64,000 nt of DNA. It comes from Lentzea sp. NBRC 105346 (lineage in GTDB: Bacteria > Actinomycetota > Actinomycetes > Mycobacteriales > Pseudonocardiaceae). How positions within the stretch are numbered: the stretch's first letter is position 1; the number at the start of each line of letters is the position of its first letter. The notes under the pieces are model-generated. The model was not told the DNA's origin. It made no database searches and saw only the letters and a list, made by a program, of their open reading frames with translations. Both the position numbers and the translations under genes were made by a program. Positions 1 to 64,000 of this stretch are shown one piece after another. The stretch is taken from NCBI RefSeq assembly GCF_030269605.1, contig NZ_BSTQ01000009.1, positions 1 through 64,000 on the forward strand, in the 5' to 3' direction.

Positions 1-221
1 CAAGCCCCGACAACCCATCCGGCCAGGACCCGGCCGCCCACCAGGCCACACCACCACACCCGCCCCCCGACACCCCGTCATCCGCAAACAACGCAGGCCC
101 AGCAAACCCAAGACAGCAAACAACAAACGGGCCGCCGCTCACGCGACGGCCCGCTAGGGAACTCACCCCTGGTTAAAACACCAGCCAGCGGTCAGCGCTG
201 GGAAAGCTCCCCCCATAGCAA
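1..221. other. Gene-free left edge
   Basis: No open frame here has actinomycete-like codon structure or a ribosome binding site. The first 120 bases are C- and A-rich on the plus strand, with runs such as CCACACCACCACACCCG. The only recognisable element is a terminator-like hairpin near 128-153, downstream of the leftward gene that ends at 222. Confidence 0.6.
128..153 (-). terminator. Terminator hairpin of the first serine hydrolase gene
   Basis: Arms CGGGCCG and CGGCCCG flank a 12-base interior. Read on the minus strand the hairpin is followed by a T-rich run (TTTGTTGTTTGCTGTCTT), as expected for an intrinsic terminator of the gene ending at 222. Almost the same hairpin with the same T-rich side lies at 29164-29193 behind a chitosanase gene. 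Confidence 0.6.
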
Positions 222-1136
222 TCAGTCGATGTGCCGGTCGGCGAGGTAGACGCCACGCGTGAGCTTGGTCAGGCGGTCCGCCGAGACGTCCCACGTGGTG
301 CCCTCGGGCTCCAGCGTCAGCACGACCATGATCTTGCGGTCGTTCGTGCCGTACGTGCCGCTGGTGTGCATGGCCGGGCTGGTCAGGTCCAGGTCGGCGG
401 ACCGGATCCCAGGTCCGACCGGGCCCTCCTTGGCGGCACCGAGGTCCGTGCGCGGCTTCTGCGGCTCGACGCACGGGCGGGGCGGCGTGTCGCCGAACCG
501 CGACCATCCCTGCTTGTAAGCCACCTCACCGGGCACGGCGCTCGGGATGCCGAAGGACTGGTCGAACCCGTCCGTCGCGCACACCGTCGCCTGGTGCAGG
601 TTGCCCATGATGAAGTCGCGGAACTTCGGGTGCGCCTCGTCGAGGATGTACCGGTAGATCTTCACCACGTCGGACGCGCTGAGCGCGGTGTAGCCCCAGA
701 AACCGACGTTGACCGGCGGCTCGGTGTCCTCGAGCTTCAGCTTGACGACCATCCGCTCGACGATCTTCTCCCAGCCCTCCTGCACCCAGAGCTCGGAGGC
801 GGCGTTGTCGTCGCTGGAGCGCAGCATCGGCACCAGCCGCACGAGGTCGGCCTGCGGGATCTCCGCGTCGGGACCTCGCTTCTCCAGGTAGTCGAGCGCG
901 ATGAGGATCTTCACGATCGACGCCGAACGGATCTGCTTGTGCTCGTTGTGCTCGAGCGTCGTCTTCCCGGTCTTGCGGTCGAACACCGCGAACGCCGCGG
1001 TGACGCCGGATTCGAGGCCCGCCACAGCGCTGTTTTGGGGGTCGGAGCCTGCGTCAGCGCCCGCAGGCACAGTCGAGTTGAGCATTGCCAGTGACGCCAC
1101 GGTCGCGACCGTGGCCAGTGTGCGGAAGACCTTCAC
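222..1136 (-). CDS. Secreted class A beta-lactamase-like serine hydrolase (first of tandem pair)
   Basis: A 304-residue exported protein of the beta-lactamase/penicillin-binding fold. A Sec signal peptide covers about residues 1-29 and ends in GADA. Active-site motifs are S73-I-V-K76 (SxxK), the S-D-D-N block near 108-111 (SxN position) and a later K-Q-G-W where KTG is expected. It may be a D,D-peptidase-like or other serine hydrolase; true beta-lactamase activity is not shown. I use the GTG at 1136 because its context (GTGAAG preceded by TTCCGGCT) matches the start of the neighbouring paralogue; an in-frame GTG at 1157 would add seven residues. It lies 57 bases downstream of its paralogue on the same strand and was probably produced by tandem duplication. 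Confidence 0.85.
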   Translation of the reverse strand: MKVFRTLATVATVASLAMLNSTVPAGADAGSDPQNSAVAGLESGVTAAFAVFDRKTGKTTLEHNEHKQIRSASIVKILIALDYLEKRGPDAEIPQADLVRLVPMLRSSDDNAASELWVQEGWEKIVERMVVKLKLEDTEPPVNVGFWGYTALSASDVVKIYRYILDEAHPKFRDFIMGNLHQATVCATDGFDQSFGIPSAVPGEVAYKQGWSRFGDTPPRPCVEPQKPRTDLGAAKEGPVGPGIRSADLDLTSPAMHTSGTYGTNDRKIMVVLTLEPEGTTWDVSADRLTKLTRGVYLADRHID

Positions 1137-1193
1137 AGCCGGAAAGTTACCGACCACCGCTGACGTCTCGCTCTCGTTTGGAAGGAATTCGAA

Positions 1194-2069
1194 CTAACTG
1201 CCCAGCTCGGCCGCGTAGAGCTCGCCGGTGAGACGCGTCACGCGCTCGGCCGCGACGTCCCACGTGGTGCCCGCGGGCTGCAGGGTCAGCACGACCATGA
1301 TCTTGCGGTCCCACCGGCTGTAGACGCCACTGGTGTGCATCGCGGGCGAGGTCAGGTCGATGTCCGACGCCGACGCGATGCCGGGCTCCACCGGGCCTTC
1401 CTTGGCGGCGCCGATGAACGGGTCCTTGGCCTGTGCCTGGGCGCACGGGCGCGGCGGCGTGTCGCCGAACCGCGACCAGCCCTGCTTCCATCCCGGGTAA
1501 CCGGGCACGGCGCTCGGGATGCCGAAGGACTGGTCGAACCCGTCCGTCGCGCACTTCGTCGCGTAGTGCAGGTTGGTCATGATGAAGTTGTGGAACGACG
1601 GGTTCGCGCGTTCCTGGATGTACCGGTAGATCTTCACGATGTCCGAGGCACTGACCGCGGTGTAGCCCCAGAAGCCGACGTTGGCGGGCGGCTCGGTGTC
1701 CTCCAGCCCGATCAGGACGATCATCCGCTGGATGATCTTCTCCCAGCCCTCCTGGACCCACAGCGAGGAGGCGGCGTTGTCGTCGCTGGACCGCAGCATC
1801 GGCACGAGCCTGTCCAGGTCGGCCTGCGGGATGGTCGCGCCGGGACCGCGCTTCTCCAGGTAGTCGAGCGCGATGAGGATCTTGACGATCGACGCGGATC
1901 TGATCTTCATGTGCTCGTTGCTGGAGAGCTTCATATGCCCGGTGTTGCGGTCGTACACCGCGTACGCGGCGGTGACGCCGGGGTCGACCGCCGGAGCGGC
2001 GATCGCTGTGGACGGAACGGATAACGCCGCCGCGGCCGTGGCCGCGACGAGGATGCGTGTGAGCTTCAC
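1194..2069 (-). CDS. Secreted class A beta-lactamase-like serine hydrolase (second of tandem pair)
   Basis: A 291-residue paralogue of the gene at 222-1136. The signal peptide is about residues 1-25 (ends AIAA). SxxK is S60-I-V-K63, the S-D-D-N block is at about 95-98, and the K-Q-G-W motif follows a GYPGW segment. The whole central region is nearly collinear with its neighbour, and the segment encoding GFDQSFGIPSAVPG is identical over about 55 bases in the two genes. GTG start at 2069. Substrate unknown: a wall-peptide hydrolase or an esterase-like enzyme are both possible. Its promoter must lie in the 80-base gap before 2150, which also holds a palindrome. Confidence 0.86.
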   Translation of the reverse strand: MKLTRILVAATAAAALSVPSTAIAAPAVDPGVTAAYAVYDRNTGHMKLSSNEHMKIRSASIVKILIALDYLEKRGPGATIPQADLDRLVPMLRSSDDNAASSLWVQEGWEKIIQRMIVLIGLEDTEPPANVGFWGYTAVSASDIVKIYRYIQERANPSFHNFIMTNLHYATKCATDGFDQSFGIPSAVPGYPGWKQGWSRFGDTPPRPCAQAQAKDPFIGAAKEGPVEPGIASASDIDLTSPAMHTSGVYSRWDRKIMVVLTLQPAGTTWDVAAERVTRLTGELYAAELGS

Positions 2070-2103
2070 GGGCGGGGAAGCTACCCAGCCGCGCTGACTC
2101 GTG

Positions 2104-2127
2104 GCTCACATTCGGGACGATGTGAGC
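2104..2127. promoter_or_regulatory. Palindrome between divergent genes
   Basis: Perfect inverted repeat GCTCACAT, 8-base spacer, ATGTGAGC. It sits between the leftward serine hydrolase start (2069) and the rightward oxidoreductase start (2150), where no gene ends, so an operator is more likely than a terminator. The binding protein is unknown. Confidence 0.45.
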
Positions 2128-2149
2128 AGATCGACAGGTTGATCGAGGT

Positions 2150-3193
2150 ATGACGGACGTCGTGGTGATCGGGGCGGGACAGGCCGGGCTGTCCAGCTCG
2201 TACCACCTGCGCAGGCACGGGATCGACCACGTCGTGCTGGACGCGGAGGACGGCCCCGGCGGCGCGTGGCGGCACCGGTGGGACACCCTGCGCATGCGGA
2301 CTGTCCACGGCATTTACGACCTGCCCGGAATGGCGTTCGAGCAACCGGACGAAGGCGCGAAGGCCAACGAGGTCATCCCCGCCTACTTCGGACGGTACGA
2401 GCGCGAGTTCGACCTTCCGGTGATCCGGCCCGTGCAGGTGCGGACCGTCTCCGACGACGGCGACCGGCTGCGAATCGAGACGGACAAAGGACTTTGGTCC
2501 ACCCGCGGGCTGATCAACGCGACCGGCACGTGGCGCCGGCCGTTCTGGCCGCGCTATCCGGGCCAGGAGACGTTCCTGGGCCGCCAGTTGCACACCGCGG
2601 ACTACCGCGGGCCCGAGGAGTTCGCGGGCAAGCGGGTGGTCGTGGTCGGTGGCGGCGCGTCGGCGGTCCAGCAGCTCCTGGAGATCGCGCAGGTCGCCGC
2701 GGACACGAGGTGGGTCACGCGCACGGAGCCGATCTGGCGCGAGGGCCCGTTCACGCCCGAGTACGGCCGCTCCGTGGTGGCGATGGTCGACGAGGCCGTG
2801 CGCGCCGGCCTGCCGCCGCGCAGCGTCGTCAGCGTCACGGGACTGGCGCTCACCCCTGAAGTGCGGGAAGGAATCCGCGCCGGAATCCTTGACCGCAAGC
2901 CGATGTTCGACCACATCACGCCGAACGGCGTCGCGTGGGACGACGAGGCGTTCGACGCGGACGTCATCCTGTGGGCGACCGGGTTCCGGCACGACCTCGA
3001 CCACCTGGCGCCGTTGCGCCTGCGCGGTCCCGGCGGCGGGATCGTCATGGACGGCACCAGGGTCGTCGCGGATCCACGAGTGCACCTCGTCGGCTACGGC
3101 CCGTCCGCGAGCACTGTCGGCGCCAACCGGGCCGGTCGCGTGGCCGTGCGCGAGCTGATGTCACACCTGACGGCCGAAAACCTTGTGGCTTAA
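2150..3193 (+). CDS. FAD/NAD(P)-binding flavoprotein oxidoreductase
   Basis: 347 residues with two dinucleotide-binding folds: FAD site VVIGAGQAGLSSSY at about 4-17 and NADPH-type site VVVVGGGASAVQQ at about 162-174, plus an ATGFR motif (about residue 280) typical of flavin monooxygenase and thioredoxin-reductase-like flavoproteins. No signal peptide, so cytosolic. The substrate cannot be told; related proteins are annotated as flavin-containing monooxygenases or metal/thiol oxidoreductases. A weak GAGG precedes the ATG. Its 3' end overlaps by 33 bases the 3' end of the convergent StyA-like gene, so the two transcripts are antisense to each other at their ends. Confidence 0.85.
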   Translation: MTDVVVIGAGQAGLSSSYHLRRHGIDHVVLDAEDGPGGAWRHRWDTLRMRTVHGIYDLPGMAFEQPDEGAKANEVIPAYFGRYEREFDLPVIRPVQVRTVSDDGDRLRIETDKGLWSTRGLINATGTWRRPFWPRYPGQETFLGRQLHTADYRGPEEFAGKRVVVVGGGASAVQQLLEIAQVAADTRWVTRTEPIWREGPFTPEYGRSVVAMVDEAVRAGLPPRSVVSVTGLALTPEVREGIRAGILDRKPMFDHITPNGVAWDDEAFDADVILWATGFRHDLDHLAPLRLRGPGGGIVMDGTRVVADPRVHLVGYGPSASTVGANRAGRVAVRELMSHLTAENLVA

Positions 3194-4468
3194 GACCTTC
3201 TTCGCGACACCGAGCTTGTAGCGCAGCACGTCCATCTTGTGCACGCCGTGGGTGGCGAGGAAGTCGCGGGCCTGCCCGCGGTCGGTGAACCACGGCGTGA
3301 AGCTCGCCGGGTCGTTGAACCCCTCGAAGACCGCGCCCGCGATGGTGTCGTTGCGTGACGCGGCGAGCAGCAGTTCCTGCTGGAACGGCTGCAGCGGCTC
3401 GAGGAAGACGTTCGAGAAGTCGTTGACGTGCCTGCCGTAGTCCCAGAACTCGTCGAACTGTTCGGTCAGCCAGTCCTGCGAGAAGTCCTCGCCGCGTCCG
3501 ACGATCTTGTGGGTGAAGAACGTCGCCATCCGCGTCGCGTTGTTCGCGCCCTGCCCGGCGAGTGGGTCGTTGAGCACGATCGCGTCACCCAGCCCGAGCA
3601 CGGGTCTGCCGGACGGCAGCACCCCAACTGCTTGCCGCACAACGGGAACGAGCGAACCGGCCAGCCACGTCACCGGTGAGGTCGGCCGCGCGGGCGCGAG
3701 GAAGCCGGACTCCCACGGTAACAGGTCCTTCGCGAGACCTCGCAACGCGTCGAGAGCCTCGTCGGCCGTCTTGACGTCGCCGAACCGGTCCGCGGGCCCG
3801 CCCGGCATCGCCTCGACGACGAGGCTGCGCGTGACGCCGGCGTCCTTGTCCAGGAACGGAACCCAGAACATCTCGAGGACGCCCGGCATGAACGAGAACG
3901 CGAGGTCCTCGTGCTCGGTCCGCGCCGACAGGTCGTAGTCCGCGATGTTCATCATGAACAGGCTGCGCCGCGGTTCGGTGTAGACGCTGCGCGCGTCGTC
4001 GCGCGGGAACAGCTCGGTCAGCGACCGTTGCCCGGTCGTCACGACGACGAGATCGTGCTGCTGCGCGATCTTCTCCAGCTTCGGCGCGGAGATGTGGTCG
4101 ATCACGACGTCGGCGCCGCGCTCGGCCAGCTCCTGCATGCCGCGCGAGAACTTCAGGCGCTGGTCCACGGCCAGCGCCGGTTTGCGCAGTGGGGCGCAGA
4201 TCGTGAACGCGACCATCGGGTCCGGCAGGCACAGGTCCAGGTGGATGCGGCCGATGCCCGGCGCCTGGTCGTCCCAGAAGTTCAGGCCGAGTTCCCGTTC
4301 GCGCACCACCGAGTCGCCCCACAGGCACGCCGTCGGCCGGCCGCGGTCCTGCAGGTAGTCGTCAGGCGTTCGGTCCGAGTAGAGCGTGACATCGAACCCC
4401 TCGCGCAACAGTCCCGCGCCCAGCACGATTCCGGCCTGCCCGGCCCCGACTATCGCAATCGATGTCAC
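3161..4468 (-). CDS. Styrene/indole monooxygenase (StyA)-like flavoprotein
   Basis: 435 residues resembling the FADH2-dependent oxygenase component of styrene/indole monooxygenases. The FAD-binding motif IAIVGAGQAGIVLGAGL is at about 4-20, and the later GLGDAIVLNDPLAGQGANNA segment is the second FAD-contact region typical of the group. StyA enzymes epoxidise styrene or indole with reduced FAD delivered by a small flavin reductase (StyB). No StyB-like gene is visible nearby, so the reductase is elsewhere, or the convergent flavoprotein at 2150-3193 has some related role (inference only). The true substrate is unknown. Confidence 0.8.
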   Translation of the reverse strand: MTSIAIVGAGQAGIVLGAGLLREGFDVTLYSDRTPDDYLQDRGRPTACLWGDSVVRERELGLNFWDDQAPGIGRIHLDLCLPDPMVAFTICAPLRKPALAVDQRLKFSRGMQELAERGADVVIDHISAPKLEKIAQQHDLVVVTTGQRSLTELFPRDDARSVYTEPRRSLFMMNIADYDLSARTEHEDLAFSFMPGVLEMFWVPFLDKDAGVTRSLVVEAMPGGPADRFGDVKTADEALDALRGLAKDLLPWESGFLAPARPTSPVTWLAGSLVPVVRQAVGVLPSGRPVLGLGDAIVLNDPLAGQGANNATRMATFFTHKIVGRGEDFSQDWLTEQFDEFWDYGRHVNDFSNVFLEPLQPFQQELLLAASRNDTIAGAVFEGFNDPASFTPWFTDRGQARDFLATHGVHKMDVLRYKLGVAKKVLSHKVFGRQV

Positions 4469-4604
4469 AGGGAATCATCATTCGTCGCCCCCGGAAGCGC
4501 TGCCAAGCCCACAACTGGGTATTTCCTCCGGTAGAGCCGGCCCGCGCCCGGACGCGGCACGCTGATCTCGGGCGCCCCGGCCGGGGCGGAGTTACCGTGC
4601 GCTG

Positions 4605-5003
4605 ATGGAACGCGCGCAGCTGACCCAGCGGGTTCGTGACGTCTACGCCGCCTTCGCGTCCGGGGATCCGGAGTCCTATCGGGCGGCGTTCGCGCCGGAC
4701 GTGGTGTGGCACGTTCCCGGCGACAACCCCGTATCCGGTGAGTATCGCGGCGAGGACTACTTCACCACGATGCCGCAGCGCATGGGGCCCCTCGACGAGT
4801 GGCGCTTCACCGTGACCGATGTGGAGACCAACGAGCGCGACCGGGTGGCGCTGGTCGCGGTGCACGTCACCGGGGAGCGGCGCGGCGTGCGGATCGACAT
4901 GGACGGCCACCACGTGATCCGGCTCGACGAGTCCGGCCGGGTCGCCGAGGGCTGGGGCTTCGTGGCCGACCAGGACGCCCTCGACGACTTCTTCCGGGCC
5001 TGA
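4605..5003 (+). CDS. SnoaL/NTF2-like small protein
   Basis: 132 residues in the NTF2-like fold, the family containing SnoaL cyclases, ketosteroid isomerases and limonene epoxide hydrolases. Typical features are the N-terminal helix with YAAFASGDPESYRAAFAPDV, the VWHVPGDNPVSGEYRG segment, and a C-terminal beta strand region with HHVIRLDESGRVAEGWGF. Such proteins act as small isomerases or cyclases or simply bind ligand; no catalytic assignment is possible. It ends two bases from the end of the convergent GH97 gene. The segment 4469-4604 upstream holds only its promoter region. Confidence 0.8.
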   Translation: MERAQLTQRVRDVYAAFASGDPESYRAAFAPDVVWHVPGDNPVSGEYRGEDYFTTMPQRMGPLDEWRFTVTDVETNERDRVALVAVHVTGERRGVRIDMDGHHVIRLDESGRVAEGWGFVADQDALDDFFRA

Positions 5004-5005
5004 GG

Positions 5006-7609
5006 TCAGCAGCGCACCCTGACGTCGCCCCACGACGCGTGGTCGTTCTGGTTGCCGTCCCCGCCGTCGCCGACCCGCAGCGTCAGCACCTTCACGCCGG
5101 TGAGGTCCACGCTCCACGCCGACACCGGCGACCGCACGCCGAGCACACCGCTGTCCGCGAGCACGACGCCGTCGCCGAGCACCTGGAACGACACGGTCCC
5201 GCCTGCCTTCTGCCGCGCCACGTCCAGCCCGGCCTCGTCGTCGACGCCGACCGACGCCGCAAAAGCCGTGCAGCGGGCGTCCAGCGCGATCGTGATCTCG
5301 GACGACGCGTGCGTGCCGATGCCCTTGCCGAACGTGGTGCGCCGAATGGCGATCCCGCGCCCGTCACCGGCCGCGGCACCGCCGTTGGCCAGGTCGCGCT
5401 CGACCGGGCCGTCGCCGCCGACCGCGGTCAGGAACGGCATGTCGCTCAGGTACTTCCACCCCGGTTCGAGCGGCTTCACCAGATGCACCTTGACGGCCTG
5501 CTCGTCCTCGACGCCGCCGTTGAACGATGCGACGACCGGGATGTCGATGTACCCGTACGAAGACGGCGACGCCGGGGGAGCGACGGTCCACTTCCCGGAC
5601 ACGGACTCACCGGCGCGCAACCGTGGCGCGGTCACGGGGGCGCCGGTGAGCGTCCACCCGGCCGGGACGCGCGGTGCGAACGACACCCGCGAGACCGCCT
5701 CGTTCGCGATGAACGTGCCGCTGACCTCGAAACCCTTGGCGGAGGCCGAAACGGTCGTCGCCGGCACCCGGTGCACCGGGCGGTAGCAGGAGTTGCGGCA
5801 CGCGATCGCCGCGAAGCCGCCGTTCTGCTTGACGTCCAGCGTCAGGGTGTCGCCGGCGCGCACGGTGCGTTGTTCGGACACCAGGCCGGCCGGGCCGTCC
5901 CGGACGATCTCCAGGTTCCACCGGCCGGACGGCAGGTTCAGCGGCACCTGGACCGTGCGCGCGGCGCCGTTGTAGCCGCCGCCGATGAACCAGCGGTCGC
6001 CCGAGCGGCGGGCGAACACCGCGTGGTCGGCGGGACGGCCGGTCAGCAGCTTCGTCTCGTCCCACGTCGTCGGCACCTGGTCGAGGAACCGTTCGGCCAG
6101 CGGACGTGCGGCATAGTCCTCCGGCTTGCCCGCGAAGTTCGCGAGGGCCGACTCGAAGGTCACCGCCAGGGCGAGCTCGTGCGCGTCCGAGGTGACGCGG
6201 CTCGGGCGGTGCCACGCCATCGGCGTGTAGTCCATCGAACCGACGACGTTGCGGGTGAACGGCAACGACGTCATGTGCGTGCCGGACAGGCCGCTGGACT
6301 TCTCGCCGCCGTGCACGGCTTCCATGGTCATCACGTGCGGCCACGTGCGCTGCAGGCCGTGCGGGATGGTCGAACCGTGGAAGTTGACCAGCAGGTGGTG
6401 CGCCGCGGTCTCGGGCAGGATCCGGTCGTACCACCGGTAACGGTCCTGGCCGTCGGAGTCCATGAAGTCGATCTTCAGGCCCGCGATGCCCCAGGATTCG
6501 AAGAGCGCCAGGCGAGACGCGCGTTCCGCCGCGGTGTCGAGTTCGTCGTAGTGCACCCAGAGGTGGATCTTCACGCCACGCGCGGCGGCGTAGGAGACCA
6601 GCTGGGGAATCCAGGACGTCTTCTCCCATGCCGGGTCGTAGTCCCAGTTCGGGTCGAAGTACCAGCCCGCGTCGACCAGTGCGTACGGCCAGCCGTGCGC
6701 GGCCGCGTAGTCCACGTACCCCTTCTGCATCGCCAGGCTCTGCCCCGCCTCGCGGCCGCCGGCGAGCCAGCTCCAGAACACCTTGCCCGGCTTGACCCAC
6801 GACGTGTCGCGCACCTGCGACGGCTTCGCCAGGTCGTCCACCAGCGTGGACGTCGAGACCGTCTCGAGTGAGCCGACGATCGCGGTGCGCCACTGCGACT
6901 GCCATGGCCCGTCGACGAGCACCTTCTCGTCCCAGTACTTCACCTGGTAGGCGCCGGATCCCGCGGTGTGCACGAGGTGCGCACCCGAGTGCCGTCCGTC
7001 CACATCGGACTCGGTGAGCAGGGCGTACGAGCCCGCGACCTCGAACAGCGCGGGGAACAGGTACTCCGCCGTCTCCGCGCCGCCCGCGGTGGTCTGCACG
7101 AACGGGTTCTCGTAGTCGCGCCGGTACTTCGCCAGCCACGCGTTGGCGGCGGTGTGGAACAGGAAGGCGGACGTCTCGCGCAGCACGGCGCCGGTGTTCT
7201 CCGGCAACTCGTATCGATACGCGACACCGTCTTCGCCGGTGCGCACCACGAGATCGAGCCGGGCCACGCCCTGGAGCTCGTAGCGATCCTCGCGGTGGAA
7301 CACCGTGCGGCGCCGTTGCTTGCCGACCGTGGATGTGTACTGCTCGAACACCTGTCGAGACGTGTGCCGGATGAGCTTCAGATCCTTGGACAGGTCGGCT
7401 CTTTCCGTCACCACACCGACCGGGCCCGGCTCCAGCACGGTCCGCCCCTCGCGGCTCACGCCGAGCGTCACGGTGCCGTTCTCGACCTTGACTTCCGCTT
7501 TCGGCCAGGAAGAACGTGGTTCGGCGGCAACGGCTTGCGGTGCCAGCGGCACCACGAGCACGGCGGCGAGCACGCCGGCCGCGCACCGCCGCACGGCAGA
7601 GGACAGCAT
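5006..7609 (-). CDS. Secreted GH97 glycosidase with NEW3 and NPCBM domains
   Basis: 867 residues from the ATG at 7609, which has a clear GGAGGAG eight bases upstream; a frame opening to 7768 lacks this. Signal peptide about 1-29 (ends AVAA). Rough order: GH97 N-terminal beta-sandwich 30-267, TIM-barrel catalytic domain 272-487, C-terminal GH97 domain 492-607, NEW3-like domain 617-712, NPCBM carbohydrate-binding domain 723-867. D381 in GLKIDFMDSD and glutamates 430 and 436 in MEAVHGGEK lie at catalytic positions of the family. GH97 members are alpha-glucosidases or alpha-galactosidases. A candidate promoter on the minus strand is TTGACC (7666-7671), 16 bases, TATCGC. Divergent from the large LuxR gene, a plausible regulator. 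Confidence 0.9.
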   Translation of the reverse strand: MLSSAVRRCAAGVLAAVLVVPLAPQAVAAEPRSSWPKAEVKVENGTVTLGVSREGRTVLEPGPVGVVTERADLSKDLKLIRHTSRQVFEQYTSTVGKQRRRTVFHREDRYELQGVARLDLVVRTGEDGVAYRYELPENTGAVLRETSAFLFHTAANAWLAKYRRDYENPFVQTTAGGAETAEYLFPALFEVAGSYALLTESDVDGRHSGAHLVHTAGSGAYQVKYWDEKVLVDGPWQSQWRTAIVGSLETVSTSTLVDDLAKPSQVRDTSWVKPGKVFWSWLAGGREAGQSLAMQKGYVDYAAAHGWPYALVDAGWYFDPNWDYDPAWEKTSWIPQLVSYAAARGVKIHLWVHYDELDTAAERASRLALFESWGIAGLKIDFMDSDGQDRYRWYDRILPETAAHHLLVNFHGSTIPHGLQRTWPHVMTMEAVHGGEKSSGLSGTHMTSLPFTRNVVGSMDYTPMAWHRPSRVTSDAHELALAVTFESALANFAGKPEDYAARPLAERFLDQVPTTWDETKLLTGRPADHAVFARRSGDRWFIGGGYNGAARTVQVPLNLPSGRWNLEIVRDGPAGLVSEQRTVRAGDTLTLDVKQNGGFAAIACRNSCYRPVHRVPATTVSASAKGFEVSGTFIANEAVSRVSFAPRVPAGWTLTGAPVTAPRLRAGESVSGKWTVAPPASPSSYGYIDIPVVASFNGGVEDEQAVKVHLVKPLEPGWKYLSDMPFLTAVGGDGPVERDLANGGAAAGDGRGIAIRRTTFGKGIGTHASSEITIALDARCTAFAASVGVDDEAGLDVARQKAGGTVSFQVLGDGVVLADSGVLGVRSPVSAWSVDLTGVKVLTLRVGDGGDGNQNDHASWGDVRVRC

Positions 7610-7749
7610 CGTCGGGTCTCCTCCAACGGTCGACAACGCGGCGGCGATAGGTCCGATGTATACGCGGTCAAAAGTGTCGGGTCTACGTCCGCAGGGCACA
7701 TTCCTCATGCAGAGATCGGGTGGGCGTGCCAATGTGACGCTCCGCTTCC

Positions 7750-7783
7750 GGAAAGCCCTTTCCACCAAGTAATCGCTTGATTA
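7750..7783. promoter_or_regulatory. Two palindromes before the LuxR-type regulator
   Basis: GGAAAGCCCTTTCC (7750-7763, arms GGAAA/TTTCC) and TAATCGCTTGATTA (7770-7783, arms TAATC/GATTA) lie with centres 20 bases apart, two helical turns, directly before the ATG at 7786 and in the gap shared with the divergent GH97 gene. They could be operator half-sites for the regulator itself; function is inferred only. Confidence 0.4.
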
Positions 7784-7785
7784 CG

Positions 7786-10089
7786 ATGCGTGTGGTGACG
7801 GAGCTGGCGGGGACCTGCGAGACCTGCGGAGCCGCGACCTCCACGGGCAGGCGCAGGCACGCGAGGTACTGCTCCAATGCCTGCCGTCAGCGGGCCTACC
7901 GGCAACGCGCGTCGCGCGACATCGACCTGTCGGCCTCGCTGGACAGCTTCATCGGCCGCGCGGACGAGCTGGCCTATCTGCAACGGCTGGCCGGCGCCTG
8001 CCGGATGCTCACGCTCGTCGGACCCGCCGGTGTCGGGAAGACCAGGTTGGCCAAGGAGTTCGCGCCGGACGCGGTGTGGGTCGAACTCGGTTCGGTCTAC
8101 CAGGGCGAGTTCGTCGTGCAGGCCATCGCGACCGCGCTGGGCGTCGCCGAGGTGGCGCGCGAGCCCGTGGTGCGCACGCTGCTGCGCACGTTGTCGGAAC
8201 GATCGTTGTTGCTGGTGCTGGACAACTGCGAGCACATGGTCGCGGAGTGCGCGCACCTGGTCGAGGCGCTGCTGATGGGCTGTCCGGGCATCCGGGTGCT
8301 GGCGACCAGCCGCGAGGCGCTGCGCGTGCCCGGCGAGGTCGTCTACCAGGTGCACCCGCTGCCGATCGCGTCGGCGGTCGAGCTGTTCGAGGACCGCGCG
8401 CGGGCGAACAACCTCGGCCTGACGTTCGACCTGGCCGACCAGGAGATCATGTCGAGCGTCTGCGCCCGCCTGGACGGCCTGCCGCTCGCGATCGAGCTGG
8501 CCGCGCGACTGGTGACCGTGCTGCCGGTCGCCGAGGTGCTGGCGCGGCTGGACGACCGGCTGGCGTTGCTCAACCGCGGCAACCGCACGGCGGCCGAGCG
8601 GCACCAGAGCCTGCGGGCGGCGATCGAGTGGAGCTACGACAACCTCGACGCCCACGAGCAGCGGGTGTTCCGCCGGCTGTCGCCGTTCTCCGGCGGCTTC
8701 GGCGTCGACATCGCGGTCGCCGCGTGCGCGGACGAGACGCTGCCGCCGGACCGCGTGCTGGGACTTTTGTCCGTGCTCGTGGCGAAGTCGCTGCTGGTCG
8801 CGACAACGTCGGCGAACGGCGTGGCGCGGTTCGACCAGCTCGAGTCCGTCCGCCTGTACGGCAAGGAGAAGCTCGTCGAGTCCGGCGAGTGCGACGCGAC
8901 CACTCTCGGCGTGGTCGCGTGGTTCATGGAGGTGTGGCGCAAGTTCTCGCTCTCCATGTTCAGCCCGTCCGAGCTGCTGGAACCGCTGAGCGCGGAGTCC
9001 GGCGCGCTGCAGCTGGCCGTCGAGTGGGCGACCTCCCGGCGTGACCCGTCCGAACTGCCGCTGGCGACGCTGCTCGCCGTGACGTGGCGCGACCAGGGCT
9101 ATGTGTCGGAGGGGCGACGGCTGCTGGACAACGTCGTGCGCACGTCCGACGGCACCCCCGAGGACCGCTGCATCGCGCTGTGCCACCTGGCCTTCCTCGC
9201 GGGTACCGACCTCAACGACGCGGCCGGCTTCCGCTTCGCCGAACAGGCGGTCGAACTGGCCCGCGGCCTGGACTCCCCGATCGCGCTGGCCCGCGCGTTG
9301 AACGGCCTCGCCGGCGAGCACACCCGCGCCGAACGCCTCGACCACGCGCGCAAGTACTACGAGGAGGCCGTGGCGCTGCTGGCGCCGGTGGGGGAGCCGC
9401 TCGACATCGCGATCGTCGAGCACAACCTCGCGTGGGTCGCGCTGCAAAGCGGTGACGTCGAGTTCGCGGACCAGCTGATCGACGACGTCCTACCGGTCTA
9501 CCGCAGGCTCGCACCGCCGCCGCGGTTGGCCGTGTTCCTGCACACCGTGGGCATCCGCGCTTTACGTCGCGGTGATCTCGACGAGGCCTTGGCCCGGTTC
9601 CAGGAGTCGGTGCGTACCTGTTCGGTCGGCAGCTTCTGGTTCTCGCACGTCATCGAGGGGCTCGCCATGGTCGCCCTGCGCCGCGGCGACCCCCGCCGCG
9701 CCCTGCGGCTGGTCGGCGCCGCGTCCCGAGTGCGGACCGTGGGCCAGGCCAAGCAGGACGCGCAGTGGCAGGAGGAGCTGCACGCCACGATCCGCTCGTG
9801 CCGCGCGGTGCTGGAGCACTCGGAGGCGGAGGACGTGCTGGCGGCGGGGCGGGAGATGACGCCCGAGCAGGTCGTCGAGTACGTGCTCGACGCCGAGCCC
9901 GAGCGGGTGCTGTCCGACCGGGAGCGCCAGGTCGTGTCGCTCGTGGCCGCTGGGCACACCAACCAGCGGATCGGGTCGACGTTGCACATCTCGGAACGGA
10001 CCGTCGAGGCTCATTTGCAGCGGGTGCGGCAGAAGCTCGATCTGCGTTCGCGCACGCAGATCGCGGCTTGGGCGGCGCAGCACTTGTAA
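7786..10089 (+). CDS. Large ATPase-type LuxR family transcriptional regulator with N-terminal Cys motif
   Basis: 767 residues from the ATG at 7786; a TTG at 7777 in the same frame is less likely. An N-terminal zinc-finger-like segment has C11, C14, C29 and C33. A P-loop ATPase follows, with GPAGVGKT at about 79-86 and LLLVLDNCEH as the Walker B region, then a helical repeat region resembling TPR, and a C-terminal LuxR helix-turn-helix of about 60 residues (SDRERQVVSLVAAGHTNQRI). This is the AfsR/MalT-like STAND layout without a SARP domain. It probably senses a small molecule and activates nearby genes; the divergent GH97 gene and the downstream glycosidases are natural candidates. Palindromes before the start suggest autoregulation. 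Confidence 0.88.
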   Translation: MRVVTELAGTCETCGAATSTGRRRHARYCSNACRQRAYRQRASRDIDLSASLDSFIGRADELAYLQRLAGACRMLTLVGPAGVGKTRLAKEFAPDAVWVELGSVYQGEFVVQAIATALGVAEVAREPVVRTLLRTLSERSLLLVLDNCEHMVAECAHLVEALLMGCPGIRVLATSREALRVPGEVVYQVHPLPIASAVELFEDRARANNLGLTFDLADQEIMSSVCARLDGLPLAIELAARLVTVLPVAEVLARLDDRLALLNRGNRTAAERHQSLRAAIEWSYDNLDAHEQRVFRRLSPFSGGFGVDIAVAACADETLPPDRVLGLLSVLVAKSLLVATTSANGVARFDQLESVRLYGKEKLVESGECDATTLGVVAWFMEVWRKFSLSMFSPSELLEPLSAESGALQLAVEWATSRRDPSELPLATLLAVTWRDQGYVSEGRRLLDNVVRTSDGTPEDRCIALCHLAFLAGTDLNDAAGFRFAEQAVELARGLDSPIALARALNGLAGEHTRAERLDHARKYYEEAVALLAPVGEPLDIAIVEHNLAWVALQSGDVEFADQLIDDVLPVYRRLAPPPRLAVFLHTVGIRALRRGDLDEALARFQESVRTCSVGSFWFSHVIEGLAMVALRRGDPRRALRLVGAASRVRTVGQAKQDAQWQEELHATIRSCRAVLEHSEAEDVLAAGREMTPEQVVEYVLDAEPERVLSDRERQVVSLVAAGHTNQRIGSTLHISERTVEAHLQRVRQKLDLRSRTQIAAWAAQHL

Positions 10090-10458
10090 CACCGCCGTCT
10101 CGTGTTACGCCTTGCGGGTTTTGCCGACTGCCGCATGATCACGAGCCGCTTTAGCGTTGGTGCATCGGACGTCCTTGACGTCACAGGTCCGGGTACCCGT
10201 CGCCGGTGAGCGGGGCCCGCGAGGCCCGCCGCGGGTCCAGCCCCCGCGGCGGGCCTCGTTGCTTTGCCTCGGGGGTGGGTGCCCGCGAAGGCGCCGGCGC
10301 TGGTTACCACGGGGTGGGGTGACCGATGGGGCGAGGGCGACCACCGACGGGGGTCCGGGGGCCAAGCCCGCCGGGCGGGGTCTGGGGGTTGCCCCCCAGA
10401 AAACACCCCCCGAGAGCAATGGCGAGCGCTCTCCGCGAGCAGGCTCCGCCTGCTCGAG
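10090..10458. other. Intergenic segment with hairpins
   Basis: No convincing gene. It holds the terminator-like hairpin at 10221-10257, a GC-rich stretch with a second stem TCTGGGGGTTGCCCCCCAGA at 10381-10400, and the stem GAGCAGGC/GCCTGCTC at 10437-10455 immediately 3' of the leftward tRNA gene, which may aid its termination or processing. Confidence 0.5.
10221..10257 (+). terminator. Strong GC hairpin downstream of the LuxR gene
   Basis: Fifteen-base perfect arms GAGGCCCGCCGCGGG and its complement around a 7-base loop, followed on the plus strand by GTTGCTTTGCC. It is 130 bases past the stop codon at 10089 and probably ends that transcript. Confidence 0.55.
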
Positions 10459-10532
10459 TGGGGTCGGGGGGACTCGAACCCCCACTGGCTGGAACCTAAA
10501 TCCAGTGCCTCTGCCAATTGGGCTACGACCCC
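10459..10532 (-). tRNA. tRNA with UAG anticodon (Leu by codon), short variable loop
   Basis: The minus strand folds as a 74-base tRNA: acceptor GGGGTCG/CGACCCC, D-arm GCC/GGC with loop CAATTGGCAGA, anticodon stem CTGGA/TCCAG with loop TTTAGGT (anticodon TAG, reading CUA/CUN leucine codons), variable loop CCAGT, T-arm GGGGG-TTCGAGT-CCCCC, discriminator A73. CCA is not encoded. The odd point is the five-base variable loop, because bacterial leucine tRNAs normally have a long extra arm. The discriminator A fits leucine, but the class I body leaves the charging enzyme uncertain. Confidence 0.85.
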
Positions 10533-10598
10533 GGCGGTGGGCAAGCCTATCGGTTGCTCCACTACGGTGTGCACATACCGCTGCTAGGGAGGACTTCT

Positions 10599-10820
10599 GT
10601 GGCTCGCGACCCCGACACCATCCAGCGTGAGATCGAGCAGGCGCGTGACGCGCTGGCCGCGACGCTCGACGAGCTCGGCGAGCGGGCGAACCCGCAGAAG
10701 CTCGTCGACACGGGCAAGGCGAACCTCCTCGCCACGCTGAACGAGCCGAAGGTCAAGTACACCCTGATCGCAGTGGGTGCGGTGGTGGCGTTCGGCCTCC
10801 TCCGCAAGCTTTTCCGCTGA
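10599..10820 (+). CDS. DUF3618 family small membrane-anchored protein
   Basis: 73 residues from the GTG at 10599, preceded by AGGGAGGA five bases upstream. The N-terminal half is a charged helix (RDPDTIQREIEQARDALAAT, then LDELGERANPQKLV), characteristic of DUF3618. A single hydrophobic segment near the C-terminus (YTLIAVGAVVAFGLL) is followed by a basic tail (RKLFR), suggesting a tail-anchored membrane protein. Function is unknown; family members are often found near envelope or phage-shock-like genes. It is followed directly by the long hairpin at 10829. Confidence 0.85.
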   Translation: MARDPDTIQREIEQARDALAATLDELGERANPQKLVDTGKANLLATLNEPKVKYTLIAVGAVVAFGLLRKLFR

Positions 10821-10828
10821 TCAGTGCT

Positions 10829-10870
10829 CGTGAGTGGTTTCCGTCGCTATGACGACGGAAACCACTCACG
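10829..10870. terminator. Long perfect hairpin, bidirectional terminator (repeat type A)
   Basis: Eighteen-base arms (CGTGAGTGGTTTCCGTCG and its exact complement) with loop CTATGA, between the DUF3618 gene and the convergent TetR gene, whose stop codon it touches. Almost the same hairpin recurs at 28273-28314, again between convergent genes. Confidence 0.7.
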
Positions 10871-11480
10871 ACCTGACGAGGGGGACGAGGACCTGCTCGA
10901 CGATCTTCTCCACGAACGCCTCGTCGAGCGGGTCGCCCGTCAGCATCAACCGATAGGTCAACGCCGCCCCCGCGAGTTCGACGGCCATGCCGCGTGGCGC
11001 GTCGGGGCGTAGTTCGCCGCGCTCGGACGCGCGGTCGAGGATGCCCTGCAGCGTGTTGCGCTGCGAGATCAGGAAGGTCTCGCGGAACGCGGCGGCGAGC
11101 TCCGGCTCGTGGGGCAGTTCGCCGACGAGGGCCTGCGCCGCCTTGCCGATCGGGCCGGACAGGAACGCGGCGAACGAGGACAGGAACGAGCGCAGGTCAC
11201 CGGCCAGCGACCCCGTGTCGGGGGCGGCCAGGTTCTGCGACGCGAGCTGCGTGCACGTGTCGATCACGAGGTCGAGCTTCGACTCCCAGCGGCGGTAGAT
11301 GGTCGCTTTGCCGGCACGGGCGCGCGCGGCTACGGCGTCCATCGTCAGTGCGCGGTAGCCGACCTCGGCCATCACTTCCAGGGCGGCCTGTCGTAAGGCG
11401 TCGTCCCTGCTGGCGTCGCGCGGCCGTCCGCGTTGCACGGATCTGTTGTCGCCGCTGTACGCCGCTGTCGTCACGGCCAT
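10866..11480 (-). CDS. TetR family transcriptional regulator
   Basis: 204 residues from the ATG at 11480, which has AGGGAGGTGGC directly upstream; a longer frame to 11516 would read through this site. The N-terminal helix-turn-helix region includes ALEVMAEVGYRALTMDAVAA and then GKATIYRRWESKLDLV, the typical TetR recognition helix. The C-terminal ligand domain is of the TetR_C type with SFLSSFAAFLSGPIGKAAQA. Target unknown; the rightward GH95-like gene starts 222 bases beyond its start, so the shared region 11481-11702 may be its site of action. Confidence 0.88.
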   Translation of the reverse strand: MAVTTAAYSGDNRSVQRGRPRDASRDDALRQAALEVMAEVGYRALTMDAVAARARAGKATIYRRWESKLDLVIDTCTQLASQNLAAPDTGSLAGDLRSFLSSFAAFLSGPIGKAAQALVGELPHEPELAAAFRETFLISQRNTLQGILDRASERGELRPDAPRGMAVELAGAALTYRLMLTGDPLDEAFVEKIVEQVLVPLVRS

Positions 11481-11702
11481 GCCACCTCCCTGGAGAACGG
11501 GCACAGCACGGCCCATAGGCCGGACATCCTAGGCGTCCGGATGAGCATCGAGGCCCAAACGCGCCCGATGTTGCTTCATGTTCTTTGTAGTTGGCTCTTG
11601 CGCGATGTGGCCCAGAACTCCTACCTTTCCGAATTGTCTGGACCAGGCTGCACCGCCGCGCACCTGGACCGCTGTTGTCGGCCTGCGCGGTGAGGAGCTG
11701 GG

Positions 11703-14000
11703 ATGGGCGTGGACAGAAGGGCTTTCCTCGGCGGCACCACGGCGGCGGTCACCGCCGGCCTGCTCGTTCCCACGGGAGCTCATGCCGTTGCGGAGCCGCT
11801 GTCATCCGACGTCTCTGCTTGCGAAGGTATGTCGGAACTTGATTGGCGCGCGTTCATCGGCGCGCAGGACCTCATCTGGAAGTCGGCGCCGACGAAGTAC
11901 GGGCAGGCGCCGTTCCTCGGGGACGGCCGGCTCGGCAGCGTCGTGTACGCCGAGGGCAACACCGTGCGGTTCACCGTGCAGCACGCCGAGGTGCAGGACC
12001 ACCGCGCCAAGGACGGCACCCAGTTCGGCGTCTGCCGCCTGCCCGTCGGCAACCTCGTCGTCACTGCGACCGGCACGGTCACCGGGATCGACTGGCGCCT
12101 CGACCTGTGGAACGCCGAACTCAAGGGGACCGTCACGACCGACAAGGGCGTGATCGAGTTCCGCGCGTACGTGCACACCTCGCGGTCCGTGTTGCGCATC
12201 AAGGTCGAGACCGAGGGGCAGGAAGAGCCCGTCGTCGCGTTCAACCCGTCGAAGGCCATCCCGCCGCGCGCGGCGTTCAACCCGTTGCCCGAGGGCTACC
12301 AGTTCAACCCGGACTTCACGACCAGGACCGACGGCAAGGAACAGCTGGTCACGCAGAACCTGCTCGTCGGCGGCCAGACCGCGACCGCTTATCGGATCAC
12401 CAAGGGCCGCCGCAGCCAGACCCTGCTGCTCGCCGTCGCGCACACGTACCCGGACGCTACGGCCGAGGTGAAGGCGCTCAGCCTGGTGCGGTCGGCGGCG
12501 GCGCTCGGCGACCGGATGCTCGAGGTCACCCACCGGATGTGGTGGAACGCCTTCTACCAGAAGAGCTTCCTGTCGATTCCGGACCAGCGGATGCAGTCGT
12601 TCTACTGGATCCAGCTCTACAAGGTGGCGTCCGGCTCGCGCGCCGGCGGGCCCGTGATGGCGACGACCGGGCCGTGGCTGGAGAGCACGCCGTGGGCCGG
12701 CGCCTGGTGGAACCTGAACATGCAGCTGCAGTACTGGCTGCTGCACGGTTCCGGGCACCTCGAGCTGGACGCGATCACCACGACGCTGAAGGCCAACCAG
12801 GAGCAGCTCGTCAAGAACGTGCGGCCGGAGTACCAGCACGACTCGGCCGGCGTGAACCGCAGCACCGACCGGTTCACCAGCAACACCGGCTTCCTCGCCG
12901 TGCCCAGCCCCGGCGGCGGCACGAAGGAGCTCGGCAACCTGACGTGGGCGCTGCACAACGTGTGGCTGTCGTACCGGCACTCGATGAACAAGACGATCCT
13001 CGCCGACGTCGTGTTCCCGTTGCTGCGCCGGGCGATCAACTACTACCTGCACTTCCTGACCAAGGGCAACGATGGCAAGCTGCACCTCGACGAGACCACC
13101 TCGCCCGAGTACGGCAACGCGCCCGACTGCAACTACGACCTGCAGCTGATCCGGTGGGGCTGCCAGACGCTGATCGACTCTGCGAAGATCCTCAAGATCG
13201 AGGACCCACTGGCGCCCAAGTGGCAGGAGGTCCTGGACAACCTCGTGCCGTTCCCGGTGAACGAGAACGGCTTCATGATCGGTGCCGGGGTGCCGTTCGC
13301 GGTGTCGCACCGGCACTTCTCGCACCTGCTCGCGATGTTCCCGCTGATGACGGTGAACTGGGAGCAGCCGGAGAACCGCGAGCTCATCGAGAAGTCGTTG
13401 CACCACTGGATGTCGCTCGAACCCGCGCACCGCGGCTACAGCTACTCCGGCTCCGGCTCGATCGCCGCGCGCATGTTCCGCGGCGACGAGGCGCTCGCGT
13501 ACTTCGTGAAGCTGTTCGACACCACCAAGCGGTTCCCGGTGCTGGAGAACACGATGTACACCGAGGCCGGACCGGTCGTCGAGACGCCGCTCTCCGGTGC
13601 GCAGACCATCCACGACTTCCTCCTGCAGAGCTGGGGCGGCGTGATCCGCGTCTTCCCGGCCGTGCCGTCGGTGTGGAAAGACGCCATGATCGACCGGCAC
13701 TCCGCGGAGGGCGGGTTCGACGTCACCGCCCGCCGCGCCGCGGGGAAGACCGAGTTCGTGCTCGTGCGCAGCCGCGCGGGCGAACCGCTGGTGCTGCGGC
13801 ACGGCATCGAGGGCGAGGTCACCGTGCGCACGCCGTCCGGCGGGCCGGTCCAGCACCGCGACCGCGGTGACGGGACGCTGGAGATCGAGCTCGCCAAGGG
13901 CCGCGAGGTGCTCGTGCACCCCAAGGGGAAGCGGCCCGACCTGACCGTCAAACCCGTCGCCATCTCCGTCCCCGGCAAGCCGTGGGGCCTGCCGGGCTGA
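11703..14000 (+). CDS. Tat-exported GH95-like glycoside hydrolase
   Basis: 765 residues. The N-terminus MGVDRRAFLGGTTAAVTAG is a twin-arginine signal, with cleavage near THA (about residue 27). The body shows the GH95 (alpha-L-fucosidase/alpha-L-galactosidase) layout: an N-terminal beta domain beginning with a substrate-contact strand (FLGDGRLGSVVYAEG), an all-helical barrel from about 260 to 660 with HRHFSHLLAMFPL and AHRGYSYSGSGSIAARM, and a C-terminal beta domain with FLLQSWGGVIRVFPAVPS. Some family motifs are altered, so the exact sugar is uncertain. An AGGAG precedes the ATG. It is followed after 55 bases by the GH27 gene in the same direction, probably one transcript. Confidence 0.82.
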   Translation: MGVDRRAFLGGTTAAVTAGLLVPTGAHAVAEPLSSDVSACEGMSELDWRAFIGAQDLIWKSAPTKYGQAPFLGDGRLGSVVYAEGNTVRFTVQHAEVQDHRAKDGTQFGVCRLPVGNLVVTATGTVTGIDWRLDLWNAELKGTVTTDKGVIEFRAYVHTSRSVLRIKVETEGQEEPVVAFNPSKAIPPRAAFNPLPEGYQFNPDFTTRTDGKEQLVTQNLLVGGQTATAYRITKGRRSQTLLLAVAHTYPDATAEVKALSLVRSAAALGDRMLEVTHRMWWNAFYQKSFLSIPDQRMQSFYWIQLYKVASGSRAGGPVMATTGPWLESTPWAGAWWNLNMQLQYWLLHGSGHLELDAITTTLKANQEQLVKNVRPEYQHDSAGVNRSTDRFTSNTGFLAVPSPGGGTKELGNLTWALHNVWLSYRHSMNKTILADVVFPLLRRAINYYLHFLTKGNDGKLHLDETTSPEYGNAPDCNYDLQLIRWGCQTLIDSAKILKIEDPLAPKWQEVLDNLVPFPVNENGFMIGAGVPFAVSHRHFSHLLAMFPLMTVNWEQPENRELIEKSLHHWMSLEPAHRGYSYSGSGSIAARMFRGDEALAYFVKLFDTTKRFPVLENTMYTEAGPVVETPLSGAQTIHDFLLQSWGGVIRVFPAVPSVWKDAMIDRHSAEGGFDVTARRAAGKTEFVLVRSRAGEPLVLRHGIEGEVTVRTPSGGPVQHRDRGDGTLEIELAKGREVLVHPKGKRPDLTVKPVAISVPGKPWGLPG

Positions 14001-14055
14001 CGCCCAACGCTGTATTCCGTCGCCACCCGCTCACATCGGTGTGAAAGGAAAACCC

Positions 14056-15720
14056 ATGCGCAGGCAAGTTCTCGCGCTGGCAACGGCACTGTCCACAATG
14101 GTCAGTGCAGGTGTGCTCGCCCTGGCCGTGGCACCCGCGGCCGAGGCGCTGCCGGACGGACTGGCGTTGACGCCCCCGATGGGCTTCAACAACTGGAACA
14201 CCACCGCGTGCCGGGCGGAGTTCAACGAGGCGATGGTCAAGGGCATCGCCGACATCTTCGTCAACAAGGGCCTCAAGGACGCGGGCTACCAGTACGTCAA
14301 CATCGACGACTGCTGGGCCGAGAAGTCCCGGGACGCCAACGGAAAGCTCGTCCCGAACAAGACGCGCTTCCCGAACGGCATCAAGGCCGTCGCGGACTAC
14401 GTGCACTCCAAGGGCCTGAAGTTCGGCATCTACACGAGCGCGGGCACCAAGACGTGCAACAAGGACAACGGCTTCCCCGGCGGCCTGAACCACGAGGAGT
14501 CCGACGCTCAGCAGTTCGCGTCGTGGGGCGTGGACTACCTCAAGTACGACAACTGCAACAACCAGGGTGTCGACGCCAAGCAGCGCTACCGCAAGATGCG
14601 CGACGCGCTGAAGAAGACCGGCCGCCCGATCGTGTTCTCGCTGTGCGAGTGGGGCCAGAACAAGCCGTGGGAGTGGGCCAGCGACACCGGCCACCTGTGG
14701 CGCACCACCGGTGACATCAACGACACGTGGCCGCGCACCATGTCGATCTACGAGAAGAACGTCGTGCTCGACAAGTACGCGGGCCCCGGCCACTGGAACG
14801 ACCCGGACATGCTCGAGGTCGGCAACGGCAAGATGTCCGCGACCGAGTACCGCAGCCACTTCAGCCTGTGGGCGGTCATGGCCGCGCCGCTGCTGATCGG
14901 CTCGGACCTGCGCAAGGTCAACGCCGACACGTTCACCATCCTGGAGAACCGCGACGTCATCGCCGTCGACCAGGACAAGCTCGGCAAGCAGGGCAGGCGG
15001 ATCAAGACGACCGGCACGTCCGGCACCGACGTGATCGTGAAGGACCTGGCCAACGGCGACAAGGCCGTCGCGCTGTTCAACAAGACCGGCGGCACGGCCA
15101 CGATCAGCACCTCGCTGCAGGAGATCGGCTTCGGCTCCGGCACGGCGACGCTGAAGGATCTCTGGTCCAAGGCGACCCGCAACACCACCGGCGCGATCAG
15201 CGCCTCGGTCCCGTCGCACGGCACGGTGATCTACCGGGTCAGCAAGAACGGCGGCGGCCAGCTGCCGACGCCGCCCGCGGGCACCACGGACCTGTCCGAG
15301 TTCGACGCGACGTCGTCGACCAACGGCTGGGGCCCGGTCGAGATCGACAAGAGCGTCGGCGGCAACCAGGCCGGTGACGGCAAGGCGCTGACGATCAACG
15401 GCGTCACCCACACGAAGGGCTTCGGCGCGCACGCGTCGTCGTCGATCGAGTTCTACCTGGGCAAGAAGTGCTCGACCATCTCGGTGGCGGTGGGTGTCGA
15501 CGACGAGGTCGCGGTCGGAAAGGGGAGCGTGGTGTTCCAGATCTTCGCGGACTCCGCGAAGGTCGCGGACAGCGGCAAGCTCACCGGGACCGATCCACAG
15601 AAGACACTGACGGCGTCCCTGACGGATGCGGAGAACCTCCGCCTCGTCGTCACCGATTCGGGTGACGGCATCAACTCCGATCACGCCGACTGGGCGTCAC
15701 CGCGTATCACCTGTGCGTAG
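14056..15720 (+). CDS. Secreted GH27 alpha-galactosidase with NPCBM domain
   Basis: 554 residues from the ATG at 14056 with AAAGGA upstream. Signal peptide about 1-31. The GH27 barrel begins with LTPPMGFNNWN (about 38-48). The nucleophile is D165 in YLKYDNCN and the acid/base is D251 in WNDPDMLEVGN. A C-terminal beta domain follows and then an NPCBM domain from about 420 to the end, beginning near TDLSEFDATSS. GH27 enzymes release terminal alpha-galactose (some members act on related sugars). A paralogue with an extra NEW3 domain is at 50301-52316. Probably co-transcribed with the GH95-like gene upstream, and ended by the hairpin at 15741. Confidence 0.92.
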   Translation: MRRQVLALATALSTMVSAGVLALAVAPAAEALPDGLALTPPMGFNNWNTTACRAEFNEAMVKGIADIFVNKGLKDAGYQYVNIDDCWAEKSRDANGKLVPNKTRFPNGIKAVADYVHSKGLKFGIYTSAGTKTCNKDNGFPGGLNHEESDAQQFASWGVDYLKYDNCNNQGVDAKQRYRKMRDALKKTGRPIVFSLCEWGQNKPWEWASDTGHLWRTTGDINDTWPRTMSIYEKNVVLDKYAGPGHWNDPDMLEVGNGKMSATEYRSHFSLWAVMAAPLLIGSDLRKVNADTFTILENRDVIAVDQDKLGKQGRRIKTTGTSGTDVIVKDLANGDKAVALFNKTGGTATISTSLQEIGFGSGTATLKDLWSKATRNTTGAISASVPSHGTVIYRVSKNGGGQLPTPPAGTTDLSEFDATSSTNGWGPVEIDKSVGGNQAGDGKALTINGVTHTKGFGAHASSSIEFYLGKKCSTISVAVGVDDEVAVGKGSVVFQIFADSAKVADSGKLTGTDPQKTLTASLTDAENLRLVVTDSGDGINSDHADWASPRITCA

Positions 15721-15740
15721 TACGTGTCCCGTTTAAACCA

Positions 15741-15781
15741 CCCGGATGTGGGTAATGCGTGTAACGCAGCCCACATCCGGG
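15741..15781 (+). terminator. Hairpin after the GH27 gene
   Basis: Arms CCCGGATGTGGG and CCCACATCCGGG, with an inner GCGT/ACGC stem in the interior, 20 bases after the GH27 stop codon. It also lies just before the promoter region of the next gene (GTTATATAAACCGG), so attenuation is an alternative role. Confidence 0.6.
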
Positions 15782-15796
15782 TTATATAAACCGGAT

Positions 15797-16444
15797 ATGA
15801 ATAGAGCCCGGATAGTCCCCACCTTCGTGGCTGCTCTCGGTCTGGCGCTGGCGCCTGCGATGGCTCTGGCGGATCCCGGCAACGGCAACGGCAACGGGAT
15901 CACGAACAACCCGCACGTCCCACCTGGACAGTCCGATCAGGACTTGACCCAGCCCCAGGAGCCGTCCAACGCCGACTTCACGGACAACGGCGCGAACACG
16001 TCGGGTCCGTACGACTCGACCCGCGACGGCTCGCCGTCACTGAACGGCAACGGCACCGGCGAAGCCGTGGGCAAGCCGTGCGCCGGCTGCGTCGGCAAGG
16101 CCGACAACAAGAACCCGCCCGGACAGATGCCCGACGGCTCGGACCTCAACGCGGGCTACGAGTGCGACACCAACCACGGCATCGGCAAGACCAACCCGGC
16201 GCACACCGGGTGCAAGCCGACCACGCCTCCGACGAGTTCCACCCCGCCGCCGTCGAACCCGCCGTCCTCGGACACCCCGGCACCTCCCGGTGGTGCCCAG
16301 GCCGGCGGCGAAGCGGCGAAGGCGGCGGCCGACGAACTCGCGTTCACCGGGTTCGACCTGCTGCCTGCCGGTCTCGCGGGCCTCGTGCTCGTCGGTGCCG
16401 GTGGCACGGCCCTGGTCGTCGGCCGGAGGTCGCGCCGGTCCTGA
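15797..16444 (+). CDS. LAxTG-type cell-wall-anchored secreted protein
   Basis: 215 residues from the ATG at 15797. A longer frame from 15746 would include the upstream hairpin and is rejected. Signal peptide about 1-25 (ends ALA). The mature part is low in hydrophobics and rich in Asn, Gly and Pro, with four cysteines (KPCAGC, YECDT, HTGCK), a Thr/Pro/Ser-rich stalk, then ELAFTG, a hydrophobic helix and a basic tail (GRRSRRS). LAxTG followed by membrane helix and Arg tail is the sorting signal used by class E sortases of actinomycetes. The surface function is unknown. The promoter region is unusually AT-rich (TTATATAAA at 15782). Confidence 0.82.
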   Translation: MNRARIVPTFVAALGLALAPAMALADPGNGNGNGITNNPHVPPGQSDQDLTQPQEPSNADFTDNGANTSGPYDSTRDGSPSLNGNGTGEAVGKPCAGCVGKADNKNPPGQMPDGSDLNAGYECDTNHGIGKTNPAHTGCKPTTPPTSSTPPPSNPPSSDTPAPPGGAQAGGEAAKAAADELAFTGFDLLPAGLAGLVLVGAGGTALVVGRRSRRS

Positions 16445-16525
16445 CGAGAGTTGCCCCACCCCGGCCGCGGCCCGCGTTCCTACCGGGCCGCGGTCTTCTA
16501 CGCTGGGGTTCTGGGGGTAGAGATC

Positions 16526-16846
16526 ATGGTTCTGGGATGGTTGGTGCTGTTCGCACCCTTCCTGCTCGTCCCGCTCGCGTTCGTGCCGGTGGCCGAGCGC
16601 CGGGGGTACTGGATCGACCTGCGTGGCGGGGGCGGTCCGGCGTGGCGGAACTACGTGGGCCGGATGGGGTGGCTGGCGCTGCACGTTGTCGTGGCGGCCG
16701 GGCTCTTCGCCGTCCTGTACGCGAGCGAGCCGAGGTCCGGCGGGTGGTGGCTGTGGATGTTGCTGCCCGGCGCCGCGGTGGCGTTCGCGCGGCTCGCCGT
16801 TGAGGGCGTGCGCATCGTCCGGACCCTTATTCCCGCAGGTCACTGA
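16526..16846 (+). CDS. Small integral membrane protein
   Basis: 106 residues from the ATG at 16526; an earlier in-frame ATG at 16451 would prefix a Pro/Arg-rich stretch without a ribosome site. It has about three hydrophobic segments: 1-24 (LGWLVLFAPFLLVPLAFVPV), about 50-68 (LALHVVVAAGLFAVLYA) and about 77-95 (WLWMLLPGAAVAFARL), with basic or polar loops. No known domain recognised. It is between the LAxTG protein and the alcohol dehydrogenase, in the same direction as both. Confidence 0.6.
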   Translation: MVLGWLVLFAPFLLVPLAFVPVAERRGYWIDLRGGGGPAWRNYVGRMGWLALHVVVAAGLFAVLYASEPRSGGWWLWMLLPGAAVAFARLAVEGVRIVRTLIPAGH

Positions 16847-16936
16847 GAGTAAGTCCACAGCGCGTCGATTAGTCGTGGCGACCGGTCCAGGGGGACGATG
16901 GTGCGGTCACGCCATCGATCTTCGAGGAGGGGCCCC

Positions 16937-17971
16937 GTGCGGGCGACCACGATCCACGGCTCTCACGACATCCGAGTGGAAGAGGTGCCCGACGCGGCCG
17001 TACGCCAGCCGACCGACGCCGTCGTGCGCGTCGAGCTCGCGTGCATCTGCGGCAGCGACCTCTGGGCGTACCGCGGCGTCGCCAAGCGCGAGGCCGGCCA
17101 GCGCATCGGTCACGAGTTCATCGGCATCGTCGAGGAGGTCGGCTCCTCCGTTGAGTCGATCAAGGTCGGCGACCGCGTCATCGCGCCGTTCGTGTGGAGC
17201 GACGGCACCTGCGCGTACTGCACGGCCGGCCTGCAGACGTCCTGTCCCCAGGGCGGTTTCTGGGGCTCCGGCGAGTCCGACGGCGGCCAGGGCGAGGCGG
17301 TGCGCGTCCCGCTCGCCGACGGCACGCTCGTGCGTGTCCCCAACGACGCGTCCGCGGACCTGCTGCCCGCGTTCCTCTCGCTGAGCGACGTCATGGGCAC
17401 CGGCCACCACGCCGCGGTCGCCGCGGGCGTCGGCCCCGGCTCGACCGTCGCGGTCGTCGGAGACGGCGCGGTCGGCCTGTGCGGCGTGCTCGCCGCCAAG
17501 CGGCTGGGCGCCGAGCGGATCATCGCGATGGGCCGCCACGAGGACCGTGCCGCCGTGGCACGCCTGTTCGGTGCGACGGACCAGGTGGCCGTGCGCGGCG
17601 AGGCGGCCGTCGAGGCCGTGCGCGAACTGACCGGCGGCCTGGGCGCCTCCGCGGTGCTGGAGTGCGTCGGCACCGAGCAGTCTTGGACGACCGCGATGGA
17701 CATCGTCCGCGACGGCGGTCGCATCGGCTACGTGGGCGTGCCGCACGAGATGCCCGGTCTGCCGCTCGGCAAGCTGTTCGGTCGCAACGTCAACGTCGGC
17801 GGCGGCGTGGCGCCCGTGCGGGCCTACCTGCCCGAGCTGCTGGCGGACGTCCTGGCGGGGCGGATCGACCCCTCGCCGGTGTTCGACAAGACCGTGTCGC
17901 TCGACGACGTGGCCAAGGGCTACCAGGCGATGGACGAGCGCACCGCGCTGAAGGTCATCGTCAAGCCTTGA
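16937..17971 (+). CDS. Zinc-dependent alcohol dehydrogenase (MDR family)
   Basis: 344 residues starting at the GTG at 16937, six bases after GAGGAGG. It has the medium-chain dehydrogenase layout: catalytic zinc site with ACICGSDLW (Cys about 37) and GHEFIGIVEEVG (His-Glu about 60), a structural-zinc-like segment with YCTAGLQTSCPQGGF that retains only some cysteines, and the NAD(P) fold with VAVVGDGAVGLCGVLAAKRL near 175. The family oxidises alcohols or polyols reversibly; the substrate is not deducible. It is followed by a 23-base-arm hairpin separating it from a convergent TetR gene. Confidence 0.88.
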   Translation: MRATTIHGSHDIRVEEVPDAAVRQPTDAVVRVELACICGSDLWAYRGVAKREAGQRIGHEFIGIVEEVGSSVESIKVGDRVIAPFVWSDGTCAYCTAGLQTSCPQGGFWGSGESDGGQGEAVRVPLADGTLVRVPNDASADLLPAFLSLSDVMGTGHHAAVAAGVGPGSTVAVVGDGAVGLCGVLAAKRLGAERIIAMGRHEDRAAVARLFGATDQVAVRGEAAVEAVRELTGGLGASAVLECVGTEQSWTTAMDIVRDGGRIGYVGVPHEMPGLPLGKLFGRNVNVGGGVAPVRAYLPELLADVLAGRIDPSPVFDKTVSLDDVAKGYQAMDERTALKVIVKP

Positions 17972-17979
17972 CGTTTTCG

Positions 17980-18032
17980 GTCACGCGGGAGCCCCGCGAT
18001 GCATGACACGCATCGCGGGGCTCCCGCGTGAC
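17980..18032. terminator. Long perfect hairpin between convergent genes
   Basis: Perfect 23-base arms (GTCACGCGGGAGCCCCGCGA plus TGC, and the complement) with loop ATGACAC, between the dehydrogenase stop (17971) and the TetR stop (18035). Flanking 12-base copies of GTCAAGCCTTGA lie on both sides (17960 and 18033). Confidence 0.7.
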
Positions 18033-18034
18033 GG

Positions 18035-18622
18035 TCAAGCCTTGATGTGCCGTGCGACGCCGTTCCACACGACGTCCATGATGTAGTCGGTCGCGAGCGC
18101 GGGCCCCACCGAGGGCCTGCGCTCGCACCACAATGCGAGCCGTTCGCAGGCGCCGACGACGATCTCCGCGAACGCCTCCGCCTCCAGCGCGTCGATGCCC
18201 GGCGCGAACCCGGTGAGCACGGACGCGATCAGGTCCGTCTGCTGCCGCCGCACGGCCTCGACTTCCTCGTGCGCGATCGCCGTTTCCTGGCGCAGCATCG
18301 CCCATGACTTCGTGTGCTCGGCGATGAACTCGAAGAACGCCAGCAGCCCGAGCCGCAGGAACTCCTCGGGCGTCGAGGCGTTCGCGATCGCCTGCTCGGT
18401 CTTCGCTCTCAGCTCGATGCGCGCCTTGTGCACACACGCGATGAGCAGGCCTTCTTTCGAGCCGAAGTACTCGTAGAGCATCGGCTTCGAAACGCCCACG
18501 CGTTCGGCGATCTCGTCCATCGACGCGGCCAGGTAGCCGCGCTCGGCGAACACCTCCTCCGCGACGGTGAGCATCTGCTCCATGCGCTGTGCCTTCGGCA
18601 TGCGTCGCCGGGTGGTCTCCAC
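18035..18622 (-). CDS. TetR family transcriptional regulator
   Basis: 195 residues. The helix-turn-helix is clear: VFAERGYLAASMDEIAERVG then SKPMLYEYFGSKEGLL. The C-terminal domain contains LGLLAFFEFIAEHTKSWAML and is of the actinobacterial TetR_C group. It is divergent from the Baeyer-Villiger-type monooxygenase at 18699, and the 76-base gap contains several short palindromes. By the usual logic of this family it represses the monooxygenase and itself until a ligand binds (inference). Confidence 0.88.
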   Translation of the reverse strand: METTRRRMPKAQRMEQMLTVAEEVFAERGYLAASMDEIAERVGVSKPMLYEYFGSKEGLLIACVHKARIELRAKTEQAIANASTPEEFLRLGLLAFFEFIAEHTKSWAMLRQETAIAHEEVEAVRRQQTDLIASVLTGFAPGIDALEAEAFAEIVVGACERLALWCERRPSVGPALATDYIMDVVWNGVARHIKA

Positions 18623-18672
18623 GAACGTAGTCTACCGTTCGTAACTTACTTCGAGTAACCTACTGGCGAGTA
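18623..18672. promoter_or_regulatory. Cluster of short palindromes between TetR and monooxygenase
   Basis: TTACTTCGAGTAA (18646-18658) and TACTGGCGAGTA (18661-18672) are inverted repeats in the divergent promoter gap; CGAACG...CGTTCG starts at 18622, at the TetR start codon. This is a typical setting for a TetR operator; which repeat is used is not known. Confidence 0.45.
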
Positions 18673-18698
18673 GATGTCGACGCGTGGGAGGGTCTGTC

Positions 18699-20192
18699 AT
18701 GCACCGCGAGACCAAAGTGCTCGTCGTTGGATCCGGCTTCAGCGGGCTGGGCATGGCGATCGAACTCAAGCGTCGCGGTGAGCACGACTTCGTGGTCCTG
18801 GAGAAGGCGGACGACCTCGGCGGCACGTGGCGGGACAACTCCTACCCCGGCTGCGCGTGCGACGTGCCGTCGCACATGTACTCCTTCTCGTTCGAGCTGA
18901 ACCCGCGGTGGTCGCGCATGTTCGCCGGGCAGCGGGAGATCTGGGACTACCTCCAGCGGGTCGCCTCCAAGTACGGGCTGCGGCCGCACATCCGGTTCCG
19001 CAGCAAGGTGTCCGGGGCGCGGTGGGACGAGGAGACCAAGCGCTGGCACGTCACCACTGAGCACGGCGACACCTACAGCGCCAAGGCGCTCGTGGCGGGC
19101 GTCGGGGCGCTGCACATCCCGAACGTCCCCGAGCTGCCCGGCATCGAGAACTTCGCCGGCAAGGCCTTCCACTCGGCCGAGTGGGACCACTCGTACGACC
19201 TGACCGGCAAGAAGGTCGCGGTGGTCGGCACGGGCGCGTCGGCGATCCAGTTCGTGCCGCGGATCGCCGGGGCGACGGCGGAGTTGAAGATCTTCCAGCG
19301 CACGCCGCCGTGGATCATGCCGAAGGCGGACCGCGAGATCCGTGGCTGGGAGCAGCGGATGTTCCGCGCATTGCCTTTCACGCAACGGCTGTACCGCGAC
19401 TTCGTCTACTGGGTGCGGGAATCGAGCGCGCTCGGGTTCGCCGTCAACCCGAAGATCATGAAGCTGGCGCAGGGAATCGCCTTGCGGCACATGAAAACGC
19501 AGGTGCCCGACCCCGAACTGCGGCGGGCGCTGAAGCCCGACTACACGATGGGGTGCAAGCGGGTCCTGATCTCCAACGACTACTACCCGGCGTTGCGGCG
19601 GCCGAACGTCTCCCTTGTCACCGACGGAATCGCCGAGGTGCGCGAGTCGTCCATTGTGGACGCGAAGGGTGTCGAGCACGACGTCGACGTGATCATCTAC
19701 GGCACCGGGTTCCACGTGTCCGACTCGTTCGACTACCTGGACGTCCAGGGGCGCGGCGGGGTCGACCTCGCGAAGAAGTGGCGTGAGGAGGGGATTGAGA
19801 CGTACTTCGGGATCACGGTGTCCGGATTCCCGAACCTGTTCTTCCTGCTCGGCCCCAACACCGGTCTCGGTCACAACTCCGTCGTCTTCATGATCGAGTC
19901 GCAGATCCGGTACGTCTCGCAGTGCCTGGAGCTGCTCGACGAGCTGGGCGCGGACGAGATCGACGTGCGGCCCGACGCGCAGCGGCGGTTCAACGACGAG
20001 ATGCAGCGGAAGCTCAAGCGGGGCGTGTGGACCCAGGGCGGCTGCAAGAGCTGGTACCTCGATGCGCAGGGCGTCAACCGGACCATCTGGCCCGGTTTCA
20101 CCTGGCGCTACTGGATGCGCACCAAAACGGTACGCCGTGAAGACTATTGCGTTGTCCGCTCGCCGCGCGCTGTTGAGATGACCGCGAAGTAA
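18699..20192 (+). CDS. Baeyer-Villiger-type flavin monooxygenase
   Basis: 497 residues from the ATG at 18699 (GGGAGGGTC upstream). FAD site VLVVGSGFSGLGMAIELK at about 8-25, the fingerprint FAGKAFHSAEW at about 150-160 (FxGxxxHxxxW), and the NADPH site KVAVVGTGASAIQF just after it define the BVMO class. Such enzymes insert oxygen next to ketones with NADPH and O2, giving esters or lactones; steroid and cyclic ketones are common substrates. The divergent TetR probably controls it. The Zn alcohol dehydrogenase beyond the TetR could supply ketone from an alcohol, but that coupling is speculative. Confidence 0.9.
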   Translation: MHRETKVLVVGSGFSGLGMAIELKRRGEHDFVVLEKADDLGGTWRDNSYPGCACDVPSHMYSFSFELNPRWSRMFAGQREIWDYLQRVASKYGLRPHIRFRSKVSGARWDEETKRWHVTTEHGDTYSAKALVAGVGALHIPNVPELPGIENFAGKAFHSAEWDHSYDLTGKKVAVVGTGASAIQFVPRIAGATAELKIFQRTPPWIMPKADREIRGWEQRMFRALPFTQRLYRDFVYWVRESSALGFAVNPKIMKLAQGIALRHMKTQVPDPELRRALKPDYTMGCKRVLISNDYYPALRRPNVSLVTDGIAEVRESSIVDAKGVEHDVDVIIYGTGFHVSDSFDYLDVQGRGGVDLAKKWREEGIETYFGITVSGFPNLFFLLGPNTGLGHNSVVFMIESQIRYVSQCLELLDELGADEIDVRPDAQRRFNDEMQRKLKRGVWTQGGCKSWYLDAQGVNRTIWPGFTWRYWMRTKTVRREDYCVVRSPRAVEMTAK

Positions 20193-20356
20193 ATTGTCCT
20201 GACGGCCCGTTGTGCATTACTGCTTCTTGACGTGGTTGAAAACGTTTGAAGATGCGGTTTGGAATTCGTCTCAGATCGTTTTGACGCTTCTTGTGCTCGC
20301 CAGATGCCTGTTACGGTCCGTTTTGCCGCCGACTACACCTGGTCAAGGAGTGTGGA

Positions 20357-20599
20357 ATGCGAACCCTGTTGATGACCGCGGCGACGGCCCTGGCGCTGTT
20401 GACACCGGTGCAGGAAGCGTCAGCGGATGGTGTTGAGCCGATGGGGGCCCAATGGTTCGGGCCCTACAGTGAGACGGTTTGTGAAGGAGCGGAATATGGC
20501 GCGGTGGTGAATGGCGGGTACACCATCGTCGTCCACTGCAAGCACTATCCGAAGCAGGGCAATTGGCCTGCGGGCTGGTACTTCCTGGCCAAGAAGTGA
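20357..20599 (+). CDS. Small secreted protein of unknown function
   Basis: 80 residues from the ATG at 20357 with AAGGAG seven bases upstream. A signal peptide covers about 1-23 (ends ASA). The mature part is about 57 residues with two cysteines (VCEGAEY and VHCKHYPK), which could form one disulfide, and several aromatic residues (AQWFGPYSE, NWPAGWYF). I do not recognise a family. The 160-base leader 20193-20356 is more AT-rich than its surroundings and must hold the promoter. Confidence 0.7.
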   Translation: MRTLLMTAATALALLTPVQEASADGVEPMGAQWFGPYSETVCEGAEYGAVVNGGYTIVVHCKHYPKQGNWPAGWYFLAKK

Positions 20600-20635
20600 G
20601 ATAGCTGATCAGCTGCGTTGGTCGCCTTTGCGGGG

Positions 20636-20672
20636 GCTCGATTTGACCTGGCTTCCCCAGGCCAAATCGAGC
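20636..20672. terminator. Hairpin between convergent genes
   Basis: Arms GCTCGATTTGACCTGG and CCAGGCCAAATCGAGC (one wobble pair) around a short loop, between the small secreted protein and the convergent gatD gene. Suited to terminate both directions. Confidence 0.65.
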
Positions 20673-20690
20673 TGGTGACCTCGGGCTGAG

Positions 20691-21398
20691 TCAGCTCGCC
20701 GCGCGCTGCCGTTCGTTCCGCAGCCGGGTGACCGCGGGCAGGTCGAGCGGGGCGGGCTTCGTGCCCGTTGCCCACTCGATCAGCAGGTCGGCCAGCTGCG
20801 GGTTGCGGGGGAGCACCGGGCCGTGCAGGTAGGTGCACACGATGCGCCCCTGCACGGCGCCCTCGACGCTGCCGTCGTTGCCGGTGCCGACCTTGACGTG
20901 CGCCAGCGGTTGCGCGGCCGGGCCGAGGACCGTGCGGCCCTGGTGGTTCTCGAACCCCGTAAGCACGCCCTCGAACAGGTTGTTCGCGGGCGTGGCCAGC
21001 ACCTCGCCGATCGCGCGGCTGCCACCGGCGTGCGACGTGGAGTCGATCAGGCCCATGCCGGGGTGCGTGACGTTGTCCGCGCGGGTGAACGACTCGCCGA
21101 AGATCTGGATACCGGCGCACACACCGAGCACGACCGCGTTCTTCGTGACCGCGCGCTGCAGGCCGGGGTGCTCGCGCAGGTGCTTGACCGCGAGGGTCTG
21201 CGCGGTGTCCTCGCCGCCGCCGACGACGTAGATGTCGCAGCTGTCCGGGACCGGCTCGCCGAACATGACGGGCACGATCTCGGCCTTGATGCCGCGCCAC
21301 GTCATGCGCTTCTCGAGCACGACGGCGTTGCCGAAGTCGCCGTAGGTGCCCAGAAGGTCAGGCAGCACGAGTGCGATCTGGACTGTGGACTCACTCAT
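20691..21398 (-). CDS. gatD: Lipid II isoglutaminyl synthase, glutaminase subunit GatD
   Basis: 235 residues of the CobB/CobQ-type class I glutamine amidotransferase fold. Catalytic Cys94 is in VLGVCAGIQIFG and His192 in CTYLHGPVL. GatD releases ammonia from glutamine and feeds it to MurT, which amidates the D-glutamate of the lipid II stem peptide. The ATG at 21398 overlaps the murT stop by eight bases (ATGAGTGA), the usual coupled arrangement; a start at 21416 is less likely. It is the last gene of the XRE-murT-gatD operon. Confidence 0.95.
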   Translation of the reverse strand: MSESTVQIALVLPDLLGTYGDFGNAVVLEKRMTWRGIKAEIVPVMFGEPVPDSCDIYVVGGGEDTAQTLAVKHLREHPGLQRAVTKNAVVLGVCAGIQIFGESFTRADNVTHPGMGLIDSTSHAGGSRAIGEVLATPANNLFEGVLTGFENHQGRTVLGPAAQPLAHVKVGTGNDGSVEGAVQGRIVCTYLHGPVLPRNPQLADLLIEWATGTKPAPLDLPAVTRLRNERQRAAS

Positions 21399-22638
21399 CA
21401 GCGGCTGCCCTGGCATTCAAGTCGCGGAAAGCGGTGTAGTTGGCGATGACCTCGACGTCGCCCTGCGGCATCTGGTCGATGGCCTTCAGCGGGTCCGGCA
21501 CGATCGTGTGCTCGACCTCGGCGTAGGTCAGGCGGACCGCGAGGTCCGTCGCACGTTCACCCGATGCGATGACCGTGCGGCCCTGGAGCTTCTCGAACGG
21601 GACGTCCCACAGCCACGACAGGTCGCGGCCGTCGGCCTCCTGCGCGTTGATCACCAGGACGGCCGGGTGGTCGGCCTCGCGGACGACCGTGAGGGTCTCG
21701 CTCCAGCCCGCCGGGTTCTTGGAGAGCAGCAACCGGGCGCTGCGGCCGTTGCGCTGGATCGTGCGGTAGCGGCCCGAGACGTTGGAGACGCCACGCAGGC
21801 GGCGGACCGCCTCGTCGACGGGAACGCCGACGGCGTGGGCGGCCGCGGTGGCCATGACGGCGTTGGCCTGGTTGAACTTTCCGGGCAGGCGCAGGCCGAG
21901 CTCGACCTTGGTGCCGTCCGGGGTGATCAGGGCGTTGTCGGCGGTGACCCACTGCGGCCGGGGGCGCTTGAGGTCGCAACCCGTGCAGTGCCAGTCCTCG
22001 CCCGACCAGCGGATCGGGTCGCCGCACCGCGGGCAGCTCGCCGAGTCCTGGTGCCAGCCGGTGCCGGTCGCGACCCAGACGACGTTCTTCGCGTCGTAGG
22101 CGGCGGAGGTGACCATGACGTCGTCGCAGTTCGCGACGATCGTGGTGCCTTCCAGGGCATTGATGGCGGTGCGCAGCGACCGCTCGATCGTGCGAACCTC
22201 GCCGACGCGGTCGAGCTGGTCGCGGCTCAGGTTCAGCAACATCGCGACCTTCGGGCCGCTGGCGCCCGCGACCGCGGGGAAGTAGCCCTCGTCGCACTCC
22301 AGGACGGCGTAGGGGGCGTCGGGCTGCTTCGACAGCGCTGTCACGTGGCCGTCGGGCATGTTCGCGCCGCTGTGGTTCGTCGCCACCTCGCCGAGCGCGG
22401 AGACCGCGCGCGCCAGCATCATCGTGCTCGTTGTCTTGCCGTTGGTGCCGGTGACAACCGCGACGGTGCGGCCCTGGGTGAGACGGGCGAGGGCCTGCGG
22501 GTCCAGCTTCAGCGCGATGCGGCCACCGATCATGCCGCCGGCGCCGAGGCCCATCTTCTGCGACAGCTTGGAGCTCATGTTGCCCAGCCGCACGGCGGCG
22601 GCGGTCCGCAGGGGCAGGCGGGCGGGCGAATCGTTCAC
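21391..22638 (-). CDS. murT: Lipid II isoglutaminyl synthase, MurT subunit
   Basis: 415 residues. Mur-ligase ATPase domain with P-loop TGTNGKTT at about 63-70, a four-cysteine zinc ribbon inserted in the domain (C202, C205, C218, C221), and a C-terminal MurT-specific domain. With GatD it converts D-glutamate to D-isoglutamine in lipid II at the inner membrane face, important for cross-linking in actinomycetes. It follows the XRE regulator by 10 bases and is coupled to gatD. Confidence 0.95.
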   Translation of the reverse strand: MNDSPARLPLRTAAAVRLGNMSSKLSQKMGLGAGGMIGGRIALKLDPQALARLTQGRTVAVVTGTNGKTTSTMMLARAVSALGEVATNHSGANMPDGHVTALSKQPDAPYAVLECDEGYFPAVAGASGPKVAMLLNLSRDQLDRVGEVRTIERSLRTAINALEGTTIVANCDDVMVTSAAYDAKNVVWVATGTGWHQDSASCPRCGDPIRWSGEDWHCTGCDLKRPRPQWVTADNALITPDGTKVELGLRLPGKFNQANAVMATAAAHAVGVPVDEAVRRLRGVSNVSGRYRTIQRNGRSARLLLSKNPAGWSETLTVVREADHPAVLVINAQEADGRDLSWLWDVPFEKLQGRTVIASGERATDLAVRLTYAEVEHTIVPDPLKAIDQMPQGDVEVIANYTAFRDLNARAAADE

Positions 22639-22648
22639 CCCGGCGACT

Positions 22649-23128
22649 CTACCGGGACGCTTTTCCCACGCCCCTAAGGGTCCTGATCAGTTCGACGGTG
22701 CTGAGCTGGCACAACTGGGCCAGGTACTCGAGTGCGGGCAGGTCGAGGTGCACTTCGCGGGTGTGGCCCGGCGCCAGCTGGTGCAGCCGCCCCTGTGCCC
22801 ACCTGCGCAACGGCATCAGGTGCGTGCTGTCGTCCGCCGCGATCGCGTCGAGGTTCAACGTGAGGTGGCCGGCCGGCGTGTCCCCGAAGACGCGTTCGTG
22901 GACGCGGGCCATCACCTCGTGCGCCGGGATGTCCAGCGCGTGGCAGATCTCGACGAGTCGCACCACCGAACACTGACGCGTGCCCAGCTCGTAGGTCGCC
23001 AGCGTCTGCAGCGAGATCTCGGTCTGCAGCCTGGAGTTCAGTTCCTTGCGCGTCCAGCCGCGCTGCTTGCGGAGGGTGCGGAGCTCGTCGCCCAGCACCC
23101 GCTGGTACGCCACTGTGTCGATCTGCAC
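22649..23128 (-). CDS. XRE-type helix-turn-helix regulator upstream of murT
   Basis: 159 residues. The N-terminal 70 residues carry an XRE helix-turn-helix (LRTLRKQRGWTRKELNSRL, then ISLQTLATYELGTRQCS). The C-terminal half is a helical region of unknown role containing HLDLPALEYLAQLCQLSTVE. It is the first gene of the operon with murT and gatD (10-base gap), so it may link stem-peptide amidation to a developmental or stress signal (inference). The region 23129-23290 upstream holds the promoter. Confidence 0.85.
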   Translation of the reverse strand: MQIDTVAYQRVLGDELRTLRKQRGWTRKELNSRLQTEISLQTLATYELGTRQCSVVRLVEICHALDIPAHEVMARVHERVFGDTPAGHLTLNLDAIAADDSTHLMPLRRWAQGRLHQLAPGHTREVHLDLPALEYLAQLCQLSTVELIRTLRGVGKASR

Positions 23129-23294
23129 CCTGTTCCTCCACCCTGTGAGCGGGTTTCACGGTGATGGAAGGCGCGAGTGCTTCGCCGCTTACGCAACTTA
23201 CTAGGAGAATCCCCCGAATGGGCGATAACTCTCTACTCTCGGTATGAGTTAGGGCAGCCCACGGCCGGTCGCCGCGGTCGAGGTGAGTGCCGTT

Positions 23295-23335
23295 AGGGGC
23301 ACCCTTGAGACGCGAGACGTCGCAAGGGTGCCCCT
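23295..23335 (-). terminator. Hairpin downstream of the LCP gene
   Basis: Perfect 13-base arms AGGGGCACCCTTG and CAAGGGTGCCCCT with a 15-base loop, directly behind the LCP stop codon (23341) and before the XRE operon promoter. It most likely ends the LCP transcript. Confidence 0.6.
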
Positions 23336-23340
23336 GCCGG

Positions 23341-25188
23341 TCAGTTCACGCAGCGCACGCCGTCCGCTGTGATCGGCGGGGGTGGTGTCGCGGGCTGCTG
23401 GCGGGCGGTCCCGTCCAGTTGCACGAGCTTCTTCGGCGCCATGCCCTGCGCGCCGGGCCCGGAGTAGTCGGAGCCGACGAAGACCCGCACGCGGCCGGCC
23501 GGGACGTTGGCGTCCTCGCGCACGTTCATCCCGCCCAGCGCCTTCTGGACCGCCGCCGCGGCGGCCTCGCCGCCCTTGCCGTACTTCACCACCGACGTGG
23601 CCATGTTGCTGTCCGCGTTGGCCGCGTCACCCTCGGCGAAACCCTTGGCCACCAACGACTGCAGCACCGCGCCCGCGAGTCCGGCGACACCGGAGGCGTT
23701 GCGCACGTCCACGATGACCGTTTTCGGGTCGACCTTCGAGTCACCGGCGTCGGGCGACGTCGAGGCAGGCGTCTTGCCGAGCTCCTTGACGAACTTCTTC
23801 ACGTCGCCGTCGTCGACCTCGATGGCGACGCCGTCCTCCTTCGTCTGCAGTTCCGGCGTGCCGGTCGGGATCGTCTGGAACGACATGTTGCCGCCCGTCA
23901 TGTCCTTCATCTGCAGCGCGAACTTCGTGATGTCCCAGCCGGGGTCCAGCACGATCGACTTGGTGACGGCCTTGATCAGGTCGCCGCGTTTCTGCGAGTC
24001 GGTGAGCACGCCGGCGGAGAGCATCTTCTTCGCCAGGCCCGCCATGAACACCTGCTGGCGCACCACGCGGTCCAGGTCGCCCATCACCAGGCCGTGGCGC
24101 TGCCGGACGAACGCGAGCGCGTCGCGGCCCTGGATGGTCTGCTGGCCGGCCGGGAAGTTCGCGCCGGAGAACTTGTCCTTCACCGGCGCGTTCAGGCAGA
24201 CGTCGACGCCGCCGATCGCCTTGGTGATGTCGTAGAAGCCGACGAGGTTGACCTCGGCGTAGTGGTCGATGGTGGCGCCGGTGAGGTTCTCGACGGTCTT
24301 GATGAGGTTCTTGGCGCCTTCCTTGCGGGACTCCATCTCCTTCTTGGCGGCGTCCCGCTCGCCCTGCAGCCTCTCCATCGCGGCGGCCTTGCCGTAGCCG
24401 TACGCGGAGTTGATCTTGTGCCGCCCGTAGCCGCCGGCGATCTGCACGTAGGAGTCGCGCGGGAACGACACGGCGTACGCCTTGCTGCTGTCGTTCGGGA
24501 TGTGCATCATGATCAACGTGTCGGTGTTGAGCCCACCGCTCTCGCTGTCACCGGCCTGCAGCTCGTTCAGGACCTCCTGCGGCAAGGGGTTGCCCTTGGC
24601 GTCGGTGCGGCTGTCCATGCCGACGAGCATGATGTCGATCGCGCCGTCGGCGGGCCGTTCGCCGCCGCCTTCCTCGCCGATGACGTCCTGCGTGGTGAGG
24701 CCGTCCTGCAGGGCCTTGATGTTCTTCCACGCGATGCCGGTCACCAGCAGGATCACCGCGGACAGCAGGCTGACGAACACCTTGCCGGTGTTCGAGGCGC
24801 CGCGGGCGGCACCGCTCGGCCGGCGCGGCGGGGGAGCCGGGCGGCGGGCCGGGGCTTTCGGCTTGGCGGGCGGGGTCTTCACGGTCGGGCGGTCCGCGAT
24901 GGTGCTGCGCCGGGGCGGCGCTTCCGAGCGGCTGGCCGACGTCGTGCGGCGCGGCGGTTCGGATCTGCGCGGCGGTTCGGCCTTGCGCGGGGGTTCGGCC
25001 CGGCGCGAAGACTCGCGCGGCGGCTCGCGGCGGGGCGGTGGTTCCCGGCGCGGGGGCTCGGAGCGGGGTGGTTCGGAGCGCGGCGGCACCTGCGGCCGGC
25101 GCGGCTGACCCGCAGGTGGGCGCGGGTTCGCCGATGGTCGCCTCGGGAACCCGCTCGGTTCACCGGATCGCGGCGGCCGGTTCTCCAC
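23341..25188 (-). CDS. LytR-CpsA-Psr (LCP) family wall-polymer ligase with LytR_C domain
   Basis: 615 residues from the GTG at 25188, preceded by GAGGAG. The frame is open much further upstream, but that part lies antisense to glyQS and is rejected. Order: a cytosolic Pro/Arg-rich tail of about 140 residues, one membrane helix (KVFVSLLSAVILLVTGIAW), an extracellular LCP domain with the conserved arginines in FPRDSYVQIAGG and FVRQRHGLVMGD, and a C-terminal LytR_C domain (TVIVDVRNASGVAGLAGAV). LCP enzymes transfer polymers such as arabinogalactan or teichoic-type glycans from lipid carriers to peptidoglycan. The long basic tail is unusual and may bind nucleic acid or a cytosolic partner. Confidence 0.92.
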   Translation of the reverse strand: MENRPPRSGEPSGFPRRPSANPRPPAGQPRRPQVPPRSEPPRSEPPRREPPPRREPPRESSRRAEPPRKAEPPRRSEPPRRTTSASRSEAPPRRSTIADRPTVKTPPAKPKAPARRPAPPPRRPSGAARGASNTGKVFVSLLSAVILLVTGIAWKNIKALQDGLTTQDVIGEEGGGERPADGAIDIMLVGMDSRTDAKGNPLPQEVLNELQAGDSESGGLNTDTLIMMHIPNDSSKAYAVSFPRDSYVQIAGGYGRHKINSAYGYGKAAAMERLQGERDAAKKEMESRKEGAKNLIKTVENLTGATIDHYAEVNLVGFYDITKAIGGVDVCLNAPVKDKFSGANFPAGQQTIQGRDALAFVRQRHGLVMGDLDRVVRQQVFMAGLAKKMLSAGVLTDSQKRGDLIKAVTKSIVLDPGWDITKFALQMKDMTGGNMSFQTIPTGTPELQTKEDGVAIEVDDGDVKKFVKELGKTPASTSPDAGDSKVDPKTVIVDVRNASGVAGLAGAVLQSLVAKGFAEGDAANADSNMATSVVKYGKGGEAAAAAVQKALGGMNVREDANVPAGRVRVFVGSDYSGPGAQGMAPKKLVQLDGTARQQPATPPPPITADGVRCVN

Positions 25189-25294
25189 ACCCACTCCTCT
25201 CAGGCCTTTGTGAATACCCCAGAAGGACGCGGCGGATGTCCCCCAGGTTGTGCAAAGGGTGACACAGTGGCCGATGACACGTATTCGTGGGCCC

Positions 25295-25325
25295 TTGACC
25301 AGCGGTTTTGAGGCGTTCGTAGACT
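25295..25325 (+). promoter_or_regulatory. Promoter of the glycyl-tRNA synthetase gene
   Basis: TTGACC (25295-25300), 19 bases, TAGACT (25320-25325). Transcription would start seven to eight bases later, at or next to the GTG at 25333, giving a leaderless message. This decides the start I use for the gene. Confidence 0.55.
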
Positions 25326-25332
25326 CGTGGCC

Positions 25333-28266
<2,934 letters not shown>

Positions 28267-28272
28267 GACGGT

Positions 28273-28314
28273 CGTGAGTGGTTTCCGTTGCCATGGCGAC
28301 GGAAACCACTCACG
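28273..28314. terminator. Long hairpin, second copy of repeat type A
   Basis: Arms CGTGAGTGGTTTCCGTTG and CGACGGAAACCACTCACG (one wobble) with loop CCATGG, between glyQS and the convergent first chitosanase. The arms match the hairpin at 10829-10870 at 17 of 18 left-arm and all 18 right-arm positions, while the loops differ. Confidence 0.7.
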
Positions 28315-28321
28315 AGCTCTG

Positions 28322-29107
28322 TCACTTGATCTCGAACGACTCGCCGTAGACCTTCCAGCGCAGCGGCGTCCTGAGGTCGAGGTTGCCCGCCCTCAGCCAG
28401 ACGCGCTGTGCGGTGTCGATGCGGCTCGTGTCCTCGTGGGCCGGTTCCTGCTTCATCGCCCACACGCGGGCATCCATGAACGCGTTGAGCCACGCCGTCT
28501 CGCTGCCGCCCATCGTCGGCGGCTTGGCGTGGGCGAGCGCTCGGTTGCGGATGCTCCTGAAGCTGGTCCGGTCATCACCGTTGCCGTGCACGACGAAGGT
28601 GTCGTAGTAGGCGAACTGGCCGAGCGCACGGAGACCGTCCAGTTTGGCCGCGGTGACCGCCGGGTTGAAGTACACGCGGTCCCGTTCGGACTCCTGCGAG
28701 TCCTTGAAGATCCAGTCCCTGGCCGCGGTCTTCCAGTCCGCGGTGAAGGTCGGATCGAGACCCTCGTGCGAGTCGGTGCCGTTCACCTTGCGCAGCGCGG
28801 GAAGGTACTTCTCCAGCACGTTCGCGACGGGCTTGCGCTTGGCGTACAGCTCCACGAGGTCGAGCATGTCACCGGTGCCGGAACAGAAGCCGATGATGCC
28901 CGCGGTGTAGCCGCGACCGTCCTTGATGTCCTCGATGTAGCCGAACTGGGCGCGCCAGTTCAACGAGGAGTTCTCCGCGCTGGACACGATCTGCATCGCG
29001 ATGTCCTTCATGCGGGGTTCGGCGAGGTCGGAAGCCGAGGCCGTGCCGGTGGAGGTGAGGGTGACGGCCGCAACGAGCGCAGCCGTGAGCCAGGCGGTGA
29101 TCTTCAC
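28322..29107 (-). CDS. GH46 chitosanase (copy 1 of 3)
   Basis: 261 residues from the GTG at 29107 (AAAGGA five bases upstream). Signal peptide about 1-26. The mature enzyme aligns along its length with Streptomyces chitosanases. General acid E45 is in VSSAENSSLNW and the partner D63 in DGRGYTAG, 18 residues apart as in the N174 enzyme. The C-terminal end GNLDLRTPLRWKVYGESFEI is family-typical. It hydrolyses chitosan outside the cell. It lies downstream of copy 2, separated by a terminator and without the upstream module seen for copies 2 and 3, so it may be weakly expressed or depend on read-through. Part of its 5' half is identical to copy 2 at DNA level. Confidence 0.93.
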   Translation of the reverse strand: MKITAWLTAALVAAVTLTSTGTASASDLAEPRMKDIAMQIVSSAENSSLNWRAQFGYIEDIKDGRGYTAGIIGFCSGTGDMLDLVELYAKRKPVANVLEKYLPALRKVNGTDSHEGLDPTFTADWKTAARDWIFKDSQESERDRVYFNPAVTAAKLDGLRALGQFAYYDTFVVHGNGDDRTSFRSIRNRALAHAKPPTMGGSETAWLNAFMDARVWAMKQEPAHEDTSRIDTAQRVWLRAGNLDLRTPLRWKVYGESFEIK

Positions 29108-29163
29108 GAATTTCCTTTGAGCACAATGAAGTGGGCTCGGCGGCGACTGCGGGGAAGATAGCA

Positions 29164-29193
29164 AACGGGCCGCCGCTGACGCGACGGCCCGTT
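29164..29193 (-). terminator. Terminator of chitosanase copy 2 (repeat type B)
   Basis: Arms AACGGGCCG and CGGCCCGTT; on the minus strand the stem is followed by TTTGCTATCTT. Nearly the same sequence as the terminator at 128-153, including the interior CCGCTSACGCGA. Confidence 0.65.
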
Positions 29194-29206
29194 CACGGAC
29201 ATCGTC

Positions 29207-29998
29207 TCACTTGATCTCGAACGACTCGCCGTAGACCTTCCACTTGAGAGGCGTCTTCAGGTCGAGGTTGCCGTTCTTCAGGAACACCCGCTGGGCGGTG
29301 TCGACCCGGCTGGTGTCCTCATGCGCCTGCTCCTGCTTCATCGCCCACACGCGCGCGTCGAGGAACGCGTTGAGCCACGTGACCTCGTTGCCGCCCTGTG
29401 CCGGGGGCTTCGCCTTGGCCAGGGCGCGCTTGCGGATGCTCGAGAAGCTGGTCTTGTCGCTGCCGTCACCGTGCATGACGATCGCGTCGTAGTAGGCGAA
29501 CTGTCCGAGCGCGCGCACGCCGTCCTTCTTGGCCTGCGACACGGCCGGGTTGAAGTACACCCGGTCCCGTTCGGACTCCTGCGCGTTCTGGAAGGCCTTG
29601 TCCTTGGCCGCGGTCTTCCAGTCCTTGGTGTAGTTCGGGTCGAGACCCTTGTGCGAGGACGTGCCGTTCACCTTGCGCAGTGCGGGAAGGTACTTCTCCA
29701 GCACGTTGCCCGGCTTGCGCTTCGAGTACAGCTCGACGAGGTCGAGCATGTCTCCGGTACCGGAGCAGAAGCCGATGATGCCCGCCGTGTAGCCGCGACC
29801 GTCCTTGATGTCCTCGATGTAGCCGAACTGGGCGCGCCAGTTCAACGAGGAGTTCTCCGCGCTGGACACGATCTGCATCGCGATGTCCTTCATGCGCGGG
29901 TCGTTCAGGTCGGGAGCGGCGGAGGCGGTGCCCGACGTGGTGCCGACGAGCGCCACGCAGGCCAGCAGAGCGGCCGCGATGCGGCCTGAGATCTTCAC
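29207..29998 (-). CDS. GH46 chitosanase (copy 2 of 3)
   Basis: 263 residues with GTG start at 29998. Signal peptide about 1-28. Catalytic residues E48 and D66 in the same motifs as copy 1. It is the copy closest to Streptomyces enzymes in motif detail (AVSQAKKDGVRALGQFAYYD). Secreted endo-chitosanase. A 110-base tract (29787-29896) is identical to copy 1, pointing to recent duplication or gene conversion. Its upstream region shares a spaced GTAAA/TTAAGA module with copy 3. Confidence 0.94.
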   Translation of the reverse strand: MKISGRIAAALLACVALVGTTSGTASAAPDLNDPRMKDIAMQIVSSAENSSLNWRAQFGYIEDIKDGRGYTAGIIGFCSGTGDMLDLVELYSKRKPGNVLEKYLPALRKVNGTSSHKGLDPNYTKDWKTAAKDKAFQNAQESERDRVYFNPAVSQAKKDGVRALGQFAYYDAIVMHGDGSDKTSFSSIRKRALAKAKPPAQGGNEVTWLNAFLDARVWAMKQEQAHEDTSRVDTAQRVFLKNGNLDLKTPLKWKVYGESFEIK

Positions 29999-30048
29999 GG
30001 GATTTTCCTCCGGGCGGATGGGTTCAGGGGACCCGGCGGCGACTGATC

Positions 30049-30109
30049 GAAAGTTACCGGTCCATACCTCTAACAGGCAAGAGTCTTAACCATTTCGGTA
30101 ACCCTTTAC
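30049..30109 (-). promoter_or_regulatory. Upstream module of chitosanase copy 2
   Basis: On the minus strand GTAAAG and TTAAGA stand exactly 20 bases apart (30104-30109 and 30084-30089), followed by a GGTATGGACCGGTAAC-like block. The same arrangement and spacing occurs before copy 3. It probably combines a promoter and an operator. Confidence 0.5.
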
Positions 30110-30127
30110 AGCGGGCGAAACGGACAA

Positions 30128-30898
30128 CTAGGAGATCTCGTAGCTCTCGCCGTAGACCTGCCAGCGCAGGGGCGTCTCCAGGTTGAACTTGCCCTCGTTG
30201 AGGAATCGGCGCTGCTCGGTGTCCACGCGGCTGGTGTCCTCGTGGGCGGGTTCCTTCTTCATCTCCGCCACGCGGGCGTCGAGGAACGCGTGCAGCCACG
30301 TAGCTTCGTCGCCGCCCTGGGATGGTGGGACGGCTCCCGACTGCAATGCGTCGTTGCGGATCGACGTGATGCTGCCGTGCATGACGTAGGCGTCGTAGTA
30401 GGCGAACTGACCGAGAGCGCGCAGTCCGTCGTTCTTGGCCTGCGACACGGCGGGGTTGAAGTAGACGCGGTCACGTTCGTGTTCCTGTGCGTCCCGGAAC
30501 GTCTGGTCCTCAGCGGCCGCACGCCAGTCGTCCGGGTAGTCCGGGTCCAGGCCCTCGTGCGAGTCCGAGCCGTTGACGGACTCCAGGGCCGGGAGGTACT
30601 TCTCCAGCACGTTGCCCGGCTTCCACTGGCCGTACAGGCGCACCAGGTCGAGCATGTCGCCCGTGCCGGAACAGAAGCCGATGATGCCGGCGGTGTAGCC
30701 GCGTCCGTCGTCGATGTCCTCGATGTACCGGAACTGACCGCGCCAGTCCAAAGTGGAGTTCTCCGCACTGGACACCAGCTGCATCGCTATGTCTTTGAGG
30801 CGCGGGTCGGTCAGGTCCGCCGCGGAGGCGGTGCCGGTGGTCGTGAGCAGGGCGGCGACCGAGATGACGACGGCCGCGAGCCTGGGCAGCGTTTTCAC
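30128..30898 (-). CDS. GH46 chitosanase (copy 3 of 3)
   Basis: 256 residues from the GTG at 30898 with GGGAG five bases upstream. Signal peptide about 1-27. Catalytic E46 and D64 conserved. It is more divergent than copies 1 and 2 and has a deletion in the middle (MHGSITSIRNDAL replaces a longer loop), so its substrate cleft may differ. Secreted. First in the row in transcription order; the gap to copy 2 is 129 bases and contains that gene's own upstream module. Confidence 0.93.
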   Translation of the reverse strand: MKTLPRLAAVVISVAALLTTTGTASAADLTDPRLKDIAMQLVSSAENSTLDWRGQFRYIEDIDDGRGYTAGIIGFCSGTGDMLDLVRLYGQWKPGNVLEKYLPALESVNGSDSHEGLDPDYPDDWRAAAEDQTFRDAQEHERDRVYFNPAVSQAKNDGLRALGQFAYYDAYVMHGSITSIRNDALQSGAVPPSQGGDEATWLHAFLDARVAEMKKEPAHEDTSRVDTEQRRFLNEGKFNLETPLRWQVYGESYEIS

Positions 30899-30948
30899 AG
30901 GGACTCCCAATGCTTTCCGGGGACAACCCGGCGGCGGCGCGACGACGG

Positions 30949-31003
30949 TAACTGGCCCAGACCTGTATTGGAAAGGCTCTTAACTATTTGTGGAATCGTT
31001 TAC
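30949..31003 (-). promoter_or_regulatory. Upstream module of chitosanase copy 3
   Basis: GTAAAC and TTAAGA on the minus strand at 30998-31003 and 30978-30983, again 20 bases apart, followed by GGTCTGGGCCAGTTACC. It matches the module before copy 2 in order, spacing and distance to the start codon (about 80-86 bases). Confidence 0.5.
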
Positions 31004-31019
31004 ACGACCGGAAAAGAAG

Positions 31020-31046
31020 AAGGCCCCCAGGAAGCCTGGGGGCCTT
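31020..31046 (-). terminator. Terminator of the subtilisin gene
   Basis: Twelve-base perfect arms AAGGCCCCCAGG and CCTGGGGGCCTT with a three-base loop; on the minus strand it is followed by CTTCTTTTCC. A classic intrinsic terminator, 14 bases behind the stop codon. Confidence 0.8.
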
Positions 31047-31060
31047 CGTTCGGCTTGCGG

Positions 31061-32815
31061 TTACAGGAAGTCCCTGCCGCGGGTGACGGCGCCGTAGGCG
31101 TCGACCATGCCGCGACCGTAGAAGCCGTTGAACTTCGTGTCACCCTCGCAGGTGGCGTCGAACTCGGCCGGACGGCCCTCGTTCGCGTACGACACCGTGC
31201 GCGGGTTCGGGCACGCGCGCTGGATGGCCGTGCCGTACAGCACCGACTCGACCTTGTCCGGGGACAGGGTGAGGGTGCCGGGGTGCTTCTTGTCGTTCTT
31301 GCCGTACTGGCTGACGATCAGCGCCGCGACACCGGTGGCGTGCGGAGCGGCCATCGAGGTGCCCTGCAGGAACTGGTAGTAGCCCACCTGGTCACCGGTG
31401 ACGACCTTCTTGACGCCCGCGGCCTCGCCGGCCGGGGTGACGTTGCCCGCGGCGTCGACGTTGCCGTCGGCGATCGCCACGTTCTTCGGGTACGTCGACA
31501 GGATCAGGTTCTCGTTCGTGCGGAACCACGGCGTGCCGAAGCCGTCGCGGAAGTAACCACCCGGCGCGGAGATCGCGGCCTGCTCGAGACCGTAGTTCGA
31601 GTAGTCCGCCTTCGCCGTCGAGGGGCCGAGCGCGACCACCGAGATCACGTGGTCACCCTCGGTCGGGAGGTTGAGGCACGTGGCGTTGTCCACCGGGCGC
31701 GGCCGGTTGTGGCCGGGCGGGTAGTTCGGCGACTGCGTGTCCTGGCGCGGCTTGCCCAGGTCCTCGTGGTTGTTGCCCGCCGCACCGATCAGCGTGACGC
31801 CCTTGTTGTGCGCGTAGTTCAGCGCGCGCTGGACGGACTTGATGATGGTGCGCTGCTCCAGCTGCTCCTCCGGCGTGGCCGTGGAGTCGTTGAGGCAGTT
31901 CATGTACCACGGGTCGACGTAGAACGACATGTTCACCACGTCGATGCCGACGTCCGCGCTGTAGGTCAGCGCGTCGACCACGGGCTGCAGGAAGAACGAG
32001 CCCGCGTCCTGGCCGGCGCGGACGTTCACGATCGACACGTTCGGCGCGACACCGGAGACGCCGGAGCCGTTGGCGGCGGCGGCGATGGTGCCCGCGACGT
32101 GCGAGCCGTGGCCGCCGTCGTCCCAGTTCGCCGGGTCGACACAGCCGCGGAACTCACAGGGGCCGTCGAAGTCGTTGCCGTCGGAGTCCTTCGGGATGTC
32201 GACGGTGAAGTTGCGCGACAGCTCGTTGTTGAAGTTCGGCGCGATGTCGGGGTGCGACCCGTCGACACCGGTGTCGATGATGCCGACGTAGACGCGCTTG
32301 TCACCGGCCTGCTTCTTGCGGGCGATGTCCGAGCGGGTCAGCTTCAGGCCCCACAGGTACTGGTCGTCCAGCGGGTCGAGACCGGCGGTGGCCGCCTGGG
32401 TCTTGGCCGGAGCGTTCGCCGGAGCGGTCTTGTTCTCCTTCTCGACCTCGTCGCGCTTCGCGGCCGGCTTCTGCGCGGACTTGGCGACGGGCGAGTGGCC
32501 GATCGGCTTGGCGTGCGCCGCGCCGGCCACCGCGTCGGTCGCCGAGACCCGCTCGACGAAGCCCTGCGCGGGCGCCTTCACGGTCAGCAGGCCGACCGCG
32601 GCGTTCTCCTTGGTGACCTCGCCGCCGGACGCCTTGATCGCCTTCACGGCGGCGTCACGGCTGGCGCCGTCTTCTACGAGGACGGTGTACTCGGTGGTCT
32701 TCTCCTGGCCAGCAGACACGGTCGGCGCTGCCCCCGCCGCCTGTGCTCCCACGGCGATCAGCGACAGCGTGGTCGCCACCACCAGCGCCGAAGGAACGGT
32801 TCTGCGTGTTCTCAC
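31061..32815 (-). CDS. Secreted S8 family subtilisin-like serine protease
   Basis: 584 residues, GTG start at 32815 with GAGGAG upstream. Signal peptide about 1-30. An inhibitor I9-like propeptide (about 40-105) is followed by a Lys/Ala-rich linker and a peptidase S8 domain from about 150. The catalytic triad is D181 (IIDTGVDGSHPD), H236 (GGHGSHVAG) and S487 (GTSMAAPHATG). Two additional cysteine pairs are visible (CEFRGC and later). An extracellular general protease. The subtilase lies next to the chitosanases in the same orientation but has its own terminator. Confidence 0.93.
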   Translation of the reverse strand: MRTRRTVPSALVVATTLSLIAVGAQAAGAAPTVSAGQEKTTEYTVLVEDGASRDAAVKAIKASGGEVTKENAAVGLLTVKAPAQGFVERVSATDAVAGAAHAKPIGHSPVAKSAQKPAAKRDEVEKENKTAPANAPAKTQAATAGLDPLDDQYLWGLKLTRSDIARKKQAGDKRVYVGIIDTGVDGSHPDIAPNFNNELSRNFTVDIPKDSDGNDFDGPCEFRGCVDPANWDDGGHGSHVAGTIAAAANGSGVSGVAPNVSIVNVRAGQDAGSFFLQPVVDALTYSADVGIDVVNMSFYVDPWYMNCLNDSTATPEEQLEQRTIIKSVQRALNYAHNKGVTLIGAAGNNHEDLGKPRQDTQSPNYPPGHNRPRPVDNATCLNLPTEGDHVISVVALGPSTAKADYSNYGLEQAAISAPGGYFRDGFGTPWFRTNENLILSTYPKNVAIADGNVDAAGNVTPAGEAAGVKKVVTGDQVGYYQFLQGTSMAAPHATGVAALIVSQYGKNDKKHPGTLTLSPDKVESVLYGTAIQRACPNPRTVSYANEGRPAEFDATCEGDTKFNGFYGRGMVDAYGAVTRGRDFL

Positions 32816-32970
32816 CTGAGCTCCTCACAACCGATGCACGAGGGCGACACCCTGACACGGGAAAAGACCCGCGCGTTAGCGCCTTTCGTAGGAGGTCGCA
32901 ACTGTAGTCGATCAGAAACGGACGGTGATGGGCACTGTGAAAGTAAGACCGGAATCTTGACTTAACACAT

Positions 32971-34101
32971 ATGCAAGTAGTGAAGTCCGCATTCATGCGA
33001 AGACCAGCAATGGTGCTGGCGGGTTCACTGGTACTTCTGCTCTCGGCGTGCGGCCAAGCGGGGCAGAGTGGTGGACCCGCGACGACCACGCGTGCCGCGA
33101 AACCGATTGTCGGAGTGATCCTGCCCGACAAGACGACGTCCGCGCGCTGGGAGGAACAGGACCGGCCGTTGCTCAGTTCGGCGTTCAGCTACGCCGACAT
33201 CGAGCCGTTCATCGAGAACGCCGAGGGCGACGAGGGCAAGTTCGCTTCCATCGCCGACGAGATGGTGCGGCGCAAGGTCAAGGTCCTCGTGATCACGCCG
33301 CTGAGCGCCGAGGGCGGCCTCAACGCGCAGCGCAAGGCGAAGGCCGCGGGCATCCCGGTCATCGACTACGACCGCGTCACGCTGGGCGGCCAGGCCGAGT
33401 ACCACGTGGGGTTCGACAGCGTGAACGTCGGCGCGCTGCAGGCCGACGGGCTGATGCAGTGCCTGGGCAACAAGCCGGGCGCGCAGATCATCGAGATCGA
33501 GGGCGCGCCGTCGGACCACAACGCCACGCTGTTCTCGCAGGGACAACGGTCGCGGCTCGGCTCCAAGTACGACAACGGCACGCTGAAGCTGGTGAAGTCG
33601 CAGCCGGTCCAGGACTGGGACAACGTCCTCGGTGGACAGTTGTTCGAGCAGATCCTCGACGGCAACGGCGGCAAGGTCGACGGTGTGGTCGCGGCCAACG
33701 ACGGGCTCGCGGGCGCGGTCATCGAGGTGCTCAAGCGCAAGGGGCTCGCGGGCAAGGTCCCGGTGACCGGTCAGGACGCCACTGTGGACGGTCTGCGCGC
33801 GGTGTTGCGTGGCGAGCAGTGCATGACGGTCGACAAACCCGTGCGGACCGAGGCGGAGGCGGCCGCACGGCTCGCCATCGCGATCGCCCGCGGTGACCAG
33901 AACGGCGCCGACGACCTGGCGACGGGAAACATGCGCGACCCGGTCGCGAAGCGCGACATGAAGGCGGTGCTGCTGGGCGCCACGGCGATCACCAGAAACA
34001 CCGTGCGGACGCTCGTGACCGCGGGTGTCGTGAAGCCGGCGCAGTTGTGTGAAGGGGATGTGGCGAGGTTCTGCGCGGAGCAGAACATCATTGTCAGCTG
34101 A
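32971..34101 (+). CDS. Sugar-binding lipoprotein of an ABC importer (XylF-like)
   Basis: 376 residues. A lipoprotein signal ends in the lipobox LLSAC (Cys about residue 27). The rest is a periplasmic-binding-protein type 1 fold with the xylose/ribose-type sequence IVGVILPDKTTSARWEEQDR, a KVLVITPLSAEGG segment, and DGVVAANDGLAGAVIEVL. It should capture a pentose or similar sugar. No permease or ATPase gene is adjacent: it is a single gene between the divergent subtilisin and a convergent membrane protein, so partners must be elsewhere. The ATG at 32971 lacks a clear ribosome site; an ATG at 32995 is an alternative. Confidence 0.88.
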   Translation: MQVVKSAFMRRPAMVLAGSLVLLLSACGQAGQSGGPATTTRAAKPIVGVILPDKTTSARWEEQDRPLLSSAFSYADIEPFIENAEGDEGKFASIADEMVRRKVKVLVITPLSAEGGLNAQRKAKAAGIPVIDYDRVTLGGQAEYHVGFDSVNVGALQADGLMQCLGNKPGAQIIEIEGAPSDHNATLFSQGQRSRLGSKYDNGTLKLVKSQPVQDWDNVLGGQLFEQILDGNGGKVDGVVAANDGLAGAVIEVLKRKGLAGKVPVTGQDATVDGLRAVLRGEQCMTVDKPVRTEAEAAARLAIAIARGDQNGADDLATGNMRDPVAKRDMKAVLLGATAITRNTVRTLVTAGVVKPAQLCEGDVARFCAEQNIIVS

Positions 34102-34105
34102 CCGG

Positions 34106-34846
34106 TCAGTCAGGTAAGTCGTGGCGTCCGGAGATGAACTCCTGCACCGCGATCTTCGCTTTGATGATGGGCTGGCGCAGGCGCGCCTCGCGGCGATAGG
34201 CGCGGGCGAGCTTGCGCGAGCCCTCCGTGTAACGCCAGCGCGCCCACGGTGAGCCGGGTCTGGCCAGCCGCACGGCGCCGATCGCGGGCACGACCGGCAG
34301 CAGCACCCCGAGCAGGCCGGTCCAGATCTTGCCCTTGAGCAGCGCGACGATCGCGAAACCGAGGTTGACCGCGATCGCGGCCATGCGCAGCAGCCACGCG
34401 TCCAGCGGCGTGGACTCCGGGTCGAGATCCAGGAAGTCGTCGTAGCCGAGCGGCCGCGCGCCGAGCAGGAAGAGTCCCGTCAAGCCGATCGCGAGGAACA
34501 CCGCGTCCACGCTGAGGCGCCCCGCGTTCGTCCAGTACACGTCGCGCAGGTGCAGGATCAGGGCGAACTCGTCGAGCACGAGCGCGGCGCCCACGCCCAG
34601 CATCGCGGCGAACGCGTTGCGTAGTCCGCCCAGGTCATCGGGGATGACGAGCCCGCCCACGCTGGACACGAGCAGCAGCACGGTGCCGAAGACCACGTGG
34701 TGGACGTGTGTGTCGCCCGCCACGATGTTGCCCGGCCACCAACGCACCTTCGCCCGGATCAGGCGCACGCTGATCCGGATGAACACGAACGTGAGAACGA
34801 GCCCGACGAAGAAGAACAACAGCCGGGAACTGCCGGAGCTGAGCAA
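34106..34846 (-). CDS. Conserved integral membrane protein
   Basis: 246 residues with about six hydrophobic segments: roughly 8-28, 47-67, 75-98, 112-130, 150-170 and 172-192. Between the first two is the polar motif GDTHVHHVVFG, with a His cluster that could bind metal or act catalytically. The C-terminal 50 residues are basic and cytosolic (GSRKLARAYRREARLRQP). I do not recognise a functional family. It ends four bases from the convergent sugar-binding lipoprotein gene. Confidence 0.75.
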   Translation of the reverse strand: MLSSGSSRLLFFFVGLVLTFVFIRISVRLIRAKVRWWPGNIVAGDTHVHHVVFGTVLLLVSSVGGLVIPDDLGGLRNAFAAMLGVGAALVLDEFALILHLRDVYWTNAGRLSVDAVFLAIGLTGLFLLGARPLGYDDFLDLDPESTPLDAWLLRMAAIAVNLGFAIVALLKGKIWTGLLGVLLPVVPAIGAVRLARPGSPWARWRYTEGSRKLARAYRREARLRQPIIKAKIAVQEFISGRHDLPD

Positions 34847-34888
34847 GCAACGCCCCCTGGAGCCAACTGGGGCATCCAGGTTACGCCA

Positions 34889-35239
34889 CTAGAAGCTGAC
34901 GCCACCCTGGATATCGCGCGCCTGGACCACTTTGCCGTGCACGGTGCCGGAGATCTGGTTCGTGACGCCGCCGGTCTCGGCGTGCAGCTGCACCGCCGCC
35001 CACTCGGCCCGCAAACGCTTGCCGAACTCCGGGTCGGCCTGCTCGGCGCGTTCGAGGTGCTCGCTGAGCTCCTGGACCTCCGGCGAGTCCTCCGCCGCCT
35101 CGGTGAGCTGCTCCGCGGCCTCCAGGGCGGCCGTCGCGTCCGGGTCGTCGGAAAAGCGGTCCTTGACGTACTGGTAGAGCCCCACCACCGCGCGTCCCGC
35201 CAGCGCGGCGGCGATCGAGACGAGAACGGGTTCAGGCAT
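34889..35239 (-). CDS. Small protein with VHGKVVQARDIQGG C-terminal motif
   Basis: 116 residues, ATG at 35239 with GGAGG upstream. A short hydrophobic N-terminus (VLVSIAAALAGRAVVGLYQY) is followed by an acidic helical middle (ATAALEAAEQLTEAAEDSPE) and a C-terminal glycine-rich strand motif (SGTVHGKVVQARDIQGGVSF). From memory, very similar motifs occur in many actinomycete proteins, often next to effector or regulatory domains of conflict-type systems. Here it stands alone with no effector visible. The function is unknown. Confidence 0.75.
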   Translation of the reverse strand: MPEPVLVSIAAALAGRAVVGLYQYVKDRFSDDPDATAALEAAEQLTEAAEDSPEVQELSEHLERAEQADPEFGKRLRAEWAAVQLHAETGGVTNQISGTVHGKVVQARDIQGGVSF

Positions 35240-35473
35240 TACAACCTCCAGTGGTCAAGATCTGACGGTAGCAGCGTGAAGGCGGCTCGACTGAGGCCAC
35301 CTCGTCGTGGTTGACTGTCGGAGGTCGTACGTTTCTGTGTTCGTGTTTCACCACGCTCGCGGAACGAAGTTGCGGACGTGGTGCTTTCCTCCAGGTACCG
35401 GAGAAGTGGCCGTTCGAACTTGACCCGGTGGTCGCGAGCGCGATCCGGCACCTGTTAGAGGAGAAGTAGCAAG

Positions 35474-35686
35474 ATGGCAGTACAGGGCACCGTCAAGTGG
35501 TTCAACGCGGAGAAGGGCTTCGGCTTCATCTCCCCCGACAACGGTGGCGCCGACGTGTTCGTCCACTACTCGGAGATCCAGACCAACGGCTACAAGAGTC
35601 TGGACGAGAACCAGCGGGTGGAGTTCGAGATCGGCCAGGGTCAGAAGGGCCCGCAGGCTCAGGCTGTCCGGCCGCTGAACGCCTGA
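35474..35686 (+). CDS. Cold-shock domain protein
   Basis: 70 residues covering one cold-shock OB fold: [15 protein letters not shown] carries RNP-1 (KGFGFI) and VFVHYSEI carries RNP-2. It binds single-stranded RNA or DNA as an RNA chaperone. GAGGAG stands eight bases before the ATG. A leader of up to 230 bases separates it from the divergent gene at 35239, in keeping with the long 5' regions of many csp genes, although no specific element is identified. It is followed by a strong terminator. Confidence 0.96.
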
Positions 35687-35703
35687 TTTAGCTCGGCTAG
35701 GTC

Positions 35704-35742
35704 GCGAAGGCCGTCGTCCCCTCGGGGGGCGGCGGCCTTCGC
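35704..35742 (+). terminator. Terminator of the cold-shock gene
   Basis: GCGAAGGCCG and CGGCCTTCGC enclose a further CCCC/GGGG stem. It starts 17 bases after the stop codon at 35686. Confidence 0.75.
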
Positions 35743-35840
35743 CGCGTCGCGGGCACATCACCGGCTTCCTGCCGGTTGCGTAGGCCGGATCGTCCTTGCT
35801 GATGATCCGCAACGGTGGTGGCGCGCCTAGCGTCCATGGG

Positions 35841-37298
35841 GTGATCCCCTGGGTGCTCGGTGGCGCGGGGACGATCGCCGTGGTGTCGCGGGTCGTGCTC
35901 GTCGCGCCCGAGCTGCCCTCGTCCGGCGCCGAACGGCAGCTGATCGACTCCGCGTTCGCCGGCGCCGGACGCACCCCGGTGGATCTGCAGCTGCGCGGGT
36001 ACCTGTGGCTGACCCGCGGCCTGGACCGATACGACAGCGTGCTGCTCGCCGCTCGCGAACTCTCGATCGTCGCCACGATCGTCGTCGTGCTCTCGGTGGT
36101 GGCGCTGGTGCGCGCGCGGCCCGCCGCGACCGGTGTGGCCGTCGCCGTCTTGGCGTGCGGTGGTCCGATCATCGCGGTGCTCACGCCGATCGGGCCGGGC
36201 GTGCTCGCTGCGGCGTGGACGACGCTCGCGCTCGCCCTGCTCACCTCCGGCCGCCAGGTGCTGGTGGCTCTCGGCGTGGTCGCGGCCCTGTTCGCCGTGC
36301 TGACCTCGCCGTTCCTGCTCGTACCGCTGGTGGTGCTGGTCGCGGTGCGGGTGCCGTACCTGGCGGTCGTGCTGGCGGTGCTGGCGTTCGCGCTGCAGAC
36401 GTTGCTGGTCGCGCGCGTCCCGGTGGAGGCGGAGCTGCCCCTCACGCATCGGGTCGTGCTGCTCGCCACGGCGTTCACGGTGGCGGTGCCCGCGCTGTGG
36501 CGCCGGGAGACCCGGCTGTTCGCGGTGCTGACACTGGTGGTCGCCGTCCAGTGCGTGTGGCTACGCGGCGATGTTCTGTTGCCTACGCTGGCCGCGCTCT
36601 CGGCCGTGGTGCTCGCCGGTCTGGTCGAGGCGTTGCGACCCGCCGCGGTCCTGGCGGCGGTGGCCGCGGTCGCCGGTGTCGTCGTGTTGCCGCCGGGCGG
36701 GCGGTGGCACGACGAGCCCGCGGTCGCCGCCTGGCTGGCGGAGAACACTCCACCCGAGGCGACGTTCACCGCGCCCGCCGGGCTGTGGTCGGAGCTCGCG
36801 CACGCCGGCCTGGGGCAGCGGGTGCGGCGGGACGCGCCCGCGACGTTCGACGTGGTGGCCGGCACCGGGCCCGGTACGGCGGTGGCGCGGTTCGGCGAGT
36901 ACGGCGTGTGGCGGCCCGACCGCCCGTCCACAGAGGACGCTCTGCAACGAGTCGACGCGGGTGCCCAGCTCGCTGCCAACCCGAGGCTCGCCATCACCGA
37001 CGACGTCCGGCGCGCGTTGCGGCGGGGCGAGGTGGACCTGCGCGCGATGACCCTGCTCGCCGGGCTGGCCGGCCAGCACCAGGTGGTCGTCACGGACGCG
37101 CGCGTCACCGAACCCGAACGCGGTCTTGGCACCCCACGCCGTGAGCTCGTTCTGTCCGCTGTGGACGGTCATGAGGTGGGCAGTTCGCGGGTGCTGCAGA
37201 CCTGGCTGGGCGCGCAGCGACCGCCGTACGCGCCGTCGAGCACGCGGATCACGCCGACGGGCGCGGTCGTCACCTGGCTGGTGCAGGAGGGATCATGA
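35841..37298 (+). CDS. Polytopic membrane protein, possibly GT-C-type glycosyltransferase
   Basis: 485 residues from the GTG at 35841; an upstream TAGCGT eight bases before it suggests a leaderless message, and an ATG at 35802 is an alternative. About nine hydrophobic helices occupy roughly 1-300. The C-terminal 180 residues are extracytoplasmic and begin WLAENTPPEATFTAPAGLW, which resembles the tail domain of ArnT/GT39-like lipid-linked sugar transferases. The N-terminal aspartates expected of GT-C enzymes are not clear (RGLDRYDSVLL may correspond). The activity is a guess. It is translationally coupled (ATGA) to the DUF4397 gene and then a class F sortase. Confidence 0.7.
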   Translation: MIPWVLGGAGTIAVVSRVVLVAPELPSSGAERQLIDSAFAGAGRTPVDLQLRGYLWLTRGLDRYDSVLLAARELSIVATIVVVLSVVALVRARPAATGVAVAVLACGGPIIAVLTPIGPGVLAAAWTTLALALLTSGRQVLVALGVVAALFAVLTSPFLLVPLVVLVAVRVPYLAVVLAVLAFALQTLLVARVPVEAELPLTHRVVLLATAFTVAVPALWRRETRLFAVLTLVVAVQCVWLRGDVLLPTLAALSAVVLAGLVEALRPAAVLAAVAAVAGVVVLPPGGRWHDEPAVAAWLAENTPPEATFTAPAGLWSELAHAGLGQRVRRDAPATFDVVAGTGPGTAVARFGEYGVWRPDRPSTEDALQRVDAGAQLAANPRLAITDDVRRALRRGEVDLRAMTLLAGLAGQHQVVVTDARVTEPERGLGTPRRELVLSAVDGHEVGSSRVLQTWLGAQRPPYAPSSTRITPTGAVVTWLVQEGS

Positions 37299-38077
37299 GG
37301 GTTTTCGCTGTCCTGGCAATACTTCTGGCCGCGATCGTGGTCGTCCCGGCGCAGGCCGCGACGGGCACCTACATGCGGCTCGCGCACCTGTCGCCGGACA
37401 CACCGCAGGTCGACGTGACCGTCACGTCGTTCGAGCATCCCGAGGCGACGCTGCGCGTTCCGGGTGTCGGTTATGGCGTGCTGTCGGACTACCAGCTGAT
37501 CCAGCCGGGCACGTACACCATCGCGATGCGCCCGGCCGGTGCCGACCCGAACAGCCCGCCGGTGATCTCGGCGTCGCTGTCCGCCGCCGAGGGCAAGGCT
37601 TACACGGTCGCCGGGCTGGGCAAATTCGCCGCGCTGGCGTTGAAGGTCATCGAGGACGACATCACGCTGCCGCCGTCCGGCCAGGCCCGGATGCGCGTCG
37701 TGAACGCGGCACCCTCGACCGGTGAGCTGAAGATCGTCCGCGGGGACGCCGCCGTGGTCGACAACGCGGCCTTCGGCTCGGCGACGCCGTACACGCTCGT
37801 CGCGGCCGGTGTCTCGGGCCTCAAGGTGACGCCGAAGTCGGGCGGACCGCTGGACCTGCCGGTCACGCTCGAAGCCGGTGCCGTGTACAGCGTTCTGGTG
37901 CTGGAGAACCAGGGCCGGCTGTCCACGGTCGTGCGGGTCGACGCCAAGGGCGCCGCGGTGGTGCCGGTCGGCGGGATGGAAACCGGGGTCGGCGGGATGG
38001 ACGTGCCGTGGCAGCCTTTCGCGTTGTGCGGTCTCGTGGTGATCGCGTTCCTGGCGCTGCGGCGCAGGCTCGCCTGA
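37295..38077 (+). CDS. DUF4397 secreted, membrane-anchored protein
   Basis: 260 residues, ATG overlapping the previous stop by four bases. Signal peptide about 1-21 (ends AQA). Two DUF4397 beta-sandwich repeats follow (YMRLAHLSPDTPQVDVTV and RMRVVNAAPSTGELKIV starts), then a C-terminal membrane helix (FALCGLVVIAFLALRRRLA). The helix and Arg tail resemble a sorting signal, but no LPxTG-like motif precedes it. DUF4397 proteins often sit next to class F sortases, as here, and may be their partners or substrates. Confidence 0.85.
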   Translation: MRVFAVLAILLAAIVVVPAQAATGTYMRLAHLSPDTPQVDVTVTSFEHPEATLRVPGVGYGVLSDYQLIQPGTYTIAMRPAGADPNSPPVISASLSAAEGKAYTVAGLGKFAALALKVIEDDITLPPSGQARMRVVNAAPSTGELKIVRGDAAVVDNAAFGSATPYTLVAAGVSGLKVTPKSGGPLDLPVTLEAGAVYSVLVLENQGRLSTVVRVDAKGAAVVPVGGMETGVGGMDVPWQPFALCGLVVIAFLALRRRLA

Positions 38078-38652
38078 TCGCCGCGCTGTTGCCGCTGGTG
38101 TTGCTCGCCGCCGACGCCCTGGTCGCGCCGGCGGTGGGGGCACCCGTGGTGGCATCGGGATGGGGACCGGTGTCGGTGCAACCGGTCGTGCCACCGGTGG
38201 TCGTTCCGCCCGTGCCGCGGCCGGTCGGGCTGCGCGTGCCCGCGATCGGCGTGACGAGTCCGTTGGCGGAGCTGGGGATCGACGCGTCCGGCGCGCTCGT
38301 GCCGCCGGAACGGTTCGACGTGGCCGGCTGGTTCGCCGCGGGACCGGCACCCGGCGGACCCGGACCGGCGTTGCTGGCCGGGCACGTCGACTCCCGCGCG
38401 GGCCCCGGCGTGTTCCACCGGCTGGGCTCGTTGCGGCCCGGCGACCTGGTGCTGGTGTCGCGCGCGGACGGCAGCGAGCTGCGGTACGTCGTCAGCCGGA
38501 CGTACTCGGTGGCGAAGACGGCGTTCCCGACCGATCTCGTCTACGCGCCGGCACCGCGGTCCGAGCTGCGGCTCGTCACGTGCGGTGGCTCGTTCGACCC
38601 GTCGGTCCGCAGCTATCGCGACAACGTCATCGTCGAGGCGCTGCTGGAGTAG
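38008..38652 (+). CDS. Class F sortase
   Basis: 214 residues if started at the GTG at 38008, overlapping the DUF4397 gene by 70 bases; GTG at 38026 or CTG at 38074 are alternatives. A membrane anchor (LIAALLPLVLLAADALVAP) is followed by a Val/Pro-rich linker and the sortase domain from about 75. Catalytic His is in LLAGHVDS, Cys in LRLVTCGGSF and Arg in PSVRSYRDN. Sortases link surface proteins to the wall by transpeptidation; substrates of class F are largely unknown. The coupled DUF4397 protein is the first candidate partner. Confidence 0.88.
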   Translation: MAAFRVVRSRGDRVPGAAAQARLIAALLPLVLLAADALVAPAVGAPVVASGWGPVSVQPVVPPVVVPPVPRPVGLRVPAIGVTSPLAELGIDASGALVPPERFDVAGWFAAGPAPGGPGPALLAGHVDSRAGPGVFHRLGSLRPGDLVLVSRADGSELRYVVSRTYSVAKTAFPTDLVYAPAPRSELRLVTCGGSFDPSVRSYRDNVIVEALLE

Positions 38653-38690
38653 GGTGCGACCGTCAGGTGGTCCGCCTGTACCGTGGTGCG

Positions 38691-39416
38691 GTGGACTCGT
38701 CGGTGCGGAGCGTCACCAGGGCGCTCGATCTGCTTGGGCACTTCACCGAGCGGCGGATGGTGTGGCCGGTCTCCGAGTTGGCGCGGGCGTCCGGGCTGCC
38801 GAAGACGACCGTCGTGCGGCTCGTCGCGACCCTCGCGGCCACCGGCATGCTGTGGGAGCGGCCCGACGGCCAGGTGACCGTCGGCGCGGGCCTGCTGCGC
38901 TGGGCCCGGCTCGCGCGGGCGGCGTGGGAGCTGCCCGAGGCCGTGCGGTCGGCGATGGCGGCCCTCGCGCTGACCTGTGGTGAGACCGTCAACCTGTATG
39001 TCCGGCAGGGGACCGCACGCGTGTGCATCGCGCAGGCCGAGGGCCCGCAGTCGTTGCGGCACGTTGTGCACACCGGTGACGAGATGCCGCTCTGGGTGGG
39101 CGCGGCGTCGAAGATCTTGCTGGTAGGCGCTCCGGCCGAGGTGCTGGACGCCATGGTCGAGCGGGCCGGGGAGCAGCTGCGGTCCGACGTCGCGCTGGCC
39201 GCTCGGGAGGGTTTCTCGGTGAGCTACGGCGAACGCGAGTCCGGTGCCTCCGGTGCCGCCGTGCCCATCGTCGTCTCCGGTGCCGTGGTCGCCGCGCTGG
39301 CTCTCGGCGGCCCGACCACCCGCTTCACCGAAGAGAAGATCCCGATGTTCCGGGCGGCGCTGACCGAGACCGCCACCACGATCTCCGTACTGGGCCTTCC
39401 CCCGGTCGCCTCCTGA
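38691..39416 (+). CDS. IclR family transcriptional regulator
   Basis: 241 residues from the GTG at 38691. An N-terminal winged helix (RSVTRALDLLGHFTERRMVW, ELARASGLPKTTVVRLVATL) and an IclR effector-binding domain with the family signatures MPLWVGAASKILL and GFSVSYGERESGASGAAVPI. IclR regulators control catabolic genes in response to small acids. It converges on the citryl-CoA lyase-like and CoA-transferase genes and lies in the tricarboxylate module, so it may regulate that module (inference from position). Confidence 0.9.
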   Translation: MDSSVRSVTRALDLLGHFTERRMVWPVSELARASGLPKTTVVRLVATLAATGMLWERPDGQVTVGAGLLRWARLARAAWELPEAVRSAMAALALTCGETVNLYVRQGTARVCIAQAEGPQSLRHVVHTGDEMPLWVGAASKILLVGAPAEVLDAMVERAGEQLRSDVALAAREGFSVSYGERESGASGAAVPIVVSGAVVAALALGGPTTRFTEEKIPMFRAALTETATTISVLGLPPVAS

Positions 39417-39419
39417 GTT

Positions 39420-39478
39420 GGTGCCGTCAAGGCCACCTTTACAACGCTCAACGCTGTAAAGGTGGCCTTGACGGCACC
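39420..39478. terminator. Long hairpin between convergent genes
   Basis: 27-base arms with one mismatch (GGTGCCGTCAAGGCCACCTT, then TACAACG, and the complement) around a five-base loop. Between the IclR stop (39416) and the citryl-CoA lyase-like stop (39485). Confidence 0.7.
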
Positions 39479-39484
39479 CCCTGA

Positions 39485-40252
39485 CTACAGGTCGCGGAGG
39501 GCTGGGCCGGTGTAGGTGGGAAGTAGGGGGCGGGGGAGCGGGCCCTTGATGCGGGTGCCGGACTGCTTCTCCTCCCACGCGTGCGCCAGGATGCCGACCG
39601 ACCGCGACAGCACGAACAGGCCCCGCCCCAGCTCGGGCGGGAACCCCAGCTCCGCGTAGATCACCGCGGTGGCGCCGTCGATGTTCATCGGCACCGGGCC
39701 CAGTTGCCGCTCGATCTCCTCGGCGACGGCCAGGTACTCGCCGCCGACCGTGCCGTCCGCGACGGCCGCGCGCACCAGGCCGAGCAACGGGTCGCGGCGC
39801 GGGTCGCGCGGGTGGAACCGGTGGCCGAAGCCGGGCAGGTAGCGGTGCCGCGACCGGTAGTCCCGCACGGCGTCGGCCAGCGGCAGCTCGCTCGAGCGGA
39901 TCTCCTCGTACATCGCCATCGCCTGCTGGCCCGCGCCGCCGTGCACGTCGCCGAGCAGGTTCACGCCCGTGGCGACGGCGTTGTTGAGACCGAGTCCGCA
40001 CGTCGCGGCCATGCGGGCCGCCGCGATCGACGGCGCCTGCGGGCCGTGGTCGACCGCCGCGACGAGCGCGGCCTCCAGCAGTGCGGCCTGTTCGCGTGAC
40101 GGAAGCTCTCCCTTCAGCAGCAACCAGATCGTCTGCGGGAACGTGACGGCGCCGATCAGCTGCTCGATCGGGTAGCCGCGCAGCGCGATCTCGCCGGGCT
40201 CGATCCGCACCAGCGACGTCCGCCACCAGCCGGTGACCGCCCGCTCGTCCAT
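39485..40252 (-). CDS. Citrate synthase-fold protein, likely citryl-CoA lyase
   Basis: 255 residues, far shorter than citrate synthases (about 370-430) and close to citryl-CoA lyases (about 260). The citrate synthase catalytic residues are present: His in NLLGDVHGGAGQQ, His in LPGFGHRFHPRDP and Asp in PMNIDGATAVIY. The reaction would split citryl-CoA (or a relative such as citramalyl-CoA) to acetyl-CoA and a keto acid. The ATG at 40252 overlaps the stop of the CoA-transferase gene (TGATG), with GGAGGA six bases upstream. Paired with a CoA-transferase and a tricarboxylate importer, a citrate-type catabolic role is likely. Confidence 0.82.
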   Translation of the reverse strand: MDERAVTGWWRTSLVRIEPGEIALRGYPIEQLIGAVTFPQTIWLLLKGELPSREQAALLEAALVAAVDHGPQAPSIAAARMAATCGLGLNNAVATGVNLLGDVHGGAGQQAMAMYEEIRSSELPLADAVRDYRSRHRYLPGFGHRFHPRDPRRDPLLGLVRAAVADGTVGGEYLAVAEEIERQLGPVPMNIDGATAVIYAELGFPPELGRGLFVLSRSVGILAHAWEEKQSGTRIKGPLPRPLLPTYTGPALRDL

Positions 40253-41379
40253 CACAGCTCCTCCAGCAGGTGGTTGTGCTCGCCGAGCAGGGGCGGTGGC
40301 GCGGTGGGCGCGGACGGCACGCCGTCGACCCGGATCCCGTTGCCCAGCACGCGGATCGTGCGGTCCGGGTCGCCGGGGAACGGCAGTTCATGCGTGTCGA
40401 CGAGCTCGAGTGCCTGCGGCACGGTCAGCACGCGGGCGGCGGGTACGCCCGCGGCGGAGAGCGTCTTCTCCCACTCGGCCGCGGACCGGGTCGCCAGCGC
40501 GTGCTCCAGTTCGTCCCGCAGTGCCTCCCGATGGGTCTTGCGGTCCTCGCGCAACGCGAACCTCGGGTCGTCGATGAGGTCGCCGCGGTCCACCAGGCGG
40601 CACAGCGTCTCGAACTGTTCCTGTTTGTTGGCTGCGATGTTGAGCTCGCCGTCCAGCGTGCGGAACGTCCCGGACGGGGCGGCGGTCGCGTTCTCGTTGC
40701 CCAGCGGTGTCGGCTCCTGGCCCGCGATCAGGTAGTTGGAGACCGCCCAGCCGAGCGCGGTGATCGCGGTCTCCAGCATCGACACGTCGAGGAAGCAGCC
40801 TTCGCCCGTGCGCCGGCGTTGCACCAGCCCGGCGCACACGGCGAACGCGGCGGCCAGTCCGCCCATGGTGTCGGCGATCGGGTAACCGGCGCGCAGTGGC
40901 GCGGCGTCGGACGTGCCGGTCACGCTCATCATCCCGGCCAGCCCCTGGATGACCTGGTCGTACGCGGGGCGGTCGCGCATCGGGCCGGTCTGGCCGAACC
41001 CCGAGATCGCGCAGTAGACGAGGCCGGGGTTGAGTTGCCGCAGCGTGCTCCAGGGGAAGCCGAGCCGGGCCAGAACGCCGGGCCGGAAGTTCTCCAGCAC
41101 GACGTCCGCGGTCCGCACCAGGCGGCGGAACCGCTCCTGGCCCGCGGCGGACTTCAGGTCGACCTCCACCGAACGCTTGCCGCCGTTCTGGGCGAGGAAC
41201 GAGGCGCCGAGCAGGCGGGCGTTGAGCTCGGGGTCGGCGCCGAGCTGACGCGCCAGGTCGCCCGTGCCGGGTACCTCGACCTTCACCACGTCGGCACCGA
41301 AGAGAGCCAGCTGGTAGCCGGCGAACGGCCCGGCCAGCACGTTCGTCAGGTCCAGCACCCGAATCCCGTCCAGGAGCAT
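40252..41379 (-). CDS. CaiB/BaiF family CoA-transferase
   Basis: 375 residues from the ATG at 41379 with AGGAAGG upstream; an upstream start at 41409 is less likely. Class III CoA-transferase motifs: GIRVLDLTNVLAGPFAGYQL at the N-terminus, ADVVLENFRPGVLARLG, and the catalytic Asp in CFLDVSMLE. It moves CoA from a donor such as succinyl-CoA onto a carboxylic acid. Coupled to the citryl-CoA lyase-like gene, it would activate the imported acid. Divergent from tctC. Confidence 0.9.
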   Translation of the reverse strand: MLLDGIRVLDLTNVLAGPFAGYQLALFGADVVKVEVPGTGDLARQLGADPELNARLLGASFLAQNGGKRSVEVDLKSAAGQERFRRLVRTADVVLENFRPGVLARLGFPWSTLRQLNPGLVYCAISGFGQTGPMRDRPAYDQVIQGLAGMMSVTGTSDAAPLRAGYPIADTMGGLAAAFAVCAGLVQRRRTGEGCFLDVSMLETAITALGWAVSNYLIAGQEPTPLGNENATAAPSGTFRTLDGELNIAANKQEQFETLCRLVDRGDLIDDPRFALREDRKTHREALRDELEHALATRSAAEWEKTLSAAGVPAARVLTVPQALELVDTHELPFPGDPDRTIRVLGNGIRVDGVPSAPTAPPPLLGEHNHLLEEL

Positions 41380-41438
41380 GCGCGGCCGCCTTCCTGTGAG
41401 CCTTGCCACCGCCGAATGGGCGACTTATAGTCCGATCT

Positions 41439-41453
41439 AACCGCCAGGCGGTT
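41439..41453. promoter_or_regulatory. Palindrome in the divergent promoter of the tricarboxylate module
   Basis: AACCGCCAGGCGGTT, a perfect inverted repeat with a one-base centre, midway between the CoA-transferase start (41379) and tctC (41492). A plausible operator, perhaps for the IclR regulator. Confidence 0.45.
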
Positions 41454-41491
41454 CGAAAGTACCACTAGATGGACCGAAGGGAAGACGTGCA

Positions 41492-42475
41492 ATGAAGCCG
41501 TCGCTGATAGCAGTGATCACTGCGTTCGCCGTGTCCGCGTGTGGTCAGTTCACCGACACGTCCGGCGGTGGGGGTGGTTCCTCGACGTTCCCCAGCCGAA
41601 ATCTCGAGATCATGGCGCCCGCGGCGGCCGGTGGCGGCTGGGATCTCACGGCGCGTTCGATGCAGTCCGCGCTCAAGGACGAGAAGATCGTCGACAAGTC
41701 GATCGAGGTCAGCAACGTGGTCGGCGCGGGTGGTGCGACCGGGCTGGCGCAGCTGCTCAGCAAGGGACAGGGCGACCCGCACCAGTGGATGGTCACCGGC
41801 CTGGTGATGATCGGGGCGGCGGAACGCGCCAAGAACAACACCGACCTCACCAAGACGACGCCGATCGCCACGCTGACGGCCGAGGCCGAGGCCATCGTGG
41901 TGCGGGCGGACTCGAAGTACCAGAACATCAAGCAGCTCGTCGACGACTTCAAGGCCAACCCGGCGGCCATCAAGTGGGGCGGTGGCTCCGCGGGCGGCAG
42001 CGACCACCTGGTGGTCGCGGTGCTCGCGAAGGCTGCGGGCGCGGACGTCAAGAAGATCCAGTACGTCGGCTACTCCGGTGGCGGTGAGGCGAAGGCGGGC
42101 ATCCTGTCCGGCGACGTGACCGCCGGTGTGTCGGGTGTCAGCGAGTTCAAGGCGAACATCCAGGCGGGCCAGATGCGGCTGCTCGCGGTCACCAGCCCGG
42201 CGGGCAAGGAAGGCGCGCCGTCGCTGAAGGAGTCGGGCTACGACGCCGAGCTGATGAACTGGCGCTGCGTCGTCGCCGGTCCCGGACTGAGCGAGGCGGA
42301 CCGCACGGCCGTCGTGAACACCGTCGACAAGATGCACAACTCCGCGAAGTGGAAGGAAGCCCTGGCCAAGCAGGGCTGGGAGGACTTCTACAAGAAGGAC
42401 AGCGAGGCGAAGGACTTCATCGCCGCGGAGACCAAGCGCATCAAGGATCTCGTGAAGGAACTCGGGCTGTCATGA
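41492..42475 (+). CDS. tctC: Tripartite tricarboxylate transporter, substrate-binding lipoprotein TctC
   Basis: 327 residues, ATG with GAAGGGA upstream. Lipobox AVSAC (Cys about 17), then the TctC/Bug fold, with the conserved [18 protein letters not shown] near 40 and a [20 protein letters not shown] segment. It binds di- or tricarboxylates outside the membrane and delivers them to TctAB. First gene of a three-gene operon with ATGA coupling to tctB. Confidence 0.92.
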
Positions 42476-42942
42476 CGACGGCCGAGGTCGAGCAGCGGAC
42501 GCGGCCCGGAGAGCTGATCTTCGGGCTCGTCCTCGTCGCGCTGGGTGTGCTGGCACTGACGCAGGTGTGGGCGATCCCCGGCGCCGAGGGCTGGTCGGTG
42601 AGCGGACCCCGGTTCGTGCCGCTGCTCGTGTGCGCCGCGTGGGTCGTGCTCGCCGTGATCTACACGGGACAGGCCGCCCGGCGGATGCGCGAGCCACGGG
42701 AGGGTGGGTTCGACCGCACGGCGCTGCTGCTGATGGTCACGCTCATCGGCTACGCCTACGTCGTGATCCCGTTGGGATACATCATCTCCACGGCGGTGTC
42801 GTTCGTGCTCACCGCGCGGATCCTCGGCAGTCACAGGCTGGTGCGCGACATCGTCGTCGCCGTGCTGCTGGCGTCGGCCGTCTACTTCGCCTTCACCGAA
42901 CTGCTCTCGATCCGCCTGCCGCGAGGGGTGCTGCCGCTGTGA
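42472..42942 (+). CDS. tctB: Tripartite tricarboxylate transporter, small membrane subunit TctB
   Basis: 156 residues starting at the ATG inside the tctC stop (ATGA). Four hydrophobic helices at roughly 15-33, 45-65, 82-105 and 125-145, the TctB layout. A small integral partner of TctA whose detailed role is unclear. The GTG of tctA overlaps its stop by four bases. Confidence 0.9.
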
Positions 42943-44483
42943 TCGACCTCCTCAACGGCTTCGCCACGGTGCTGCAGCCGATCAACCTCGTCTTCGCCGC
43001 GCTGGGCGTGACGATCGGGACGCTGGTCGGCGTGCTACCCGGCATCGGCCCGGCGCTGACGATCGCGCTGCTGCTGCCGATCACGTTCAACTTCGACGAC
43101 CCGACCGGCGCGTTCATCATGTTCGCCGGCATCTACTACGGCGCGATGTACGGCGGTTCCACGACGTCGATCCTGCTGAACACGCCGGGGGAGTCGGCCT
43201 CGGTCGCCACGGCGATCGAGGGGCATCTGATGGCTCGGCGCGGACGAGCGCGCGCGGCGCTGGCGACGTCCGCGATCGGGTCGTTCGTCGCCGGCCTGAT
43301 CTCCACCGTGCTGCTCGCGTTCGTGGCGAAGCCGATCGGCGACCTCGCGGTGAAGTTCCAGGCCGCCGACTACTTCGCGCTCGCCGTACTGGCCATGGTG
43401 TCGGTGACCGCGCTGCTCGGCGCGTCGCTGGTGCGCGGGCTGATCTCGTTGGTGCTGGGCCTTTTCCTGGGGCTGGTCGGGCTCGACCAGGTGACCGGGC
43501 AGACGCGCTTCACGTTCGGCGCGCCGGTGCTGACCGAGGGCATCGGCATCACCATCGTGATCGTCGGCCTGTTCGCGATCGGTGAGGTGCTGTACGTCGC
43601 GTCCCGCGTGCGTACCGGGCACGACACCATCGAACCGCTGGAGAAGGCGCGGCTGCGGACCGGGTACATGTCGCGTGAGGACTGGTCGCGGTCGTGGCGG
43701 CCGTGGTTGCGTGGCGCGGCGATCGGGTTCCCGTTCGGCGCGCTGCCCGCGGGTGGCGCCGAGGTGCCCACGTTCCTCTCGTACACCTTCGAGAAGCGGC
43801 GGGCGGAACGGGCGGGACGCGACGACTTCGGCCGCGGCGCCATCGAGGGGGTGGCCGGACCGGAGGCGGCCAACAACGCGAGCTTCTCCGGCGTGCTCGT
43901 GCCGTTGCTGACGCTGGGGCTGCCCACGTCGGCGACCGCGGCGGTGATGCTGGCGGCGTTCCAGATCTTCAACCTGCAGCCGGGGCCGCAGCTGTTCCAG
44001 ACGTCCAGTGAGCTCGTGTGGGCGTTGATCGCGTCGCTCTTCGTCGGCAACGTGCTGCTGCTCGTGCTGAACCTGCCGTTGATCCAGATCTGGGTGAAGG
44101 TGCTGCTGGTGCCGCGCCCGCTGCTCTACGGCGGCATCCTCGTGCTCGCGACGCTGGGCGTGTACTCGTTGTCCGGCAACGTGTTGCAGGTCTTCATCGC
44201 CTACGGCGTCGGCGTGCTCGGCTACTTCATGCGGCGCCACGACTTCCCGATCGCGCCGGTGATCCTCGGCGTCATCCTCGGGCCGATGATGGAGACGCAG
44301 CTGCGCCGCGCCCTGGTCATCTCCGACGGGAACTTCGGGGCGATCGTGAGCCGTCCGCTCACGCTCGTGATCCTCGCTCTCGCGGTGCTGTCGCTGCTGC
44401 TGCCGTACGCGCCGGGTGTCCTCGGAAGATTGCGCGGTCGGCGGACGGAGGCGAAGAAGCTCGTGTTCAGCGATGAGGACTGA
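42939..44483 (+). CDS. tctA: Tripartite tricarboxylate transporter, large permease TctA
   Basis: 514 residues, GTG start overlapping tctB. About twelve membrane helices. Family signatures: [20 protein letters not shown] near 30, [20 protein letters not shown] near 65-85, and a repeat of the loop [19 protein letters not shown] near 300. TctA carries citrate-like acids using an ion gradient. With tctCB it makes a complete system in one coupled operon. Confidence 0.94.
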
Positions 44484-44545
44484 ACCCGTGACCAGGTGAG
44501 ATACCCCTTGTGCACGCTTGAACGCGCCCAGTAGCGTTCCAAAAC

Positions 44546-45439
44546 ATGGGGAAGCTGTTGACATCGTTGTCACTGGCGCTGCTGCTGACGGGCTGCGCCG
44601 GTGGTGAGAGCGCGGTCCCGGGGTCTACCACCACAGCAGACCAACTGATGGCCAAGGCGCCGGTCGCGGGTGAGTTACCGGCCGGGTCCACGATGGACAA
44701 GATCCGCAAACGCGGTGAGCTGCTGGTCGGGGGTTCGCTCGACGCGCCGTTGCTGTCGCAGCAGAACCCGGCGACGGGCGAGGTCACGGGGTTCGACGCC
44801 GAGCTGAGCAGGCTGCTGGCCAAGTACATCATCGGCGAGCCGCGCACCAAGCTCGTGACGGCGACGTCCGAGACGCGGGAACCGTTGCTGGCCAACGGAA
44901 CCGTGGACGTGATCTTCCAGACGTACACGATCACTCCCAAGCGCGCGGAACGCGTGGCGTTCGCCGGTCCGTACTACGAGTCGGGCCAGTCGATCGCGGT
45001 GCGCAAGGGCACCTCCGGCGTGACGAAACCAGCCGACCTGGACGGCAAGACCGTCATCGCGGGCGCCAACACGCCGGCGGTCACGGCGATCCAGCAGGTG
45101 GCGCCGAAGGCGAAGATCCTCGAGCTCGGCTCCGACCCCGAATGCCTCACCGCGCTGAAGCAGGGCCGCGCGGACGCGTACGTGCAGGACCAGTCGATCC
45201 TCATCGCGGACGCCAGCCTGGACCGCGACATCCAGCTCGTCGGCGACCCGTTCACCACCGACCCGTACGGCATCGGGCTCAAGCACGGTGACGCGGAGTT
45301 CAAGACGTTCGTCAACGACTGGCTGCGCGAGATCCAGCGGTCCGGTCTGTGGCACGAGGTGTGGCGCGGTTCCATCGGCACCGTCGTGAAGGGCGAGGCG
45401 CCCGTGCCGCCCGCGATCGGGTCGGCCCAGGGCTCGTGA
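44546..45439 (+). CDS. Amino-acid ABC transporter, substrate-binding lipoprotein
   Basis: 297 residues. Lipobox LLTGC (Cys about 17), then a type 3 solute-binding fold of the glutamate (GluB) kind: IRKRGELLVGGSLDAPLLSQ, FDAELSRLLAKYI, and FAGPYYESGQSIAVRKGTSG. It should capture a polar amino acid such as glutamate or asparagine. Coupled by GTGA overlap to the first permease gene. Confidence 0.9.
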   Translation: MGKLLTSLSLALLLTGCAGGESAVPGSTTTADQLMAKAPVAGELPAGSTMDKIRKRGELLVGGSLDAPLLSQQNPATGEVTGFDAELSRLLAKYIIGEPRTKLVTATSETREPLLANGTVDVIFQTYTITPKRAERVAFAGPYYESGQSIAVRKGTSGVTKPADLDGKTVIAGANTPAVTAIQQVAPKAKILELGSDPECLTALKQGRADAYVQDQSILIADASLDRDIQLVGDPFTTDPYGIGLKHGDAEFKTFVNDWLREIQRSGLWHEVWRGSIGTVVKGEAPVPPAIGSAQGS

Positions 45440-46050
45440 GCCTGCTCGTCGAGGGCCTGCTCACGACGCTCGCGCTGACCGGGCTGTCGTTCGTGTCCGC
45501 GTGCCTGCTGGGAATCGTGGTCGTGGTGCTGCGGATCAGCACGGTCCCGGTGCTGCGCGGCATCGGGACCGCGTACGTGGAGACGTTCCAGAACGTGCCG
45601 CTGCTGGTGTGGCTGGTGCTGTTCGTGTTCGGGCTCCCGGAGATCGGGATCAGCTTCCCGTTGTTCTGGACCGCCGCGGTGGTGATCTCCTTGTACGAGG
45701 CGGCTTACGTCGCGGAGGCGCTGCGGTCGGGCGTCAACGCCGTGGCGCACGGCCAGGGCGAGGCGGCGCGGGCGCTGGGGCTGACGTTCGCCCAGTCGCT
45801 GCGGCACGTCGTCGTACCCCAGGCGGCGCGCAAGGTGGTGCAGCCGTTGGGGAACATCTTCATCGCGCTGACCATGGCGACCTCGCTCGCCGGCGCCGTG
45901 GGGGTCGTCGAGCTGACGCGAGCGGCGAACCGGATCAACCTGGCCGAGGCGCAGCCGTTGCTGATCTTCACCGGCGCCGGGCTGTGCTACCTCGTGCTGG
46001 CGGCGGGCATCGGTGCCGTGGTCTTCCGGCTGGAACGGCGGTTCGCCTGA
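45436..46050 (+). CDS. Amino-acid ABC transporter permease (GluC-like)
   Basis: 204 residues, GTG inside the stop of the binding-protein gene. Five membrane helices and the ABC permease EAA-type loop EAARALGLTFAQSLRHVVVP near 110. The segment TAYVETFQNVPLLVWLVLF is typical of the HisM/GluC group. It forms a heterodimer with the next permease. Confidence 0.9.
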   Translation: MSLLVEGLLTTLALTGLSFVSACLLGIVVVVLRISTVPVLRGIGTAYVETFQNVPLLVWLVLFVFGLPEIGISFPLFWTAAVVISLYEAAYVAEALRSGVNAVAHGQGEAARALGLTFAQSLRHVVVPQAARKVVQPLGNIFIALTMATSLAGAVGVVELTRAANRINLAEAQPLLIFTGAGLCYLVLAAGIGAVVFRLERRFA

Positions 46051-46051
46051 C

Positions 46052-46819
46052 GTGTTCGATCCTCCTGGCCCGCGGGCTCGCCGCCGGATCCGCCTGGTGT
46101 CGCTCGTGTCCGTTGTGGTCGTTGCGCTGCTGGTCTTGTTGGCGTTGCGGCGGTTCGGTGACAGCGGCCAGCTGGACTTCGCGAAGTGGCGGCCGTTCCT
46201 GACGTGGCCGGTGTGGCGGTTCCTGCTGACCGGCGCGTGGGCGACCGTGCTGGCGGCGTTCGCCACGGGTGTGATCGCGGCTGTTTTCGGGTTGCTGCTG
46301 GCTGTCTCGAAGGGCTTTCTCGCCCGTTGGTACGTCGAGATCATGCGCACGGTTCCCGTGCTGCTGATCATCTACGTGATGCTGTTCGTGCTGCCGTCGT
46401 ACGGCTTGGACCTCCCTCTGTTCTGGAAGCTCGTGGTGCCGCTGGCGCTGTCGCACGCGGCGTTGTTCGCCGGGATCTTCCGGGCGGGTGTCGCCTCGGT
46501 CGACCCCGGCCAGCGTGAGGCCGGACTCTCGCTCGGTCTCACGGAACGCGGGACGTTGCGGTTCGTCGTGCTGCCGCAGGCGATCCGCAACATGCTGCCG
46601 TCGCTGGTGAGCCAGACCGTGGGGCTGCTGAAGGACACCGCGCTCGGGTTCGTCGTGAGCTACACGGAGCTGCTGTACACCGGCCGCGTGCTGGCGAACT
46701 ACAACCACCTGCTGATCCAGACCTATCTGGTCATCGCGCTGGTGTACCTCGTGGTCAACCTGGCGTTGTCGTCGTTCTCGCGCCATCTGGAGGCATCCCT
46801 TGCACGCACTGCTCGCTGA
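46052..46819 (+). CDS. Amino-acid ABC transporter permease (GluD-like)
   Basis: 255 residues, GTG one base after the previous stop. A basic N-terminus, then five to six helices with the segment EIMRTVPVLLIIYVMLF and the coupling loop REAGLSLGLTERGTLRFVVLP. Second permease subunit. The gene following is an asparaginase, not the expected ATPase, so the ATP-binding subunit must be supplied from elsewhere in the genome. Confidence 0.9.
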   Translation: MFDPPGPRARRRIRLVSLVSVVVVALLVLLALRRFGDSGQLDFAKWRPFLTWPVWRFLLTGAWATVLAAFATGVIAAVFGLLLAVSKGFLARWYVEIMRTVPVLLIIYVMLFVLPSYGLDLPLFWKLVVPLALSHAALFAGIFRAGVASVDPGQREAGLSLGLTERGTLRFVVLPQAIRNMLPSLVSQTVGLLKDTALGFVVSYTELLYTGRVLANYNHLLIQTYLVIALVYLVVNLALSSFSRHLEASLARTAR

Positions 46820-47699
46820 GGTCACCAGGTCCGGGTTCGTGGAGAGCCTGCACCACGGCAGTGTCGTCGGCATCGGCCCGAACAGCGCCGTCGAGGTCTC
46901 CCGCGGCCCGGTCACCGACCCGGTGCTGCCCCGGTCGTGCGGCAAACCCCTGCAGGCGCTTGCCTGTCTGTCGGCCGGGGCGTCGCTTTCGGGTGCCTCG
47001 CTGGCGATCGCGGCCGGCAGCCACACGGGGGAGCAGCGGCACGTCGACGTGGTGCGCGCGTTGCTGGGTTCGCTGCCGGTCTCGGCGTTGCAGTGCCCCG
47101 AGTCGTGGCCGGAGGACGAGCAGACGCGAGCCCGGCTCTCGGCGCCGTCGCGGATCCGGATGAACTGCTCGGGTAAGCACGCCGCGATGCTCGCCGCCTG
47201 TGTGGTCAACGGGTGGCCGACCGCCGATTACCTGGATTTCGGGCATCCGTTGCAGCAGTTGGTGTTGCGCACCCACGAGGAGCTGGCGGAGGAGCGGTCC
47301 GCCGGTGTGGCGGTCGACGGCTGTGGGGCGCCGCTGGTTGCGCTCTCACTCGTCGGGCTGGCCAGGGCGATTCGGTCGTTGATGGACACGCCGGTCGCGT
47401 CGGCGATGCGCGAGCACCCCGAGTACGTCGGGGGAACCGGGCACGTCAACACCTCGGTGATGCGGCTGCTGCCCGGTGTGGTGGCCAAGGGTGGGGCCGA
47501 GGGCGTGCTCGTGCTCGGGACCGCTCTGGGGCACGCGGTGGCCGTGAAAGTGATCGACGGCAACCCGCGTGCCACGACCGCGATCGGGCTGACCGCGTTG
47601 TCCGCCATGGGGTTCGACGTGTCGCCGGCCTCGGCCCTGCTGACCGTGCCGGTGACCGGTGGGGATCAGGTGGTGGGCGAGGTCCGGGTCACGTGGTGA
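46800..47699 (+). CDS. L-asparaginase, Rhizobium etli (AnsA) type
   Basis: 299 residues starting at TTG 46800, seven bases after TGGAGG and overlapping the permease end by 20 bases. This Asparaginase_II family is unrelated to the E. coli enzymes and has a serine-lysine active site. Visible here are S46 and K49 (PRSCGKPLQ), S74 (AAGSHTGE), and the zinc ligands C123 and K126 (MNCSGKHAAM) and C175 (VDGCGAPL). It hydrolyses asparagine to aspartate and ammonia. Its coupling to the importer suggests the transporter brings in asparagine. Confidence 0.9.
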   Translation: MHALLAEVTRSGFVESLHHGSVVGIGPNSAVEVSRGPVTDPVLPRSCGKPLQALACLSAGASLSGASLAIAAGSHTGEQRHVDVVRALLGSLPVSALQCPESWPEDEQTRARLSAPSRIRMNCSGKHAAMLAACVVNGWPTADYLDFGHPLQQLVLRTHEELAEERSAGVAVDGCGAPLVALSLVGLARAIRSLMDTPVASAMREHPEYVGGTGHVNTSVMRLLPGVVAKGGAEGVLVLGTALGHAVAVKVIDGNPRATTAIGLTALSAMGFDVSPASALLTVPVTGGDQVVGEVRVTW

Positions 47700-47800
47700 G
47701 TGCCCGGAACTGTCGGTGCCGGCTGGGAGAATGAAAGCAGGGGGTCCCCAAGCCGGGGGGACGCCCGCCTCGGTCTGCGGTCGAGCGCCGTCCAGCCACG

Positions 47801-48238
47801 TCACATGGTGAACTCGGGAGCCATCCCCAGCTGCGCCAGCACGGTCGCCATGTCGCCGTAAACGCGCTCACACACCAGCCGGTCCTTCTCGAAGAGGAAG
47901 AACGCGGTCATCCGCACCTTGAACGGCCGGCCCGTCGGCTCCTCGCCGATGAGGCTGCCCCGGTGCGTGCCCTCCAGTTCGAACTCCACGATCACCGCGT
48001 CGTCGGCGTGGTGCAGTTCGATCAGCTTGTTGCGCTGGTCCGGAAAGGCCTGCCGGGTGCGTTCGTAGTACGCGCTGACCTCTTCCGGCCCGTCGAACAC
48101 CTGCCCGGTCGCCACTATCTCGTAGCGGGGGTGGTGGAACGTCGAGAGCGTCGTCTCGAACTCGTGATCGTTCTCCGAGTCCATGTGCTCCAGGACGATC
48201 GCCTCGCGCAGCGCTCGAAGCGCCTTGGATTCGGTCAT
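47801..48238 (-). CDS. SnoaL/NTF2-like protein
   Basis: 145 residues of the NTF2-like fold: LREAIVLEHMDSENDHEFET, RYEIVATGQVFDGPEEVSAY, and IVEFELEGTHRGSLIG. It is close to the ester-cyclase-like SnoaL group, but the catalytic histidine and aspartate arrangement cannot be confirmed. Divergent from a TetR gene with a 15-base palindrome between, so it is likely the TetR target. Confidence 0.8.
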   Translation of the reverse strand: MTESKALRALREAIVLEHMDSENDHEFETTLSTFHHPRYEIVATGQVFDGPEEVSAYYERTRQAFPDQRNKLIELHHADDAVIVEFELEGTHRGSLIGEEPTGRPFKVRMTAFFLFEKDRLVCERVYGDMATVLAQLGMAPEFTM

Positions 48239-48254
48239 GCCGGAAAATCCTCCT

Positions 48255-48269
48255 ACGTACGCCGTACGT
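48255..48269. promoter_or_regulatory. Perfect 15-base palindrome, probable TetR operator
   Basis: ACGTACGCCGTACGT (arms of seven, single-base centre) lies 17 bases above the SnoaL-like start (48238) and 38 bases before the TetR start (48307). A typical autoregulating operator. Confidence 0.6.
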
Positions 48270-48306
48270 CGCAGCGAAGCTACTCCACCACGTATCGTTT
48301 GCGCCA

Positions 48307-48939
48307 GTGTCCGAACTTCGTGAACCGTTGACCCGCGCGCGCATCGTGGATGCCGCGGTGCGGCTGATCGAGCGCGAGGGCGTGGGGGCGGTGTCGATGC
48401 GCCGCGTGGCCGCTGAGCTCGGCGCGGGCACGATGTCGCTGTACAACCACGTGCCGAGCAAGATCGCGCTGCTGGACCTCGCGGCCGAGCGGATCATGGA
48501 GGACGTCGAGGCGTACACCGTTGACGGTGACGACTGGCGCGACCACATAAGGGCGCACGCGCGTGCGGTACGCGACCACGCGCGCAAGCACCCCAGGGCG
48601 TTCGTGCTGCTGGCGACCCGGCGGATGAGCTCGGACACCGGGGTGCGGCCGATCGAGGCCGGGCTGAGGAACATGGAACGCGCCGGGTTCCGCGGCGACA
48701 CGGCCGTGCGGATCATCCGCGTGCTGGTGTCGTTCCTGCTCGGCACGCTGATCCGGGAGATGGCGACCACGCCGGAGCTCGGCGGGGTAGCGCTCTCACC
48801 GTACCAACCGGTCGACGCCATGACGTTTCCGCGCACGGCGGAGGTGCTCGACTCGCTCGGCGAGTACGACCACGACCTGGAGTTCGAGTTCGGCCTCGAA
48901 CTGCTCATCAAGGCGCTCGAGGACTACCCGCGCGACTAA
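48307..48939 (+). CDS. TetR family transcriptional regulator
   Basis: 210 residues, GTG start. Helix-turn-helix AVRLIEREGVGAVSMRRVAA, AGTMSLYNHVPSKIALLDLA (TetR/AcrR with the YNHVPSK variant), and a C-terminal domain of the TetR_C_1 kind. Its stop overlaps the ATG at 48939 of the following frame (TAATG), so the next response regulator may be co-transcribed. It probably controls the divergent SnoaL-like gene through the palindrome at 48255. Confidence 0.88.
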   Translation: MSELREPLTRARIVDAAVRLIEREGVGAVSMRRVAAELGAGTMSLYNHVPSKIALLDLAAERIMEDVEAYTVDGDDWRDHIRAHARAVRDHARKHPRAFVLLATRRMSSDTGVRPIEAGLRNMERAGFRGDTAVRIIRVLVSFLLGTLIREMATTPELGGVALSPYQPVDAMTFPRTAEVLDSLGEYDHDLEFEFGLELLIKALEDYPRD

Positions 48940-48986
48940 TGCGTTCGCACGAGGACACGGGCGCTTTTCGGGAGGACCCTGGTGGC

Positions 48987-49619
48987 GTGAAGCTCCTGCG
49001 GGTCCTGCTCGTCGACGACCACCGCATGCTCACGGAGGCACTGGCCGTGCGGCTCTCCGCGGAGCCCGGCCTGTGGGTCGCCGGCACGTGCGTGCCCGAT
49101 GAGGAAGGCCTCGCCGAGATGGTGCTCCGGTTGCGCCCCAACGTCATCACGGTCGAGGCCGACCACGTGCACGACGTTGTGGGCGCGGCAGCGCGGGTGG
49201 TCGTGCTGACCGCGAGCCGCGACCGGCGGCAGGTGGTCGAAGCGGCGCGGGCGGGGGCCGACGCGTGGGTGCACAAGTCCTGTCCGGTCGAGCATCTCGT
49301 CGAGGTGCTGCACGGCGTGTGCCGCGGTGACGCGTACTTCCCGCCCGAGCACCTCGGGGCGGTGCTGCGGGATCTCCGCGAAGGCGGCGATCCGCTGGAC
49401 GTGCTCAGCGCGCGGGAACGCGAGGTGTTGCAGGCCATGGTCGACGGGCGGCGCGGCGACGAGATCGCCGGTCAGCTCAACGTTTCCGCGAACACCGTGC
49501 GCACGCACACGCAGAGCATCTTCGCCAAGCTGGACGTGCACAGCCGGCTGGAGGCCATGTCCGTCGCCCGTGCGGCGGGGGTGCGGCCACACACCGTGAT
49601 TTCGTTACTACGTAGGTAG
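48987..49619 (+). CDS. Orphan LuxR response regulator with degenerate receiver
   Basis: 210 residues from the GTG at 48987 (GGGAGG eleven bases upstream); an ATG at 48939 in the same frame would add 16 residues and overlap the tetR stop. The receiver begins LLRVLLVDDHRMLTEAL with the usual acidic pair, but where RPDVVLLD is expected it has RPNVITVEADH. The phosphoacceptor Asp is replaced by Glu, and the following helix-loop is shortened by about 15 residues. The later Lys (VHKSC) remains. The C-terminal LuxR helix-turn-helix is intact (LSAREREVLQAMVDGRRGDE). It probably acts without phosphorylation. No histidine kinase is nearby. Confidence 0.85.
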   Translation: MKLLRVLLVDDHRMLTEALAVRLSAEPGLWVAGTCVPDEEGLAEMVLRLRPNVITVEADHVHDVVGAAARVVVLTASRDRRQVVEAARAGADAWVHKSCPVEHLVEVLHGVCRGDAYFPPEHLGAVLRDLREGGDPLDVLSAREREVLQAMVDGRRGDEIAGQLNVSANTVRTHTQSIFAKLDVHSRLEAMSVARAAGVRPHTVISLLRR

Positions 49620-49680
49620 TTCGTAAAGTAGGCCCTTTGCCTCTAGCTCTCACCCGGCCGGTCCTCCGACGCTGGTCGCC

Positions 49681-50295
49681 GTGATCAGCCTGGTGCTCGC
49701 CGACGACCACAAGGTGTTCCTTGAGGCGTTGGAAACCGTGTTGCGGCAGCACGGTTTCGACGTGGTGGCCGTCGCGGGATCGGTGGCCGCCCTGTTGCAA
49801 CGCGTGCACGCCGTGCGACCCGACGTGTGCGTGGCCGACCGGCACTTCACCGACGGCGACGTCGTCGAGGTGTTGCCTCGTGTTCTTGCTTCCGGCGCGA
49901 AAGTCCTGGTGCTGACGGCGGATGGCGACGCGGACGCGGCGATGCGGGCGCTGGACCGGGGTGTGCTCGGTTATGTCCACAAGTCGCGGGACGTGGCGGC
50001 GCTGGTGCGGGCGATCCGCCGGGTCGCCGGTGGCGAGGCCGTGGTGGATGTCCCGGCGTGGCAGGGGTTTCCGTGCTCCGACGTGCGGCGGCTGGCCGCG
50101 TACCTGACGCCACGCGAACGGGAATGTCTCGGGCTGCTGGTCGAAGGGCTGGGCACGGCCGCGATGGCGCAGCGCCTCGGTGTTTCCGTTACGACCGTGC
50201 GCACGCACGTGCAGTCGTTGCTGACGAAGCTCGGGGTGCACTCGCGGCTGGAGGCCGCGTCGCTGGCGGTGCGACACGGCCTCCAGGTCGGTTAG
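49681..50295 (+). CDS. Orphan LuxR (NarL/FixJ) response regulator
   Basis: 204 residues, GTG start. The receiver has ISLVLADDHKVFLEAL, a candidate phosphoacceptor in RPDVCVADRHFTDGD and the conserved lysine in YVHKSRD. The C-terminal LuxR domain is LTPRERECLGLLVEGLGTAA and TTVRTHVQSLLTKLGVHSRL. It is similar to the preceding regulator, especially in the recognition helix, so the two may be duplicates that bind similar sites. No kinase is adjacent. It converges on the second GH27 gene with a five-base gap and no terminator hairpin. Confidence 0.88.
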   Translation: MISLVLADDHKVFLEALETVLRQHGFDVVAVAGSVAALLQRVHAVRPDVCVADRHFTDGDVVEVLPRVLASGAKVLVLTADGDADAAMRALDRGVLGYVHKSRDVAALVRAIRRVAGGEAVVDVPAWQGFPCSDVRRLAAYLTPRERECLGLLVEGLGTAAMAQRLGVSVTTVRTHVQSLLTKLGVHSRLEAASLAVRHGLQVG

Positions 50296-50300
50296 GTCGA

Positions 50301-52316
50301 TCAGGCGCAGGTGATCTTCAGATCGCCCCAGTTGGCGTGGTCGTAGGACTTGCCGTTGCCGCCGTCGGTGACGATCAGCCGGACGACCGTGGCGCCGGTG
50401 ACGTCCGCGCTGAGCTCCTTGGCGGGATCGGTGCCGGTGACCGGTCCGCTTTCGTAACGCTTGGTGTTGTCGCCCCACACCTCGTAGGTCACGAGGCTCA
50501 GCGGGTTCACCTTGTTGTCCTGGATGCCGACGACCGCGGTGACCTTGGTGCAGTTGCCGCCCGCGTAGTACTCGATGTGCGCGGGCGCGTGCGTGCCGAG
50601 GCCCTTGGTGAACTTCTGGCCGCGGATGGAGATCGGGCCGCCGTCACCGGCCTTGGCCTCGCCGTTGGTCGTGTCGAGCTCGACCGGGCCGTGGCCGTTG
50701 ACCGCGCGCAACCACTTGTGGTCGCTGAGGAACTTCACGCCGGTCGGCGCCGCGCCGGGCACCACGGCCTCGGTCTGGTAGCCCGTGCTGACCGGTGTCC
50801 GGCTCTGCGGCGTGGTGTAGGCGAACGCGGCGTTGACCGGGAAGCGGCCCGGCTCCGCGGTGGTCGGGACGTTGACCTCCCACGTGGTCTGGAACTGCTT
50901 CTCGCCGGCCAGGATCAGCTTGGTGGTGGAGGTTTTCGCCTGCACGCTCCAGCCGTCCGGCACGAACAGCTTGGCCGAGAGGTTCATGATCGGCGTGCGG
51001 CCGGTGTTGCGCACGGTCGTCGTGTAGGTGACGGGCTTTCCGGGCGTCACGAGCGGCATCGCGCCGGGGTAGAGCACCGCCGCGTCGGCGCCGGCCGTGA
51101 CGGCGGGCGGGTAGCTGTACCAGTCGCCGCCCGCGCTGACGCGGAACATCGCGCTGCCGTGCGGCGGGAGCGCGGCGCTGATCGAGCCCGCGGAGTGTGC
51201 AGTGGTCTTCGCCCAGAGGTCGCGGACGGTGTAGGCGAACGACTTCGGCAGGCCGATCTCCTGGGCCGTGGTGCTGATCTGCGCGCCGCTGTCGTTCTCG
51301 TTGAACAGCAGGACGGCCTTGTCGCCGTTGGAGAGCGGCTTCACGAAGACGTACTGGCCGCCCTCGGAGCGGATCGCCTTGCCCTGTACGCCGAGCTTGT
51401 CCTGGTCGACCGCGATGACGTCCTTGTTGCCCAGGATCTCGAACGTGTGCGGCGTGACCTTGCGCAGGTCCGCGCCGATCAGCAGCGGTGCCGCCATGAT
51501 CGCCCAGAGCCCGAAGTGGCTCTTGTACTCGACGTCGGTCATGCCGCCGTTGCCGACCTCGAGCATGTCCGGGTCGTTCCAGTGGCCGGGGCCCGCGTAG
51601 TCGGCGAGCACCATGTTGCGCTTGGCGATGGACACCATGGAGTTCCAGTTGTCGCCGATGTCGCCGGTGGTGCGCCACAGGTGGCCGACGTCCTTCGCCC
51701 ACTCCCACGGCTTGTTCTGGCCCCACTCGCACAGGGAGAAGACGATCGGGCGGCCGGTGGCCTTCAGCGCGTCGCGCATCTTGGTGTAGCGCTGCTTGGC
51801 GTCGACGCCCTGGTTGTTGCAGTTGTCGTACTTGAGGTAGTCGATGCCCCAGCTGGCGAAGAGCTTCGCGTCCTGTTCCTCGTGGCCGAGGCCGCCGGGG
51901 AAACCGCCGTCCTTGTTGCAGGTCTTGGTGCCGGCACTGGTGTAGATGCCGAACTTGAGGCCCTTTCCGTGTACGTAGTCCGCGACGGCCTTGATGCCGT
52001 TGGGGAAGCGCTCGGGGTGGGGGACGAGGTCGCCCTGCTCGTTGCGTTGCGGGAGCGCCCAGCAGTCGTCGATGTTGACGTACTGGTAGCCGGCGTCCTT
52101 CAGCCCCTTGTCGACGAAGATGTCGGCGATGCCCTTGACCATCGCCTCGTTGAAGTCCGCGCGGCAGTGCGTGGAGTTCCAGTTGTTGAACCCCATGGGC
52201 GGGGTCAGGGCCAGGCCGTCATCGATGGCGGCGGCCGTCTGCGGGGTGCTGAGCACTCCCGCGCCGACGGCCGCCGCGACTACGACTGTGCGCCACTTCG
52301 ATCTGCGCTGATCCAC
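50301..52316 (-). CDS. Secreted GH27 alpha-galactosidase with NEW3 and NPCBM domains
   Basis: 671 residues from the GTG at 52316, eight bases after AGGAGG; a longer frame to 52370 is rejected. Signal peptide about 1-30 (ends TAAA). The GH27 barrel starts at LALTPPMGFNNWN; the nucleophile is D164 (YLKYDNCN) and the acid/base D250 (WNDPDMLEVGN). A C-terminal beta domain (about 300-415), a NEW3 domain (about 425-530) and an NPCBM domain (about 535-671) follow. It is paralogous to the enzyme at 14056-15720, which lacks NEW3. Extracellular alpha-galactoside hydrolysis. Confidence 0.93.
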   Translation of the reverse strand: MDQRRSKWRTVVVAAAVGAGVLSTPQTAAAIDDGLALTPPMGFNNWNSTHCRADFNEAMVKGIADIFVDKGLKDAGYQYVNIDDCWALPQRNEQGDLVPHPERFPNGIKAVADYVHGKGLKFGIYTSAGTKTCNKDGGFPGGLGHEEQDAKLFASWGIDYLKYDNCNNQGVDAKQRYTKMRDALKATGRPIVFSLCEWGQNKPWEWAKDVGHLWRTTGDIGDNWNSMVSIAKRNMVLADYAGPGHWNDPDMLEVGNGGMTDVEYKSHFGLWAIMAAPLLIGADLRKVTPHTFEILGNKDVIAVDQDKLGVQGKAIRSEGGQYVFVKPLSNGDKAVLLFNENDSGAQISTTAQEIGLPKSFAYTVRDLWAKTTAHSAGSISAALPPHGSAMFRVSAGGDWYSYPPAVTAGADAAVLYPGAMPLVTPGKPVTYTTTVRNTGRTPIMNLSAKLFVPDGWSVQAKTSTTKLILAGEKQFQTTWEVNVPTTAEPGRFPVNAAFAYTTPQSRTPVSTGYQTEAVVPGAAPTGVKFLSDHKWLRAVNGHGPVELDTTNGEAKAGDGGPISIRGQKFTKGLGTHAPAHIEYYAGGNCTKVTAVVGIQDNKVNPLSLVTYEVWGDNTKRYESGPVTGTDPAKELSADVTGATVVRLIVTDGGNGKSYDHANWGDLKITCA

Positions 52317-52416
52317 GGCACGCGCCTCCTGTGTTTCGGACTGGCGGCGGCGGACCTCAAAGTGGAACAAGGTTGAACACGATCGGACACATCAAAACGT
52401 TCGATCGTGTGATGCG

Positions 52417-54102
52417 TCAAGGGCGCATTTCGTACTTACCGGACAGTGCCTGGACCTGCTGCCAGACGTGGTCGAAGCGAGCCTGGTCGGTCTTCGGCTT
52501 CCTGACCTGCTGCAGTGCCCAGTTCTGCTGCGCCTCGGTGGAGCTGGTCTTGCCGTGCAGCGCGACCGCGTAGGCGCTGAAGTCGCGAACCAGGACGTCG
52601 AAGATCTGGTCGATCTCCTTGTGGTCGACGCCGGTGATCTTCGCCTGCTCGAGCACCAGTTGGCCGTACACGACGAGCGTGAACAGGTGGCCGAGGTTGA
52701 GCAGGAAGTCGAGGTCCTTCTGCTGCTCGGCGTCCGGAGCCGCGGTCGTCAGCAGCGTCTTGATCGCCGTGGCCTGCTCGTGGAACAGGGCGACGTTCGG
52801 GATGTCCGCGTGCTCGGTGTAGATCGGCTCCCAGTCGTGGAACTGGATCTTCCCGAGGCCGCGCGCGGGGCCCTGGCGCCAGAAGAACTCGTCGTCCTTC
52901 GGCTCGTGGCGGCTCGGAACCTCGTCGTACTGCTTGGGGTTGAAGAGGTAGTTCGGCATGAACTTCAGCACCAGTGCCAGGTTGACGTGCACCGTGCCCT
53001 CGAGCTTGGGCAGCGCGCGGATGTCCGCGGTGGCGCGGGTGAAGTAGGTGTCCTTCTCGAAGCCCTTGGCGGCGATGACGTCCCACAGCAGGTCGATGAC
53101 CTGCTCGCCCTCGCTGGTGACCTTCATCTTCGTGATGGGGTTGAAGAGGAGGTAGCGGCGGTCGTTCTCGTCCGCGGTGCGGAAGTAGTCGACGCTGCGG
53201 TCGGCGAAGAGCTTCATCGCCTGCAGGCGGGCGTAGGCGTCGACGAAGTTCTGCCTGACGTGCGGGAAGTCCGTGACCGGGTTGCCGTAGAGGATCCGGT
53301 TGCTCGCGTGCGTGATCGCCTCGTAGAAGCTGTGCTCGCAGATGCCGATGCTGGCCGTGCACAGGTTGAACTTGCCGACGTTGACCGTGTTGAGCGCGGC
53401 GGAGAACGCCTCGGGGCCGCGGTGCAGGATGTCCTGTTCCGTGAGGGGATAGTCCTCGAGGCGGAACTCGCTGACGAACATCTGCGAGTCCACGACGTTC
53501 TTGACGAGCTTGAAGTTCTTGTGCTGGCTGTCGACGGCGAAGAAGACGTAGTCGTCGCTGTCGGTCTTGCCGAAGACGCTGACCATGCCGGCGACGTTGC
53601 CGTTGCCGATGTAGTACTTGCTGCCGTTGGCTTTGTACCCGTCCTGCGTCTTCGTCAGGATCATGTCCGTCGAGTAGACGTCCGCGCCGTGCTCCTTCTC
53701 GGACAGGCCGAACGCGAAGACGGCGCCGCTGTCGAGGAGGTTCGCGGCCTTCCGCTTGGCCTCCTCGTTGGCGCTCATCCAGATCGGGCCGAGGCCCAGC
53801 ACCGTGACCTGCCAGGCGTACCAGTACTGCAGGCCGTAGAACCCGAGGATCTCGCTGAACGCGGCGTTGCGGGCGGCGTCCCAGCGCTTGGTCTCGTCCT
53901 GGGCCTGAGGTGTGCAGAAGGTGGCGAAGAGCTTCTCGCGCTTCACGAAGTCCAGGAACTCGCTGTACCAGACCTTGTCCTGGGCGTCGGCGATGAGCTG
54001 CCGCTTGCCGCGGTTCTCGAACCAGTCGATGGTCGCTTTGAGCAGCCTTTGCGTCTCCGCGTCGAGGTGCTTGGCGTCGTAGGTGTTGGGGTCGAGCAGC
54101 AC
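52417..54102 (-). CDS. Acyl-CoA dehydrogenase/oxidase family protein
   Basis: 561 residues from the GTG at 54102, five bases after AAGGAGG; a frame from 54168 lacks this signal. It has the acyl-CoA dehydrogenase fold (FAFGLSEKEHGADVYSTDMI as the flavin-contact segment, GSKYYIGNGNVAGMVSVF) with an extended C-terminal helical region, making it longer than the usual 380-400 residues. It binds FAD and oxidises an acyl-CoA or acyl-carrier thioester. The catalytic base cannot be fixed by eye. Stand-alone gene, not in an obvious beta-oxidation operon. Confidence 0.85.
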   Translation of the reverse strand: MLLDPNTYDAKHLDAETQRLLKATIDWFENRGKRQLIADAQDKVWYSEFLDFVKREKLFATFCTPQAQDETKRWDAARNAAFSEILGFYGLQYWYAWQVTVLGLGPIWMSANEEAKRKAANLLDSGAVFAFGLSEKEHGADVYSTDMILTKTQDGYKANGSKYYIGNGNVAGMVSVFGKTDSDDYVFFAVDSQHKNFKLVKNVVDSQMFVSEFRLEDYPLTEQDILHRGPEAFSAALNTVNVGKFNLCTASIGICEHSFYEAITHASNRILYGNPVTDFPHVRQNFVDAYARLQAMKLFADRSVDYFRTADENDRRYLLFNPITKMKVTSEGEQVIDLLWDVIAAKGFEKDTYFTRATADIRALPKLEGTVHVNLALVLKFMPNYLFNPKQYDEVPSRHEPKDDEFFWRQGPARGLGKIQFHDWEPIYTEHADIPNVALFHEQATAIKTLLTTAAPDAEQQKDLDFLLNLGHLFTLVVYGQLVLEQAKITGVDHKEIDQIFDVLVRDFSAYAVALHGKTSSTEAQQNWALQQVRKPKTDQARFDHVWQQVQALSGKYEMRP

Positions 54103-54224
54103 TGGTACCTCCTTGGTCTCCGCGGAGGCTACCAGCGAGTAACTTGAGGGGCTAAGTGGTGTTTCCACAATTGTCAGACCCCCGGCGTAACGTGCCCCAC
54201 ATCACAACTCCGGGGAGGTCGGCA

Positions 54225-55310
54225 ATGGCTTCGAAGGCAGTGCTGGCGATCGGCACCCGCAAGGGCCTGTGGGTCGCTACCAGCGAGGATCGCGTTTCGT
54301 GGCACCTGGACGGGCCACATCACCCGATGACGGGCGTGTACGCCGTGGCGATCGACACGCGTCCGGCTGTACCTCGCCTGCTGGCCGGCGTGACGTCCGA
54401 GCACTGGGGCCCGTCGGTGGCCACGTCCGACGACTTGGGCGTCACCTGGGACGAACCCGATCACGCTCCCATCGCCTTTCCCGCTGATGCGTCCTTGGAG
54501 CGGGTGTGGCAACTGCAGCCGGGGTCTGTTAGTCAGCCGGGCGTGGTGTGGGCGGGCACGGAGCCGTCCGCGCTGTTCCGCTCTACTGATGGTGGCCGGA
54601 CGTACTCGTTCATCGAGGGCCTGTGGAAGCACCCGCACCGCACGGAGTGGGGCGCGGGCTTCGGCGGCCAGGCAGTTCACTCGATCGTGCCCTCGCCTGA
54701 TGATCCCTCCCGGGTGACCGTGGCGATGTCGACCGGCGGCGTGTACCGGACGTCGGATGGCGGCGCGTCCTGGGAGGCCAGCAACACGGGCATCAAGGCT
54801 TACTTCATGCCGGACCCGTATCCCGAGTTCGGCCAATGCGTGCACAAGATCGCCCAGCACGCTTCGAACCCTTCGCGGTTCTACCTGCAGAACCACCACG
54901 GCGTGTACCGCAGCGACGACGGCGGCGTCACCTGGAAGTCCATAGCGGACGGTCTGCCGACGGACTTCGGCTTCGCCATGGTCGTCCACCCGCACGAGCC
55001 CGACACGATCTACAACTTCCCGATCGAGACGGACGGCCGCCGCTTCCCGCCCGAGGGCAAGTGCCGGGTGTACCGCAGCCGCGACGCCGGCAACACCTGG
55101 GAGGCCTTGGGTTCCGGCCTACCCGACTCCTTCTGGACCGCGGTAATGCGCGACGCCATGTGCACCGACTCCGGCTCGCCGGCGGGCATCTACTTCGGGT
55201 CCCGCTCGGGCTCGGTCTACGCGTCACCCGACGAGGGCGACCATTGGCACCTGGTGGCGGACAACCTCCCGGACGTCCTGTCGGTGCGAGCGGCGGTGAT
55301 CGCTTCGTGA
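54225..55310 (+). CDS. BNR/YCF48-like beta-propeller protein
   Basis: 361 residues from the ATG at 54225 with GGGGAGG upstream. Repeated propeller strands with the Asp-box pattern SxDxGxxW: ATSDDLGVTWDEP, RSTDGGRTYSF, RTSDGGASWEA, RSDDGGVTWKS and RSRDAGNTWEA. This is the sialidase-like or photosystem-assembly-like propeller. No signal peptide, so probably cytosolic. The gene is coupled by GTGA to a MoaD-like gene, so the propeller may act with the sulfur carrier (inference). Confidence 0.85.
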   Translation: MASKAVLAIGTRKGLWVATSEDRVSWHLDGPHHPMTGVYAVAIDTRPAVPRLLAGVTSEHWGPSVATSDDLGVTWDEPDHAPIAFPADASLERVWQLQPGSVSQPGVVWAGTEPSALFRSTDGGRTYSFIEGLWKHPHRTEWGAGFGGQAVHSIVPSPDDPSRVTVAMSTGGVYRTSDGGASWEASNTGIKAYFMPDPYPEFGQCVHKIAQHASNPSRFYLQNHHGVYRSDDGGVTWKSIADGLPTDFGFAMVVHPHEPDTIYNFPIETDGRRFPPEGKCRVYRSRDAGNTWEALGSGLPDSFWTAVMRDAMCTDSGSPAGIYFGSRSGSVYASPDEGDHWHLVADNLPDVLSVRAAVIAS

Positions 55311-55591
55311 GGGTCTCCGTACTAGTCCCCGGCGTCCTCCGCACTGCCGTGGGCGGCGCGTCCCGCCTGGACGTAGATGTAGCCGCCCCCGCAACTCTGG
55401 GCTCCGTACTGGACTCCTTGGCCTCCCAGTACCCGGCGCTGGACCGCAAACTCCGCGACGAGCGCGCGGGCCTGCGCCGCTACGTCAACTTCTACGTGGA
55501 CGGCGAGGAGTGCCGCCGGCTGGACGGCGCCGCAACGCCGATCAACCCAGGCGCGGAGATCCAGATCCTCCCGTCGGTAGCGGGCGGCTGA
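55307..55591 (+). CDS. MoaD/ThiS-like sulfur carrier protein
   Basis: 94 residues, GTG start overlapping the propeller stop. A beta-grasp fold (VRVSVLVPGVLRTAVGGA) ending in the Gly-Gly tail SVAGG, which in MoaD and ThiS is adenylated and thiocarboxylated. No molybdopterin or thiamine genes are adjacent, so the acceptor pathway is unknown. The pairing with a BNR propeller is the main clue to its job. Confidence 0.85.
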   Translation: MRVSVLVPGVLRTAVGGASRLDVDVAAPATLGSVLDSLASQYPALDRKLRDERAGLRRYVNFYVDGEECRRLDGAATPINPGAEIQILPSVAGG

Positions 55592-56324
55592 CCTTGCCCC
55601 GCACCCCGCGTCGGCCAAGCCCCGTCTCCACGTGGCTCGCCTTCGCGTGGCCGGTCTTGGCGTGGCTCGCCGGGCAGGGTCGCTGCTGGTCTCTGTGCTG
55701 GTACCGCCCCACCCGCCGAGGCGGCGCGGACATAGGTGTCGCGAACGGGCCGTTGACCGCAATCGCGCGGAACGAACCGGCCCGCTCAATCGTTGCGCAA
55801 CAAGGAAGCGCGCGGGGGCAGCGGCATCAGCCCCAGGTCCCGCCTGGCCATCGCCCTCGGGTCCGGCTCGACCGGCGGTGCCCTCGGGTCCGGCTAGGCC
55901 AGCAGCCCCAGGTCCGGCTCGACCGGCAGCGGCCTCGGGTCCGGCTAGGCCAGCGGCCTCAGGTCCCGCCTGGCCATCGACCGGCAGCGGCCTCGGGTCC
56001 GACCCGTCCAGCAGCCCCAGGTGCGGCGGACCGCGGCCCCCCGGTCCGGCTCGGACAGCGACCCGTTCGCCGCCACTCCGCCGCCTTCGCCGGGTATCTC
56101 GCCAGCGATCATGCCTGCGGCGTCACGCCTCGTCCGTGAGCCCTGCCGCACCGGCCACCGCGTCCGCTGCCTCAGCTCGCCGCCCGCCCAGCGGTCACGC
56201 CCCCAGGCCAGCGGGGCGCGCGGTCGCCCTGCTGCGTTGGCCACCGCTGCACTGCCTTCCTCGCGGCTTTCGCCGCCGCCCGCCCCAGCGATGCCGCTCC
56301 AGCGATGCCGCCCCGCCCCAGCGA
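55592..56324. other. Gene-free 730-base segment with short tandem repeats
   Basis: No frame here carries a credible protein. The only long plus-strand frames read Pro/Arg repeats and run into the antisense of the SWIM gene. The central part is the tandem repeat at 55829-56056; the remainder is GC-rich with scattered short repeats (CTGCGGCG and CCGCCCAGCG types). Confidence 0.55.
55829..56056. repeat. Imperfect tandem repeat of 24-27 base units
   Basis: About eight units of the kind GCCCTCGGGTCCGGCTMGRC (then CRGCRG), for example at 55853-55879, 55880-55906, 55931 and 55989. Units keep multiples of three, but the encoded Pro/Arg text does not look like a natural protein. Confidence 0.6.
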
Positions 56325-57176
56325 TCAGGCCTCGGCCGGCGGATCCGCGAGCGCCTGGTACGCGGGCCGGAGCACGTCGACGAGGCCGGCACCTCGCACG
56401 GTGACGGGCACGGCGTCGAGCTGGTCGAGCACCGCATCGGGCCGGCCCGTCAGCGCCGCGGGCGGTCCGCCGAGGGCGATGGTGTTCTGCTTCGTCCAGA
56501 ACGTGTCCAGGCACTTCGTCAGAGGCGGTGCGTCCCCCTCGCCGACCGCCGCCAGTCGCTGCTCGGCCCGCACCTTGGCGCCGCGCAGGGTGCGGAGCCG
56601 TTCGAGTAGGTCGTCACGGCCGCGGCCGCGCCACGCGAGGATTTCGAAGGGGTCCTTGTCGAACGATTCGGCCAGCAGGTAGCAGGTTGCGGCGAGGTGC
56701 TTGCACGGAACTTCCCAGTCCGGGCACGAGCAATCCATAGTCAACTCGCGCATGGACGTCGGGAAAAGCCGCAGACCCAGCTCTGCGAACAGGTCCTCGA
56801 TGTCCGGAGGCATCTCGCCGGCCAGCAACTTGGCCGCGTACAAAGCCTTGCCCGCCAAGGCTTCCTCGATGCGGCGCCACTCCGCGGCGGTGAAGGCCTT
56901 GATCGCGATGCGCGTTTTGTACGGGGTTGGGCGCGAGCCCTGGACGAGGGCGATCACCATGCTCGTCGACAGCGACAGGCTCAGCACCTGGCCCTGCCGG
57001 GCGTATGCGCGGCCGCGCGTGAGGCGGCCGCCCATGCCGAACGACTCCAGGACTTCCAGGAAGCGGCGTGACCACCAGGTTTGGCCTATTTCGCCGCGTT
57101 TGCTGCGGGCTTTCAGGCCGCCCTCTACTCGGATGGGCTTCTGATAGGGGCCGTAGCCGGACCAGTGGTCACTCAC
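56325..57176 (-). CDS. SWIM zinc finger protein paired with an SNF2 ATPase
   Basis: 283 residues. The SWIM motif is CSCPDWEVPCKH (CxCx6CxH) at about 149-160, a zinc-binding module for DNA or protein contact. The N-terminus (WSGYGPYQKPIRVEGGLKAR) is typical of actinobacterial partners of SNF2-type helicases. It starts within the end of the SNF2 gene (eight-base overlap) and so is translated with it. Likely an accessory subunit of a nucleic-acid remodelling complex. Confidence 0.9.
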   Translation of the reverse strand: MSDHWSGYGPYQKPIRVEGGLKARSKRGEIGQTWWSRRFLEVLESFGMGGRLTRGRAYARQGQVLSLSLSTSMVIALVQGSRPTPYKTRIAIKAFTAAEWRRIEEALAGKALYAAKLLAGEMPPDIEDLFAELGLRLFPTSMRELTMDCSCPDWEVPCKHLAATCYLLAESFDKDPFEILAWRGRGRDDLLERLRTLRGAKVRAEQRLAAVGEGDAPPLTKCLDTFWTKQNTIALGGPPAALTGRPDAVLDQLDAVPVTVRGAGLVDVLRPAYQALADPPAEA

Positions 57177-60150
57177 CGACGGCCTCCCCGGAGAGGGCCA
57201 GCAGTTCGCGCAGCTGAGTTGTCGAGAGCTCGGTCAGCCAGTTCTCGCCCGCGCCGACTACCAGCTGCGCGAGGGCGCGCTTCTCCTCGATCATGCGGTC
57301 GATGCGCTCCTCCAGCGTGCCGATGCAGACGAACTTGCGCACCTGCACCTTCTGCGTCTGGCCGATGCGGAACGCGCGGTCGGTCGCCTGGTCCTCGACC
57401 GCCGGGTTCCACCAGCGGTCGAGGTGGATCACGTGGTTCGCCGCCGTCAGGTTGAGGCCCGTGCCGCCTGCCTTGAGGGACAACAGGAAGATCGACGGGC
57501 CGCGCGTCGACTGGAACCGTTCGACCATGGCGTCGCGTTGCGCCTTGTTCGTGCCGCCGTGCAGGAACAGGACGTCGGTGTCGAAGCGCGCGCTCAGGTA
57601 GGGCACCAGCATGCTGCCGAACTCGGTGAACTGCGTGAAGCACAAGGCTTTGTCGCCCTCGGCCAGCACCTCGTCGAGGATTTCCTCCAGCCGCGTCAGC
57701 TTTCCCGAACGTCCCGCTACGCGGGAGCCGTCGCTCAGGAAGTGGGCCGGGTGGTTGCAGACCTGCTTGAGCTTCGACATCGTCGCCAGCACCAAGCCCT
57801 TGCGCTGAATGCCTTCGCTGTCGTCGATGCGTTGCAGCATGTCGTTGACCACGGCTTGGTACAGCGACGCCTGCTCTGGGGTGAGGTTGCACAGCTGGCG
57901 CATCTCCACCTTGTCCGGCAGGTCGGTGATGATGCGCGGATCGGTCTTCACGCGGCGCAGCACGAACGGTGTGGTGATCTTGCGCAGGCGGGCTGCGGCG
58001 TCCTCGTCGTTGTGGCGTTCCACCGGCACCGCGAAGCGTGCGCGGAATGTGTTGACCGTGCCCAGGACGCCGGGGTTCGCGAAGTCCATGATGGACCAGA
58101 GTTCCGCCAGACGGTTCTCGATCGGAGTGCCCGTCAGCGCTACGCGGTGGCGTGCGGAAAGTTGGCGCACCGCCTGGGACTGTCTCGTGTTGCTGTTCTT
58201 GATGTTCTGCGCCTCGTCGAGCACGACGCGTTCCCAGGTGATCTCGCCCAGCGCGTCGGCGTCTCGCGCTGCCAACGCGTACGTGGTCAGCACGAGGTCG
58301 TGCTCCTCGACCGCCTCGCGTAGCGCGTCGCCGTTGAAGCGGTCCGCGCCGTGATGCACATGCACGGACAGCTCGGGGGTGAAGCGGACCGCTTCGCGCT
58401 GCCAGTTGCCGACTACCGACATCGGGCAGATCAGCAACGTCGGCGGCAGCTTTTCGTTGGCGCGGTTGAGGGCTTCCAACGCCAGCAGCTGCACGGTCTT
58501 GCCGAGACCCATGTCGTCGGCCAGGCACGCGCCGAGCCCGAGCTTGTCCAGGAACGCCAGCCAGGCCAGCCCGCGTCGCTGGTATGGGCGCAGCGTCGCG
58601 CCGAAACCCTCCGGCGGCTCGACCGGTTCCAGGCTCTGCTCGACCTTGCCGGACAACAGGTCGCCGAGCCAGCCGTCGCCGGTGACGGCGTTGAGCGGCA
58701 ACGGAAGGCTTTCGTCCTCCGGGTGCAGTCCACTGTGGAGCATGGCTTGTGCAGCGGTCATCTGGCCGCCGCCACGCTTGAGGAACGCCAAGCCGGCCGC
58801 CAGGCGTTTCTGGTCGACCTGCACCCACTGTCCGCGCACCTTGACCAGCGGCACCTTCGCAGCGGCTAGCGCCGCGAGTTCGGCCTCGGTCAGCGTGTCC
58901 TCGCCGAGCGCGAGCTCCCACTTGTAGTCGACGATCGACTTCAGGCCGATCTCGCTCTCCTTGGCCACCGCGCCCGCGGTGCCGCGGCTCGACGTGGTGA
59001 GCTTCAGGCCGAGCTTGGCCGGGTGCTGCCACCACGAGGGCAGCAGCACGCCGAACCCGGCCTGCGTCAGCAGCGGCGCGCTCTGCAGGAAGCGGTACGC
59101 GCCCTCGGCGTCGACCTCCAACTCCGCGGGATGCGAACTGTGCAGCGCCTGGTCCAGGTCCGGGCACAGCCGGCCGGCCCGCCCGAGGTCGGTCAGCAGG
59201 AACTCCTGCGGCGACGGCACCCACCGCCGCAGCACGCTGTCGTCGGCGAACCACACCTGCTCGGCGGTCACGAGCACACTGGGGTCGTCGACCGACTGCA
59301 GCAGGAACTCGACGGCCCACTCGTCCTGGAACTCGTCGCCCTGACCGGGGGAGCGCAGGCGGAAGCACGTGCGCACCGGACTGTTGCGCACTCCGCTCGC
59401 ATGCCACCGCTCGAGGTGCTCGCGCAGCTCGTACAGCTCGACCGGGTCGGCCTCGAACGCGGGCTCACCCGTGAGCGCGTCGAGCCACGTCTCGACCGTG
59501 GTCGCCCGGCCGCGGCGTTTCGGCGCGATCTTCAGCGGGCCGAGCCGCGTCCGCACCTCCTCGTCCACCGCGGTGGCGAGCGCGGCGCGCACCAGGTCGG
59601 CCGGACTGCTCACGATCTCCTCGCACCGGCACGCCGGTGGCATCGCCGCCTGCAGCGACGCGAACCGTGCGGTGTCCGCTCCAGTCAGCGCGGGCACCCA
59701 GCACGCCACCGGCCGGTCGGCCGCGATCGACGGCAGCACGCGTCCGCGGGCGACGAGGTCCTTCGCGAACGACGCCACCTCGAACACGAACCGCGCCGAG
59801 TCGCTCAGGCGCACCTCGTCCACCGGTGCGGCGTCCGGCCGCAACGGGATCGTGGGGACACCCCACGGCCGCAGCTTCACGGTTCCGCGCGGCGCGCGCC
59901 CGGCCGTGAGCGGATCGCGGACGAGCTCCGGCGACGCAGCGGGTCCGCTCGCGAACGACGGCAGCAGCAACGTCCGCGTGGTCGCCTTGACCTCGTCGAG
60001 GCCGACGGCGTCAGCGAGCGCGTCCGCGCCCGCCGCGAACGGGTGCGGCACGTCCCGGCGCTTGCTGTCCGTGCGTGCGGGCAGCTCGGAGTCCTCCGCC
60101 CACAGGACCGGTCGCCCGTCGGCGGTGCAGAGTCCATGCAACACCAGCAC
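57169..60150 (-). CDS. SNF2-family DEAD/DEAH-box ATPase
   Basis: 993 residues. An N-terminal region of about 500 residues is specific to this bacterial group. The SNF2 core then has motif I LADDMGLGKTVQLLALEALN (about 545), motif II VVLDEAQNIKN, motif III ALTGTPIENRLAELW, and C-terminal helicase motifs with FLLSLKAGGTGLNLTAANHV and ATDRAFRIGQTQKVQ. A double-strand DNA translocase that could remove proteins or remodel nucleoprotein. GTG at 60150 or 60144; TAGGGT on the minus strand six bases upstream suggests a leaderless transcript. Operon with the SWIM gene. Confidence 0.92.
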   Translation of the reverse strand: MLVLHGLCTADGRPVLWAEDSELPARTDSKRRDVPHPFAAGADALADAVGLDEVKATTRTLLLPSFASGPAASPELVRDPLTAGRAPRGTVKLRPWGVPTIPLRPDAAPVDEVRLSDSARFVFEVASFAKDLVARGRVLPSIAADRPVACWVPALTGADTARFASLQAAMPPACRCEEIVSSPADLVRAALATAVDEEVRTRLGPLKIAPKRRGRATTVETWLDALTGEPAFEADPVELYELREHLERWHASGVRNSPVRTCFRLRSPGQGDEFQDEWAVEFLLQSVDDPSVLVTAEQVWFADDSVLRRWVPSPQEFLLTDLGRAGRLCPDLDQALHSSHPAELEVDAEGAYRFLQSAPLLTQAGFGVLLPSWWQHPAKLGLKLTTSSRGTAGAVAKESEIGLKSIVDYKWELALGEDTLTEAELAALAAAKVPLVKVRGQWVQVDQKRLAAGLAFLKRGGGQMTAAQAMLHSGLHPEDESLPLPLNAVTGDGWLGDLLSGKVEQSLEPVEPPEGFGATLRPYQRRGLAWLAFLDKLGLGACLADDMGLGKTVQLLALEALNRANEKLPPTLLICPMSVVGNWQREAVRFTPELSVHVHHGADRFNGDALREAVEEHDLVLTTYALAARDADALGEITWERVVLDEAQNIKNSNTRQSQAVRQLSARHRVALTGTPIENRLAELWSIMDFANPGVLGTVNTFRARFAVPVERHNDEDAAARLRKITTPFVLRRVKTDPRIITDLPDKVEMRQLCNLTPEQASLYQAVVNDMLQRIDDSEGIQRKGLVLATMSKLKQVCNHPAHFLSDGSRVAGRSGKLTRLEEILDEVLAEGDKALCFTQFTEFGSMLVPYLSARFDTDVLFLHGGTNKAQRDAMVERFQSTRGPSIFLLSLKAGGTGLNLTAANHVIHLDRWWNPAVEDQATDRAFRIGQTQKVQVRKFVCIGTLEERIDRMIEEKRALAQLVVGAGENWLTELSTTQLRELLALSGEAVGE

Positions 60151-60220
60151 CCCAGAACCCTATTCGGTTGTCGATTCCCAGTGGTCGGTAGCACCTCCTC
60201 ACGTGTGTTCACATATCCCC

Positions 60221-61693
60221 ATGCCCGAAGCACCGCTGGACCTGGGCCCGTCGGACGAACCGGTCGTCCTGGACGGCCGGTCGCTCGGCGGCGAGGACGT
60301 TGTCCGCGTCGCCCGGTTCCACGTCCCCGTCACCGTGCACGCCGACGGACGCCACCGCGTCGAAGCGTCGTGGCATGCCACCCGCCGGCTCGTCACGCAG
60401 CAGTTGATCTACGGCCGCAACACGGGTGTCGGCGCCAACCGCAGCGAGGTCGTCGACGCGTTCGGCGAGGCCGATCACGGTCTGCGCCTGCTGCGCAGCC
60501 ACGCGGGCGGGCTCGGCGGCATGCTCCCGGAGGAGCAGGTTCGCGCGATGCTGGTCGTCCGGCTCAACCAGCTCCTCGCGGGCGGCGCCGGTCTGCGCCC
60601 CGCCGTGGTCGACGCGCTGACGGACGCGTTGAACAACAGCTGCTATCCGGGCGTCCACGAGTACGGCGCGATCGGTACCGGTGACCTCACCGCACTCGCC
60701 GAGACCGGTCTCACCCTCATCGGCGAACGTTTCTGGCTCGGTTCGACAACCACCCCTTCCCCGATCGAACTGGACTCCGGCGACGCGCTGGCGCTGATCA
60801 GCAGCAACGCGCTCACCATCGGCATGGCCGGCCTCGCGTGGCACACCGCCCGCCAGCTGCTGCAGGCGGCGCACGTCGTGACCGCGTTCTCCTTCCTCGC
60901 CGTGAACGGCTCGACGGAGGCCTACGCCGAGCGTGTCCACCAGGGCCGGCCGCACCCCGGTCAGGTCGCGGTCGCGGCCGAGATGCGGAGGTTGCTCGGT
61001 TCTCCCGGATCCGGTGCGCGGATCCAGGATCCGTTCGGGTACCGCTGTTTCCCGCAGATCCACGGCCCCGCGATCGACGCCGTCACCGACCTCGGACGCG
61101 TACTCGAGGTCGAGATCAACGCCGCCGCCGAGAACCCGCTCGTGTGGGCCGAGGACGACGCCGTGTACCACCACGGCGCGTTCCACTGCGCCTACCTCGG
61201 CCAGACGCTCGACCGGGTCCGGCTCGCCCTGCTGCACACCGGTCACCTGTCGACCGCGCGGCTCGCCACCCTCGTGGAGCCGAGCTTCACGGGGCTCAGG
61301 CCGTTCCTGGCGGAAGGCGTCAGCGGCAGCTCGGGGGTGATGATCCTCGAGTACAGCGCGGCCTCCGCGCTCGCCGAGGTGCGCACCCTCGCCGAACCCG
61401 CCAGCCTGGGCAACGCTGTCGTGTCGCGCGGGCTGGAGGAGCACTCCAGCTTCGCTTTCCAGTCGGCGAGCCAGGCGTTGCGCTCGCTGTCGGCGTTCCG
61501 GCTCGTGCTCGCCTGCGAGCTCGTCGCTGCCGTGCGTGCCTTGCGGTTGCGCCGGGTGGTGCCTGGGACGCCTTCGTTGCGGGCGGCGTTCGAGCTGGCC
61601 GAGTCCAAGTTGAACCCGGATATGGCGGACCGGCAGCTCAGTCCGGACGTCGAGGCCGCGTCAGCGTTGCTGGACGACTTCGCCCTCTGCTGA
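60221..61693 (+). CDS. HAL/PAL superfamily protein with non-canonical MIO triad
   Basis: 490 residues, aligning along its length with histidine/phenylalanine ammonia-lyases. Y64 is in LIYGRNTGVGANR, the position of the catalytic tyrosine. At the MIO site, normally GSVGASGDLAPLA, it reads GAIGTGDLTALA: the Ala-Ser-Gly triad that cyclises into the MIO cofactor is G152-T153-G154. Further on, QDPYSLRC-type sequence is QDPFGYRC (F272 for Tyr). NPLVW and EEHSSFAFQSA remain. It may form an unusual prosthetic group from Thr, use another chemistry, or be inactive. ATG at 60221 without a clear ribosome site. It converges on an aldo-keto reductase gene. Confidence 0.85.
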   Translation: MPEAPLDLGPSDEPVVLDGRSLGGEDVVRVARFHVPVTVHADGRHRVEASWHATRRLVTQQLIYGRNTGVGANRSEVVDAFGEADHGLRLLRSHAGGLGGMLPEEQVRAMLVVRLNQLLAGGAGLRPAVVDALTDALNNSCYPGVHEYGAIGTGDLTALAETGLTLIGERFWLGSTTTPSPIELDSGDALALISSNALTIGMAGLAWHTARQLLQAAHVVTAFSFLAVNGSTEAYAERVHQGRPHPGQVAVAAEMRRLLGSPGSGARIQDPFGYRCFPQIHGPAIDAVTDLGRVLEVEINAAAENPLVWAEDDAVYHHGAFHCAYLGQTLDRVRLALLHTGHLSTARLATLVEPSFTGLRPFLAEGVSGSSGVMILEYSAASALAEVRTLAEPASLGNAVVSRGLEEHSSFAFQSASQALRSLSAFRLVLACELVAAVRALRLRRVVPGTPSLRAAFELAESKLNPDMADRQLSPDVEAASALLDDFALC

Positions 61694-61707
61694 CGCGTGT
61701 TCGGGAC

Positions 61708-62691
61708 CTAGTCGTTGAGGCGGGACATCAGCTGCTCGGGGTAGCGATCACCGGCAGCCGCGCCCCGCGGGACCGCCGCGTCCAAGGCGGTCAGGATGTC
61801 GGCGTCGAGGTTCACGTCGGCGGCCGCGGCGTTCTGTTCCAGGTAGCTGATGCGCTTCGTGCCGGGAATCGGGATCACGTCCGGACCCTGGTGCAGCAGC
61901 CACGCGAGCGCGAGCTGCGTCGGGGTGGCGCCGACCTGCTCGGCCAGCGTCTTGACTCGCTCCGCCAGCGCGAGGTTCCGCGTCAGGTTGTCGCCCTGGA
62001 AGCGCGGGTCGACACGGCGGTAGTCGTCCGGTGCGAGCGAGTCGAGATCCGTCACCGTGCCGGTCAGGAAGCCACGGCCGACCGGCGAGTACGGCACCAC
62101 GGCGACGCCGAGCTCGCGTGCGGCGGGCAGCACCTCGGCCTCCAGCCCGCGTTCCCACAGCGAGTACTCGCTCTGCAGCGCGGCGATCGGATGCACGGCG
62201 TGGGCCCGCCGCAGTGTGTCGGCGCTGACCTCCGACAGCCCGATGTGCCGGATCTTGCCCAGGGCGACCAGGTCGGCGAGCGCGCCGACGGTGTCTTCGA
62301 TCGGCACCTCGGGATCACGCCGGTGCAGGTAGTACACGTCGATGTGGTCGATTCCGAGCCGGGCCAGGGACGCGTCAACGGCCTGCCGGGCGTACTCCGG
62401 CGTCGAGTCCACCGTCGCGACGCCGTCCTGCGGCCGGACGCCGAACTTGGTGGCCACGACGGCCTCGTCGCGGCGCCGTCCGGCCAGAGCGCGGCCCAGG
62501 AGCTGCTCGTTGTGGCCGCCGCCGTAGACGTCCGCGGTGTCGAGGAGGTTCACCCCGAGATCGAGAGCGCGGTGGATCGTCGCGATGGACTGCTCGTCGT
62601 CCGTGGCGCCGTAGAACTCGGACATGCCCATGAGGCCGAGCCCCAGGGCCGAGACCGATGGCCCGCTCGTGCCGAGCGTGCGCTGCTTCAT
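61708..62691 (-). CDS. Aldo/keto reductase
   Basis: 327 residues of the AKR TIM barrel: [20 protein letters not shown] start, D51 and Y56 ([15 protein letters not shown]), K82 (VVATKFG) and the catalytic His in VYYLHRRDP, completing the tetrad. NADPH binding region near [14 protein letters not shown]. It reduces aldehydes or ketones; this subgroup resembles AKR11/AKR13-type general reductases. Divergent from a MarR regulator with a palindrome in between. Confidence 0.92.
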
Positions 62692-62729
62692 GCCTGAACT
62701 CCTTAGCTTGTCGTCGAGAGAAGCTTATG

Positions 62730-62764
62730 AACTATAACTATTACTGTCAATAATGGTTGTAGTT
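62730..62764. promoter_or_regulatory. Near-perfect inverted repeat, probable MarR operator
   Basis: AACTATAACTATTA, seven bases, TAATGGTTGTAGTT: 12 of 14 arm positions pair. An AT-rich island in very GC-rich DNA, between the divergent aldo-keto reductase (start 62691) and MarR (start 62781). Confidence 0.65.
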
Positions 62765-62780
62765 ACCAACCTCACCTACG

Positions 62781-63197
62781 ATGGTTGCCATGGACGCGCT
62801 CTCCGCCGAGGTGGTGGCCCTGCTCGGGCGCATCACGGACCGCTACATCCGCGAATACGAGACGGCGGCCGCGCGGCACGGGATCACGCCGCAGCAGGCC
62901 AAGGCGTTGCTCGCCCTAGAGGAGCCGCTGCCGATGCGGCGCGTCGCCGAACGCGTGGGGGTCGAACCGTCCAACATCACGGGCATCGTCGACCGGCTGC
63001 AGACGCGTGGACTCGTCGAACGGCAGGCCGACCCAACCGACCGGCGTATCAAGCTCATCGCCACGACCGACGCCGGGAAGTCCGCCGCTGCGGATCTGCG
63101 CGGCCACCTCCGGTTCGCGAGCGACCCGCTCGTCGCGCTCACCGAACCTCAGCGCCGTGCCCTCCGTGACCTGCTCCACCTGATGGCGGAGTCCTAG
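62781..63197 (+). CDS. MarR family transcriptional regulator
   Basis: 138 residues; the ATG at 62790 is a possible alternative start. Winged helix with HGITPQQAKALLALEEPLPM and ERVGVEPSNITGIVDRL, and the wing at ERQADPTDRRIKLIATT. A dimeric repressor that senses phenolic or oxidant ligands in many cases. It very probably controls the divergent aldo-keto reductase and itself through the inverted repeat at 62730. Confidence 0.92.
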   Translation: MVAMDALSAEVVALLGRITDRYIREYETAAARHGITPQQAKALLALEEPLPMRRVAERVGVEPSNITGIVDRLQTRGLVERQADPTDRRIKLIATTDAGKSAAADLRGHLRFASDPLVALTEPQRRALRDLLHLMAES

Positions 63198-63250
63198 CGG
63201 CCTGCGTCGACGGTCTCGGCTTCGGCTGTCGGGTTTCGCGCGGCCGGCGT

Positions 63251-63671
63251 GGTGTCGGTGGCGCCGGTTGGTGCACCTTGCGTGGGTGCCGCGGCGTTGG
63301 GGTGCCGGGGTGTGCTGGTGGTGGGTGGTCGGGGGATGCGCGGGCTGGCGGTTGGGGCGCTGTTTGGTGCACCTGGGGTGGTGCCGCGGCGGTGGGGTGC
63401 CGGGGTGTGCTGGTGGTGGGTGGTCGGGGGATGCGCGGGCTGGCGGTTGGGGCGCTGTTTGGTGCGCCTGCGGTGCTGCCGCGGCGGTGGGGATCGGGCG
63501 CTGTTGCGGTGGTTCGGGGCGTGGCTGGTGTCGGTGGCGCCGGTTGGTGCGCCTTGCGTGGGTGCCGCGGCGTTGGGGTGCCGGGGTGCGCTGATGGTGG
63601 TGAGTGGTTGGGGGATGCGCGGGCTGGCGGTTGGGGCGCCGTTTGGTGCACCTGGGGTGGTGCCGCGGCGC
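63251..63671. repeat. GT-rich higher-order tandem repeat
   Basis: A 276-base period: GGTGTCGGTGGCGCCGGTTG begins at 63251 and again at 63527, followed by about 140 bases of match. Inside the first unit a 70-base segment starting at 63301 is repeated exactly at 63396 (95-base period). The plus strand is G-rich with many GGGG and GGTGG runs, so G-quadruplexes are possible. The plus-strand frames read Gly/Trp/Val-rich and the minus-strand frames His/Pro/Arg-rich text, neither like a protein. Confidence 0.7.
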
Positions 63672-64000
63672 TGCGACCGGGGCCGCAGTTGTTGCTGTGG
63701 CTGACCGCAGTTGGTCCAGGGGCGGTGGCTGCGTCGTTGGTGTGCCTCGGGGGCCTGGCGCTTGTCTGCGGTTGGACATTCGCGGTACGGCGGGCGCTGC
63801 TTCGTGCACCTCGGGAGGTGCCGCGGCGTCTGAGTGTGACCGGGTCCGGGACGGCGCCGCCTGGTGCACCTGGACGGTGCCGGGGCGCTCGGGTCCGGAG
63901 ACCTGGTCGAGGCTCGCGCTCAACCCGGCCGCGGGGCCGGGCAGGCGTGCGGGATTGGTTGGGCCCGCACGGGCTGGGTGCTGTGCCCGCCGACTGGGGG
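63672..64000. other. Gene-free right edge
   Basis: No supported gene in the last 330 bases. Fragments of the neighbouring repeat recur (GGTGCACCT near 63800 and 63860, GTGCCGCGGCG near 63817), so this is probably decayed repeat. A gene entering from the right cannot be excluded. Confidence 0.45.

Follow-up and report, generated by a model that had tools for sequence, protein, structure and literature searches.

The window, a 64,000-nucleotide stretch of DNA from Lentzea sp. NBRC 105346 (NZ_BSTQ01000009.1), carries a gene that resembles those of histidine and phenylalanine ammonia-lyases (HAL and PAL), and its product does not have their Ala-Ser-Gly triad. Does such a protein still act as a lyase, and if so, on which substrate? 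The open frame at 60221–61693 on the forward strand encodes 490 residues and scored 403 bits with the Pfam model of the aromatic amino acid lyase family (PF00221; cut-off, 27.3), in agreement with an earlier note on this DNA that described a full-length HAL/PAL-like protein. Its predicted model had a mean pLDDT of 87.0 and a TM-score of 0.86 to HAL in the fold search. HutH (TIGR01225) and the window lyase thus share family and fold, and residues aligned with HAL Y53, H83, Q277, R283, F329, and E414 are found in the window protein. However, its score with TIGR01225 was 331.8 bits, below the cut-off of 539.15, and neither the ASG triad nor N195 of HAL is present. The 9.4-Mb host genome has a separate HutH, which keeps a three-residue triad (CSG), and three TAL/PAL-like paralogues that keep ASG. 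The lyase gene was found in 23 of the 24 same-genus genomes searched, the window's own genome counted (E up to 1e-70). Lentzea sp. NEAU-D7 carries two near-identical copies on two contigs (L045 and L046), and the homologues at L128 and L130 contain an in-frame insertion near residue 190, the length of which is very approximately 95 and 150 residues, respectively. The gene and the sites discussed below lie in the window as follows.

60221–61693 (+): HAL-family lyase of 490 residues, presumed to lack MIO; predicted hercynine (histidine betaine) trimethylamine-lyase
60410–60442 (+): Y64 to R74 (YGRNTGVGANR); Y64 aligns with HAL Y53
within 60410–60442 (+): V70, aligned with ergothionase V59; F59 in HAL
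within 60410–60442 (+): R74, aligned with ergothionase K63; A63 in HAL; varies in some wider relatives
60665–60691 (+): contracted cofactor loop, residues 149–157 (GAIG-TGDLT), one residue shorter than in HAL; same length in ergothionase 6s7j
60800–60811 (+): S194-S195-N196-A197, replacing HAL N195-G-T-Q; SCNA in ergothionase
61043–61045 (+): R275, aligned with HAL R283 and ergothionase R280
61169–61174 (+): H317-H318, invariant in 81/81 sequences; S-G in HAL; varies in some wider relatives
61349–61354 (+): E377-Y378, aligned with ergothionase Q382-K383 and HAL Q385-V386; possible specificity site, to judge from the alignment
61436–61438 (+): E406, aligned with HAL E414 and ergothionase E411

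We aligned the window protein with HAL and with the products of 80 further loci. Out of 385 confirmed loci, these are the best 80; they include two from one strain and were found with six peptides of the window protein, so that the set leans towards the query. In the loop, the window reads GAIG-TGDL where HAL reads GSVGASGDL. G152 aligns with HAL G141, the Gly preceding the triad, and between G152 and D155 there are only two residues (T153 and G154) against three in HAL (A142-S143-G144). The earlier note had placed the triad at G152-T153-G154; the letters are correct, but the register was off by one. This contraction was found in all 81 sequences (the window and the 80 loci), none of which has the Ala-Ser-Gly or Cys-Ser-Gly of HutH. 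With one residue missing from the loop, the usual formation of MIO is impossible. Invariance across the 81 extended to 25 of the 27 positions listed, including the contraction, Y64, R275, and E406 (HAL Y53, R283, and E414) and S194, which stands where HAL has N195. The two varying positions were 196 (Asn in 76) and 272 (Phe in 36, Tyr in 45). The Asn that had been reported missing from LALISSNAL is therefore absent throughout, and the earlier description of Y64, NPLV, and the Glu block is correct; F272, which had been singled out in place of Tyr, was read correctly and does not define the clade. The contraction and S194-S195 are also kept in seven actinobacterial sequences that are more distantly related. 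In these, T153 is replaced by Ile in two and G154 by Ala in two (IGDL and TADL loops), and R66, R74, and H317-H318 vary.

These results suggest that the clade is very probably free of MIO. The notion, raised in the earlier note, of a MIO-like group arising from Thr in G-T-G would make the protein an ordinary ammonia-lyase. T153 is indeed invariant in 81/81, but we regard this reading as highly improbable because the loop is one residue short, Ser replaces HAL N195 in 81/81, wider relatives have Ile or Ala in the loop, and ergothionase 6s7j has Glu at the position of T153. Moreover, both the window genome and the relative L142 already possess a HutH with an ordinary triad.

On sequence grounds, the nearest precedent for the contracted loop is ergothionase, a trimethylamine-lyase without MIO, which was absent from the options listed in the earlier note. 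Ergothionase has been described as lacking MIO (PMC13405746) and as releasing thiolurocanate and trimethylamine (PMC7653990). When a profile of residues 138–232 from seven clade members was searched against the PDB, ergothionase 6s7j was the first match (E 4.2e-7); the next match had an E value of 3.8e-4, and the P. putida HAL chains written with ASG letters had 2.8e-3. MIO chains in the PDB are partly written with X, which lowers the scores of some of them and not of the chains with letters. 6s7j ranked 9th with the full-length profile, 8th with the N-terminal fragment profile, 19th of 30 with the C-terminal fragment profile, and 15th with the single window sequence. In the fold search it was 9th with a TM-score of 0.85, similar to HALs, and searches with short raw fragments of the lyase gave no useful alignment with ergothionase. 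At the two sites, the sequences are SSIG-EGDI and LSIVSCNA in 6s7j, GAIG-TGDL and LALISSNA in the window lyase, and GSVGASGDL and LALLNGT in HAL. Thus, the Treponema denticola enzyme (6s7j and 6s7q) and the window lyase have in common the HAL fold, a loop without MIO contracted by one residue, the S[SC]NA motif, GVG, and an aligned Tyr, Arg, and Glu (Y53, R280, and E411 of 6s7j for Y64, R275, and E406). They share 25% identity in the Foldseek alignment and differ in the pocket, where K383 of 6s7j, which we take to be catalytically important, is replaced by Y378; this Tyr occurs in 81/81 sequences, although one of the six search peptides (SGVMILEY) covers residues 371–378.

In an unrooted tree of 37 sequences, from which the loop, NGT, and GVG columns were left out, 19 actinobacterial sequences formed one side of a branch with support of 100/100. 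The same 19 together with 6s7j and a Sinorhizobium relative formed one side of a branch with moderate support (84/87). The MIO sequences fell on one side with 69/59 only and were on one branch in only 72% of bootstraps. Four rhizobial/Agrobacterium sequences, whose loop is shorter by three residues and which keep NGT, grouped on their own (100/100) on the MIO side, which suggests, as far as the tree tells, repeated loss of MIO. These four are the HAL-like proteins of L115 (9845–11338), L117, L134, and L137, which read GSVG or GSAG followed by YLTH or YLVH. The L115 protein (WP_038497112.1), annotated hutH and located in an Agrobacterium ergothioneine-type cluster, resembles the window lyase, as do its rhizobial relatives, in belonging to the HAL family without ASG. 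Its gene also adjoins a betaine transporter and a urocanase-family gene, as do those of some relatives of the window lyase; unlike the window lyase, it has the shorter loop (GSVG---YLTH), keeps NGT, and lies on the MIO side of the tree. In Sinorhizobium meliloti, the gene at L135 3929–5569 (+), also annotated hutH, has an ergothionase-like loop (VG-QADM) and SSNA; ABC transporter genes and one annotated as dimethylsulfoniopropionate lyase lie close by.

Comparison of the window gene with five relatives gave Ka/Ks values of 0.16, 0.19, 0.21, 0.28, and 0.39, indicating purifying selection rather than decay. A decaying lone paralogue is ruled out by these values, the conservation in 81/81, and the tree. 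The outcome that the earlier note gave as a refutation, scattered and degraded homologues, did not appear; the clade is conserved.

Codon-bias gene calls gave shadow frames, including one antisense to the window lyase, and neighbouring genes were therefore counted with tblastn markers, using identity cut-offs of 35–50% and a half-length requirement chosen by us. The neighbourhood set comprised 81 loci (the 80 named loci and a locus on an Arthrobacter plasmid), with several flanks cut short. An ATPase of a betaine-type ABC transporter was found near the lyase gene at 43/81 loci, and HutU (urocanase) at 33/81. Among 44 Streptomyces loci, the ATPase was found at 35, the permease at 34, the binding protein at 33, an RpiR regulator at 34, HutU at 29, an amidohydrolase at 23, HutF at 18, and HutI at 7. 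The Arthrobacter plasmid locus has the ATPase, permease, binding protein, HutU, amidohydrolase, and HutF. The transporter and RpiR accompanied the lyase at all 5 loci of Saccharothrix, Umezawaea, and Crossiella, where HutU was found at none, and at 1 of 4 Prauserella loci; the 5 Streptosporangiales loci gave the ATPase at 1, RpiR at 2, and HutU at 3. Six regions of more distant relatives, two of them on short contigs, had the transporter nearby in three (L142, L144, and L145) and HutU in two (L142 and L143). At L142, genes for an RpiR-like regulator, HutH (ASG), the ATPase, two permeases, the binding protein, the lyase, an amidohydrolase, HutU, HutF, and HutI run in one direction, and the lyase gene overlaps the binding-protein gene by 4 bases (start codons as listed).

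At the 22 loci of the Lentzea group, the tblastn markers detected no transporter, RpiR, amidohydrolase, or hut genes within reach, and the related transporter of the host lies on another contig (C4), approximately 2.5 kb from hutH-hutU and away from the lyase. All 22 loci have instead an SNF2 neighbour, in the window the following gene, which we do not think is part of the lyase function.

57169–60150 (-): divergent SNF2-type helicase of 993 residues

The window neighbours of the lyase gene (SNF2, SWIM, aldo-keto reductase, and MarR) gave no functional clue. Together with the loss of the MIO residues, the solitary position of the Lentzea gene beside the SNF2 gene would be compatible with a pseudoenzyme or a sensor for histidine-like ligands. 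This option of the earlier note is nevertheless very unlikely, because Y64, R275, and E406 are invariant in 81/81, selection is purifying, and the lyase gene of L142 is arranged in an operon-like manner among genes for catabolic enzymes. The other option, a different reaction, is favoured by the ergothionase-like contracted loop and by the catabolic neighbours in relatives.

To which pathway would such a reaction lead? We scored the urocanases of the host, L093, L114, and L142 with the models of urocanase (TIGR01228; cut-off, 375), thiourocanate hydratase (cut-off, 930), and S-methyl thiourocanate hydratase (cut-off, 880). All four scored highest with TIGR01228 (911, 896, 875, and 934 bits, respectively) and fell below the cut-offs of the two other models. 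In contrast, the L115 cluster scored 975.8 bits for S-methyl thiourocanate hydratase, 782.8 for ErtD, and 576.1 for ErtE, all above the cut-offs, and in this its hydratase differs from the four urocanases. Among 11 lyase genomes (the twelfth, G322, was left out), canonical HutU was matched in 11/11, above the cut-off in 10 and as a contig-edge fragment in one. Thiourocanate hydratase was above the cut-off in 0/11, its model matching only the HutU place, and ErtD was above the cut-off in 0/11, with sub-threshold relatives in 10/11 (best, 321.7 bits; cut-off, 600). HutU occurred in 11/12 lyase genomes and in 124/384 others (p 4.6e-5, kinship ignored), and in 5/6 lyase genomes when the commonest genus was excluded (p 0.016, kinship again ignored). 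The linkage to canonical urocanase, which recurs among relatives and is absent in Lentzea, would fit an imidazole-acrylate product, and this partner gene is a further difference from the Treponema denticola ergothionase.

The host binding protein of the transporter is of the OpuAC type (191 bits), a family whose ligands are quaternary amines, and scored 108.7 bits with the OsmF model, below the cut-off of 400. Its nearest solved relatives were engineered acetylcholine/nicotine sensor proteins and ProX, followed by the ergothioneine-binding protein EgtUC, which ranked 11th (88–89 bits) behind osmoprotectant and engineered sensor proteins. Relatives of EgtU outside its subcluster are described as not keeping the ergothioneine-specific residues (PMC9732360). 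The kinship with EgtUC, the loop contraction and S[SC]NA common to 6s7j, and the presence of EgtD in the host would all be compatible with a strict ergothionase that converts ergothioneine to thiourocanate and trimethylamine. We consider this unlikely, given the canonical nature of the urocanases tested, the 0/11 counts for thiourocanate hydratase and ErtD, Y378 in place of K383, and the low rank of EgtUC.

Based on these findings, the window lyase is probably an ergothionase-type enzyme without MIO that converts hercynine to urocanate and trimethylamine and so feeds the ordinary histidine pathway, the substrate being deduced from the partner genes and the loop. Hercynine is histidine betaine (Nalpha,Nalpha,Nalpha-trimethyl-L-histidine) and is made by the methyltransferase EgtD. 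With its EgtD gene, the host could form hercynine internally; EgtD had no match in 4 of the 9 lyase genomes tested, and its absence there fits hercynine uptake. HAL depends on MIO to make the amino group of its substrate able to depart. The departing group of hercynine would be trimethylamine, which leaves readily by itself, and we infer that an electrophilic MIO would not be needed. Y64 would take the beta-proton, R275 would hold the carboxylate, and E406 and the pocket would position the imidazole and the departing amine. Departure of trimethylamine would yield urocanate, which would pass to HutU, HutI, and HutF of the ordinary histidine-utilisation pathway. The clade lacks the loop and the Asn that serve MIO and retains the Tyr, Arg, and Glu.

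A MIO-less trimethylamine- or amine-lyase acting on another substrate, such as partly methylated histidines or other aromatic betaines, in the same or another pathway, would accommodate H317-H318 and E377-Y378, which are unlike both HAL and ergothionase, the variation of pocket positions among wider relatives, and the lack of hut genes in several neighbourhoods. The recurrent linkage to canonical urocanase speaks against it, and we hold it to be improbable. On balance, we lean slightly towards viewing the clade as a branch of hercynine trimethylamine-lyases within the HAL family, free of MIO, spread over several classes of one phylum, and serving as a second entry lyase beside HutH. A search of titles and opening abstracts, with subscription journals mostly outside its range, found no description of a hercynine lyase or of this clade, which is not proof of novelty.

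Genes of the clade can easily be labelled histidine ammonia-lyase, since their best matches include the hutH models, albeit with scores below the cut-off. If hercynine is the substrate, the clade would be an entry into hercynine catabolism and a bacterial source of trimethylamine, and a single pathway would be entered through two lyases, of which only one uses the cofactor. It would also offer a natural test of the purpose of MIO, in which the same fold performs the same type of elimination with or without MIO according to the quality of the leaving group, and a loop one residue short with S-[SC]-x-A would be the sequence rule separating both types.

Further features were observed around the loci. 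The region of L143 contains a second HAL-like frame (12461–13918, -) approximately 1.7 kb from the lyase gene, which reads VGAAGEIQPLAH and LALLAGAP, with the triad Ser replaced by Ala and no Asn. In the window, the only tRNA gene is that of tRNA-Leu at 10458–10532 (-), and repetitive Pro- and Thr-rich open frames occupy 63139–64000 (-) at the right edge.
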